Positions 1 through 43,937 of a stretch of DNA of 43,937 bases are shown one piece after another. The DNA is from Acidobacteriota bacterium. Its GTDB lineage: Bacteria; Acidobacteriota; Vicinamibacteria; Vicinamibacterales; UBA2999. The notes beneath the pieces are model-generated. The model was not told the origin of the DNA and made no database searches. It saw only the letters and a program-made list of their open reading frames with translations. Numbering within the stretch: position 1 is the stretch's first letter; each line of letters starts with the position of its first letter. The stretch lies in NCBI GenBank assembly GCA_016871195.1, contig VFZN01000020.1, forward strand, positions 1 to 43,937. Reading direction: 5' to 3'. The translations under genes and the position numbers were made by a program.

Positions 1-2
1 GA

Positions 3-31
3 AACAACAAACGCTCCCTTAGGGGTAACGT
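3..31 (-). terminator. Possible intrinsic terminator after tRNA-Leu
   Basis: Read on the minus strand just downstream of the tRNA, the sequence can fold an imperfect hairpin (ACG/CGT and CCC/GGG pairs with a small internal loop). It is followed by the T-rich run TTTGTTGTTTC. The position fits termination of a secG-tRNA transcript. The stem is short and interrupted, so this is tentative. Confidence 0.3.
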
Positions 32-62
32 CTGTAAGTGGCTGATACAATTTGATTTAGGT

Positions 63-149
63 TGGTGCGGAAGAAAGGACTCGAACCTTCACGCCCTTGC
101 GGGCGCCAGCCCCTCAAGCTGGTGCGTCTGCCAATTCCGCCACTTCCGC
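63..149 (-). tRNA. tRNA-Leu (anticodon GAG)
   Basis: On the minus strand a complete class II (long variable arm) tRNA is visible. The 7-bp acceptor stem GCGGAAG/CTTCCGC is perfect, followed by discriminator A and an encoded CCA (3' end at 63). The anticodon stem CCAGC/GCTGG encloses loop TTGAGGG, giving anticodon GAG, which reads CUC and CUU leucine codons. The T-arm carries the GGTTCGAGTCC consensus and the D-arm has AATTGGCAGA. The tRNA lies 62 bp downstream of secG on the same strand, so the two are probably co-transcribed, as in the E. coli secG-leuU arrangement. Confidence 0.96.
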
Positions 150-211
150 ATCTGACACTGCGCATCGCCGCCGGGCCGTGGCCGGGCCCGGGACGAGGGG
201 GGCAACCCTGC

Positions 212-631
212 TCAGGGCTGCGAGGGAGGAGGTGTTGCCGGTGCCGGAGCAGCCGGAGCCGCTTCGGGAGCCGGAGTCGTCGCCGGTGCCGGCGTCGCCG
301 CGGCAGGTGCCGCCGGAGCCACCGGTCCGCCCGGACCAGGCAGCGCCGCCGCCGGAACAGGTGGCGGACCTTCAATGCCACCCACCACGGAACTGCCACC
401 ACGCTGGCCCCACGCCGTGAGCGTCAACGACAGCACGACAAAGAGCACCGCAAGGCCGGCCGTGGCGCGCGTCAGCAGCGTCGCGCCCGAACGGGCCCCG
501 AACACCGCCTGGCTGCCACCGCCGCCAAAGGCATTGGCGATGTCGCCTCCCTTGCCCTGCTGCAGGAGAATTACCCCGATGAGCAGGAGGCACACCACCG
601 TATACACCGCGACCAGAAAGTAATACAGCAT
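212..631 (-). CDS. secG: Preprotein translocase subunit SecG
   Basis: SecG is a small inner-membrane subunit of the SecYEG channel that assists SecA-driven protein export. The 139-residue product begins with a hydrophobic helix (about residues 3-22), then the SecG-typical LLQQGKGGD segment and a Gly-rich AFGGGGSQAVFG stretch, then a second helix (about 53-73). The last 60 residues are an unusually long Ala/Pro-rich low-complexity tail, which makes the protein longer than the usual 75-110 residues. The start is the ATG at 631; an in-frame GTG lies one codon upstream (634). A perfect TATAAT lies about 45 nt upstream. tRNA-Leu follows on the same strand. Confidence 0.93.
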   Translation of the reverse strand: MLYYFLVAVYTVVCLLLIGVILLQQGKGGDIANAFGGGGSQAVFGARSGATLLTRATAGLAVLFVVLSLTLTAWGQRGGSSVVGGIEGPPPVPAAALPGPGGPVAPAAPAAATPAPATTPAPEAAPAAPAPATPPPSQP

Positions 632-675
632 CACTGTAGGCCTGCGCCGATTCCGTTGGGAACGGGCAAACCCAG

Positions 676-681
676 ATTATA
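676..681 (-). promoter_or_regulatory. -10 box (TATAAT) of secG
   Basis: A perfect TATAAT hexamer reads on the minus strand between the divergent secG and AI-2E permease genes. It would give a leader of roughly 35-40 nt before the secG start. No good TTGACA-like -35 box is visible at 16-18 bp spacing. Confidence 0.5.
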
Positions 682-731
682 GCACGGCCTGACGCTTCCC
701 ACCAGACGTTCTCCGCTATCATCAATACCAC

Positions 732-1787
732 ATGGCCTCGCATCGCACAGGCGCCGAACGCTTCCGCGCGCTCCTGTTCTATGGAGTGGTCCCGTTGCTG
801 GGCTATCTGGCCTTTCTCGTCACCCGGCCCTTCCTTGCCCCACTGGCGTGGGCCTCGGTGCTGGCCATGACCCTCTATCCGCTGCACCAGCGCCTGGGGA
901 CACGACTCTCGCCGTCGCACGCAGCGCTCGCCACCACCCTCACCGCCGCCCTGCTGATCGTCGCGCCGCTGGCCCTGCTGGGCATGATGCTGTCGAGTGA
1001 ACTGCCGCGAGTGATGGCGTACGCCCAGCAGATTCCCGCACAGGCCACACCGGAAAACATCGAACGTCTCTGGGACGAGCTGCGGCAATACGTTCCGTTC
1101 ACGCTCCCCGACGATTCCTCCCAGATACTCGGCCAGGCTGTGCAAACAGTTGGAGGCTTCCTCGGCCCTCGCCTCGGCAGTGCCGTCGCGTCAGTGTTCG
1201 AAGTGGTCGGCAGCCTCTTTGTCACGCTCTTCGCACTGTTCTTCCTGCTGCGCGACGCCCGGCGCCTCTCCGAAGGCGTCCGCCGCCTGCTGCCGTTCCC
1301 CCCGCACGAACGCGAGCTGCTCATCACCGAAGCGCACGACCTGGTAATCGCATCGGTCGGTGCCGGTCTCACCGTGTCGGCAGTGCAGGGCCTCGTGGGC
1401 GGCCTCGCGTTCTGGGCACTCGGCCTCGGGGCCCCGGCTATCTGGGGTGTACTTGTCGCCGTCTGTTCGCTGCTGCCCGTCGTCGGGGCCGCACTCGTCT
1501 GGGCCCCGGTCGCCTTCTGGCTGGGCATGTCCGGGGCCGTCGGACAGGCCCTGGCTCTGGTGATCGTCGGCACGCTCGGCATCAGCATGGTTGACAACGT
1601 GCTACGCCCCATCCTGCTGAGCGGTCGCTCGTCGGTGAACGGCCTCATCGTGTTCATCGGCCTGCTCGGGGGGACCACCGCCTTCGGGCTGGTCGGCCTC
1701 GTCTTCGGCCCCATCATCCTCGTGCTGGCAGGCACCCTCTTCGAGGCCCTGACCCGTCACTCGTCGTCTCCCACGCAGCGCGCGTGA
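732..1787 (+). CDS. AI-2E family transporter (YdiK/PerM/TqsA-like permease)
   Basis: This 351-residue integral membrane protein has the layout of the AI-2E transporter family. There is an N-terminal helical pair (about residues 15-50), another helix near 65-90, a soluble stretch (about 95-140), then five or six helices up to the C-terminus, including the family-typical LRPILLSGRSSVNGLIVFIGLLGG region. Members include putative autoinducer-2 exporters and Na+(Li+)/H+ antiporters, so the substrate cannot be named. The gene is divergent from secG. A TATCAT hexamer at 717-722 lies 9 nt before the ATG. The stop overlaps the GTG start of the next gene, which suggests coupling. Confidence 0.88.
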   Translation: MASHRTGAERFRALLFYGVVPLLGYLAFLVTRPFLAPLAWASVLAMTLYPLHQRLGTRLSPSHAALATTLTAALLIVAPLALLGMMLSSELPRVMAYAQQIPAQATPENIERLWDELRQYVPFTLPDDSSQILGQAVQTVGGFLGPRLGSAVASVFEVVGSLFVTLFALFFLLRDARRLSEGVRRLLPFPPHERELLITEAHDLVIASVGAGLTVSAVQGLVGGLAFWALGLGAPAIWGVLVAVCSLLPVVGAALVWAPVAFWLGMSGAVGQALALVIVGTLGISMVDNVLRPILLSGRSSVNGLIVFIGLLGGTTAFGLVGLVFGPIILVLAGTLFEALTRHSSSPTQRA

Positions 1788-2761
1788 GTGCTATGCTCCG
1801 CCTCATGGCTCGTCTGCTTGCTGCCCTGTTCCTGCTCGTGACTACGGTGGTGGCCTCATCCGCCGAGGCCCAGACCGCTGCGGCAGCGCCCCCCGGACTC
1901 ATCCCGCAGGTGCGCGCCGCTCTCAACGCCAACGACATCCCGAAGGCCCAGGCCCTCATCGCTGCGTTCCGCACAGCGAACGGCACCACGCCCGAAGCGC
2001 TCGAAGCCTTCTCGTGGCTCGGACGCGGGGCCCTCGCGCAGAAGAAGTATGACGAGGCCGAACAGTTTGCCCTCGATACCTACGACCTCTGCCTCGACGC
2101 CCTCAAGACGCGCCCCATGGATGCCGAACCGCGGCTGCCCATTGCCATCGGCGCTGCCATGGAGGTGCGCGCTCAGGTGATGGCCGCCCGTGGCAACCGA
2201 TCGGAAGCCGTCTACTTCCTGCGCCGCGAGGCCGACACCTACGGCGCAACCTCGATCATCCAGCGCATCAACAAGAACATCAACCTGCTGAGCCTCGAAG
2301 GACAGCCGGCGTTCGAGACCAGTTCGCGCGAGTCGCTCGCGGGCACCGCCCCCTCACTCGCCTCGCTGCGCGGCAAGCCCGTCGTGCTGTTTCTGTGGGC
2401 ACACTGGTGTCCCGACTGCAAGGCGATGAGCCCCATCCTCGACGCACTGCGCACCGCCCATGCCGCACAGGGCCTCACGATTCTGGCCCCCACGCAGCGC
2501 TACGGCTATGTGGCCAACCGCGCGCCGGCATCGCCCGCCGACGAACTGGCCTACATCCGCCAGATCCGCCGCGAGGCGTATCCGTGGCTCGACGATGCGC
2601 TCGTGCCGGTGAGTGGCGAGGTGTTCACTCGCTACGGTGTGTCGACGACGCCTACGCTGGTGTTCATCCGGCGCGACGGCACCGTGCTGCGCTACAACCC
2701 TGGGCAGATGACCCGTGCGCAGATCGATCCGCTGATTCAGGAACTGGTCAAGCCGCAGTGA
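1784..2761 (+). CDS. Exported thioredoxin-like (TlpA/ResA-type) protein
   Basis: The product (up to 325 residues) starts with an Arg-containing N-terminus and a hydrophobic signal segment ending near ASSAEAQ, so it is probably periplasmic. Residues about 30-150 are Ala-rich and helical and may be TPR-like. The C-terminal half (about 180-325) is a thioredoxin fold with active-site WAHWCPDCK (CPDC) and a cis-Pro in STTPTLVF. TlpA-like proteins reduce or exchange disulfides in the periplasm. The GTG at 1784 overlaps the previous stop (GTGA). ATGs at 1793 and 1805 are also possible, and TATGCT at 1792-1797 would suit a leaderless start at 1805. It overlaps the next gene by 4 bp. Confidence 0.82.
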   Translation: MSAMLRLMARLLAALFLLVTTVVASSAEAQTAAAAPPGLIPQVRAALNANDIPKAQALIAAFRTANGTTPEALEAFSWLGRGALAQKKYDEAEQFALDTYDLCLDALKTRPMDAEPRLPIAIGAAMEVRAQVMAARGNRSEAVYFLRREADTYGATSIIQRINKNINLLSLEGQPAFETSSRESLAGTAPSLASLRGKPVVLFLWAHWCPDCKAMSPILDALRTAHAAQGLTILAPTQRYGYVANRAPASPADELAYIRQIRREAYPWLDDALVPVSGEVFTRYGVSTTPTLVFIRRDGTVLRYNPGQMTRAQIDPLIQELVKPQ

Positions 2762-3510
2762 GTCGCCCGCGCGGAGCGGGACACAACCGGCGGCTCGACC
2801 TGCTCTACGAAGATCGCTCGCTCGTCGTCGTCAACAAGCCAGCGGGTCTGCTGACGATACCGACGTCCCCTGGACGGGCCGAGCACGAAGACACGCTGCT
2901 CGGTCGCGCCCGCGAGTATGCCAGGCACAAGCGCGGGCGTCAGGCGTACGTGGGCATGCTGCACCGCCTTGACCGCGGCACATCGGGAGCGCTGGCCATT
3001 GCGCTCGATCCCGCCGTGCATGCCGCGGGTCGAGACCTGTTCCGCCACCATGCCTTCGATCGCACCTACCTCGCGCTCGTGCACGGGGCTCCCGCCGCCG
3101 ACCGCTTCACTATCGACCGGGCGATCAGCAGCGACTATCGTGACGGACGACGCGTGGCCGTCGACGAGCAGGATTTCGACGACGCCCTGCACGCCCGCAC
3201 GCATGTCGAAGTCCTGGAACGCTTCGGCACACGGGCCGCACTGCTGCGCGTGACGCTCGAGACCGGACGCCAGCACCAGATTCGCATTCATCTCTCGGGC
3301 ATCGGCCACCCGCTCATCGGCGACCGGGTCTACGGTCGTGAGCATGCGAGTGCGAAGCCGGGCGACCGGCCGATGCTCCATGCGTGGACCCTCGGATTTG
3401 CGCATCCCCTCACCGGCGCGCACATCGAGGTGACCGCACCGGTGCCCGCCGATCTCCGCCGCACGATCGACCGTCTGCATCACCAGCCCCAGAGAGGTGT
3501 CCCGTCATGA
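2758..3510 (+). CDS. RluA-family pseudouridine synthase
   Basis: This 250-residue protein belongs to the RluA/RluC/RluD family, which isomerises uridine to pseudouridine in rRNA or tRNA. It shows the VVNKPAG motif (about 24-30), the catalytic motif HRLDRGTSG with catalytic Asp at about residue 72, and the downstream LETGRQHQIRIHL and HPLIGDRVYG motifs. No N-terminal S4 domain is present, so it resembles the short RluA/TruC-type members; the target base is unknown. The open frame extends further upstream, but homology begins after 2758, where a GTG overlaps the previous TGA. The stop overlaps the next ATG (ATGA), so the run from 732 to 3881 looks like one operon. Confidence 0.9.
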   Translation: MSRPRGAGHNRRLDLLYEDRSLVVVNKPAGLLTIPTSPGRAEHEDTLLGRAREYARHKRGRQAYVGMLHRLDRGTSGALAIALDPAVHAAGRDLFRHHAFDRTYLALVHGAPAADRFTIDRAISSDYRDGRRVAVDEQDFDDALHARTHVEVLERFGTRAALLRVTLETGRQHQIRIHLSGIGHPLIGDRVYGREHASAKPGDRPMLHAWTLGFAHPLTGAHIEVTAPVPADLRRTIDRLHHQPQRGVPS

Positions 3511-3881
3511 CTCAGTTGCTCGCCCCGTATCTGCCCCACCTGTATGTCGCCCTCCGCATCGTCGCCGGCCTGCTGTTCGCCCAGCACGGGGCTCAGAAGC
3601 TGTTCGGCCTGATGGGAGGCACGGGCCCCGTCGAACTGGCGTCGATCATGGGGGTCGCCGGTGTGGTCGAACTGGTCGGCGGACTTTCGATCGCCGCGGG
3701 ACTCTTCACCAGCCTGTGGGCGTTTCTGGCCTCAGGTCAGATGGCCGTTGCGTACTTCATGGTCCACGCCGGCCAGGGAATGTGGCCCGTGCAGAACGGT
3801 GGCGAACTGGCCGCGCTGTACTCCTTCCTGTTCCTCTACGTTGCGGCACGCGGCACGGGGCGCTGGGGCCTGCGTCCCTGA
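3507..3881 (+). CDS. DoxX family membrane protein
   Basis: The 124-residue product has four predicted helices and the DoxX-type opening, ending in GLLFAQHGAQKLFGLMGG and followed by GVVELVGGLSIAAGLFT. DoxX proteins are small inner-membrane proteins of variable or unknown role, some linked to thiosulfate:quinone oxidation or redox stress. The ATG overlaps the TGA of the RluA-type gene. The longer open frame starting at 3384 lies inside that gene and is not credible as a start. Function here is not defined beyond the family. Confidence 0.88.
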   Translation: MTQLLAPYLPHLYVALRIVAGLLFAQHGAQKLFGLMGGTGPVELASIMGVAGVVELVGGLSIAAGLFTSLWAFLASGQMAVAYFMVHAGQGMWPVQNGGELAALYSFLFLYVAARGTGRWGLRP

Positions 3882-3941
3882 CAGGCAAACGGCCAGCGGC
3901 GCCTGAACCGCAGGGCCGCACCGGGTAACGGACAGGCGTGC

Positions 3942-3947
3942 TAGCAT
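3942..3947 (+). promoter_or_regulatory. -10-like box (TAGCAT) before the lipoprotein amidase
   Basis: TAGCAT lies 8 nt before the amidase ATG at 3956, with no Shine-Dalgarno between. The spacing would start the transcript at or next to the ATG (leaderless). No -35 box is obvious. Confidence 0.35.
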
Positions 3948-3955
3948 CCCCGTCC

Positions 3956-5701
3956 ATGCGTCACCGACTTGCTGTCTTCCTCGCCGTCGCCGGCCTCGCG
4001 GCCTGTGTGCCGTCTACGCAACCACCACCGGCGGCACCATTCTCGGTGGTCGAGGCCACCATTCCCGAGATGCAGGCGGCGATGGCCGCCGGGCGCATCA
4101 CCTCGCGCGAGCTGGTCACGCAGTATCTGACCCGCATTGCCGTCTACGAAGACGGCCTCAACGCCGTCATCGCCGTGAATCCGAAGGCCCTCGAACAGGC
4201 CGAGGCCCTCGATCGCGAGCGCGCGGCTGGCAAACTGCGCGGCCCGCTGCACGGCCTTCCCGTGGCGCTCAAGGACAACATCCACACGTCGTTCATGCCG
4301 ACGACCGGTGGGGCGTTGGCCTTCGAGGGTCTGGTGCCTCCCTACGACGCCACACTCACCACGCACCTCATCGAGGCGGGTGCCGTCATCATCGCCAAGA
4401 CCATGATGACCGAGCTCGCCAACTGGGTAGCGAACGGCATGCCCGGGAACTACAACGCGCTGGAAGGGTACGGCTTCAATCCGTATGACCCCCGGCGCGA
4501 TCCCCGCGGCCTCATGCCGCTGGCGCCGAATGCACCGTCTAGTGCCACACCGCAGCGCTTCGACGATGGGCGACCCGTGCTGGGAACGGGAGGCTCGAGC
4601 TCAGGCACGGGAACGGCCGCGAACTTCTGGGCGGCCAATGTCGGCAGCGAAACGTCGGGGTCCATTCTGAGTCCGTCGAATCAGAACATGCTGGCCGGCA
4701 TCAAGCCCACCGTCGGGCGCATCAGCCGGTACGGCGTCATTCCGATCACCGCCGATCAGGATACGGCGGGACCGATGGCGCGCACCGTCACCGACGCTGC
4801 CATTCTGCTGGGCGCCATGGAAGGCAGCGCGCCTGATCCGAATGACGCCGCGACCTCGGCCTGTCAGGCCCCTCCGAACCGTGATTACACCGCATTCCTC
4901 AAAGCCGACGCGCTGAAGGGCGCACGCATCGGCATTCCGCGTGCGAGCTACTACGACCAGGTCACACTGCCCGGAAGCACCGAGCCACGTGGCGGACTCA
5001 ACGCGGCCCAGCGTGCCGCGATGGATGAGGCGATCGTGGTGCTGCGTCAGGCTGGTGCGGAGATCATCGATGTGGACATCCCGAGCGTCGTCGCCACCGA
5101 CCCGGCGAAGAACCTGCTGCTGTGGGGCACCTGTGCAGGGCCGGCCGATGTGCGAGGCAAGGATGCCAACTGCTCGTCTGCGCTCAAATACGGCATGAAG
5201 CGCGACTTCAACGCCTGGCTGGCCTCGCTCGGGGCCTCCGCACCAGTCAAGTCACTGACGGAGCTTCGCGAGTGGAATCTCGCGCACGCGAACATGGGCG
5301 CCATCAAGTACGCGCAGGCGCAGCTTGATGTCTCGGACGAAGTGGATCTGGAGCGCGACCGTGCCAAGTGGGAAGCGGACCGCAGGAAGGACATCGAACT
5401 GGCGGCCACCACCGGCATCGATGCGGCGCTGAAGTCCGCCAATCTCGATGCGTTGCTGTTCCCCGGCGCCTCGGGCGCGGCGATCTCGGCCAAGCCCGGC
5501 TATCCCACCGTCATCGTGCCGTTTGCGACCGTGCCCAACACGCCGCCGGGGGGGCCACTGCCGGACGGCTTCAACGCCCGCCCTGCCCCATACGGTGTCA
5601 GCTTCGCCGGCACCGCGTGCAGTGAACCGACGCTGCTCGGCCTGGCCTATGCCTTCGAACAGCTGACGAAGCGACGCGTGCCGCCGCCGGGCATGCCGTA
5701 G
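3956..5701 (+). CDS. Lipoprotein amidase (amidase-signature family)
   Basis: Amidase-signature enzymes hydrolyse C-N bonds of amides with a Ser-cisSer-Lys triad. The 581-residue protein begins with a lipoprotein signal peptide (lipobox LAAC, Cys 17), so it should be membrane-anchored outside the cytoplasm. Triad candidates are Lys 106 (LPVALKDN), cis-Ser at 214-215 (GTGGSSSG) and Ser 236 (ETSGSI). An insertion of about 30 residues (172-205) precedes the Ser-rich motif, as in peptide amidases. The start is the ATG at 3956; an in-frame GTG at 3938 would spoil the signal peptide. The substrate is unknown. A 12-bp perfect hairpin follows the stop. Confidence 0.87.
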   Translation: MRHRLAVFLAVAGLAACVPSTQPPPAAPFSVVEATIPEMQAAMAAGRITSRELVTQYLTRIAVYEDGLNAVIAVNPKALEQAEALDRERAAGKLRGPLHGLPVALKDNIHTSFMPTTGGALAFEGLVPPYDATLTTHLIEAGAVIIAKTMMTELANWVANGMPGNYNALEGYGFNPYDPRRDPRGLMPLAPNAPSSATPQRFDDGRPVLGTGGSSSGTGTAANFWAANVGSETSGSILSPSNQNMLAGIKPTVGRISRYGVIPITADQDTAGPMARTVTDAAILLGAMEGSAPDPNDAATSACQAPPNRDYTAFLKADALKGARIGIPRASYYDQVTLPGSTEPRGGLNAAQRAAMDEAIVVLRQAGAEIIDVDIPSVVATDPAKNLLLWGTCAGPADVRGKDANCSSALKYGMKRDFNAWLASLGASAPVKSLTELREWNLAHANMGAIKYAQAQLDVSDEVDLERDRAKWEADRRKDIELAATTGIDAALKSANLDALLFPGASGAAISAKPGYPTVIVPFATVPNTPPGGPLPDGFNARPAPYGVSFAGTACSEPTLLGLAYAFEQLTKRRVPPPGMP

Positions 5702-5716
5702 CCCTCTGCCACCTGA

Positions 5717-5747
5717 AGGCGCTGCGCCACGAGAGGGCGCAGCGCCT
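5717..5747 (+). terminator. Perfect 12-bp hairpin after the amidase
   Basis: Arms AGGCGCTGCGCC (5717-5728) and its exact reverse complement (5736-5747) enclose a 7-nt loop, 15 bp past the amidase stop. There is no T-run, so it is either a terminator without a U-tract or an mRNA-stabilising 3' hairpin. The symmetry means it could act on both strands. Confidence 0.5.
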
Positions 5748-5782
5748 GACGACGGCCTTGCTGCTGCCCTCGGACGCCGATC

Positions 5783-6046
5783 ATGCCCACGCCCCGGAAG
5801 ATCATCGCCTATGTGGCGACCAGCGCTGACGGCTATATCGCGCGCCCCAACGGCGATGTCGAGTGGCTCAACCGCCGGCCCGACACCATCGACTACGGCA
5901 TGCGGCGGTTCTATGCCTCAGTCGATACGATTTTGTGGGGACGCAAGACGTACGACTGGCTGCTCGGGCCCGTCATGGTCGCCGGCACCGGCGATCGGCA
6001 CGGACGCTGGCGCACCTTTGTGGGCGTGGGTCGCATCTTCCGCTGA
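5783..6046 (+). pseudogene. Truncated DHFR/RibD C-terminal-like protein
   Basis: The 87-residue product has the N-terminal part of the RibD-C/dihydrofolate-reductase-like family. IIAYVATSADGYIARPNGDVEWL corresponds to the first strand and loop, and SVDTILWGRKTYDWLLG to the nucleotide-binding GRKTYE-type motif. Full-length relatives are about 170-190 residues; here the match stops near residue 66 and the frame closes after an unrelated Arg/Gly-rich end. I found no continuation of the family in the other two frames up to the next hairpin, so the 3' half seems deleted rather than frameshifted. Probably a gene remnant without enzyme function. It lies between two perfect inverted repeats. Confidence 0.6.
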
Positions 6047-6095
6047 CAGGCCCGCGCGCACAGGCGCCACATCCGATCAGCGCCCCGAAACGACA

Positions 6096-6130
6096 ACACG
6101 CCTGAGCCCCTGGTCGGGACTCAGGCGTGT
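6096..6130. terminator. Perfect 11-bp hairpin between convergent genes
   Basis: ACACGCCTGAG (6096-6106) and CTCAGGCGTGT (6120-6130) pair perfectly around a 13-nt loop. The hairpin sits between the 3' ends of the DHFR remnant (plus) and the 80-residue protein gene (minus), the usual place for a bidirectional terminator. On the minus strand the stem is followed by TGTCGTTT, a weak U-tract. Confidence 0.5.
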
Positions 6131-6152
6131 CAGTGAAGTGAGCGCAGGGTGA

Positions 6153-6395
6153 CTAGGGCTCAACCGGCTCAGCGTCTTCCTCAGACGCCTCGCCATCGAG
6201 CTCGTCACCCCACGGATTTGGCTGAGGCCCCGGCACGATCCCTGCAATATCAGGGTCTTCCCCAGGGTCGCGCGGACCAGCCATTGAGCGTCGCACCTTG
6301 GCTTCTTCGCGGCGCGCCGTCTTCTGCTGCTGCCGCTCGGCGCGCGCGCGCTCACGCTCGCGCTTGCCTCGGCCCATTGGTCCTCGTACGGCCAT
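6153..6395 (-). CDS. Small charged hypothetical protein (80 aa)
   Basis: I do not recognise a named family. The N-terminal half is strongly basic and probably one long helix (GRGKRERERARAERQQQK, then Arg/Glu/Lys-rich). The C-terminal half holds a DPDIAGIVPGPQPNPWGDE segment and an acidic tail. A GAGGAG ribosome-binding site sits 4 nt before the ATG at 6395. The gene starts 39 nt after the RRM protein gene on the same strand, so the two are probably co-transcribed. A basic helix next to an RNA-binding protein makes nucleic-acid or ribosome association plausible, but this is inference. Confidence 0.7.
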   Translation of the reverse strand: MAVRGPMGRGKRERERARAERQQQKTARREEAKVRRSMAGPRDPGEDPDIAGIVPGPQPNPWGDELDGEASEEDAEPVEP

Positions 6396-6434
6396 GTTGC
6401 TCCTCAGTCAGGGCGCACCTTCAGGCGCGCGTGG

Positions 6435-6803
6435 TTACCAGCGGGGTTCGCGACGGCGGTTGTTGCCGCCACCACCACCGTAGCCACCACCACCGAAGCC
6501 GCCGCCGCCACCGCGACGGTCGCCACCGTCGCCGCCGAAACCACCCGCCCGGGGCACCTTCGGACGTGCCTCGTTGATCGCCAGCGTACGGCCACCCAAC
6601 TGGGTGTTGTTCAGCTGATCGACCGCCTTCTGTGCACCTTCTTCCGTGGACATCTCGACGAACGCGAAGCCACGCGCACGACCAGTCATCTGATCGCGCA
6701 TCACAGTCACCGTCTCGACGGCATCGACCTGGCTGAACAGATCGTGCAACTCATCCTCTGTCGTCTGAAACGGCAGATTACCAACAAACAGCTTGCGTCC
6801 CAT
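6435..6803 (-). CDS. RRM-domain RNA-binding protein with Gly-rich tail
   Basis: The 122-residue protein has a single RNA-recognition motif with RNP2 KLFVGNLPF (residues 4-12) and RNP1 RGFAFVEM (44-51). A Gly/Arg-rich tail follows (about 85-122) and ends in NNRRREPRW. This is the layout of cyanobacterial Rbp and other bacterial glycine-rich RNA-binding proteins, which bind single-stranded RNA and are often cold-regulated. The start is the ATG at 6803 preceded by GGGAG; a much longer open frame upstream is not credible because the homology begins at MGRKLFVGN. The leader contains a strong sense-strand terminator. The 80-residue gene follows. Confidence 0.93.
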   Translation of the reverse strand: MGRKLFVGNLPFQTTEDELHDLFSQVDAVETVTVMRDQMTGRARGFAFVEMSTEEGAQKAVDQLNNTQLGGRTLAINEARPKVPRAGGFGGDGGDRRGGGGGFGGGGYGGGGGNNRRREPRW

Positions 6804-6840
6804 CGTCACTCCCACTATCGGTGTGCACCGGCGTCCAAAG

Positions 6841-6872
6841 AAAAAAAAGGGCCCAGAGATGAGGGCCCCTTT
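6841..6872 (-). terminator. Intrinsic terminator/attenuator in the RRM gene leader
   Basis: Read on the minus strand, GGGCCC (6868-6863), an 8-nt loop and GGGCCC (6854-6849) form a 6-bp all-GC stem, extendable by A-U pairs past one bulge. Eight consecutive T residues (6848-6841) follow directly. This is a textbook Rho-independent terminator, oriented with the RRM gene and ending 37 nt before its ATG. No minus-strand gene lies upstream that it would otherwise serve, so it probably acts in the 5' leader. Confidence 0.75.
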
Positions 6873-6900
6873 CTCCGGTGTCTCAACTACCGTTGGGAGC

Positions 6901-6928
6901 CTAACACATTTAACAGTCGAAATAGCAA
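6901..6928 (-). promoter_or_regulatory. Possible promoter of the RRM gene
   Basis: On the minus strand TTGCTA (6928-6923) and TGTTAG (6906-6901) are separated by 16 bp in a locally AT-richer stretch. The predicted start near 6894 would give a leader of about 90 nt that includes the terminator. An overlapping alternative -10 is TTAAAT (6912-6907). Confidence 0.35.
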
Positions 6929-6950
6929 GCGGAAACTGCGCGAGGCCGCC

Positions 6951-6956
6951 CATAAT
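6951..6956 (+). promoter_or_regulatory. -10-like box (CATAAT) of the TonB receptor gene
   Basis: CATAAT lies exactly 6 nt before the ATG at 6963, so transcription would begin at or beside the start codon. No -35 box is clear. The same 6-nt spacing recurs before several other genes in the window. Confidence 0.4.
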
Positions 6957-6962
6957 CGGGGG

Positions 6963-9140
6963 ATGCGCGCTGCTGCAGCTGCCATGGTCCTGCTGCTCGC
7001 GGCTCTGCCCGCACACGCGTGGACCGCGCGGCTTGTATCTACCGCCGGTGCCCCAGTCACCGGGGCACTGGTCACCATTCTTGGACGCACCGGCGAAGCC
7101 ACAACCGACGGCGACGGACGGTTCACCTGGAAGCCAGACCCTGCCCCGCCCCTTGAAATCCTCGTCGTCCTGCGCGACGGCACCTACATGAAGCCGGTGG
7201 TCATCGAGGAGATTTCTGGCGGGATACAGACCATTGTCCTCTCCCCGCTGCTCAGTGAAGCCATCGTCGTCACCGGTGCCGCGCCTGGCATCGAGTCCAC
7301 GCCCGGATCGGCCGCCACGACACTCTCCGGCCGGGATGTGCAGGTGCGACAGCCCACCAGTCTGATGCAGGCCATTGAGAATGTCGCCGGCGTGAATCAG
7401 GTCTCGGAAGGACAGGCGGCCGTGCCGGCGGTGCGGGGCCTCGCGCGCGGCCGCACGCTCATCCTGATCGACGGTGCGCGTGTCACGTCGGAACGCCGGG
7501 TCGGTCCCAGTGCCCTCGCTCTCGACCCCAGCGTCATCGACGCCGTGGACGTCGCACGCGGCCCGGGCTCGGTCGCCTACGGCTCTGACGCCTTCGGCGG
7601 CATCATTGCCGTGCGCACGCGGCGGGTCGCCGAAGCCGCGCCGTGGCAGGGCCAGATCTCCGGACTGCTGGGGGCCGGTGTACCCGAGCTGCGTGGATCG
7701 GCACTGGTCGCCCGCGGACTTCCGCACGGAAGCGTGCTCGTCAATGTGCATGCACGCCAGGCCGACGACTGGGTGAGTCCCACCGGGCCGATCTTCAACT
7801 CCGGCTTCCGCGATCATGGCGTGCTGGCCCGAGTGGATCAACGCGTCGCCGGCAACCTGCTGACCATCGGGTGGCAGAGTGATCTCGGTCGCGACATCGA
7901 GCGCCCGCGCAACAACTCGCGCACCGTGCGCTTCTATTACCCCTGGGACGATTCACACCGGCTGACCGCCAGCTATCAGTTGGCGCGCCTGCCTGGATTC
8001 ACACGCGGCCAGGTCACCGCCTTCTGGGGACACTCACGACAGCGCACCGATCAGGATCGGTTCGCCACCGCCACCACAGGTCGCACGATTGAGCGCGCGG
8101 ACATCTCGGCCACCGACTATGCCGTGCGCGCCTTCGGTGAACGACTGCTGGGCGCGGCACGACTGGAAGTCGGCATCGACATCAACGGGCGTCGCGGACT
8201 GCACGCCGTCGACGACCTGCTGACCTACGGACTCACCGGTACCCTGATCTCGACCCGACCCAACATCTCGGTCGCGTCAGCCCGCCGCGCAGACACGGGT
8301 CTCTACGCGTCCATCGAGTCAGCGGTGACTTCATCGCTCTCGCTGGGCGCGGGGATCAGGGCCGATCTCGTGACCAACGCCAATCGCGACGGGTACTTCG
8401 GCAGCCTCACGCGCCGCACGACCGGGCAGTCGGGGTACGTTGCCGTCACCGCCCGACTGCACGAAGGCCTCAGTACCACCCTGCAACTGGCGCGCGGCTT
8501 CCGCGATCCCATGCTGTCCGACCGGTTTTATCGCGGACCCACGGGGCGGGGATTCATCACCGGGAATCCTGACCTGTCACCCGAGGCAAGCCTGCAGGCC
8601 GACTGGACGCTGCGCTACACCGCCAGGCGCTGGCGGGCGCTCGTGGCCGCCTACGACTATGCCATCGACGATCTCGTCGAGCGCTATCAGACGACGATCG
8701 ACACCTTCTTCTTCCGGAATCGCGGTCGCGCACGCATCCGTGGCGTCGAACTCGAGTCGCAGATGCAGCTGGGCTGGGGAGTCAGCCTCGACCTCGCATC
8801 GCAGCTCGCACGGGGTCGTGCGACCGATACGCAATCCGCACTCGACGATATCAGCCCGTTCACGATCACCGCCATGGTGCGCAAGGCCTTTGGTGCCAGA
8901 GGCTACGCGCAGGTGCGCACGGCGCGATTGGCCGACGACAATCGGCCGGGGCCGACCGAACGCGTGGTGCCGGGCTATACGCTCGTCGACGTGCAGGGGG
9001 GCTATTCGCCCTGGCGACGGACAGAGCTCAGGCTGCAGATGCGCAACCTGTTCGACCACGAGTATCTGGCCAGCCAGGATGTCCGAACCACGACGGCCCC
9101 GGGGCGTCAGGGTTCGCTGACGGTCGCCGTGCGTTTCTGA
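6963..9140 (+). CDS. TonB-dependent outer-membrane receptor
   Basis: The 725-residue protein has a signal peptide (about 1-19, ending AHA), then a carboxypeptidase-regulatory-like domain (about 20-90) typical of Bacteroidota and Acidobacteriota receptors. A TonB-box-like EAIVVTGA follows. The plug domain (about 115-225) contains ALIDG-type LIDGARV and GPGSVAYGSDAFGGIIAVRTR. The rest is a 22-strand-type beta barrel ending in LTVAVRF with a terminal Phe, as needed for outer-membrane insertion. Such receptors import siderophores, cobalamin, sugars or other ligands using TonB energy; no neighbour indicates the ligand. The start at 6963 gives the signal peptide. The stop abuts that of the convergent aminotransferase with no gap. 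Confidence 0.92.
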   Translation: MRAAAAAMVLLLAALPAHAWTARLVSTAGAPVTGALVTILGRTGEATTDGDGRFTWKPDPAPPLEILVVLRDGTYMKPVVIEEISGGIQTIVLSPLLSEAIVVTGAAPGIESTPGSAATTLSGRDVQVRQPTSLMQAIENVAGVNQVSEGQAAVPAVRGLARGRTLILIDGARVTSERRVGPSALALDPSVIDAVDVARGPGSVAYGSDAFGGIIAVRTRRVAEAAPWQGQISGLLGAGVPELRGSALVARGLPHGSVLVNVHARQADDWVSPTGPIFNSGFRDHGVLARVDQRVAGNLLTIGWQSDLGRDIERPRNNSRTVRFYYPWDDSHRLTASYQLARLPGFTRGQVTAFWGHSRQRTDQDRFATATTGRTIERADISATDYAVRAFGERLLGAARLEVGIDINGRRGLHAVDDLLTYGLTGTLISTRPNISVASARRADTGLYASIESAVTSSLSLGAGIRADLVTNANRDGYFGSLTRRTTGQSGYVAVTARLHEGLSTTLQLARGFRDPMLSDRFYRGPTGRGFITGNPDLSPEASLQADWTLRYTARRWRALVAAYDYAIDDLVERYQTTIDTFFFRNRGRARIRGVELESQMQLGWGVSLDLASQLARGRATDTQSALDDISPFTITAMVRKAFGARGYAQVRTARLADDNRPGPTERVVPGYTLVDVQGGYSPWRRTELRLQMRNLFDHEYLASQDVRTTTAPGRQGSLTVAVRF

Positions 9141-10295
9141 TCAGCTACGTGCCCCGTGCAGCGCATCGAGCAGTGCCTCGATGTCGCGGGCATCGTTATA
9201 CACATGCGGCGACACGCGGATGGCGGTGCCCCGGACGGACACATGCACACGGCGCTCGCGCAGCCGCTCGGCCACCGACACGACGTCCACGGCCGCTGGC
9301 ACGCGCAGCCCCAGCAGGTGCCCGCCGCGATAGTCGGCATCTTCCACCGTGTAGCCAAGCGCCCGGACCGTATCGACCAGCGGGGCCGTCAGGTGACGCG
9401 TGTAGGCCTGAATGGCCTCTGGTGTCCAGTCGAGCAGCTGCTCGAGTGCCGCAATGGCCATCGGCATGAGGGCAAAGTTGCTGCGCTCACCCACGTCATA
9501 GCGCACGGCCCCCGGCTGATAGTCGTCGCGATAGTTCACGAGATCTTTGAAATGCTCACTGCCGGCGCGCCCAATCCAGGTCTCTTCCAGTGGCACGCCG
9601 TCATCGAGGCGGGGCCCGAGATAGGCGAAGCCAAGCGAGTACGGCCCCATGAGCCACTTATACGCTGCGGTCACCAGTATGTCGGGCTGCACACGGGTGA
9701 CATCAAACGGCAGCGCCCCAATCGACTGGGTGCCGTCAATGACGAGCGCTGCCCCGACCTCGCGCGCACGTGCGCCAATGGCCTCGAGGTCGAAGCGCGT
9801 GCCATCCGTCCAGTGCACATGTCCGAGGGCCACCACCGCCGTGCCGGGCACGATGTGCTCAAGCAGTCGCTGGTTCCAGTCCCGCCCCCGGGCAAAGCTG
9901 CCTTCGGGTGCCGCCACCGTCTGCAGCTCGGCCCCCTGCGCTGCGGCCACACGCCTCCACGGGTGCACATTCGCTGGAAACTGTTCGTGCGTCACGACGA
10001 TGCGCTGGCCGCGAGCGACGGGCAGATTGCGCGCGGCGATGGCCAGGCCGTACGACGCCGACGGCACAATCGCAATGCGCGGCGGGTCGGCGTGCACCAG
10101 TGAGGCGAACAGCTGCCGCGCACGGTCTGCTTCGACAAAGAAGTCGCTCGGCGTCAGGCGCGCCGGCACGCGCTTTCGGCGCACACCTGACATCCCCGCT
10201 GCCTCGACCGCCTGCGACAGCGGCGACATGTACGCGCAGTTGAGATAGTGCTCGTCGTCCGGCAGCGAGAACTGCGCCTTCTGGCACATCAGCAT
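9141..10295 (-). CDS. Class V aminotransferase (PLP enzyme)
   Basis: This 384-residue PLP enzyme belongs to the class V family (cysteine desulfurases, isopenicillin-N epimerase, kynureninase-like). Visible motifs are the phosphate/ring-binding PSASYGLA (78-84), Asp 187 and Gln 190 in VIDGTQSIGA (PLP ring contacts) and the Schiff-base Lys 213 in TAAYKWLMG. A cysteine-desulfurase active-site Cys loop is not evident, which argues for an aminotransferase, lyase or epimerase role rather than sulfur transfer. The ATG at 10295 lies 3 nt after the queD-like stop, so the two are co-transcribed; an alternative ATG is at 10289. The specific reaction is unknown. Confidence 0.85.
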   Translation of the reverse strand: MLMCQKAQFSLPDDEHYLNCAYMSPLSQAVEAAGMSGVRRKRVPARLTPSDFFVEADRARQLFASLVHADPPRIAIVPSASYGLAIAARNLPVARGQRIVVTHEQFPANVHPWRRVAAAQGAELQTVAAPEGSFARGRDWNQRLLEHIVPGTAVVALGHVHWTDGTRFDLEAIGARAREVGAALVIDGTQSIGALPFDVTRVQPDILVTAAYKWLMGPYSLGFAYLGPRLDDGVPLEETWIGRAGSEHFKDLVNYRDDYQPGAVRYDVGERSNFALMPMAIAALEQLLDWTPEAIQAYTRHLTAPLVDTVRALGYTVEDADYRGGHLLGLRVPAAVDVVSVAERLRERRVHVSVRGTAIRVSPHVYNDARDIEALLDALHGARS

Positions 10296-10298
10296 GGC

Positions 10299-10736
10299 TT
10301 ACACCATCGCCTGTCGTTCCACCACGAAGGTGTTGTGGTCGGTTTCGTGAATGGTGACCGCGATGTCGTAGGTGAGCCCGCATTCAGGAAAGCGCCGCTG
10401 GATGACGGCCACCACTTCGCTCCACACGTAATCGGCCACGGCCTCGACGCTCGGGCCGCGCCCGGGCAGCACCACGATGCCCTCGGGCTCGCAGACATCC
10501 GGCAGGCGCAGCATCTCATCGTCGGCCGTCACCAGCAGGCGATGGTCCAGCCGCTTCATGATGTCCTTGAGGTCACCGAAGTCGATCGACATCTCGTGGG
10601 CGTCTCTCGGAAAGCGCTCCGTCGACACCTGGACCGTGCCGCGCCACGTGTGTCCGTGGATGAAGCGGCATTTACCGAGATATCCAGGTTGCCGGTGTCC
10701 TGCGTGAAACGACGCATGGACGATGATCGTCTCCAT
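10299..10736 (-). CDS. queD: 6-pyruvoyl-tetrahydropterin synthase/QueD family protein
   Basis: QueD/PTPS enzymes act on dihydroneopterin triphosphate in queuosine or tetrahydropterin synthesis. The 145-residue protein keeps the zinc ligands (His in FHAGHR, and HGH at 27-29), Cys 23 in GKCRFIHGH, DFGDLK (52-57), the LDH motif and a Glu in PSVEAVADYVW. It matches the 120-150 residue family length. No queC, queE or queF lies in the window; instead it pairs with a class V aminotransferase 3 nt downstream. A TATACT box sits 6 nt before the ATG. Assignment to queuosine rather than another pterin pathway is therefore uncertain. Confidence 0.85.
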   Translation of the reverse strand: METIIVHASFHAGHRQPGYLGKCRFIHGHTWRGTVQVSTERFPRDAHEMSIDFGDLKDIMKRLDHRLLVTADDEMLRLPDVCEPEGIVVLPGRGPSVEAVADYVWSEVVAVIQRRFPECGLTYDIAVTIHETDHNTFVVERQAMV

Positions 10737-10742
10737 CTGGCT

Positions 10743-10748
10743 AGTATA
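10743..10748 (-). promoter_or_regulatory. -10 box (TATACT) of queD
   Basis: TATACT on the minus strand ends 6 nt before the queD ATG, in the 29-bp gap after the VWFA gene. This suggests that queD and the aminotransferase have their own leaderless transcript. No clear -35 box. Confidence 0.45.
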
Positions 10749-10765
10749 CGGGGCAAATCTGTCGG

Positions 10766-11710
10766 CTAGCGCACCACGCCTCGACGGGCACGCACCACGA
10801 CGCCGGGGCGTGACGGCACCGTCACCCTGATGGGTCGGAAGGCACCGTCGCCCGGTGTCTCAGGGGTATAGGCCATCAGGTACTGCGCATTGAGTTCCTC
10901 GGCAATGCGGGCGATGGCCGGGGTGATGTCGGCCGTGCTGCTCACCACCTCGGCATAGCCTCCACCTTGTGCTGCGAGTTCACGGAAGACCTGGGGACTG
11001 ACGCGCTGCGACTCGCGCATCCCTGGCGTGTCGACCGCGATGCCGTAGAGGCAGACATCCGCACGGCTGAGCTGCTGCTTGAGCTGCACCAACGAGGCAT
11101 CGCTCGAGGTATCGGCTCCGTCGGACACCACGATCATCGCCGACCGCGAATGCCGGCGCTGCAGACAGGTGGGCAGCGCTGCCGACACGGCATCGTAGAT
11201 TCCTGTACCTCCGGACGGGCGAATCGGCACCAGGGCCTCAAGAATGGGCTGACGGTCAGCCGTCCAGTCGGCAAGCATGCGTGCTTCATGATTGAACACG
11301 AACAGGGCGACCTCGTCTTCCGGGCGCAGGTGCTCCTCCACAAACACGCGCACAGCCGTCCGCGCATCATCCATGCGCGGCCCCCGCATGCTGTCGCTGA
11401 CGTCGAGCACCAGCGCCACACTCGCCGGTACCCGATCGCCGGTGAACTGGGTAATGGACTGCGGGCGGCCGCTCTCGGTGATCACGAAGTCACCCTGGGT
11501 CAGGCCCGTCACCAGCCGTCCGGCTCCGTCGCGCACCGTCACGGCCGTCGGCACCAGTTCGGCGCTGCCGCGAAACAGCCGCGTCGCGCGGCGAGCCTCC
11601 TGCCGGAAGGTCGACGAGGCCGCGTCCCCGGGGCTCCCCGCGAGCGCCGCGGCACCGAGGACCCCCTGCAGCACCGACCTCATCCACTCACGACGTGTCT
11701 GCGACATCAT
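10766..11710 (-). CDS. VWFA-related domain protein, Tat-type signal
   Basis: The 314-residue protein has an N-terminal TRREWMR twin-arginine-like motif followed by a small hydrophobic stretch ending near GDA, suggesting export. A short N-terminal region (about 45-95: VTVRDGAGRLVTGLTQGDFVI) precedes a von Willebrand A domain with MIDAS residues DVSDSM, Thr in GGTGIYD and Asp in VSDGAD. This is the acidobacterial VWFA-related family; its molecular role is unknown, and VWA domains generally mediate metal-dependent protein contacts. The start overlaps the adaptor gene stop by 4 bp (ATGA), placing it in the ABC exporter operon. Confidence 0.88.
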   Translation of the reverse strand: MMSQTRREWMRSVLQGVLGAAALAGSPGDAASSTFRQEARRATRLFRGSAELVPTAVTVRDGAGRLVTGLTQGDFVITESGRPQSITQFTGDRVPASVALVLDVSDSMRGPRMDDARTAVRVFVEEHLRPEDEVALFVFNHEARMLADWTADRQPILEALVPIRPSGGTGIYDAVSAALPTCLQRRHSRSAMIVVSDGADTSSDASLVQLKQQLSRADVCLYGIAVDTPGMRESQRVSPQVFRELAAQGGGYAEVVSSTADITPAIARIAEELNAQYLMAYTPETPGDGAFRPIRVTVPSRPGVVVRARRGVVR

Positions 11711-12762
11711 CTGGCCTCCACAGCGATGCGTCCGCCATCAGTCACGGTCTCCGGAGGATGCACGACCACGAGGGCACCGGCGTCGAGTCCCGAGGTGACC
11801 TCGCTGGCCGATGGTGTCTGGCGTCCCACGCCGATGACCCGGCGACGGGCACGGTCATCGTCCACCACATAGACCGACCGCTGATCGCCCGAGCGGAACA
11901 GGGCCGCCGTCGGCACCTGCAGCACATCGCGGCCTTCCCAGACGGCGATGCGCACTTCCACCCGGAAACGATCACCCAGCAGCGTCCAGGCCTCCCGATC
12001 GTTCTTGAAGTCGATGGTCACGCTCACGCGCTGCTCCTCGACACCCAGGGGAGACATCTTCGTGAATCCTGACGGATCGACTCGCTCGACGCGGCCACGC
12101 AGCGGCGTCGCGCCCCCCCACTGCTCGATCGACACCGACATGCCCGGACGGATGCCGACTGCATCGGTCGAGAGCACATCGGCCTTGACCTCCAGATAAC
12201 TGGGATCCCCGAGTTCAACGAGGGGCTCACCGGGAGCCACGCCGAATCCCGCTGCCCGCACCCGTTCTTCGGCAGCCGCATGCTCTTTCCCGCGCATCTC
12301 ATAGGCCTGCCGCGTCAGCGCTCCCGCGGTCCACAGCGTCTGGGCACGTTCCAGTTCGGCGGACGCCTGCCGCAGGGCCGTGCGTGCTGCCGCATCTTCG
12401 GCGTCGGCCCGTCCCAGCAGTCCGCGGGCGACGCTCACGGCCGCTTCGGCCTCCTGTGTGGTGCGGGATTCCAGCAGCGGCGGATCTTCCGGAGTCATCT
12501 CGGCGATCAGTGTGACGCCACGCTCGACCACATCTCCCGGCTCGAGTGTGATGCGACCCACGCGCCCCATCACCGGTGCTGACACCGTGAAGCGATCGTG
12601 AATGCGCGTTTCGCCGGAGGCGTCGATGGTGACCTGCAGAGGACCACGCGTCGCCGGAGCCGCGTCGACCGTCACCGTCGACGGCCACAGCGCGACCGCG
12701 ACCACGCCACCCACAGCCAGCGCTGCGGCAGCCCCCCAGAGCACGCGACGTTTCGTGACCAT
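11707..12762 (-). CDS. Periplasmic adaptor (HlyD/MacA-like) of an ABC exporter
   Basis: The 351-residue protein has an N-terminal membrane anchor (about residues 7-25), a lipoyl-like half motif (VSAPVMGRVGRITLEPGDVVERG, about 59-82), a coiled-coil Ala/Glu/Arg-rich hairpin (about 100-170), the second lipoyl half (GVAPGEPLVELGD) and beta-barrel/membrane-proximal regions. This is the membrane-fusion-protein family that links inner-membrane exporters to the outer membrane. It starts 7 bp after the two-FtsX permease, so it should work with that permease and its ATPase. No outer-membrane TolC-like gene is in the window. The substrate is unknown. Confidence 0.87.
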   Translation of the reverse strand: MVTKRRVLWGAAAALAVGGVVAVALWPSTVTVDAAPATRGPLQVTIDASGETRIHDRFTVSAPVMGRVGRITLEPGDVVERGVTLIAEMTPEDPPLLESRTTQEAEAAVSVARGLLGRADAEDAAARTALRQASAELERAQTLWTAGALTRQAYEMRGKEHAAAEERVRAAGFGVAPGEPLVELGDPSYLEVKADVLSTDAVGIRPGMSVSIEQWGGATPLRGRVERVDPSGFTKMSPLGVEEQRVSVTIDFKNDREAWTLLGDRFRVEVRIAVWEGRDVLQVPTAALFRSGDQRSVYVVDDDRARRRVIGVGRQTPSASEVTSGLDAGALVVVHPPETVTDGGRIAVEAR

Positions 12763-12769
12763 CGTCCGA

Positions 12770-15123
12770 CTACTCCCGTTCCTTGAGGACGCCTACAAGA
12801 TCCACGCGGTGCAGCTGCCGCACGACCAGCGCCGCCGACAGCAGCATGGCGGCCAGGTTGGTGAGTGCCATCCACGCCACGGTGCGCCATGACACCTCAT
12901 ACGACAGCCGATACAGCTCATTATTGAACAACTGCATGAGGCCACTGCCGAGGGCCTGGCCGAGCACCATGCCGATCGGCAACGAGGCCGCCGTCACAAG
13001 CAGTAACTCGCCGACCAGCAGCAGGCTGACTTCCGCGCGCGTGAAGCCCAGCACACGCAGGCTCGCCAGATCGCGGCTGCGCTCCGAGAGCGCCACGCGG
13101 CTCGAGTTGTAGGCGATGCCGATGGCGATGATCGCCGAGAACACGACATTGAGGGTAATGACCACATTCAGGTTCTGCGCCATCAGCGCGCGGAAGTTCC
13201 TGAGCATGGCAGACGTGCTGGCCACACCGGCCACCGCCGGCAGGGTCCGGTTCCGGGCATACAACGCCGGCAGGGCCTGCGCATCGACTTGCAAGGCCAC
13301 ACCGGTCACGCGAGGCTGTTCACGCAGCGCCCGGCTCAGGGCGGTGGCGGTCATGTAGGCCTGGAGGCCCAGGGCATCATCGACGACACCAACGACGGGA
13401 AGCGCGAGGGCGCGGCGGTCGCCTTCAAGCACATCGGCGTCGACCTGCTGCCCGGGCACAACCTCGAGCAGCTGCGCCAGGGCCTGGGAGATCAGCAGGC
13501 CCTCGCCCGGGGGCTGGTGCACCTGTCCCGCACGATCGAGCACGCGCTGCAGCTCCGGCTGGGGCACCAGGCCCACGATGGCGACGGTGCGATGACGGGG
13601 ACCTGCGCGCAGCCGCACGGCCACCGCGCGCTGCGGTTCCACGCGCAGCACCCCGGGCAGGTGCGCCACGGCGCTGATGACATCCGACGTGAGCGGCTCT
13701 GTGAACGACAGCGTCATGTCCTGCCGCCAGGCGCGATCGAATTGCTGCGTGATGAGCACTTCCATGATGTCGATGAAGGAAAACCCGATCAGCAGCACGG
13801 CACCCGCCGCCGACAGTCCGAGCACCGACAGGGCCGTGCGGGCGGGCCGACGCACCATCTGCCGCAGCAGCATGCGTCCCGATGGTGCCAGCCGCTGAAA
13901 GAGGCGGCGCCGCTCGATCCAGCCTCGTCCGAAGCGGGGCGGTGGCGCTGGACGTATGGCTTCTGCCGGAGGCACCGCCAGTGCCCGTCCCACTGCCGAT
14001 TGGGTCCCGAGGGCTGCCACCAGCAGGCTCACCAGCACAGCACCGGCCGACACGTCGAGCGACACGTGGTAGAACAGTTCAGGCAGACGGAAGTAGCGGT
14101 GATAGAGCTCGCTGACCTGCTGTCCCAGAATATCCCCCGGTCACCACCCCCGCCAGCGCCCCGACGGCCGCGATCACAAGCGCCAGCTTGAGGTAATGCC
14201 ACAGCAGTGCGGCGTTCGAGTAGCCGAGTGCCTTGAGCGAGGCGATCTGCGGACGCTGCAGCGCCAGCGTGCGCGACAGGGCAATATGCAGGATGAAGGC
14301 GGCCACGGCCAGGAAGATCGCCGGCGTGGCGACTCCGAAGGTCTGCAGCTGCGCCAGTTCATTGCGCTCGGTCCACACCGAGGGCTGCTGCGATTGCGGA
14401 TAGGCACCCCGCCCTCCGTGAGGCGCGAGCAGCTGATCGACACGTCCGATGACAGCATCGGCCGACGCTCCCGGCGAGAGAGACAGGGCCAGGCTGTTGA
14501 AGCTGCCGGTGAAGTCGGTGGCCGCCGCCAGTGCGTCCGGGTGCATCCAGAAGACGCCGAAGCGACGGTCGTCGGGCACGATCTCTCCGGCGCGGATGCT
14601 GTAGACGTACTCGGGCGACGGCGCCACACCGGCAACCAGCAGTGGCCGGCGGCGCCCGTTGATGATGACGCTGACGGTATCGCCGGGCGTCAGGCGATTG
14701 GCCTCGACGAACGTCTCGCTGGCCAGCACTTCATCGGGGCGGTCGGGCGACGGCCACCGCCCGCGCCGCAGCACAAGCCCGTTGAGCACGGGCGCATCGG
14801 GATCGGGGCGGCTGATCAGGCGCGCCGTCGCCGGGTCGTCGAGACCCGGCACCTGCAGCACCACATCGGCGATGACCCGGACGTCGACACCGTCCACACC
14901 CGGCAGCGCAGCCCTCGTGGCCACTGCAAACACATCCGCCAGCCGCTGCGAGGCGTAGTCAGCGGGCGAGCGTGTCCTGCAGCGACGAAGAGTTCGACAG
15001 GTACATCACCAGCATGGCCACGCCGGCCATCACCACGGCCGCAATCGCCAGGGCCTGCCCGCGCATCTGCCACAGCTCTCGCAGCAGCTTGCGGTTGAGT
15101 GCGGTGCGAACAACGCTCACCAT
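12770..15123 (-). CDS. ABC transporter permease, two FtsX domains, broken by two frameshifts
   Basis: Joined, this gene encodes about 783 residues. It has an N-terminal helix ([19 protein letters not shown]), a large periplasmic region, a first FtsX core (about 255-385), then an N-terminal-like helix, a second periplasmic region and a second FtsX core ending [11 protein letters not shown]. The frame is interrupted twice by one extra base each: at the CCC run (plus-strand GGG 14964-14966), where removing one base restores [16 protein letters not shown], and at the G5 run (plus-strand 14134-14138), where G4 gives [16 protein letters not shown]. Taken literally the pieces are 15123-14958, 14933-14079 and 14065-12770. 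This is either assembly error or real inactivation. The permease overlaps the ATPase stop. Confidence 0.85.
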
Positions 15124-15831
15124 GCCAGTGTCCGGGGATCAACCTTCGAGGCGTTCACCTGTTCGCTGGTGACGCGGCCATCGCCCAGACGCACGACCCG
15201 GTCGGCCATGGCCGCAATCGCCGCATTGTGCGTGATGACCACCGTCGAGCTGCGCAGCTCGCGGTTCACACGCGCCAGCGCTTCGAGCACGACAATGCCG
15301 GTGGTGACATCGAGGGCTCCGGTGGGTTCGTCAGAGAGCAGCACATCGGGACACTTGGCGATGGCCCGTGCAATGGCCACACGCTGCTGTTCGCCACCCG
15401 ACAGCTGCGCCGGAAAGTGATCGAGCCGCTCGGTCAGCCCCACCATGGCCAGCGCGGCTTCCGGGGTCATCGGTCGCTCGGCGATGTCTGTCACCAGCGC
15501 CACGTTCTCGCGGGCCGTCAGGCTGGGAATGAGGTTGTAGAACTGGAAGACAAACCCGACGTGCTCACGCCGGTACCGCGTGAGTTCCGCCTCGGTGGCG
15601 CGCGTCAGCAGGTGGTCGCGGTACGACACGTCACCGGAGGTCGGGACGTCGAGACCGCCGAGAATGTTGAGCAGTGTCGACTTGCCACTGCCCGACGGCC
15701 CCAGCAGCACGACAAATTCCCCCCTTGAAGAGACGGAAATCGACTCCGCGCAACGCATCGACGGTCACCTCGCCCATGGGGTAGCGCTTGGTCACATTGG
15801 TGGCGATGAAGACGGGCTGCGGAATCGCCAT
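15117..15831 (-). CDS. ABC transporter ATP-binding protein (LolD/MacB-type), frameshifted
   Basis: Restored, this is a 237-residue ATPase of the MacB/LolD class: Walker [11 protein letters not shown]-loop [17 protein letters not shown], signature [14 protein letters not shown], Walker [13 protein letters not shown] and H-loop ITHN. The N-terminus ([18 protein letters not shown] onward) lies in a different frame from the Walker A part. The shift falls in a G6 run (plus strand C6, 15719-15724), where G5 would read [13 protein letters not shown]. As written, the reachable ORF from 15758 lacks the first strands of the fold. It powers the downstream permease and adaptor, probably in lipoprotein or peptide export; the substrate is unknown. 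Confidence 0.86.
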
Positions 15832-15850
15832 GCTCAAACTCGCTCGGCCC

Positions 15851-15863
15851 ATTGTAGTAGTCT
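15851..15863. promoter_or_regulatory. Overlapping divergent -10 boxes between the ABC operon and cyclophilin
   Basis: In the 52-bp gap, TACAAT reads on the minus strand (15856-15851) toward the ABC ATPase, and TAGTCT reads on the plus strand (15858-15863) toward the cyclophilin. The cyclophilin start also has GGAGG upstream. The -35 regions are not convincing. Confidence 0.35.
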
Positions 15864-15883
15864 GCTGTCGGGAGGCGAGGAGA

Positions 15884-16561
15884 ATGCGGGTGCCTGCAAT
15901 GGTGGCGGCTGGTGCAGTCGTGGTGGCAGTGATGCTGGTCGGGGGAACCCTGGCCCCTCCCGTACTCGAAGCGACACAGGCTCCGCCGCGCGCCCTGCTC
16001 AATCCGGCCCTGCAGAAGCAGCCGGCTCCGGCTACCTACAAGGTGCGCTTCCGCACCAGCGCCGGCGAGTTCGTCGTCCAGGTGACGCGCGCGTGGGCAC
16101 CGCATGGCGCAGATCGTTTCCATCACCTCGTGCGGAATGAATACTACAACGGTAACCGGTTCTACCGCGCCATCGCCGGATTCATGGTGCAGTGGGGCAT
16201 GCACGGCAACCCGGCCGTGACCAGGGCGTGGCGCGATGCGACGCTGCCTATCGACCCGGTGCGGCAGTCGAACCGGCGAGGCACCATCACCTTTGCGATG
16301 GGAGCCTCTCCGTCGCAGCGTTCCACGCAGGTGTTCATCAACCTGGTCAACAACGCGTATCTCGATCCGATGGGCTTTGCCCCGTTCGGGGAAGTCATCA
16401 GCGGCATGGACACCGTTGATCGGATCACCACCGTGTATGGGGAAGGCGAACCGTTCGGACGCGGCCCTGATCAGGAGCGCCTCGAGTCCGAGGGTAACAA
16501 GTATCTCCTGCAGTTCTTTCCGAAGCTCGACGCTATCACGACCGCGGTGATGGTCCGCTGA
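15884..16561 (+). CDS. Peptidyl-prolyl cis-trans isomerase, cyclophilin type
   Basis: The 225-residue protein catalyses proline isomerisation during protein folding. It has a hydrophobic N-terminal signal or anchor (about 5-27), so it likely acts in the periplasm, followed by a cyclophilin domain (about 55-220). Active-site-type motifs include FYRAIAGFMVQWG (the usual FHRVI..FMIQGG), GTITFAMG and QVFINLVNN (usual SQFFINL..N), and FAPFGEVISGMDTVDRI. The usual catalytic Arg of FHR is kept in FYR. The start at 15884 has a GGAGGCGAGGAGA ribosome-binding site; the earlier GTG at 15788 is not needed. The histidine kinase follows within 4 nt. Confidence 0.9.
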   Translation: MRVPAMVAAGAVVVAVMLVGGTLAPPVLEATQAPPRALLNPALQKQPAPATYKVRFRTSAGEFVVQVTRAWAPHGADRFHHLVRNEYYNGNRFYRAIAGFMVQWGMHGNPAVTRAWRDATLPIDPVRQSNRRGTITFAMGASPSQRSTQVFINLVNNAYLDPMGFAPFGEVISGMDTVDRITTVYGEGEPFGRGPDQERLESEGNKYLLQFFPKLDAITTAVMVR

Positions 16562-16564
16562 CCG

Positions 16565-18099
16565 TTGCTCGGGTCGTCCGCTTCCCTTCATCATGGCCCC
16601 CATCTGACTCCAGACGCCGCCCTGCTGCAGCACATCTTCGAGGAAGAGCCGGTCGGGGTGCTCACGGCTGACCTCGCCACCGGCGAGGTGACAGCCATCA
16701 ACCGGGCCATGGCTGACTGGCTTGGCGTGACCGCTGACGAGTCGACGCTGAACCTGTTCTCACTGGCCGTCTGGCACGTGCTGGTCGAGAACGCCGGGGG
16801 CTTTGAGGCGCTGATGGCGGCCGGCGGAGTGGCCCATGCCGAAGTCAGTGCCGCGGGCGGACCCGCCTCGGTCTCGCTCACGCAAATCGGCGCCACGGGC
16901 ACGGTGCCGCCGCTCTGGCTGCTGCAGACCGTCGACAGTCGGCCCCACTGCGCCAGGCACTCGAGCATCGCCGCGATGACAGGCTCGAGGCGGTGGCTCG
17001 GACGACGGGACATCTGGCGCACGACTTCAATGATCTGCTGACAATCAGCATGGGCTACAACGACTGGCTGGCCTTCGACCAGGGTCTCAGTCAGTCGTCC
17101 CGCGATGCGGTTCAGCAGATTCGCCTCGCCACGGAGCGCGCCTCGGCGCTCACTCGCCAGCTGCTCACATTCAGCCGGCGCGCCTCCCTGCAGCGACAGC
17201 GGCTCGATCTGGCCGAGCTGGTCGAGTCGGCTCGGCCCCTGCTCGAGCAGCTGCTGGGAGCGCTGGTCACGCTGGTCGTCGAACACGAGGGCGATCCGCC
17301 ACTCGTGCAGGGCGACGCCAGCCAGCTGACGCAGGTGCTCATCAACCTTGTCACCAATGCCCGCGAAGCCATGCCGGAGGGAGGCACGCTTACCATCAGT
17401 GTGATACAGACGCTCGGCGACCCCGAGGACGATGGGACCGGTGGCATCGCGCCAGGGTCACTGGCGGCCGAACTCGAGGTGAGCGACACGGGCGTCGGCC
17501 TCTCGGCGGAAGCCGAACAGCGGCTCTTCGAACCGTTCTTCACCACCAAACCTCCGGGCCAGTCTGCCGGCCTCGGCCTGGCGGAAGCCCGGGGCATCGT
17601 CCTTCAGCATGGGGGCTCGATTCGCGCGGAATCGACCCGCGGCGTCGGTACGACGTTCCGTATCCTGCTGCCGCTGGCTGACCCGTTGTTCGAGTCGCTG
17701 CGTCCCGTGCCGCACCGCACCGGCGTACCGCTGGGCCGACGCACGATCCTGCTCGTCGAGGATGAAGACGCGCTGCGGGAGCTCGACACGCAAATCCTCA
17801 CGCATGCGGGCTTCGACGTGCTGGCTGCGCGTTCGGGGCTCGAGGCCATCTCGATCGCCGACACGCTCGGAGCGGGAATCGATCTGCTGTTGACCGACGT
17901 GATGCTGCCGGGCATGTCAGGTCCCGTCGTGGCCAGCCACCTGCAGACCGTGCGGCCCGATGTGAAGGTGCTGTACATGTCCGGCTACAGCCACGACGAA
18001 GTGATGGGCGATGATGAACCAGCCGGGCCCAACCTGTTCCTGCAGAAGCCCATGACCAGTGAAGTGCTGGTCGACGCCGTCAGGCACCTGATCGGCTGA
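16565..18099 (+). CDS. Hybrid sensor histidine kinase (PAS-HisKA-HATPase-REC), frameshifted
   Basis: The joined 511-residue protein has a PAS-like sensor region (about 15-125: EEPVGVLTADLATGEVTAINRAMADWLG), a dimerisation box with phospho-acceptor His near 153 (GHLAHDFNDLL), and an ATPase domain with N-box LINLVTNAREAM, G1 DTGVGLS, F-box FEPFFTTKP and G2 GLGLAEARG. A C-terminal receiver follows with phospho-Asp near 445 (LLLTDVMLPGMSG), Ser in YMSGYS and Lys in LQKP. One base is missing in the C4 run at 16943-16946; C5 would join DSRP to PLRQALEHRRDDRLEAV. The likely start is TTG at 16565. No membrane segment or separate response regulator is present, so it is an orphan cytoplasmic kinase. 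Confidence 0.83.
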
Positions 18100-18108
18100 C
18101 GAGGCCCG

Positions 18109-19164
18109 TCAGCGGTAGCGGCGCTGCAGTTGCGCCAGGGCGTCGGCGCCCGGGCACAGCACGTCGTACGGCACCTGATACAGCGGCATCTCAGGCAACT
18201 GCTGCTGCCCGGCCATATCGCGGGCCCCCGTGGCCACGTGCAGTAACCCGGTCAGCACCTCGCCATGCTGCTGCCGCTCCCGAATCGCCGCGTAGGCGCG
18301 ATCGCGATCTGCCGGGTCGTAGTCATCGGCGACACGACGCAGGCGCAGCGTGCTGCCGTCGTGCAGCACGACCGAGGTCAGGGCGTCGGCCGGCTGCTCG
18401 GCCTCGATCGCCTCGCGCCGCGGAATGAAGTCGGCATGCACAACCTCGACCTGATGCTCTCGCGTGTAGGCATAGCTCTTGGTCGAGCCTTCGTGATCGT
18501 TGAAGGTCACGCAGGGCGAGATGATGTCGATGAAGGCAAAACCCTGGTGCGCCAGGCCCGCCTTGATGAGCGGCACCAGCTGGGCCTTGTCACCGGAAAA
18601 GCTGCGGGCCACAAACGTTGCCCCGAGCGTCAGGGCCACCAGCACCGGGTCGATGGGCTCCATCTCGTTGCTCTCGCCCTTCTTGCTCTTCGAGCCCCGA
18701 TCCGCCGAGGCGGAGAACTGCCCCTTGGTGAGTCCGTACACGCCGTTGTTCTCGAGCAGGTAGAGCAGGTTGACGTTGCGCCGGATAGCGTGCGCAAACT
18801 GTCCCAGGCCGATGCTGAGCGAATCACCATCGCCCGAGACGCCGATCAGGGCCAGGGCGGAGTTGGCCAGACCGGCCCCTGTGGCAACCGAGGGCATGCG
18901 ACCGTGCACGCTGTTGAAGCCGTGCGCTTCGCGCAGGAAGTAGGCGGGCGTCTTCGACGAACACCCGATGCCCGACAGCTTGCCCACGGTGTGCGGAGGC
19001 ACCGACAGTTCCCAGAACGCCTGCACGATGGCCGCCGTCACCGAATCGTGGCCGCACCCGGCGCAGAGCGTGGTGAGGGCCCCTTCGTAGTCGCGCCGGG
19101 TGAGGCCGATGGCGTTCGTCGTCAGGGCGGGATGCTGCACCCGCGGCTTGGGCAGATACGTCAT
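18109..19164 (-). CDS. korB: 2-oxoacid:ferredoxin oxidoreductase beta subunit
   Basis: The 351-residue subunit binds thiamine diphosphate and one [4Fe-4S] cluster and, with KorA, oxidatively decarboxylates 2-oxoglutarate or a related 2-oxoacid to an acyl-CoA. Visible are the four expected cluster cysteines (34 and 37 in CAGC, 68 in GIGC, 218 in SPC), and the TPP/Mg motif from GDGDS (111-115) to LLENNGVYGLTKGQ. The length matches KorB and is slightly long at the C-terminus. Its ATG overlaps the korA stop by 4 bp. It ends 9 bp from the convergent histidine kinase. The substrate (2-oxoglutarate versus branched-chain or pyruvate) cannot be fixed from sequence alone. Confidence 0.92.
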   Translation of the reverse strand: MTYLPKPRVQHPALTTNAIGLTRRDYEGALTTLCAGCGHDSVTAAIVQAFWELSVPPHTVGKLSGIGCSSKTPAYFLREAHGFNSVHGRMPSVATGAGLANSALALIGVSGDGDSLSIGLGQFAHAIRRNVNLLYLLENNGVYGLTKGQFSASADRGSKSKKGESNEMEPIDPVLVALTLGATFVARSFSGDKAQLVPLIKAGLAHQGFAFIDIISPCVTFNDHEGSTKSYAYTREHQVEVVHADFIPRREAIEAEQPADALTSVVLHDGSTLRLRRVADDYDPADRDRAYAAIRERQQHGEVLTGLLHVATGARDMAGQQQLPEMPLYQVPYDVLCPGADALAQLQRRYR

Positions 19165-20960
19165 GCGTGCCTCTCGAGCCGGGCTCGGACGCCGGCCGTC
19201 ACATGCTGTGCGCTGATCGGAAATCCCGAATAGTGCGTCACCGACACAAACCGATCGCGCGGCGCACCGGTTTCGATCATGAGCAGGCTGCGCAGCTGCG
19301 CGTCACGATTCTGCTCGACGACAAACACCGTGTCGTGCGCATCGACAAACTGCCGGATGCTGTCGGCGAACGGAAAGCCCCGCACCCGCAGATAGTCGAG
19401 GGCAATGCCCTGTTCGGCCAACGCGTCCAGGGCCTCGACACACGCGGCATGGCAGCTGCCGATGGTGATGAGCCCGAGGCGGGTTGTCGTGTCCGCGGGC
19501 TGCACCGCGGGAGCCGGTACCGCGTCGGCGGCACGCTGAATCTTGCGCGCCAGCCGCTCCATCACATCCTGGTACTCGTCGGGATCCTCGGTGTAGGCCC
19601 CGAAACGGTTGTGGCCGGAGCCACGGGTGAAATAGGCCCCCTTCGGATGCTCGCCCGGCAGCGTGCGCGCGGTGATGCCGTCGCCATCCGTGTCGAGATA
19701 CCGGTGGAAGACCTTCATGCCGTCGAGCTGTGCCGGTGTCAGGACCTTGCCACGATCGGGCCGGTAGGAGGCATCCCACGTGAGCTCAGGCACCATCCAG
19801 TCATTCATGCCGATATCGAGGTCACTCATGAAAAAGACCGGCGCCTGGTAGCGATCCGCCAGATCGAAGGCCTGCACCATCATCTCGAATGCCTCACGCG
19901 GGTCGGCCGGATAGACGCACAGGTGGCGCGTGTCGCCGTGCGACGCATAGGCACACAGCAACAGGTCGCACTGCTGGGTGCGCGTCGGAAGTCCCGTCGA
20001 CGGACCGGCACGCTGCACATCGGCAATCACCGCCGGCACTTCGGCATAGTAGGCAAATCCGACAAACTCGGCCATCAGCGAGATGCCCGGGCCCGATGTG
20101 GGTGTGAAAGCGCGCGCACCTGCCCACGACGCGCCAAGCACCATGCCGATCGCCGCCAGTTCGTCTTCTGCCTGCATGATGGCAAACCGCTTCCGGCCCG
20201 TCTCGGGATCCACACGGTAGCGTTCGCAGAAGGCGCGGAAGGCTTCCATCAGCGAGGTCGAGGGCGTAATCGGATACCAGGCCCCGACGGTGGCTCCGGC
20301 ATAGACCGCGCCGAGTCCCGCGGCGGTATTCCCGTCGATCAGGATGCGGCCCTTCGTGGCATCCATCCGCTCGAGGCGAACCGGCAGCGGACAGGCGAAG
20401 TGTGCCTGCGCATAGTCGTACCCGAGCGCCAGTGCCCGATCGTTCGAGGCGATGAGCGCCGGCTTCTTTCCGTATTTTTCACGGATGAGGCCGCGAATCT
20501 CGTCGAGGTCAATCGCCAGCAGCGCCGCGAGCACGCCGGCATAGGCGATGTTTTTCATCAGGATGCGCTCGCGCACCCCGCCAAACGCCTCGTTGCACAT
20601 TGCCGCCAGCGGCACGCCAAGATACTGCACATCGTCCCGCCGCAGCGACGCCTCGAGCGGCCACGTCGAGTCGTACAGCAGCCAGCCGCCGGATTGCACC
20701 TCGGCGATATCTTTCGCATAGGTGGCCGGGTTGAGCGCGACCATCAGGTCGAACCGCGATGTGCGCCCGGTATATCCGCGGTGGTTGACCCTGATCTCGT
20801 ACCACGTGGGCAGACCCTGGATGTTCGACGGAAAGACGTTCTTGCCGGTGACCGGCACGCCCATCCGGAAGATGGCCTGCATGATGAGGCCGTTGGCACT
20901 GGCCGACCCGGTGCCGTTGGCCGTGGCGATCTTGAAGGCGAAGTCGTTGACCTGACTCAT
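19161..20960 (-). CDS. korA: 2-oxoacid:ferredoxin oxidoreductase, fused gamma-alpha subunit
   Basis: The 599-residue protein joins a gamma domain (about 1-190, opening with ATANGTGSASANGLIMQAIFRMGVPVTGKNVFPSNIQG) to an alpha domain (about 200-560, with YPITPSTSLMEAF and the GPGISLMAEFVG motif). This is the two-subunit KorAB arrangement, in which alpha shapes the TPP pocket and CoA/substrate site. The start is the ATG at 20960, overlapping the flavoprotein stop by 4 bp; the frame runs further upstream but without homology. It is tightly coupled to korB downstream. Confidence 0.92.
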   Translation of the reverse strand: MSQVNDFAFKIATANGTGSASANGLIMQAIFRMGVPVTGKNVFPSNIQGLPTWYEIRVNHRGYTGRTSRFDLMVALNPATYAKDIAEVQSGGWLLYDSTWPLEASLRRDDVQYLGVPLAAMCNEAFGGVRERILMKNIAYAGVLAALLAIDLDEIRGLIREKYGKKPALIASNDRALALGYDYAQAHFACPLPVRLERMDATKGRILIDGNTAAGLGAVYAGATVGAWYPITPSTSLMEAFRAFCERYRVDPETGRKRFAIMQAEDELAAIGMVLGASWAGARAFTPTSGPGISLMAEFVGFAYYAEVPAVIADVQRAGPSTGLPTRTQQCDLLLCAYASHGDTRHLCVYPADPREAFEMMVQAFDLADRYQAPVFFMSDLDIGMNDWMVPELTWDASYRPDRGKVLTPAQLDGMKVFHRYLDTDGDGITARTLPGEHPKGAYFTRGSGHNRFGAYTEDPDEYQDVMERLARKIQRAADAVPAPAVQPADTTTRLGLITIGSCHAACVEALDALAEQGIALDYLRVRGFPFADSIRQFVDAHDTVFVVEQNRDAQLRSLLMIETGAPRDRFVSVTHYSGFPISAQHVTAGVRARLERHA

Positions 20961-22756
20961 CGGCCCACCGCCTCGAGCGGGATGAACGTCATCCCGGCCA
21001 TGGGCTGCTGCAGCACGAACTTGCGCATGTCCCAGGCATAGGTCGGGCAGCGCTCGGCACACAGCCCGCAGTGCAGGCAGATGTTCTCGTCTTTCACCAT
21101 GATGCGGCCAGTCTGCTTCAGCGGGTTCGACGTGAACAGTGCCTGTTCGGTATCAGGAGCCGGGGCCTTCAGCCGCGAGCGCAGCGTCTCGAGCGGCGTC
21201 TCCTGCACCAGCGTCAGACAGTCGGTCGGGCAGATATCGATGCACGCATCGCATTCGATGCACAGGGAATCGGTGAAGTGCGTCTGCACATCGCAGTTGA
21301 GGCAGCGCTCGACTTCCTTGCGTGTCTGTTCGGCGGTGAAACCCTGCTCGACCTCAATCGACATCGTCGTGAAACGCGCCGACAGGTCGACGTGCGTCAT
21401 CTTCTGGCGGGCCACCGGGCTGTAGTTGTTGCTGTACGCCCACTCGTGCAGGCCCATCTTGGTGCTCGACAGCGTGAAGCCCGGTGCCGGGCGCTCGGTC
21501 ACGGGCACACCGTGGCAGAACTGGTGGATGGAAATCGCGGCCTGATGGCCGTGCGCCACCGACCAGATGATGTTGCCCGGTCCGAAGGCGGCGTCGCCGC
21601 CGAAGAACACGCCGGCGCGCGTCGACATGTGTGTCACCCGATCCACCACCGGCACGTCCCACTGATCGAACAAGATGCCGAGGTCGCGCTCAATCCACGG
21701 GAAGGCGTTCTCCTGACCGATCGCCACAATGACCGTATCGCAGGGGACGATCCGCCGGCCGACCGGTTCCTGCACGATGTCGTCCCCGGCATCGCGGGCG
21801 GTGAACGTGTCGAACTCGACGCCGACGAGCCGGCCATGGTCGACGACATAACGCACCGGGTAGTGGTTCTCGAGGATGACGACCTGCTCTTCCTCGGCGT
21901 CTTCGAGTTCCCACGGCGAGGCCTTGATAAAGCGGCGGGTCTTGCGCTCGACGACCGTCACCTCGGTGGCCCCGAGCCGACGGGCCGACCGGCAGCAGTC
22001 CATGGCCGTATTGCCCGCGCCGATGATGAGCACGCGACGGCCGACGGAGGTGACGTGGCCGAAGTGAATCGACTCGAGCCATTCCTTGCCGATGAAGACC
22101 TGATCCGAGTCGTAGCGGCCCGGCAGGGCGAGTTCGCGTCCCTTCGGGGCACCAGTGCCGACAAACACCGCATCAAACGTCTCGGGGCCCTCGAGAAGCG
22201 CCCGCAGGCTGCCCACCGGCGTGCTGTAGCGCATGTCGACGCCCATGCCGGTGATGTAGCCGATTTCCTCGTCCAGCACCTCCTCGGGCAGGCGGAACGA
22301 CGGGATGTTGATCCGCATCAGTCCGCCGGGCTTCGGGCCCTGCTCGAAGATGGTGCAGGCATACCCGAGCGGCATGAGATCGTTGGCCACCGTGAGGCTC
22401 GCGGGGCCGGCGCCGATGAGGGCAATGTGCCGGCCGTTCTTCGTGGCCGGGACACGGGGCAGCCGATCGCGGATGTCGTCCTTGTGGTCGGCGGCGACGC
22501 GCTTGAGCCGGCAGATGGCCACGGGCGTGCCGTCCACGCGGGTACGCCGGCAGGCCGGTTCGCAGGGACGGTCGCAGGTGCGCCCGAGGATGCCGGGAAA
22601 GACGTTCGATTCCCGGTTCACCATGTAGGCGTCGCTGTAGCGCCCCTGCGCAATCAGCCTGATGTACTCCGGCACATTGGTGTGGGCCGGACACGCCCAC
22701 TGGCAGTCGACCACCTTGTGGTAGTAGTCGGGGTGCTCGACGTTCGTGCGTGGCAT
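20957..22756 (-). CDS. GltD-like NAD(P)/FAD oxidoreductase with ferredoxin-like Fe-S domain
   Basis: The 599-residue protein has three parts. The N-terminal Fe-S domain carries Cys 18, 22, 61, 65, 69 and 82, as in the glutamate synthase small subunit. Two dinucleotide-binding folds follow (FAD at IALIGAGPASLTVAND, NAD(P) at VLIIGAGNTAMDCC), with the GGDAAFGPGNIIWSVAHGHQAA flavin signature. The C-terminus has two [4Fe-4S] motifs, CIECDACIDICPTDC and CLHCGLCAERCP. It probably passes electrons between the KorAB clusters and NAD(P). It overlaps korA by 4 bp, so the three form one operon. The ATG at 22756 is preceded at 6 nt by TATAAT and has no Shine-Dalgarno. Confidence 0.9.
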   Translation of the reverse strand: MPRTNVEHPDYYHKVVDCQWACPAHTNVPEYIRLIAQGRYSDAYMVNRESNVFPGILGRTCDRPCEPACRRTRVDGTPVAICRLKRVAADHKDDIRDRLPRVPATKNGRHIALIGAGPASLTVANDLMPLGYACTIFEQGPKPGGLMRINIPSFRLPEEVLDEEIGYITGMGVDMRYSTPVGSLRALLEGPETFDAVFVGTGAPKGRELALPGRYDSDQVFIGKEWLESIHFGHVTSVGRRVLIIGAGNTAMDCCRSARRLGATEVTVVERKTRRFIKASPWELEDAEEEQVVILENHYPVRYVVDHGRLVGVEFDTFTARDAGDDIVQEPVGRRIVPCDTVIVAIGQENAFPWIERDLGILFDQWDVPVVDRVTHMSTRAGVFFGGDAAFGPGNIIWSVAHGHQAAISIHQFCHGVPVTERPAPGFTLSSTKMGLHEWAYSNNYSPVARQKMTHVDLSARFTTMSIEVEQGFTAEQTRKEVERCLNCDVQTHFTDSLCIECDACIDICPTDCLTLVQETPLETLRSRLKAPAPDTEQALFTSNPLKQTGRIMVKDENICLHCGLCAERCPTYAWDMRKFVLQQPMAGMTFIPLEAVGR

Positions 22757-22762
22757 GCGCCG

Positions 22763-22768
22763 ATTATA
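22763..22768 (-). promoter_or_regulatory. -10 box (TATAAT) before the flavoprotein-korAB operon
   Basis: A perfect TATAAT on the minus strand ends 6 nt before the flavoprotein ATG. The TAA inside it is also the stop codon of the upstream alkyltransferase gene (GTA-TAA-T). A rare GTA codon and TAA stop in this GC-rich genome suggest selection for the box. No -35 is visible. Confidence 0.5.
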
Positions 22769-23252
22769 CGTAGCCGAGCGGGCGGCGCCCCTGCTCGAGG
22801 TCGAGCAGGGCCCGCTTGATGGGCAGCCCCCCGCCAAACCCGGTCAGCGACCCGTTGGCGCCGATGACCCGGTGGCACGGCACGACGATGGCCACCGGAT
22901 TGGCACCATTGGCAAGTCCCACAGCACGCATGGCCGCCGGCGATCCGATGTGCGCCGCGAGGGCACCGTAGCTGGTCGTCTCGCCATACGGAATGGTTTG
23001 CAGGGCCGTCCACACGCGCTGCTGGAACGGGGTGCCTGACAGCACCACCGGCACGGTGAACTGCTGCAACTGACCCGCGAAATAGGCCTCGAGTTCGTCC
23101 TGCGCCCGTGCGAGCAGCCCGTCGCGATCGGGCGCGACCTCGGCTCGCTCCCGTCCCTCACCGGCACCATCGAATGCCAGGCACGACAGTCCGCGCACAT
23201 CGCCGCCGAGCAGCAACGGTCCGATCACACTGTCGATTCGCCGATACACCAT
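22764..23252 (-). CDS. ogt: Methylated-DNA--protein-cysteine S-methyltransferase
   Basis: The 162-residue DNA-repair protein transfers the alkyl group from O6-alkylguanine to its own cysteine. The active-site motif VVPCHRVIG is complete (Cys 126), preceded by the DNA-binding helix region FQQRVWTALQTIPYGETTSYGALA and the Arg-finger-type AAMRAVGLANGANP. Its length fits Ogt/MGMT proteins without an Ada domain. The chosen ATG at 23252 has AGGAGG 8 nt upstream; the frame extends to 23342 but without homology. Its stop codon lies inside the TATAAT box of the next operon. Confidence 0.94.
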   Translation of the reverse strand: MVYRRIDSVIGPLLLGGDVRGLSCLAFDGAGEGRERAEVAPDRDGLLARAQDELEAYFAGQLQQFTVPVVLSGTPFQQRVWTALQTIPYGETTSYGALAAHIGSPAAMRAVGLANGANPVAIVVPCHRVIGANGSLTGFGGGLPIKRALLDLEQGRRPLGYV

Positions 23253-23318
23253 GCGCCCTTCCTCCTGCCTTGCGAACATCATAAGATCACCCGGACGCTT
23301 CCGCTTCCCGTCGCCCCC

Positions 23319-24740
23319 ATGACCGAGCCCCTCGCCACCCACACGTTTCCCCTGCCGCTCGCCGATTATATCGATCCGGTCGGCGCATCAGTCATCGACA
23401 TCCTGATCAGCCGGGTCGCTCAGCAGCCCATCAACGCGGTGGCCACGGGCGTCTTCCTGCTGGCCGTCATCCATACGTTCTTTGCCAACACCTTCAGGCA
23501 GGCCGCGCATCACGTGCAGCACGCGCACGATGCGGCGCGCAGGGCGCAGGGGCTGGCTCCCCGCCTCAGCTTCCGGGCCGAGGTGCTGCACTTCTTCGGC
23601 GAAGTGGAAGTGGTCTTCGGCATCTGGGGCGTGGCGCTGCTGGCCGTCATTTCATTCACGCTCGACTGGTCGACCGCCAAGCACTACATTACCACATCGG
23701 TCAACTTCACCGAGGCCATGTTCGTCGTGGTGATCATGACCATGGCGTCTACGCGTCCCGTGGTCAACTTCGCGCAGCAGGCACTGCGTCGGGTCGCCTC
23801 ACTCGGAGGAAGCACACCGGCAGCCTGGTGGCTCACCATCCTCACCCTCGGCCCCCTGCTCGGCTCATTCATCACGGAGCCCGCGGCGATGACGATTTGC
23901 GCGATGCTGCTCGGCCGGCAGTTCTACGCGATGCAGCCGAGCCTGCGGCTGCGCTATGCCACGCTGGGCCTGCTGTTTGTCAACGTCTCGATCGGTGGCA
24001 CCCTCACCCACTTTGCCGCACCGCCGGTGCTGATGGTGGCCACTCCCTGGGAGTGGGATATGGCCTACATGGCCACCCACTTCGGCTGGCGCGCCGCAAT
24101 CGCCATCGGTGTGTCGAACGCCCTCTACTTCATCCTGTTCCGCACCGAACTGCAGGGCCTGGCCTCGATCGCCAGCGCCACGATCGCCGATGACGACGAC
24201 CAGGGTCCATCCACGCCGTGGTGGGTGACGATGGTCCATCTGGGATTTCTGGCCTTCGTGGTGGCCCAGGCACACTATCCGGTGCTGTTCATCGGCGCGT
24301 TCCTGTTCTTTCTCGGCTTCGCGCAATCGACCGCGTCCTATCAGTCGCCCATCGACCTTAAACCGGCCCTGCTCGTAGGCTTTTTCCTCGGTGGACTTGT
24401 CATTCACGGCGGGCTGCAGGGCTGGTGGATCGCGCCCGTGCTCGGAAGCCTCAGTGAGCAGCCGCTGTTCTGGAGTTCGACGCTGCTGACCGCCTTCAAC
24501 GACAACGCGCTCATCACCTACCTCTCGACGCTCGTCCCCGACCTCACTGAGGCGATGAAGTACGCCGTCGTGGCCGGGGCGGTCATCGGCGGTGGCCTGA
24601 CGGTCATTGCCAATGCCCCGAATCCGGCGGGACAGGCCATCCTGAGCCGCTATTTTCCTGAAGGCATCTCGCCCGTCGGCCTCGCCGCCGCCGCAGCGGG
24701 CCCGACACTCGTCGCCGCCGCGTGCTTCCTGCTGTTCTGA
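23319..24740 (+). CDS. Putative Na+/H+ antiporter (Na_H_antiport_3 family)
   Basis: The 473-residue protein is very hydrophobic, with about 11-12 predicted helices, and contains segments typical of the PF07399-type putative Na+/H+ antiporters. These include QPINAVATGVFLLAVIHTFFAN near the N-terminus, GPLLGSFITEPAAMTICAMLL, SIGGTLTHFAAPPVLMVA and NDNALITYLSTLVPDL. Polar residues in the membrane (FITEPA, THFAAPP, FNDNALITYL) suggest ion-binding sites. The ATG at 23319 is 66 bp from the divergent alkyltransferase start; TAAGAT at 23282-23287 may be its -10 box. The transported ion is inferred from family only. Confidence 0.82.
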   Translation: MTEPLATHTFPLPLADYIDPVGASVIDILISRVAQQPINAVATGVFLLAVIHTFFANTFRQAAHHVQHAHDAARRAQGLAPRLSFRAEVLHFFGEVEVVFGIWGVALLAVISFTLDWSTAKHYITTSVNFTEAMFVVVIMTMASTRPVVNFAQQALRRVASLGGSTPAAWWLTILTLGPLLGSFITEPAAMTICAMLLGRQFYAMQPSLRLRYATLGLLFVNVSIGGTLTHFAAPPVLMVATPWEWDMAYMATHFGWRAAIAIGVSNALYFILFRTELQGLASIASATIADDDDQGPSTPWWVTMVHLGFLAFVVAQAHYPVLFIGAFLFFLGFAQSTASYQSPIDLKPALLVGFFLGGLVIHGGLQGWWIAPVLGSLSEQPLFWSSTLLTAFNDNALITYLSTLVPDLTEAMKYAVVAGAVIGGGLTVIANAPNPAGQAILSRYFPEGISPVGLAAAAAGPTLVAAACFLLF

Positions 24741-24752
24741 ATATCGCACCGC

Positions 24753-24758
24753 TATAAT
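24753..24758 (+). promoter_or_regulatory. -10 box (TATAAT) of namZ
   Basis: A perfect TATAAT lies 6 nt before the GTG start at 24765, just after the antiporter stop. There is no Shine-Dalgarno between, which fits a leaderless transcript for namZ and the FAD oxidoreductase. Confidence 0.5.
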
Positions 24759-24764
24759 CGCCCC

Positions 24765-25931
24765 GTGTCGGTCACGCTCGGTTCCACGCACCTTCTGTCG
24801 TCCCCTCGCCTCAAGGGCCGTCGGGTCGGCATCGTCTCGAATCCTGCCTCGGTCGATCACGAGTTCATCCATATCGTCGACCGTCTCATGGCCATGCGCG
24901 GCGTGACGGTGACGGCCATCTTCGGCCCACAGCACGGCTTCCGTTCCGACGTGCAGGACAACATGATCGAGACGCCGCACACCAGCGATGCCGTGCGGCG
25001 CGTGCCGGTGTATTCGCTCTACAGCGACACCCGCGAACCCACTCGCGACATGCTGGCCGACGTGGATGTGCTGGTCATCGACCTGCAGGACATCGGCTCG
25101 CGCATCTACACCTACATCTACACGATGGCCAACTGCCTGCGGGCCTGCGCTAGGCACGGCGTCGAGGTGATTGTGTGCGACCGCCCCAATCCCATCGGCG
25201 GCACGGCCATCGAGGGCCCGATGCTCGAGCCGGGATACGAGAGCTTCGTGGGGCAGTTTTCCATTCCGATGCGCCACGGCATGACCATCGGCGAACTGGC
25301 GCGCCTCTTCAATGATCACTTCGGCCTCGGAGCCGCCGTCGACGTCATGCGCATGTCCGGCTGGTCGCGTGCCCAGTACGCCGACGAGGCACAGGCGCCG
25401 TGGGTCATGCCCTCGCCCAACATGCCCACCCTCGACACGGCCATCGTGTATCCGGGCACGGTGCTCTTCGAGGGCACCATGGCCTCCGAGGGTCGCGGCA
25501 CCACACGGCCCTTCGAACTGATCGGGGCCCCGTGGGTGCAGGCCGAGCGGCTATCAGCATCGCTCAATGCTCGGCAGCTGCCCGGCGTGCACTTCAGGCC
25601 AGCGGTCTTCGAGCCAACCTTCCAGAAGCATGCCCATGTCACGTGCGGCGGCTGCCAGATGCATGTGACCGACCGCCAGCGGTTTCAGCCCGTGCTGACC
25701 GGTGTCGCACTCATCGAGGCCGTGCGCGGCGAAGACCCGGCCGCGTTCGCCTGGCGCCTGCCGCCCTATGAATACGAGCACGACAAATGGCCCATCGACA
25801 TCCTCGCAGGCTCACCGGCGCTGCGTGAGGCCATCGACAGCGGTGCCACCGCTCGTGACATCGCCGCGGATTGGCCTGGCGCCATGCGCGACTTTCTCGA
25901 TGTCCGCGAGCGTGTGCTGCTCTACGACTGA
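24765..25931 (+). CDS. namZ: NamZ-type exo-beta-N-acetylmuramidase (DUF1343)
   Basis: DUF1343 proteins such as B. subtilis NamZ release N-acetylmuramic acid from the non-reducing end of peptidoglycan fragments. The 388-residue protein carries the family motifs RVGIVSNPASVD (20-31), FGPQHGFRSDVQDNM, DLQDIGSRIYTYIYTM, DRPNPIGG, SPNMPTLDTAIVYPGTVLFEGT and SEGRGTTRPFELIGAPW. It begins directly with the domain and has no signal peptide, so this copy should be cytoplasmic, acting on imported wall fragments if active. The start is GTG at 24765. An FAD oxidoreductase follows after 18 bp and is probably co-transcribed. Confidence 0.9.
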   Translation: MSVTLGSTHLLSSPRLKGRRVGIVSNPASVDHEFIHIVDRLMAMRGVTVTAIFGPQHGFRSDVQDNMIETPHTSDAVRRVPVYSLYSDTREPTRDMLADVDVLVIDLQDIGSRIYTYIYTMANCLRACARHGVEVIVCDRPNPIGGTAIEGPMLEPGYESFVGQFSIPMRHGMTIGELARLFNDHFGLGAAVDVMRMSGWSRAQYADEAQAPWVMPSPNMPTLDTAIVYPGTVLFEGTMASEGRGTTRPFELIGAPWVQAERLSASLNARQLPGVHFRPAVFEPTFQKHAHVTCGGCQMHVTDRQRFQPVLTGVALIEAVRGEDPAAFAWRLPPYEYEHDKWPIDILAGSPALREAIDSGATARDIAADWPGAMRDFLDVRERVLLYD

Positions 25932-25949
25932 CCGGACACGAGGTGTTCT

Positions 25950-27137
25950 GTGGCGCATCGCACGGCTGACGTCGTCATCATCGGGGGAAGCGTGGTTGGC
26001 TCGTCCATCGCCTGGCACCTCAGGGAGCAGGGCGTGCCCCGAGTCGTTGTCATTGAACGCGACCGACGGTATGAGCGCGCCTCGGCCTTTCTCGCCATGG
26101 GCGGCATCAGGCAGCAGTTCTGCACCGGTGTCACCGTGCAGATGGTGCAGCACAGCGTCGGGTTCTGGTCGCAGTTCGACGAACGGATGGGTACACCCGA
26201 CGCTCGCCCCCGCGCGTGGTTCCGTCAGCGGGGCTATCTCTCCCTCGGCACCGCGCACAATGCTGCCGCGCTCACGCACCGCTACGAGCGACAGCGTGCG
26301 GCAGGCGCCGAGGTCTCGTGGCTCACGCGCGCAGAGGTGAGCAGACTGGTGCCAGACGCGTGGCTGGACGATGTGGAATTCGGCGTGTTCGGACCGAGGG
26401 ACGGCTATGCCAATCCGCGTGAAGTCCTGAGCGGCATGCATCGCGCGGCGCAGCACGCCGGCGCTGACTATGTGGAAGGCACTCCGGTCGCGCTGCACCG
26501 CGACGGCAGACGCATGACGGGTGTCACGCTGGCGAGCGGCGATACCATTGACACAGGCACGGTCGTCAATGCCGCCGGCGCCTGGGGCGGCGTCATCGCA
26601 CGCATGGCCGCCCTTGATGTGCCCATCACGCCGCTGCGCCAGATGCTCTTCCGGGCCACGCTGCCGCACCGTTGGCCGTCTCGTTTTCCGATGGTGATCG
26701 ATCCCTCCGGTGTGCACTGGCGCCATGACGATCCGCTCTCAGCCGGAGACCCCGATTGCATCGTCGTCGCCTGCACGAAGTGGGACGATGTCCCGGGTGA
26801 GCGGTTCGAGCCGGATGATGCCCGATGGACACGCGATTTTCTTCCACCGCTGCTGCGTCGGATGCCGGGCTTCGGCCAGCTGACAGACGTGCACGGCTGG
26901 GCAGGTCTCTACGAAATGACGCCTGATCACAACCCGACGCTCGGCGAGCATCCCGAGTGCCCCGGGCTGATCTTCGCCTGCGGGTTCAGCGGCCATGGCC
27001 TGATGATGTCGCCGGCCACCGGACGCATCGTCAGCGAGATGATCACCCGCGGACGCAGTGAGACGTTCGACGTAGGCCTCTTTGCGCCTGACCGCTTTGC
27101 GCGCGGGGCGCTCGTGCACGACGAGGCGACGATCTAG
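25950..27137 (+). CDS. FAD-dependent amine/amino-acid oxidoreductase (DAO family)
   Basis: The 395-residue protein has an N-terminal FAD Rossmann motif (VVIIGGSVVGSSIAWHL, about 8-24), a middle substrate domain and the C-terminal DAO signature PDHNPTLGEHPECPGLIFACGFSGHGLMMSPATGRIVSEMI. Relatives include sarcosine, glycine and D-amino-acid oxidases and dehydrogenases. The start is GTG at 25950, 10 nt after a GAGGTG sequence. It follows namZ on the same strand. Its stop overlaps by 4 bp the 3' end of the convergent pyruvate kinase gene. The substrate is unknown. Confidence 0.87.
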   Translation: MAHRTADVVIIGGSVVGSSIAWHLREQGVPRVVVIERDRRYERASAFLAMGGIRQQFCTGVTVQMVQHSVGFWSQFDERMGTPDARPRAWFRQRGYLSLGTAHNAAALTHRYERQRAAGAEVSWLTRAEVSRLVPDAWLDDVEFGVFGPRDGYANPREVLSGMHRAAQHAGADYVEGTPVALHRDGRRMTGVTLASGDTIDTGTVVNAAGAWGGVIARMAALDVPITPLRQMLFRATLPHRWPSRFPMVIDPSGVHWRHDDPLSAGDPDCIVVACTKWDDVPGERFEPDDARWTRDFLPPLLRRMPGFGQLTDVHGWAGLYEMTPDHNPTLGEHPECPGLIFACGFSGHGLMMSPATGRIVSEMITRGRSETFDVGLFAPDRFARGALVHDEATI

Positions 27138-28543
27138 CGCGACGCCCGCCGCACGCGGAGAAAATTCGACACACCGTTGTCGAGAGTCAGCGAAATGTTG
27201 ACCAGCACCACGGTGGCGCCTTCCTTCAGGAGGCCGTTCTCAACCAGCGCCGACAGCACTCGGGGAGCCACGTCGTCCACGTGCCCGTCAATGGGCATGA
27301 CACAGGCCCGTGTGCCCCACCAGCGCGACAGCCGACGGGCCACCACCTCATCGCCCGTCACTGCCACGATCGGCGCAGGAGGACGCCGCGCCGACAGCAG
27401 CTGTGCGGTGCGACCGAGCCTGGTCACCGCCACGATCGCATCAGCACCGGCGCGAGTCGCCAGAGTGAATGCTGCATCACTGAGGGCGGCCGCGTGGTCG
27501 ACCACCTCGTGACCCGCATCTGCCCCCTCGTCCGGACGTTCGGCTTCTCGAAGAATCGTGTCGAGCGTCTGCACCGCCAGCACGGGATGGGCTCCCGCCG
27601 CGGTTTCGCCTGAGAGCATGATGGCGTCGGCCCCCTGCCGCACCGCCGTCGTCGCGTCGCTGACCTCGGCTCGTGTGGGCCGGGTTTCGACCCGCATCGA
27701 CTCGAGCACCTGCGTGGCAAGAATCGAAGGCACAGCGAGCGCGCGTGCGCGGCTCAGAATCTGTCGCTGCACACGAGGCACCAGCTGCAGGGGAATCTCG
27801 AGCCCGAGATCACCACGCGCCACCATGACGCCGTCAGCCGCCCGAAGAATCGCTTCGAGGTGCTGCAGCGCCTCCGAGCGTTCCAGCTTCGCAATGATCG
27901 GCACGTCAGGGCGCCGCTCGCGGGCCGTGATGCGACGGGCGGCCTCGATGTCAGCGGGTGACTGCACAAAGCTGAGTGCCACTAGGTCGACACCCTGCGC
28001 CAGCCCGAACACCAGATCGATCTCGTCGCGGGCGGTCAAACCGGCAGGCGGCAGCGGGAGACCGGGTGCATTGATGCCCTTGAACTGTCCCAGGGTGCGC
28101 CCGGACATCACCGTCGTGCTGATGACGCCGTCGGCCACCGCCTCGACCTGCAGTTCAATGTGACCGTCATCCAGCAGCAGCCGATTGCCGCGAGTCACGG
28201 CCTCGGCCAGCGGCGCATAGGTTGTGTAGACGACACCGGGTGCGCCCATCCCATCGCCGATGCGGATGTCGAGGTGCTCGCCGGGAGCGATCGGCAGGGC
28301 GCGCCCGTCGGGCAGGCGTCCGGTGCGAATCTTCGGACCTGACAGATCCTGCAGAATCGCCACGGATCGCCTGGCATGCGACGCAGCCGCCCGCACGAGG
28401 CCGATGCGGGTCGCGTGTTCCTCATGCGTGCCGTGCGAGAAATTCAGACGGAAAATGTCGACACCGGCGTCAATCAGCGCGGCCAGTTGCGCGGGCTCTG
28501 ATGACGACGGTCCCAGCGTGGCGATGATCTTCGTATACCGCAC
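27134..28543 (-). CDS. pyk: Pyruvate kinase
   Basis: Pyruvate kinase converts phosphoenolpyruvate and ADP to pyruvate and ATP in glycolysis. The 469-residue enzyme has TKIIATLGPSS (N-terminus), DIFRLNFSHG, LQDLSGPKIRTG, the B-domain (about 70-165), the signature IIAKLERSEAL with its catalytic Lys, MVARGDLGLEIPL, ILATQVLESM (usually ATQMLESM) and AIMLSGETAAGAHP. A C-terminal allosteric domain follows. The start is GTG at 28543, 6 nt after a TAGACT box, facing a divergent methyltransferase-like gene 26 bp away. Confidence 0.96.
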   Translation of the reverse strand: MRYTKIIATLGPSSSEPAQLAALIDAGVDIFRLNFSHGTHEEHATRIGLVRAAASHARRSVAILQDLSGPKIRTGRLPDGRALPIAPGEHLDIRIGDGMGAPGVVYTTYAPLAEAVTRGNRLLLDDGHIELQVEAVADGVISTTVMSGRTLGQFKGINAPGLPLPPAGLTARDEIDLVFGLAQGVDLVALSFVQSPADIEAARRITARERRPDVPIIAKLERSEALQHLEAILRAADGVMVARGDLGLEIPLQLVPRVQRQILSRARALAVPSILATQVLESMRVETRPTRAEVSDATTAVRQGADAIMLSGETAAGAHPVLAVQTLDTILREAERPDEGADAGHEVVDHAAALSDAAFTLATRAGADAIVAVTRLGRTAQLLSARRPPAPIVAVTGDEVVARRLSRWWGTRACVMPIDGHVDDVAPRVLSALVENGLLKEGATVVLVNISLTLDNGVSNFLRVRRASR

Positions 28544-28549
28544 ACCCCT

Positions 28550-28559
28550 AGTCTACAAT
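28550..28559. promoter_or_regulatory. Overlapping -10 boxes of pyk and the divergent gene
   Basis: TAGACT on the minus strand (28555-28550) lies 6 nt before the pyk GTG. TACAAT on the plus strand (28554-28559) lies 10 nt before the ATG at 28570. The hexamers share two base pairs, so the two polymerases could not both open this site at once. Confidence 0.45.
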
Positions 28560-28569
28560 CCGTCTCGGC

Positions 28570-29007
28570 ATGACCGTCGCGCCGCTGCTGACCCGTCTTC
28601 TGCAGGCCCACGCGGCCAGTCGCGTGCTCGTCATCGGTGCCGCCGACACCACTGCCCTCGTCGCGATGGCGACGACGCTTCCTGAGGTGGGGCGACTGCT
28701 GGCCCTCGATATCGCCGCCGACCGCGTGGCCACTGCCCGCGCGGCACTCGCTGCGGCGTGCGTGGACCACCGGGCCTCGGTCATGCACGGCGACGCCCTC
28801 AGATTCCTGCACAAGGTGGCCGGGCCCTTTGACCTCGCCGTGCTGTTCGCTCCGCCAGCACTGCACCCTGCCGCTCCGGCTGGTGCCCCGCCACTGCAGG
28901 CTCGTGTGAGGCGCCTCGTGCCTCCCCCGGGAATCATCGTGTGGGTTGACCGTGTCAACGGATGTCTGCAGCCCCTCACCGAGGACACCGTCGGGCACAG
29001 GCCCTGA
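28570..29007 (+). CDS. Small methyltransferase-like protein
   Basis: The 145-residue product has the SAM-binding fold pattern: RVLVIGAADTTALVAMA (usual E/D-x-G-x-G-x-G, here with Ala replacing glycines), an acidic residue after strand 2 (LLALDIAADRVATAR), then MHGDALRFL and PFDLAVLFAPP. The order matches class I O-methyltransferases, which are about 200-220 residues. The degenerate glycine loop and short C-terminus make catalysis doubtful. Divergent from pyk; the AhpD-like gene follows after 26 bp. Confidence 0.55.
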   Translation: MTVAPLLTRLLQAHAASRVLVIGAADTTALVAMATTLPEVGRLLALDIAADRVATARAALAAACVDHRASVMHGDALRFLHKVAGPFDLAVLFAPPALHPAAPAGAPPLQARVRRLVPPPGIIVWVDRVNGCLQPLTEDTVGHRP

Positions 29008-29033
29008 TACAGTGTGTCGAGCATCGGAGACGT

Positions 29034-29378
29034 ATGAGCGATCGCCTGACCGAATTCCGTGAGTTCCGGGAACAGATGAACGGCCGCATCCTCGAGAGCG
29101 GCAACCTTGAAATCAAGCGGTTCTTCGCCCTGGATTCCCGCGCCTACCAGGACGGCGCACTGCCGGTGAAGACCAAGGAACTGATGGGGCTGGTGGCGTC
29201 ACTCGTGCTGCGATGCGACGACTGCGTCACCTACCACATCGTCCGCTGCCGCGAAGAAGGGGTGACTCGCGCCGAGTTCCTCGAGGCATTCAATGTGGGA
29301 CTCGTCGTCGGCGGCTCAATCACCATCCCGCACCTGCGGCGCGCCGTCGCCACGCTCGACGAACTGGAGGCTGAGTAA
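29034..29378 (+). CDS. AhpD-like carboxymuconolactone decarboxylase family protein
   Basis: The 114-residue protein has the AhpD-type redox motif CDDCVTYHI (Cys 61, Cys 64, His 68) in the helical fold of the CMD family, preceded by LPVKTKELMGLVASLVLRC. Such proteins act in peroxide defence with alkyl hydroperoxide reductase or as small decarboxylases; the CxxC...H pattern favours the redox group. The start is ATG 29034 with CGGAGA upstream. The stop overlaps the amidase start (TAATG), suggesting coupled translation. Confidence 0.88.
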   Translation: MSDRLTEFREFREQMNGRILESGNLEIKRFFALDSRAYQDGALPVKTKELMGLVASLVLRCDDCVTYHIVRCREEGVTRAEFLEAFNVGLVVGGSITIPHLRRAVATLDELEAE

Positions 29379-30925
29379 TGTCCCGTCCTGACTGGCTGGC
29401 TGCGGCCCGTGCCGACGCTCGTGCGCGAGGCCTCGATGCCGTGCAGCCGCTGCTCGACAACCTGTCTGCTGCTGTCGACGTGCTTCGCAGCGAGCCGCTG
29501 GTCGAAGTGGCACGCCTCCACCCGCCGGCCTCGTTCGTCCGGCTGCCGGCCGAAACACCGGCCACCGCAGCCCCTCGCGCCGATGGCCTGCTCGCCTGCG
29601 CGGCGCGCGTCGCCTCGGGCGCCACGACAGCTGCGCGGCTGACCGAAGACTGCCTGTCACAGATTTCCGCGCAACAGGAATCGCTGCGCGCCTTCATCAC
29701 GGTCGCGGCTGATGAGGCACTCGCTGCTGCCCGCCAGGCTGACCGTGACATTGCTGCGGGCCGCCGCCTCGGTCCCCTGCACGGACTGCCGTTATCACTT
29801 AAGGACCTCATCGACCAGAAGGGTCTGCCGACGACGGCCGCCTCAAAGGTGCGGGCCTCACACCGCGCCACAGACGATGCGCCGCTGGCGGCCCGGTTGA
29901 GGGCAGCAGGCGCCGTGTTCGTGGGCAAGACCAATCTTCACGAGTTCGCCTTCGGCACAACAAGCGAAGACACGGCCTATGGTGCCGTGCATCATCCGGT
30001 CGACTCGCGACGCTCGCCGGGTGGCTCAAGTGGAGGCTCGGCCGTCTCAGTGGCCACCGGCATGGCCCTCGGCAGCGTCGGCACCGACACCGGTGGTTCC
30101 ATTCGCATCCCCGCCGCGGCGTGCGGCATCGTCGGGCTCAAGCCCGAGTGGGGAGAGCTGACCGATGAAGGCGTGGTGCCTCTGGCCCGGCAGTTCGATC
30201 ATCTCGGTCCCATGACCCGCACGGTCGCTGACGCGTGGCTCATGTACGACGTGCTGCGCGGTGCGGGTCCCGGTACTGGGTTCGCGCCCCGCACCATCGA
30301 CCTGCGGCAGTTGAGCCTGGGTATTCCGGAAGGCTTCCTGTTCGAACGGCTCGACGAGGAAGTGGAGCGCAGCGTGCGTGCGGCGATCGATCGGCTGCAG
30401 CGCGCCGGTGCACGCACGCAGTCCGCAAGCCTGCCCCATGCGGCACAGACGCCCTCGGTCTATCTGGCCATTCAGCTGGCCGATGCGTCAGCGTACCACC
30501 TCGCCTCGCTCGAGGCGACGCCAGACCTCTACACGCCCCCCGTGCGCGCGCGGCTCGAACTGGGCCGCTATGTGATGGCCGAAGACTACGCGCGGGCGCA
30601 GGCGCTGCGCGCGCGGCTGCGCCACGACGTCGACCACGCCCTGTCGTCGGTGCACGCCCTGGTGCTGCCCGCACTGGCCATTCCCGCACCGCCGATTGGT
30701 GCCGCGACGGTGCCGGTGAAGGGTGGGCAGGATCCGGTGCGGGCTGCCATGCTGCGCTGCACGCAGCTGTTCAACATGACAGGCCACCCCGCGATTTCGC
30801 TGCCCTGCGGCGTGACGCGCGAGGGCCTGCCCGTGGGCCTGCAGCTGGTCGGCAGACGCGGCGGCACAGCGGCGCTGCTGGCGTGCGCCATGGCCGTGGA
30901 AGCGGAACTGGGGCGTCAGAGATAG
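29378..30925 (+). CDS. Amidase-signature family hydrolase
   Basis: The 515-residue cytoplasmic amidase has triad candidates Lys 142 (LSLKDLIDQ), cis-Ser 217 (SPGGSSGGSA) and Ser 241 (GTDTGGSIRIPA), in the GatA/AtzF-like spacing of 24 residues. About 65 N-terminal residues (helical, Ala/Arg-rich) precede the domain. A gatB or gatC partner is not present, so it is more likely a stand-alone amidase than the Glu-tRNA amidotransferase subunit, though GatA cannot be ruled out. It is translationally coupled to the AhpD-like gene. Its last 10 bp overlap the convergent hypothetical gene. Confidence 0.9.
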   Translation: MSRPDWLAAARADARARGLDAVQPLLDNLSAAVDVLRSEPLVEVARLHPPASFVRLPAETPATAAPRADGLLACAARVASGATTAARLTEDCLSQISAQQESLRAFITVAADEALAAARQADRDIAAGRRLGPLHGLPLSLKDLIDQKGLPTTAASKVRASHRATDDAPLAARLRAAGAVFVGKTNLHEFAFGTTSEDTAYGAVHHPVDSRRSPGGSSGGSAVSVATGMALGSVGTDTGGSIRIPAAACGIVGLKPEWGELTDEGVVPLARQFDHLGPMTRTVADAWLMYDVLRGAGPGTGFAPRTIDLRQLSLGIPEGFLFERLDEEVERSVRAAIDRLQRAGARTQSASLPHAAQTPSVYLAIQLADASAYHLASLEATPDLYTPPVRARLELGRYVMAEDYARAQALRARLRHDVDHALSSVHALVLPALAIPAPPIGAATVPVKGGQDPVRAAMLRCTQLFNMTGHPAISLPCGVTREGLPVGLQLVGRRGGTAALLACAMAVEAELGRQR

Positions 30926-31146
30926 CCGAGCAGTTCGAGCAGCAGATCGCGCAGTGACCGCGCGAGTGTTTCGAGCAGGGGCGACAGTTCACCGGCCTCA
31001 ATCGCTTCGGCTACCGTCTGCGGCTCGGTGAAGACGAGCCACATCACCGACGCTGCGAAGACGAGCGCCAGCAACGACAGCAGTCCGGCCACGCGGAGAC
31101 CTCCGCCGCCGGACTCGGGCGGGGGCAAGGATGCAATGTCAGTCAT
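30916..31146 (-). CDS. Hypothetical single-pass membrane protein (76 aa)
   Basis: No family recognised. After a Pro/Gly-rich N-terminus (PPPESGGGG) there is one clear membrane helix (LLSLLALVFAASVMWLVF, about 20-37). A short soluble segment follows with an amphipathic Leu-rich C-terminus (LLETLARSLRDLLLELLGYL). The ATG at 31146 is chosen; a start at 31182 would add an unlikely extension. It follows the M16 pair by 67 bp on the same strand. Confidence 0.6.
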   Translation of the reverse strand: MTDIASLPPPESGGGGLRVAGLLSLLALVFAASVMWLVFTEPQTVAEAIEAGELSPLLETLARSLRDLLLELLGYL

Positions 31147-31157
31147 GGCGTTCAGTG

Positions 31158-31176
31158 GCCCGTCTGTGAGACAGGC
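31158..31176 (-). promoter_or_regulatory. Short hairpin between the M16 gene and the hypothetical gene
   Basis: Minus-strand GCCTGTCT and AGACGGGC can pair over 8 bp (one G-U) around a 3-nt loop. There is no T-run. It could be a weak terminator or RNA-processing hairpin, or chance in GC-rich DNA. Confidence 0.25.
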
Positions 31177-31213
31177 GTTCACAGCATAGACGAACCGCCG
31201 TCAGAAATGGTTC

Positions 31214-32593
31214 TCACAGGGCCAGGTGCACCGGCGCGGCTGCACCAAGCCCCAGTGAATCGAGCCCGTCGCCTCCGCGATCAAGATCGCCCACAACGAC
31301 GACGGCCCACCGAGCCGGGTCGAGCGCGCGCCGTGCCACCGCCCGGACTTCGTCGAGCGTGACCCGCATGAGCGACGGGACGAAGTCTTCGAAGTAGGTA
31401 TCCGGTAGTTCGTGGTGTGCCAGCGACGCGGCGCCACGCGCCAGCTGCTGCACGGTCTCAAAGCCGCGAGGGTAGCCGAGCGCCACAGACGACTGGGCCC
31501 GCGCCAGTTCATCGGCCGTCACCGGACGCGCCTCGCGGATGGCCTGCATCTCATCGAGCGCCTCACGCAGTGCGGGCACCGTAACACCAGTACCCACACT
31601 CGTCTGCATCACGAACGGGCCCTTTCCGCGTCGCAGGTCAAAGCCTGTCCGCACGCCGTAGGTATAGCCCTTCGATTCGCGCAGGTTCATGTTCAGCCGG
31701 CTGATGAACTGGCCCCCGAGGACAGCATTGAGCAGCAGCAGCGCCTGATAGTCAGGCGTCGCACGAGACAGGCTGACCTGACCAATCCGCAGCTCTGACT
31801 GCGCGGCTCCGGGCCGATGCCACGTCGACAGCGCGTGCGAGGGGTGCGTCGGCGGTTCGAGACGTCCCCGATCGCGCACGCCAGTGTCATCGCCATCAAC
31901 GGGATGCCACGACGCCCAGATGCGTTCCGCCGCGTCGAGCAGCGCCTCGGCCGGACGGTCACCCGCCACCACCAGCGTCGCACCCGACGGGCGGAATACC
32001 CGCCGATGCACCTGCCGCACATCCTCGACGGACAGCAACGCGATCGACGCACTGGTACCAAATCCCGGCTGGGCATATGGATGCGACTGATACAGCACGT
32101 GCGCGAAGGCACGATCAGCCAACGCGCCTGGAAGATCACGCAACTGCCGCAGGCGCTCGAGGCGCAGACGCTGCACACGCTCGAAATCGTGGTCGGCGAG
32201 ATTGGGATGCACCGCCACATCGCGCAGCAGCACCAGACCTTCATCAAGATACCGGTCGAGCGTGATGAAGCTCAGCATGGCCGCATCGTGCGACATCTCG
32301 ACATCGAGGTCACCGCCGAGACGCGCGATGCGATCCGACATGTCAAGAGCCGATGTACCGTGGCTGCCTTCGTCGAGCAGGTCGGCCGTCATCGACATCA
32401 GGCCGGCCTGTGCGGGAGCATCGATGGCCGTCCCCCCAAGCACCAGCAGCACCATGGCCGTCACCGGCACCGAGTGATGCGAGACGGCCCGCACCTCGAG
32501 CCCGTTTGCGAGCAGACGCCGGCGCATGATGGGAAAGGTGAACGACCGGGCAGGCCCAGGCACCGGCATGCGTGTGCGATCAACGCGGCTCAT
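31214..32593 (-). CDS. M16 family peptidase-like protein, non-catalytic subunit
   Basis: The 459-residue protein has the two-domain M16 fold. Where active members have HxxEH it reads MTADLLDEGSHGTS, lacking both zinc histidines. It keeps the substrate-binding Arg/Tyr pair motif NLRESKGYTYGV in the C-terminal half. This is the pattern of the non-catalytic partner in heterodimeric M16B peptidases (as in mitochondrial processing peptidase and several bacterial pairs). The ATG at 32593 overlaps the stop of the catalytic gene (ATGA); the open frame upstream to 32689 lies inside that gene. It has no signal peptide. Confidence 0.88.
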   Translation of the reverse strand: MSRVDRTRMPVPGPARSFTFPIMRRRLLANGLEVRAVSHHSVPVTAMVLLVLGGTAIDAPAQAGLMSMTADLLDEGSHGTSALDMSDRIARLGGDLDVEMSHDAAMLSFITLDRYLDEGLVLLRDVAVHPNLADHDFERVQRLRLERLRQLRDLPGALADRAFAHVLYQSHPYAQPGFGTSASIALLSVEDVRQVHRRVFRPSGATLVVAGDRPAEALLDAAERIWASWHPVDGDDTGVRDRGRLEPPTHPSHALSTWHRPGAAQSELRIGQVSLSRATPDYQALLLLNAVLGGQFISRLNMNLRESKGYTYGVRTGFDLRRGKGPFVMQTSVGTGVTVPALREALDEMQAIREARPVTADELARAQSSVALGYPRGFETVQQLARGAASLAHHELPDTYFEDFVPSLMRVTLDEVRAVARRALDPARWAVVVVGDLDRGGDGLDSLGLGAAAPVHLAL

Positions 32594-33894
32594 GACACCT
32601 CCACGGGCACGGAGCCCGCCACGGCGAGATCCGCACGGCCCTTCGGCACCACACTCAGCGTCAAGGCCGGCTGACCGGCCAGCCAGCAATCCACCTCGCG
32701 GCGGACATCATCAGCCGTGACTCCTGTGTAGCGACGCAGGTCGTCCGAGAAATAGCCTGGTGTGTGACGAAACACGTTGTAGGCGTTCAGCTGATCGCCC
32801 TTCCCGCCAAAGCCACCGACCGTCTGCAGACGATAGACGAACTGCGCCTCGACCTGGGTCGACACCCGCGACAGTTCCTCAGCCGTGGGCCCCTCACTCG
32901 CGAGGAGGCGCACGGCGTCGAGCATCGCGTCGTGCAGCGTCTCGAGCGACACACCTGCCGCCGCCGTCGCGGCCAGCTGAAACAGGCTCGACAGTTCGCG
33001 TGAATGCTGGAACGCCGACACATCGGTGGCCACTCGACGCTCGTGCACCAGATGCCGATACAGGCGCGATGTCTTACCGTGCGAGAGGATGTCTGCAGCC
33101 AGATCGAGCGCCGCATCCCCTGGCGCAAACATGGCGGGCGTGTGCCAGGCCAGATAGAGCCGCGGCAGTTCGACGCGGTCCTCGAGCAGCAGCGTTGCCG
33201 GAGCCATCGATTCGTCAGGAACCACGACCGGTGGCGGCACGGGTCCCCGCGGAATCTCGCCAAAGTACCGCGCAGCCAGATCCAGTGCATGCGATGTCTC
33301 GACATCGCCTGCCAGCGTCAGCGAGGCATTCCCTGGGTGATAGTACGTGGCAAAAAACGTCCGCACATCGTCGAGCGTCGCCGCCCGAAGGTCGTCGGGC
33401 TGGCCAATCGTGATCCAGTGGTAGGGATGCGTGGACGGAAAGAGCGATTGCGCCAGCGCGACCGACGCCAGACCGTATGGCCGATTCTCGTAATTCTGCC
33501 GGCGTTCATTCAGCACGACGTCGCGCTGGTTGTTGAACTTTGCCTCGGTCAGCGCCGGCAGCAGGTAGCCCATGCGATCCGATTCCATCCAGAGCGCCAG
33601 ATCGAGCGCCCCGGTGGGCACCACTTCCCAGTAGTTGGTGCGGTCGGTGTTGGTCGATCCGTTCAGCTGTCCGCCTGCCCGCTGCAGCGGCTCGAAGTAA
33701 CCGTGGTCGTGGTGCGCCGACCCCTCGAACATGAGATGTTCGAAGAGATGGGCAAACCCGGTGCGGCCCGGCCGCTCATTCTTCGAGCCCACGTGATACC
33801 AGAGGTTCACGGCCACCATGGGCACCTGCGAATCCTCGTGCACAATCACATCGAGTCCGTTATCCAGGGTGATCTTCGTGTAGGGTATGTCCAC
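32590..33894 (-). CDS. M16 family zinc metallopeptidase, catalytic subunit
   Basis: The 434-residue protein has the inverted zinc motif HLFEH (His 49, Glu 52, His 53) and the third ligand Glu 130 in LNERRQNYENRP, spaced as in pitrilysin-type enzymes. The N-terminus (VDIPYTKITLDNGLDVIVHED) is the usual beta strand. The preferred start is GTG at 33894 with AGAGGA 8 nt upstream; the 115-residue N-terminal extension in the longer frame is low-complexity antisense of the MFS gene. No signal peptide is seen, so location is uncertain. The start overlaps the divergent MFS gene by 8 bp. Confidence 0.9.
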   Translation of the reverse strand: MDIPYTKITLDNGLDVIVHEDSQVPMVAVNLWYHVGSKNERPGRTGFAHLFEHLMFEGSAHHDHGYFEPLQRAGGQLNGSTNTDRTNYWEVVPTGALDLALWMESDRMGYLLPALTEAKFNNQRDVVLNERRQNYENRPYGLASVALAQSLFPSTHPYHWITIGQPDDLRAATLDDVRTFFATYYHPGNASLTLAGDVETSHALDLAARYFGEIPRGPVPPPVVVPDESMAPATLLLEDRVELPRLYLAWHTPAMFAPGDAALDLAADILSHGKTSRLYRHLVHERRVATDVSAFQHSRELSSLFQLAATAAAGVSLETLHDAMLDAVRLLASEGPTAEELSRVSTQVEAQFVYRLQTVGGFGGKGDQLNAYNVFRHTPGYFSDDLRRYTGVTADDVRREVDCWLAGQPALTLSVVPKGRADLAVAGSVPVEVS

Positions 33895-35137
33895 GCCTGT
33901 GATCCTCTCTGACGACACCGCCGTCCGCGGCGCCTGGTGGCAACTGACGCTCATCGCCCTGGCCGAGTTTCTTGCGATGACGCTGTGGTTCTCGGCCACG
34001 GCCGTCACGCCCTCGCTGGTGCGCGAGCTTGCGTTGTCTCCCGGCGAGTCCGCATGGCTGACCATGGCGGTGCAGGTCGGGTTTGTGGCAGGCACGCTGG
34101 CTGGTGCCCTGGTGAATGTCGCCGACCTCGTGTCGGCACCGCGGCTGGTCTGCGCCGGCGCCTGTGTAGCGGCCGCCGCCAATCTCGCGGTTCTCTCCGT
34201 CGACAGCGGCGTCAGCGTCACGCTGCTCCGCGCTGCCACGGGTGTGGGTCTGGCTGCGGTCTATCCGCCGGCCATGAAGCTTGCCGCCAGTTGGTTCCGC
34301 CGTCGCCGGGGCTTTGCCCTGGGTCTGCTCATCGGAGCACTGACGCTCGGCAAGGCTTTTCCTTATCTCATCACGACTTGGCTCGGAAATGACTGGCGAT
34401 CTGCCCTGCAGTTGACGTCGGCCCTCGCCGTGGCCGGCGGCGGACTGGTGCTCGCCTTCGGACGGGAAGGCCCGCACACGGCGGCCACCGTGCGATTCGA
34501 CCCGCACGCCCTGCGCCGCCTGCTCGCTGTGCGGGGCGTCAGGCTCGCCCTCGTCGGCTACCTCGGGCACATGTGGGAGCTGTACGCCATGTGGACCTGG
34601 GTCGGTGTCTTCGCGACCGCCAGCTTCACGGCGGCCGGACTCGGCCCCTCGGCCGCAACCGCAGGGACGCTCGCGGCGTTTCTCGCCATCGGCATGGGGG
34701 CCCTGGGATGTGCGGTGGCAGGCGCGTGGGCCGACGCGTGGGGCAAGGCCCGTGTCGCCCGCTGGTCGATGCTGGCCAGTGCCGCCTGCGCCCTCGCCAC
34801 GCTCGCCGTCTACGGCCGCGCGCCCGTGTGGACCTTTGCGCTCGTCATGCTGTGGGGACTGACGGTCGTCGCCGACTCGGCGCAGTTTTCGGCGCTGGTC
34901 AGCGAGTATGCGCCTGCTCCGCTCGTTGGCACCGCACTGACGTTCCAGACGTCACTGGGCTTCCTGCTCACCATGGTCACGATTGACGGCGTGCCGCGGC
35001 TCGCCGGCGTCGTCGGGTGGCAGTACGCGGCACTTCTGCTGATTCCGGGACCGCTTGTCGGCGCGGCGGCCATGCGCGCCCTGTCTACGACACCGGCGTC
35101 AGTGGAATGTGCCCCTTCGCATCAAGCGCAGACTTGA
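33887..35137 (+). CDS. MFS transporter
   Basis: The 416-residue protein has 12 predicted helices and MFS features, including an Arg-rich cytoplasmic loop after helix 4 (ASWFRRRRGFALGLLIGALTLGKA) and the N-terminal ALAEFLAMTLWFSATAVTPSL. It resembles NarK/cyanate-permease-like members; the substrate is unknown. The ATG at 33887 overlaps the divergent M16 start by 8 bp; GTG at 33899 is an alternative. The 3' end overlaps the convergent mrp gene by 53 bp. Confidence 0.87.
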   Translation: MSTPVILSDDTAVRGAWWQLTLIALAEFLAMTLWFSATAVTPSLVRELALSPGESAWLTMAVQVGFVAGTLAGALVNVADLVSAPRLVCAGACVAAAANLAVLSVDSGVSVTLLRAATGVGLAAVYPPAMKLAASWFRRRRGFALGLLIGALTLGKAFPYLITTWLGNDWRSALQLTSALAVAGGGLVLAFGREGPHTAATVRFDPHALRRLLAVRGVRLALVGYLGHMWELYAMWTWVGVFATASFTAAGLGPSAATAGTLAAFLAIGMGALGCAVAGAWADAWGKARVARWSMLASAACALATLAVYGRAPVWTFALVMLWGLTVVADSAQFSALVSEYAPAPLVGTALTFQTSLGFLLTMVTIDGVPRLAGVVGWQYAALLLIPGPLVGAAAMRALSTTPASVECAPSHQAQT

Positions 35138-36176
35138 TCGCCTTCATCGACACTTGCGCCGCCGCCTGGGCGGCCACCTGCCCGAAGGCCAGCGCCGCCG
35201 CCGACTGCGGCTCGGCAGCCACGAGGGGAATGCCCACATCGCTGCCCAGACGAATCGGTTCGTAGATCGGCAGGCGTCCGAGGAACGGCACCCCCATCTC
35301 GGCGGCCATCTTTTCTCCGCCACCGTGGCCGAAAATGTTCGATGTGTGATGGCACGACGGGCATGCGTAGTAGCTCATGTTCTCGACCACACCCAGTGTG
35401 TCGATCTTGAGCTTGTCGTACATCCGGATCGCGCGGCGGCTGTCGGCCAGCGACACCTGCTGCGGCGTGGTGACGACGATGGCGCCAGCGACGGGGACGG
35501 TCTGCGCCAGCGACAGCGCCACGTCACCCGTGCCGGGCGGCATGTCGATGATGAGGTAATCGAGATCGCGCCAGGCCACGTCGTGGAAGAACTGCCGGAT
35601 GGCCGAGTGCAGCATGGGCCCGCGCCAGATGACCGGTGCTTCGTCCTTCGTCATGAACCCGATCGACACCACCTGGAGACCGAACTTCTCGGCCGGCCGA
35701 ATCTTGTCGCCATCCGCTTCGAGCTGCTGCTGCAGGCCGAGCATGATCGGCACGTTCGGTCCGTAGATGTCGCCATCGAGAATGCCCACGCGACTGCCGG
35801 CCTTCGCAAGGGCAAGCGCGAGGTTGACGGCCACGGTCGTCTTGCCGACGCCGCCCTTGCCCGCTCCCACGGCGATGACGTTCTTGACCCCGGGAATCGC
35901 TGTGGCACCACCCGAAGGGGCTGCGGTCACGGCGCGCACCTGCGCCGTCATCGTGATATCAACGGCAGTCACGCCGGGCAGGGCCCGCACCAGCGACTCG
36001 GCCTGAGACTTCATCAGGTCTTTCACCGGACATGCCGGCGTCGTCAGTTCGATGTCGAAGGCCACGCGGCCGCCATCGATGGCGAGATTCTTTACGAAGC
36101 CCAGCGACACGATGTCGCGACGCAGGTCGGGATCGATCACACCGCGCAGGGCGTCCAGCACAGAGTCGTGAGTCAT
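35085..36176 (-). CDS. mrp: Mrp/ApbC-type Fe-S cluster carrier ATPase
   Basis: The 363-residue P-loop ATPase of the Mrp/NBP35 family carries and delivers Fe-S clusters. It has an N-terminal MIP18-like domain (about 1-85, with conserved Cys 49 in TPACP), then Walker A GKGGVGKTT (106-114), DGDIYGPNVP (switch I) and DMPPGTGD (Walker B/switch II). The cluster-binding CPSC sits in YYACPSCHH near residue 285. The start is ATG 36176; a longer frame begins at 36206. The 3' end runs 53 bp into the convergent MFS gene. Confidence 0.95.
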   Translation of the reverse strand: MTHDSVLDALRGVIDPDLRRDIVSLGFVKNLAIDGGRVAFDIELTTPACPVKDLMKSQAESLVRALPGVTAVDITMTAQVRAVTAAPSGGATAIPGVKNVIAVGAGKGGVGKTTVAVNLALALAKAGSRVGILDGDIYGPNVPIMLGLQQQLEADGDKIRPAEKFGLQVVSIGFMTKDEAPVIWRGPMLHSAIRQFFHDVAWRDLDYLIIDMPPGTGDVALSLAQTVPVAGAIVVTTPQQVSLADSRRAIRMYDKLKIDTLGVVENMSYYACPSCHHTSNIFGHGGGEKMAAEMGVPFLGRLPIYEPIRLGSDVGIPLVAAEPQSAAALAFGQVAAQAAAQVSMKAIKSALDAKGHIPLTPVS

Positions 36177-36237
36177 AGGGGTTATGACGTCGAGATTACC
36201 ACGCACGTCACCGCGCAGGGCCGCGCCGTCCGCGGGG

Positions 36238-36618
36238 TCACGCGTGAAACAGGCGGCGGGTTTCGTCCTTGAGCAGCACCCACCACGAATACGCGGCCAG
36301 TGCGGTGCCGAACGGCAGCAGCAGCAGATTCACAATCGAGAGGCCCAGCACCAGCGTGCGGCCCCAAATGCGGAGTGCGGCAAGGGCCCGAGCCAGCGCC
36401 AGATGCAGCAGGGCCCACAGCAGGGTCAGCCCTGCCATCGAGGCCAGGCCCGCGGCGGTCACCTGTCCCGACATCGGGCTGCTGACCTGCACCGGACTGA
36501 CTCCCGTCGCAATGGCCCAAGCACCTGCCGCCAGCGATACTCCAGCCAGAGCCACGATGAGGAAGACTGCGCCCCATGCTGTGTAGAGCCAGACGAGCAA
36601 ATCGACGTGCTTTTTCAT
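36238..36618 (-). CDS. Hypothetical four-helix membrane protein (126 aa)
   Basis: No family recognised with confidence. Four hydrophobic stretches are visible (about 8-38, 54-74, 87-104 and 105-117), with a basic start MKKHVDLLVW and end DETRRLFHA, suggesting an inner-membrane protein with both ends in the cytoplasm. Its ATG overlaps the stop of the DnaJ-like gene (TGATG), so it is translationally coupled to it, as the last gene of the addB-addA operon. A membrane partner for the DnaJ-like protein is a guess. Confidence 0.68.
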   Translation of the reverse strand: MKKHVDLLVWLYTAWGAVFLIVALAGVSLAAGAWAIATGVSPVQVSSPMSGQVTAAGLASMAGLTLLWALLHLALARALAALRIWGRTLVLGLSIVNLLLLPFGTALAAYSWWVLLKDETRRLFHA

Positions 36619-37076
36619 CAACTGCGCTCCACGACGACCCGCACGTCCACCCGCGTGCGCGGCCCACGGCGGGGCGTCACCGCAAAACGCAAATGCTCGC
36701 CGTGCGCCGTGCCCGGAGGCACCGGAATGGCGACCTCCATCAGTCGCGCATAGTGGCCCTGCCCCTCGCAGCACGCACACGGATCCGGCCAGGTTTCGCC
36801 ACGCCCTCCGCACTCGCCGCAGGTCTGCCGCAGCGACATGGGCACCGGCACCCGGCCGCCCCGTCGCGCCACCGCCGCCGACACCGTCACGCTCGTCGAC
36901 AGCCGTACGGCATCATCCGGGTCACTGCACACACCGTTGATCGCCTGGCAGGCCGCGCGCGTCGAGGGGAAGTCGATCGCGACCTCATCGGCCAGCGACC
37001 ACCGGAACGTCCGATGGTCGGGGCCGAGCGCACGGGCGGCGGCCTGTGTGAGACGCGACGAGGGCATGGCTACCAT
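36618..37076 (-). CDS. DnaJ-like zinc-finger/C-terminal domain protein without J domain
   Basis: The product (about 152 residues from the ATG at 37076; GTG 37097 or ATG 37067 also possible) has no HPD-containing J domain. Residues near 85-105 carry a half DnaJ zinc centre, CGECGGRG and CACCEGQG, followed by a segment like the DnaJ C-terminal substrate domain (VAIPVPPGTAHGEHLRFAV). The N-terminal 75 residues match nothing I recognise. Full DnaJ has four CxxCxGxG motifs; only two are present here. It starts 29 bp after addA on the same strand and overlaps the membrane-protein gene. It may be a zinc-dependent accessory or redox factor; the function is unknown. Confidence 0.65.
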   Translation of the reverse strand: MVAMPSSRLTQAAARALGPDHRTFRWSLADEVAIDFPSTRAACQAINGVCSDPDDAVRLSTSVTVSAAVARRGGRVPVPMSLRQTCGECGGRGETWPDPCACCEGQGHYARLMEVAIPVPPGTAHGEHLRFAVTPRRGPRTRVDVRVVVERS

Positions 37077-37105
37077 CACGATAGCGCGAAAGCGCACGAA
37101 GTCGC

Positions 37106-40100
37106 TCAGGCGCCCTGCAGATAGACCACGCGACCCGTGACCTCGTGGGAAGGATACTGGGCCTGGAGCGCCGCACGGTAGGCATCAAGCTGGCTGACAT
37201 GGCTGTCGGACGCCTGCCCGGTTTTCAGTTCCAGCACGCTGACATGCGAGGGCCCGACAATCAGGACATCGACCGACCCGCGCTCGATCGCGCCATCGTC
37301 GCGCCGTCGTGAATAGGCCGCCTCGAAGATCACGGATGACTCCGGCGGTATCTCTGCCAGCTCGGGCTGGCTGAGGGCGTCGCGCGTCATCCGCGCCGCA
37401 CGTGCCACATCCTCCGGCGTCAGTTCACCGAGACCACGCTGTTGCGCCAGCTGCATGGCTGCCTCGCGCAGCGCCGTCTCGTCTGAGACGGCGTGCATGT
37501 GGGCGTGCCCCACCAGCGCATGCACAACGGTACCCAGCCGCGCCGACGAGCGGTCAGTCGGTTCTCGTCGTCGCACCGTCTCGTCGGTAGCGCTCGATGT
37601 GGCCGACGCGGCAACGCGAGGCGGTGCCGTGGACTGCATCGGCACATAGTCTCGCGCGGGAGTCGACGCCGCACGCGCCGCACTGGCGGGGTCGTTCCAC
37701 ACGGTGGGAGCCACCGGGGCCGAAGGCACCACACGGAACTGATGGGGACCGCTGGGACCGCTCCACACGAGGGGTTCCTGCACGTGATGCTGATCCATCG
37801 CCGAGGTCAGTGCCCGAGGCAAGACCCCGCCGAAGGTATTGCTGTCGCAGCGGAACTGCTTCTTGGCATTTCTCACGCCCGTCAGATACAGGCGATCGCG
37901 CGCACGGGTCAGCGCGACGTACATCAGGCGACGGCTCTCGTGTTTCTCACGCTCGGCTCGCACCTCGTCCGCAGGCGACTTGTACGCGCCGATGGCGATG
38001 TCCACGTCGTCATCATCTTCGTCGTCTGCGAGGGGCGCAGCTCCCGCCGCCGCCGGAACGACATGCACCCTGAAGTCACCGGCGGTCGTACGCGACCTCT
38101 TCTGGAGGTTGACCAGAAAGACGATGGGAAATTCGAGCCCCTTGGAGGCGTGTACCGTCATCAGGTTGACGGCGTGAGTGGCCTCGATGATAGCGTTGGC
38201 CTCGTCGCCGGCTGCCTGCACACGGTCGAAGTGCGCCACCACACGCCCGAGCGTCGCATAGCCCCGGTTCTGAATCCGTCGCACCAGCCCGCGAAACTTC
38301 TTCACATTTTCGCGTGCCTGACTGGCTGAAGGTCCGATCAGTTCGACGGCGTATGCCCCATCGGCCAGCACACGGTCGAGCAATTCTGCCGGTGGAATCT
38401 GATCCACCAGCGGCAGCCACTCGGCCAGAGAGGCACGCAGCTGCATGAGTCGCTCGGCGTCGGAGCCAGACTCAGGCAGATCGGGCACCGGAGCCAACGG
38501 GTCGCAGGCCCGGGCAACATCAGGCGCCAGTGCCCGGATGGCCACATCAGACACCGTGGCCCATCGTGATCGGAGCAGGGCCGCCGCGTGCAGGTCAGAG
38601 GCCGGTGCTGCCAGGAAATTCAGCAGGGCCAGCAGATCGCGCACCTCATCGCTGTCAAAGAAGCCGAGCCCCTTGTAGACATAGAACGGGACACGGCGGG
38701 CCTGCAGCGCATCCTCGATGGCGCGATGCCCCGAACGTGTGCGGAACAGCACCGCAATGTCACCCGGCTGCACCGGCGACCAGTCGGCTCGGTGCGGACC
38801 TCGCCTGACCAGCGCACCGGATGCGAGCACCCTGACGATTTCCTCAGCCAGGCGCTCGGCGTGTCCCTCAGCCGTGTCGTCGACCAACACCCCGAGGGGC
38901 GCATCACTCACCAGTGAGGGCGCAGCCGCCTCGACACCATCGGCATCGGTCGTGCCCTCGAGCGCCGGCGGAGGTGGCGGCTCGGGGAAGCGGTCTGCCG
39001 ACCCGTAGTGGAAATGCTGGGGATTGACCGGCTCGCTCGCATGATCGTGAAAGGCATCATTCACGAACCTCAGCACCGGCCACACGGAACGGAAGCTGTG
39101 CGCGATGGCGCGACGCGGTGCGCCTTCCGGGCGGAGGGCATGAATGTGCCGTCCCGCTTTCGAGAGCAGTGCCACCTGTGCATCGCGGAAGCCGTAAATC
39201 GACTGCTTCCGGTCGCCGACGATGAAGATGGACGGCCGCAGGTGTGTGTCGGCCACCGAGGCCCCTTCCGACCACGACGACACCAGCTCGCGCACCAGTG
39301 CCCACTGCAGCGGATTGGTGTCCTGAAATTCGTCGACGAGGATGTGCTGATAGCGGGACTCAAGCTTGTAGCGGCTCTGCGAGAACTCGTCGCGCCGCTG
39401 CAGCAGCTGCACCGCGTGATCGAGCACGTCGGTGAAATCAAGCACGCCGAGCCGTGCACGCACGCGCCCATAGTCGGCGATGGCGCGTGACAGCAGGCGA
39501 TTCGTCGCGTGCACCATCACGCGATTGATCGCCGAATCATAGCGGTCCGATGCGTCCTTGACGCGCGCCCCCAGACCTGTGTTGATCGTCTTCCAGCGCT
39601 GAAAGGCTGCAGAGGTCGGAAACTCGTCCTTGAGAAATCTCAGGTGCCCCTTTCGCGGCTGTCCCTTATCCGTGAGCACCAGCCACCGCAGCGTCAGATG
39701 TGCATGGCGCAGGCGTGCCTGATCGACAGTCGCGTCGCCGGTCAGCACCGCGAGGGCTCCGGCCATGCGCCTGGCCGTCTCCGTCGGTGCCATCGCGCCG
39801 CAGAGGTCCTCGACAGATCCGCACACCTGCCGAATCGACTCCCGATGGTCTTCCCACAGTCGGGTGCAGATCTCGTCGACCCGCTGCGGAGGTGCCGTCA
39901 GAAACCGCTGCAAGGCGCGCCGCGCCACGAGGCGCCGCTCGAGAAGCATCGCCAGCCCCGCTCGCACCTTCGTCTCGCTGAGGGCACTCAGCAGGATCGC
40001 CATCGGTTCGTCCGCCTGTGCCTCCCGCCGGGCCCACCGCAGGGAGTGGTCGAGCGCCAGTTCGCGCAGATGCGGTGTCATCGTCTCGTCGGCGAGGGAC

Positions 40101-40480
40101 ATGCCGGGATCAACACCCGCCTCGAGCGGAAACTCGAGCAGCAATGACAGGCAGAACGCGTCGATCGTCGTCAACGCAATCTCTGACTGCTGGTGCTCGA
40201 ACACCATCTGCTGATGGGCGGTCAGCGTTCCTTCCCGTGACTGCCGGGTCAGCCGCTGCACGACGCGCTCGCGCATTTCGGCGGCTGCCTTCCGCGTGAA
40301 GGTCAACGCCAGAATGTTCCGGGGATGCACCCCTTCACGCAGCAATCCGAGATAGCGGTCGACCAGCACCGAGGTCTTGCCCGTGCCAGCCGACGCCTCA
40401 AGCACGACGTTGAGCCGGGGATCACGCGCCGCCTGACGTGCATCATGGTCGGGCGGCAGCCACTGAGGCGATTCAGTCAT
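37106..40480 (-). CDS. addA: AddA-type helicase-nuclease (UvrD/Rep family)
   Basis: The 1124-residue protein is a superfamily 1A helicase with a C-terminal nuclease, working with AddB in resection of double-strand breaks for recombination. Motifs in order: Q-motif DARQAAR, Walker A ASAGTGKT (about 29-36), motif Ia LTFTRKAAAEM, Walker B LVDEFQDTNPLQW, motif III GDRKQSIYGFRDA, motif V VHASKGLEFPIVFLV and motif VI YVALTRARDRLYL. A RecB-like nuclease centre lies near the C-terminus (Asp in GSVDVLIV, then ELKTG, then QLDAY). The ATG at 40480 overlaps the addB stop by 8 bp; longer starts lie inside addB. Confidence 0.92.
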   Translation of the reverse strand: MTESPQWLPPDHDARQAARDPRLNVVLEASAGTGKTSVLVDRYLGLLREGVHPRNILALTFTRKAAAEMRERVVQRLTRQSREGTLTAHQQMVFEHQQSEIALTTIDAFCLSLLLEFPLEAGVDPGMSLADETMTPHLRELALDHSLRWARREAQADEPMAILLSALSETKVRAGLAMLLERRLVARRALQRFLTAPPQRVDEICTRLWEDHRESIRQVCGSVEDLCGAMAPTETARRMAGALAVLTGDATVDQARLRHAHLTLRWLVLTDKGQPRKGHLRFLKDEFPTSAAFQRWKTINTGLGARVKDASDRYDSAINRVMVHATNRLLSRAIADYGRVRARLGVLDFTDVLDHAVQLLQRRDEFSQSRYKLESRYQHILVDEFQDTNPLQWALVRELVSSWSEGASVADTHLRPSIFIVGDRKQSIYGFRDAQVALLSKAGRHIHALRPEGAPRRAIAHSFRSVWPVLRFVNDAFHDHASEPVNPQHFHYGSADRFPEPPPPPALEGTTDADGVEAAAPSLVSDAPLGVLVDDTAEGHAERLAEEIVRVLASGALVRRGPHRADWSPVQPGDIAVLFRTRSGHRAIEDALQARRVPFYVYKGLGFFDSDEVRDLLALLNFLAAPASDLHAAALLRSRWATVSDVAIRALAPDVARACDPLAPVPDLPESGSDAERLMQLRASLAEWLPLVDQIPPAELLDRVLADGAYAVELIGPSASQARENVKKFRGLVRRIQNRGYATLGRVVAHFDRVQAAGDEANAIIEATHAVNLMTVHASKGLEFPIVFLVNLQKRSRTTAGDFRVHVVPAAAGAAPLADDEDDDDVDIAIGAYKSPADEVRAEREKHESRRLMYVALTRARDRLYLTGVRNAKKQFRCDSNTFGGVLPRALTSAMDQHHVQEPLVWSGPSGPHQFRVVPSAPVAPTVWNDPASAARAASTPARDYVPMQSTAPPRVAASATSSATDETVRRREPTDRSSARLGTVVHALVGHAHMHAVSDETALREAAMQLAQQRGLGELTPEDVARAARMTRDALSQPELAEIPPESSVIFEAAYSRRRDDGAIERGSVDVLIVGPSHVSVLELKTGQASDSHVSQLDAYRAALQAQYPSHEVTGRVVYLQGA

Positions 40481-43400
40481 CACCCTCACCCTTCCCGGGA
40501 GCATCGTCTTCGTCGTCTGTGTCGACAATGTCCTTGCGGCAGACGCTGGCGTAGGCACAGTACTCACAGGCCTGGCCGGAGCGGGGCTTCGGGGGAAATT
40601 TTCCCGCCGCAATGCTGTCCACAGCGTCGAGCATGCGTGCCTCGCCGTCGCGGACAGACTGCTCCATGTCCAGCTTTTCGACTGGCAAGGCTGCGGAGTT
40701 CTCGGTCGGCCTTGTCAGCGACAGAAAGCGGGCTGCAGCCGGCGTCCGCCCGGGATAGCCCTCTGCGGCCAGGGCCTGTGCGACGGCCGCAGAGTAGACC
40801 TGCAACTGCACCGTGTCTTTCGCCTCTGGTGTCGACGCCGTCTTGTAGTCGATGATGCGGAAGGTGCCGTCATCGAGAAGATCGACGCGGTCGACCTTCC
40901 CTTTGAGGTGGAGATGGCGAACGCCGTCGTCCCGTTGCCGGAACGCAAACACGCCATCGAGCGGAAACTCGTTCCACCGCTTCTTCACTGCCACCCCGTG
41001 GCTGAGGTCGTCATCAATCACACGGTCAAGCATGCCCGGGGCCATGGCCGTACCGAGCAGGCGCAGACGTTCGAGGCCCGCTTCATCCGAGGGCAATTCG
41101 TGCAGCAGGGTTTCGGTGACTGATTCGAAGATCCGCCGTGCCTCAGCCCTGTTGCTGGCGTCGATCGTAGTGTGGCCCCGCTGCTCCCAGGCCAGGTAAC
41201 ACTGCTCGATGACACGGTGCAGGAAATTGCCTCGCTGCAGGGGTGACTGCGTTTCCTCATCTGTGGCTTCTTCTTCGAGCCGCAGCACGTACTCCGCGAA
41301 ATACTTGAAGGGGCACTTGAGATACGTGTCGATGCGCGACACCGAAATCGACGGCAGCGCACTCCCAACTGTCTGGCCATGGAACACGGCGGCACTGGTG
41401 TCTGGCTTCGCGTGACGGAGTCTGGCCCATGCGGCGGTCATCGGCGGCATTCCGACCGTCTCTGCTGGCCCGTCCATGAGGGCGTCGTCTGCGGTGACTC
41501 GCGCATCCTGTGGCGTCGCATCGGTCCGTGTCTGCGTCCCGAAACCGCCCAGCACCTGCGCATAGGGGGATGGCGACACGAGCGAATCGGCTTCGAGCTG
41601 GAACGTCGACGCGCTCAGGGCCTGCCTCGGCAGCACCAGCAGGTCGCGGAACGCCGCAAGGGCCGACGTTCGCAACTGATGTTCGCGCTGGGCCGGCGCA
41701 ATCGCCACGGGCGTCGGCTCGAGCAGCGCCAGCAGTGGCTGGGCATAGAAGATGGATGGGCGCACGGGCTCAGGCCACTCCCCTTCGATCAGCCCGAGCA
41801 GATGCACTTCGTCGACATCGGCATATCTGATCGACTGGGCGTCAAGCAACCGGACACCGCCGCGGCCGGTGCGCATGTCAAAGGTGCGCCCTTCCAGCCA
41901 GCGCCGCAGCGTCGACGACAGCGACAGCGCCGAGGCGACGGCATCGGGATCATGCACCTGCGCCGCCTGCCCGATGAGCCGAAGCGACTCGAGTACGGCA
42001 TGCTGCACCCGGACGAGCCGCTCGTCAACGGCCTCGGGCACCTCCGGGCGGCGATAGGTCGTCAGGAAGTCGTGCAGCAGCCCGGTCTGCTCTGCCACGG
42101 GACGCTCATCAGCGAGGGGTGCCAGCACCTCGGCCATCCGCGCAGCGACCAGACACGCGACGGCAGCACGCCGCTGGCGGGTGGTGGCACGATCACCGAT
42201 CTCGACTGCGGCCCAGATTGCGGCCAGTCGAGGCAATGCCTCGCGTCCGCCGAGATGGCGCACCTCAGCCAGTGCCTGGTCGAACTCGCGAATGTCGTCC
42301 CGTGTCAGGTCTGCTCCGAAGGCGTGCCACGAGAAATGGGGTGACTGAAGCAGAGCGACCAGCGTTGTTCGTGAAAAATCACTGATCACGCACTCGAGCA
42401 CCAGATCGACCGATGCTGCGTAGGGTTCAGCCGCCAGCGGCAGTGTGTCAGTCATCTCGAAGGGAATGCCTGCGCCGTCAAACACCGACCGCACCAGATA
42501 CAGATACGGCAGCGGCCGACGCACCACAAGGGCCTTGCGGTGCAGCGGTACCGAGTCATTCCGGGCAGCTTTTAGCCGGCGTGCCACATGCCGCAGTTCC
42601 TCTTCCCGATCGCGCGCGACAAACACCGGCGACCAGTGGTCGCTCTGCGGACTGGCATCTTCCGGCCGCGGTGGCGTGACCAGCACGGGAATGGCTGCAG
42701 GCTCGACCGTCACGCCGCGTACATCCGCAGCCTTGACCTCAACGATGCCCGGCATCGCCGCATGCAGGCGTTCCAGCAGACCCGCATCGCGCATCTGCTC
42801 GGTCATGATCACGCTGACCTCGGCCAGCCCGGGCAACGTTGACAGCAGCATGAAATCGACTGGCCAGAGCCCGTCCGCATCGGAGATGCGATCGCCCACT
42901 GTCACGACGACATGCCGCAGTGGACGCACGGGCACCGTCTCGCTGAGGTGCAATCGCTGACGATGCTCGTCGTACAGCTGGTGTTGTGCGAGATGCGCTT
43001 CATAGCGTCTGAAGGCTTCGGCCAGAAATCGTGTCTGCGTCAGCAGTTGCGCAGCGCCACGATCACTGTCGGCAGCGGGTTCGAGTTCATCGATGACGTT
43101 GCGTGAAAAATCATCGACCGTCCGTGCCTGCCTCCGGATGAAGTCGTAGAGCGCCAGCATCTCGGCTGTGAGGGCGGGCCTGAGGGCGAACGGTGGCTCG
43201 ATCGCTTCGCGACTCACGTCGCGCGCCACACGGCCCAGGATGGCTTCGCGCTCGACGCTACTGATGCTGCTGCCGTGTGCCGGGATGCGTCCCTGCATCG
43301 CCTGATACCAGTCGCCGCGTGTGCCCACCTGCGGCCATGCCATGGCCACCTGCCTCGTCAGCAGCCGCTCCTCGATGGTGCGGCGCAGCTGCTCGGCCGC

Positions 43401-43541
43401 GGCACGCGTGGGCACGAGTACGAACGTCTCGGCGGCCCACCGGGCATCGCCGACGCTCACAAGGCCCACGAGCACGTCCTGCATCACACGCAGGCTGTCT
43501 GCGCGAATCAGCCGACTGCGTCGAGGCGTGACGGGCATCAT
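40473..43541 (-). CDS. addB: AddB-type nuclease subunit with Fe-S domain
   Basis: The 1022-residue protein has the domain order of AddB: an inactivated helicase-like body and a C-terminal PD-(D/E)XK nuclease. The nuclease holds VSRIDTYLKCPFKYFAEYVLRL (first cluster Cys), DRVDLLDDGTFRIIDYKTA (catalytic Asp and Lys) and CEYCAYASVC (three more Cys) for a [4Fe-4S] staple. No N-terminal Walker A (GxxGxGKT) is visible, unlike B. subtilis AddB, so ATP hydrolysis is probably left to AddA. The C-terminus is strongly acidic. The ATG at 43541 overlaps the upstream gene stop (ATGA). Confidence 0.9.
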   Translation of the reverse strand: MMPVTPRRSRLIRADSLRVMQDVLVGLVSVGDARWAAETFVLVPTRAAAEQLRRTIEERLLTRQVAMAWPQVGTRGDWYQAMQGRIPAHGSSISSVEREAILGRVARDVSREAIEPPFALRPALTAEMLALYDFIRRQARTVDDFSRNVIDELEPAADSDRGAAQLLTQTRFLAEAFRRYEAHLAQHQLYDEHRQRLHLSETVPVRPLRHVVVTVGDRISDADGLWPVDFMLLSTLPGLAEVSVIMTEQMRDAGLLERLHAAMPGIVEVKAADVRGVTVEPAAIPVLVTPPRPEDASPQSDHWSPVFVARDREEELRHVARRLKAARNDSVPLHRKALVVRRPLPYLYLVRSVFDGAGIPFEMTDTLPLAAEPYAASVDLVLECVISDFSRTTLVALLQSPHFSWHAFGADLTRDDIREFDQALAEVRHLGGREALPRLAAIWAAVEIGDRATTRQRRAAVACLVAARMAEVLAPLADERPVAEQTGLLHDFLTTYRRPEVPEAVDERLVRVQHAVLESLRLIGQAAQVHDPDAVASALSLSSTLRRWLEGRTFDMRTGRGGVRLLDAQSIRYADVDEVHLLGLIEGEWPEPVRPSIFYAQPLLALLEPTPVAIAPAQREHQLRTSALAAFRDLLVLPRQALSASTFQLEADSLVSPSPYAQVLGGFGTQTRTDATPQDARVTADDALMDGPAETVGMPPMTAAWARLRHAKPDTSAAVFHGQTVGSALPSISVSRIDTYLKCPFKYFAEYVLRLEEEATDEETQSPLQRGNFLHRVIEQCYLAWEQRGHTTIDASNRAEARRIFESVTETLLHELPSDEAGLERLRLLGTAMAPGMLDRVIDDDLSHGVAVKKRWNEFPLDGVFAFRQRDDGVRHLHLKGKVDRVDLLDDGTFRIIDYKTASTPEAKDTVQLQVYSAAVAQALAAEGYPGRTPAAARFLSLTRPTENSAALPVEKLDMEQSVRDGEARMLDAVDSIAAGKFPPKPRSGQACEYCAYASVCRKDIVDTDDEDDAPGKGEGDD

Positions 43542-43937
43542 GGCGTCGCCTGTGCCTCCGGACGCAACAGCATGGTGTCGAGGTCGGCCCTGGCGCGGGC
43601 CCACAGCATCAGCGCGCCCGCAGCGGCAGACGAGGCCTGCGCCGCCCGACCGGCATCGTTGGCCGTGGCGGCCGCGAGACGCAGGGACAGGGCCTGCTCA
43701 CCCATCAGCCATGCGCTTCGGAAGATGGCATGCAGGGCGTGCAGATCGGTCGGCACATCCACTCGCTCCAGTCGCGTGCCGTCCGTCTGCCAGCGCGTCA
43801 GCAGTGCGGGCAGTAACGTCGCTGGTGGTCCTGCCTGGGCCCGCACATCCTCGAGTGCAGACACCGATCGTGCCGCCGTGCGAAGCACCGGGGCCATGGC
43901 CTGGCGATATCTGCGGATGGCGGGCAGGCGCAGCTCG
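43538..43937 (-). CDS. Partial hypothetical protein, N-terminus beyond window edge
   Basis: The open frame runs from the window edge without a stop (residues read RLPAIRRYRQAMAPVLRT just inside the edge) to a TGA overlapping the addB start. The visible 130 or so residues are Ala/Leu/Arg-rich and helical, ending in PEAQATP; no domain is recognised. An ATG at 43897 exists, but the in-frame continuation suggests a longer protein. It is the first visible member of the addBA operon. Confidence 0.6.
   Translation of the reverse strand, partial: ELRLPAIRRYRQAMAPVLRTAARSVSALEDVRAQAGPPATLLPALLTRWQTDGTRLERVDVPTDLHALHAIFRSAWLMGEQALSLRLAAATANDAGRAAQASSAAAGALMLWARARADLDTMLLRPEAQATP

Follow-up and report, generated by a model that had tools for sequence, protein, structure and literature searches.

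The RRM operon and its leader

The window, by which we mean the whole stretch of DNA analysed, comprises 43,937 nt of an Acidobacteriota bacterium (Vicinamibacterales; UBA2999; assembly GCA_016871195.1, contig VFZN01000020.1, positions 1–43,937). Its minus strand encodes, at 6435–6803, a 122-residue protein made of a single RRM (Pfam RRM_1 at residues 5–74, E 1.3e-24) followed by a glycine-rich tail, which is the arrangement of the bacterial single-RRM glycine-rich proteins. RRM matches were found in 56 of the 59 genomes searched, and 328 distinct sequences of solved structures match the protein, with largely eukaryotic RRM proteins among the 60 listed. At 6153–6395, on the same strand, lies the probable second gene of the operon, coding for a small basic protein of 80 residues without a Pfam match at E 0.001. 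This protein begins with MAVRGPMGRGKRERERARAERQQQK and accompanies RRM genes in two genera as well as in several others. Of the 48 loci examined, 22 have it in the vicinity of the RRM gene, one of these 22 on the upstream side of RRM; 13 of the 48 represent additional RRM copies from the genus, and some of the loci end close to the RRM gene. The gene upstream of the RRM operon (6963–9140, plus strand) is divergent and encodes a TonB-dependent receptor (Pfam TonB beta-barrel, E 6.7e-30; Plug, E 9.1e-17).

We compared the locus across the genus (g1), represented by five genomes (G000–G004) that include the window's own. All five carry the RRM gene, the other four proteins being 82–92% identical to that of the window, and all five have a divergent upstream neighbour, which is a TonB receptor in G000 and G001, a DUF308 protein in G002 and G004 and a 7TM histidine kinase in G003.

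The leader runs, 5' to 3' on the minus strand, from an extended -10 element, TGTTAGGCT (6898–6906), through GACACCGG (6875–6882), AGAAAG, a hairpin (6849–6868), a T8 tract (6841–6848), CTTTGGACG, CCGGTG (6826–6831) and the probable ribosome-binding site GGGAG (6809–6813), of which GGAG is conserved in the five genomes, to the ATG (6803–6801). The hairpin consists of two GGGCCC arms (6868–6863 and 6854–6849) enclosing the loop TCATCTCT (6862–6855), and its stem can be extended into the flanking A/T bases. An earlier note on this DNA had described a minus-strand GGGCCC hairpin with eight T residues, oriented like the gene and ending 37 nt (6840–6804) before its start codon, and this can be read directly from the sequence.

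The same note had proposed a promoter, TTGCTA-16-TGTTAG, whose two halves are present at 6928–6923 and 6906–6901; the conserved part is the extended -10 element instead. The five congeners share GTGyTA(a/g)(c/g)(g/c)T 15–20 nt before GACACCGG, the window version being GTGTTAGGCT, which ends at 6898. The -10 is thereby moved by three bases, leaving TTGCTA at a spacing of 19 nt. From this promoter, which we assigned by consensus and conservation, transcription is predicted to start near 6891, and by eye no conserved promoter lies between hairpin and ATG in the five congeners. A short terminated RNA, previously put at about 55 nt, is still expected, with a length of rather ~50 nt. The CAAC-GGTA-GTTG hairpin suggested as part of a switch does exist at 6895–6884, but it is absent from the four relatives and its 5' arm precedes the predicted start. 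The terminator thus lies between a putative promoter and the first gene, in the orientation of that gene, which is the layout of a leader attenuator.

Terminator architecture and predicted strength

In all five congeners, the leader displays the sequence hallmarks of an intrinsic terminator, namely a G+C-rich stem, a short loop and a U-tract that follows directly, with at least four T residues immediately after the stem. The departures among the five are two broken U-tracts (TTTTCTC and TTTTCTA) and one stem with an A-C mismatch (G001).

We scanned both strands of the window for stems of at least five G-C pairs with a loop of 3–9 nt, followed by at least six T in the next eight positions of which the first three are T. 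The RRM leader was the only site, whereas 20 dinucleotide shuffles yielded 0.25 on average. It was absent from the output of a separate automated terminator scan of positions 4000–10000, though it apparently satisfies the criteria stated for that program. The same type of scan, applied to 20 segments of 20 kb from this genome (400 kb in all), detected 8 sites versus 0.67 in shuffles, which indicates that canonical terminators seem to be few yet real in this organism; five of the eight follow a mechanically defined ORF end within 300 nt, the distance being 49 and 80 nt for the two strongest. The bare stem is unremarkable, since the genome contains 17 instances of the tail-less pattern GGGCCCN{3,9}GGGCCC and 15 of the reversed pattern. 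What is unusual about the RRM leader hairpin is its U-tract, its position and its conservation.

We graded the hairpins with d, a score of the d'Aubenton-Carafa type. The five RRM leaders all score positively, at 48.4 for the window and 39.6, 50.3, 26.2 and 17.6 for the others, and approach the two strong sites found at gene ends in the genome sample (61.7 and 53.0); of the hairpins at the 3' end of the RRM operon, that of the window reaches 1.6 and that of G002 17.3. The predicted energies of the five leader hairpins, -13.2 to -19.8 kcal/mol, are spread around the mean of -16.5 reported for 5' terminators (PMC2965389).

Rfam detected nothing in the RRM leader at the gathering score, its only match in the window being a tRNA at 66–149. 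Permissive scans of the leaders of the window and of locus L003 returned only weak matches that fell far short of the gathering scores, the best E-values being 0.056 and 0.10.

Conservation within the genus

The core motif GCCCTCATYTCTGGGC is found once per genome in all five members of the genus, in each case immediately before the orthologous RRM gene, and is missing from the 38 remaining genomes of the family (43 searched). A covariance model of the element, run against 162 genomes of the order with stricter filters at the cost of some weak matches, recovered five strong matches (E ≤6.8e-16), all in the genus; the best E-values in 12 further genomes, 0.0034–0.096, were taken as chance. The element is therefore confined to one genus, as far as searched.

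The five genomes agree in 27 of the 32 columns that extend from GACACCGG across the loop up to and including GGGC. Broken down by part, the invariant columns amount to 8/8 in GACACCGG, 7/10 in each stem arm, 7/8 in the loop and 6/6 in CCGGTG. By comparison, the neighbouring spacers, each of which was realigned separately and counted over gap-free columns, keep 2/15 after the -10, 3/11 between tail and CCGGTG and 2/7 between CCGGTG and GGAG, and the fourfold codon sites of the RRM gene keep 10/34. Since the columns of the element are kept and those of the spacers are not, the leader element is probably under selection as sequence. The earlier note had named absence of the hairpin from close relatives as evidence against it and had called for a comparison of leaders for conservation and covariation; the hairpin turned out to be present in all five genomes of the genus, whereas covariation is weak, amounting to one compensatory change in five sequences, which 184 of 500 shuffles equalled.

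A possible outer helix

Besides being invariant, GACACCGG and CCGGTG have complementary sequences, and they bracket the terminator as the 5' and 3' strands of a possible outer helix. The CCGGTG strand is transcribed only upon read-through. The predicted pairing probability of this helix varies from 0.68 (G003) through 0.28 (G004), 0.21 (G002) and 0.07 (G001) to 0.03 (window); these low-to-moderate values result from competing foldings, often with an extended inner stem. The pair is thus likely to be a functional sequence whose structure is uncertain.

RRM leaders outside the genus

We scanned the loci of RRM relatives from mixed phyla, using stem and T criteria looser than those applied to the window. 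Out of the best 80 of 135 relatives, three of them apparently members of the genus, 79 loci could be scanned, one flank being too short. A leader hairpin with U-tract was found in the sense orientation in three loci, two of them from the genus, and in the antisense orientation in two; the G001 member was missed because of its stem mismatch. Such a leader does not look like a general feature of RRM genes.

Other conserved leaders precede RRM genes in related genera. In a second genus (g2), a GC hairpin occupies the same place after a TGGTA-type -10 in 9/9 genomes. This hairpin, GCTGTAGGGGA(A/G)G..CCGCC..GGCGG.., is nearly invariant and closely follows the promoter of the orthologous operon, at 1.3–2.1 kb into the locus (L006, L007, L011, L012 and L133–L137). 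Its pairs hold in 99% of alignment cells, covariation does not rise above shuffles (115/500), and its tail is poor, with d ranging from -41.0 to 10.5 over the six of nine sequences scored. The hairpins at the 3' end of the operon resemble the leader hairpin in four of the five g2 loci examined. A permissive Rfam scan of one g2 leader (L007) yielded weak matches only (best E 0.4).

Seven further loci (L008, L009, L015, L022, L024, L028 and L030) share a long conserved leader that is unrelated to that of g1. It precedes an orthologous RRM operon and contains the blocks GCTGAGCCCGCC ... GATTCGAG ... GACTCGC ... CTCCTGCGC. By eye, a CTCCTGC within it can pair with the Shine-Dalgarno sequence GCAGGAG in 6/7. 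Consensus folding of these type-B leaders with RNAalifold gave no support for a structure, the covariation term being unfavourable, and Rfam had no match in the five loci scanned. Further RRM copies of the genus (L031, L033–L038) have long leaders with common blocks, which by eye belong to at least two other types. RRM genes of this group may generally carry conserved leaders.

A model for the RRM leader

To our knowledge, the control of bacterial RRM genes is understood in few cases, and among the papers listed in searches of the literature collection used, no title or abstract opening describes a leader terminator for such a gene. We consider the RRM leader terminator to be real, conserved and probably functional; its sequence, position and conservation are observed directly.

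The scheme that we infer for this leader, comprising promoter, termination, read-through and protein dependence, would proceed as follows. RNA polymerase would start near 6891 at the extended -10 promoter and, after ~50 nt, would in part of the rounds be halted by the GGGCCC hairpin with its U-tract; the remaining polymerases would read through into the operon of the RRM and small basic proteins. The throttle would most likely be set by a protein recognising the nascent hairpin, either the RRM protein itself, acting in feedback, or else a general factor, for example NusA. We found no cis antiterminator in the 29–34 nt before the loop in any of the five leaders, the RNA before the loop folding with -2.3 to -5.9 kcal/mol versus -23.1 to -28.9 kcal/mol for the terminated RNA, nor, by eye, a start codon for a leader peptide that would be common to the five 5' leader parts. 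Setting by a protein appears the most likely arrangement because an antiterminator is lacking and because the stem-loop and its flanks are conserved as sequence. Overall, we judge it reasonably likely that the leader terminator limits transcription of the operon, a statement that includes a constitutive variant; the narrower proposal that a protein sets the read-through is, taken by itself, tentative and somewhat doubtful.

Feedback by the RRM protein on its own leader is putative, and a response of the terminator to cold or to translation, which the earlier note had also suggested, would be equally hypothetical. Feedback is attractive since predicted attenuators are enriched in operons of RNA-binding proteins: in B. 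subtilis, they are reported for 14% of the operons with an RNA-binding protein gene versus 5%, as data not shown (PMC2965389). In its fullest and rather improbable form, the model would have the RRM protein or NusA recognise a sequence-specific terminator hairpin in the leader of the RRM gene and set read-through, the GACACCGG/CCGGTG helix would mark the read-through mRNA for a second, post-transcriptional step, and sister genera would have swapped the leader device. If true, the leader would add to the rimP-leader another class of attenuator set by a protein, and its substitutes in sister genera would be the GC hairpin of g2 and the Shine-Dalgarno-pairing leader of several others.

The foremost alternative is a sub-case of limitation by the terminator, in which a fixed fraction of the polymerases leaving a strong promoter passes the hairpin and nothing is regulated. 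The lack of an antiterminator and of a common leader start codon agrees with such a constitutive dimmer, as does the difference in U-tract quality between species. A plain terminator would need neither the sequence of the loop nor that of GACACCGG, however, and both are kept while the spacers are not, so that we regard it as rather unlikely. Somewhat less credence goes to the idea that termination is incidental, the hairpin and outer helix serving mRNA stability or translation as a structured 5' leader that caps the 5' end or presents a U-rich bulge to the RRM protein. It would account for the invariance of both outer-helix strands even though only read-through RNA contains the 3' strand, and for the conserved GC hairpin of g2, which occupies the equivalent position and has a poor U-tract; against it, the stem is followed by T residues and d is positive throughout g1, and the predicted outer-helix probability is only low to moderate.

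The terminated RNA of ~50 nt could also act in trans, as the product of a small RNA gene whose read-through expresses the RRM gene. A promoter-like element of its own, a terminator and a conserved loop would suit such a gene, but its single copy per genome always stands directly upstream of the RRM gene, its core motif is found nowhere else in the 43 family genomes and no Rfam small RNA family scores above gathering, which makes this explanation improbable. A DNA operator for a transcription factor, suggested by the palindromic GGGCCC arms, is highly improbable given that the conserved loop is asymmetric, that the U-tract is strand-specific and that the predicted start precedes the site. To a terminator of the upstream gene we assign practically no likelihood, and that of any upstream coding gene recognised in these loci is ruled out, as the neighbour is divergent in all five genomes and of three kinds.

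Comparison with known leader systems

CspD, a small RNA-binding cold-shock protein, reduces intrinsic termination at the SgrS terminator (PMC9765468). It has an OB-fold and acts on other genes, whereas the protein considered here has an RRM and its effect on termination is putative. The 5' UTRs of the cyanobacterial rbp genes contain conserved boxes for the cold response (PMC9333190), and these genes likewise join a conserved leader to a single-RRM, glycine-rich protein; the passages that describe the boxes mention no leader terminator.

The closest parallel is the rimP-leader (RF01770), which has a conserved stem and no antiterminator, and for which recognition by a protein has been proposed, with NusA as the best candidate (Naville and Gautheret 2010, PMC2965389). 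In both cases, a leader terminator precedes an operon with an RNA-related protein, and both combine a G-rich 5' arm with a C-rich 3' arm, GGGc(...)gCCC, a U-tract and a stem conserved in sequence, with no visible antiterminator (PMC2965389). The RRM leader differs by two further C-G pairs inside the stem (CC/GG), by its 8-nt UCAUYUCU loop and by the bracketing GACACCGG/CCGGTG; it also precedes an RRM gene rather than rimP-nusA-infB, and RF01770 is absent among its matches at E up to 10.

A hairpin of the rimP-leader type, assigned by position and motif, lies upstream of RimP in all five genomes of the genus (L173–L177, corresponding to G003, G004, G000, G002 and G001). The RF01770 model itself matched none of the five at E up to 10, and, of 14 control genomes, just one gave a score above the cut-off of the model. 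The layout there, an extended -10, 30–31 nt, AGTGGGC..GCCC(A/G)CT and a U-tract, is similar to that of the RRM leader, which is the stronger terminator by d (rimP-type, -3.3 to 27.6). In four of the five genomes, the rimP-type hairpin follows the stop of a long same-strand frame by 50–83 nt and might therefore also end that gene; the RRM case is cleaner because its neighbour is divergent. By eye, a small CTGG-NNAA-CCAG-like hairpin stands just before the rimP-type terminators. Searching the five genomes for GGGC..GCCC with a broken U-tract revealed no wider set of leaders; of the five sites, two are RRM leaders and one is a rimP hairpin, and one of the remaining two sits between converging frames.

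The RRM leader terminator belongs to a known kind and, as far as searched, is restricted to one genus. Its anatomy, similar to that of the rimP-type hairpin, together with its higher d suggests a transcription attenuator that is probably set by a protein. Being short and conserved, and with no antiterminator visible in its leader, it constitutes an easily tested candidate for protein-set attenuation, for which the rimP-type hairpin of the same genomes offers a comparison.
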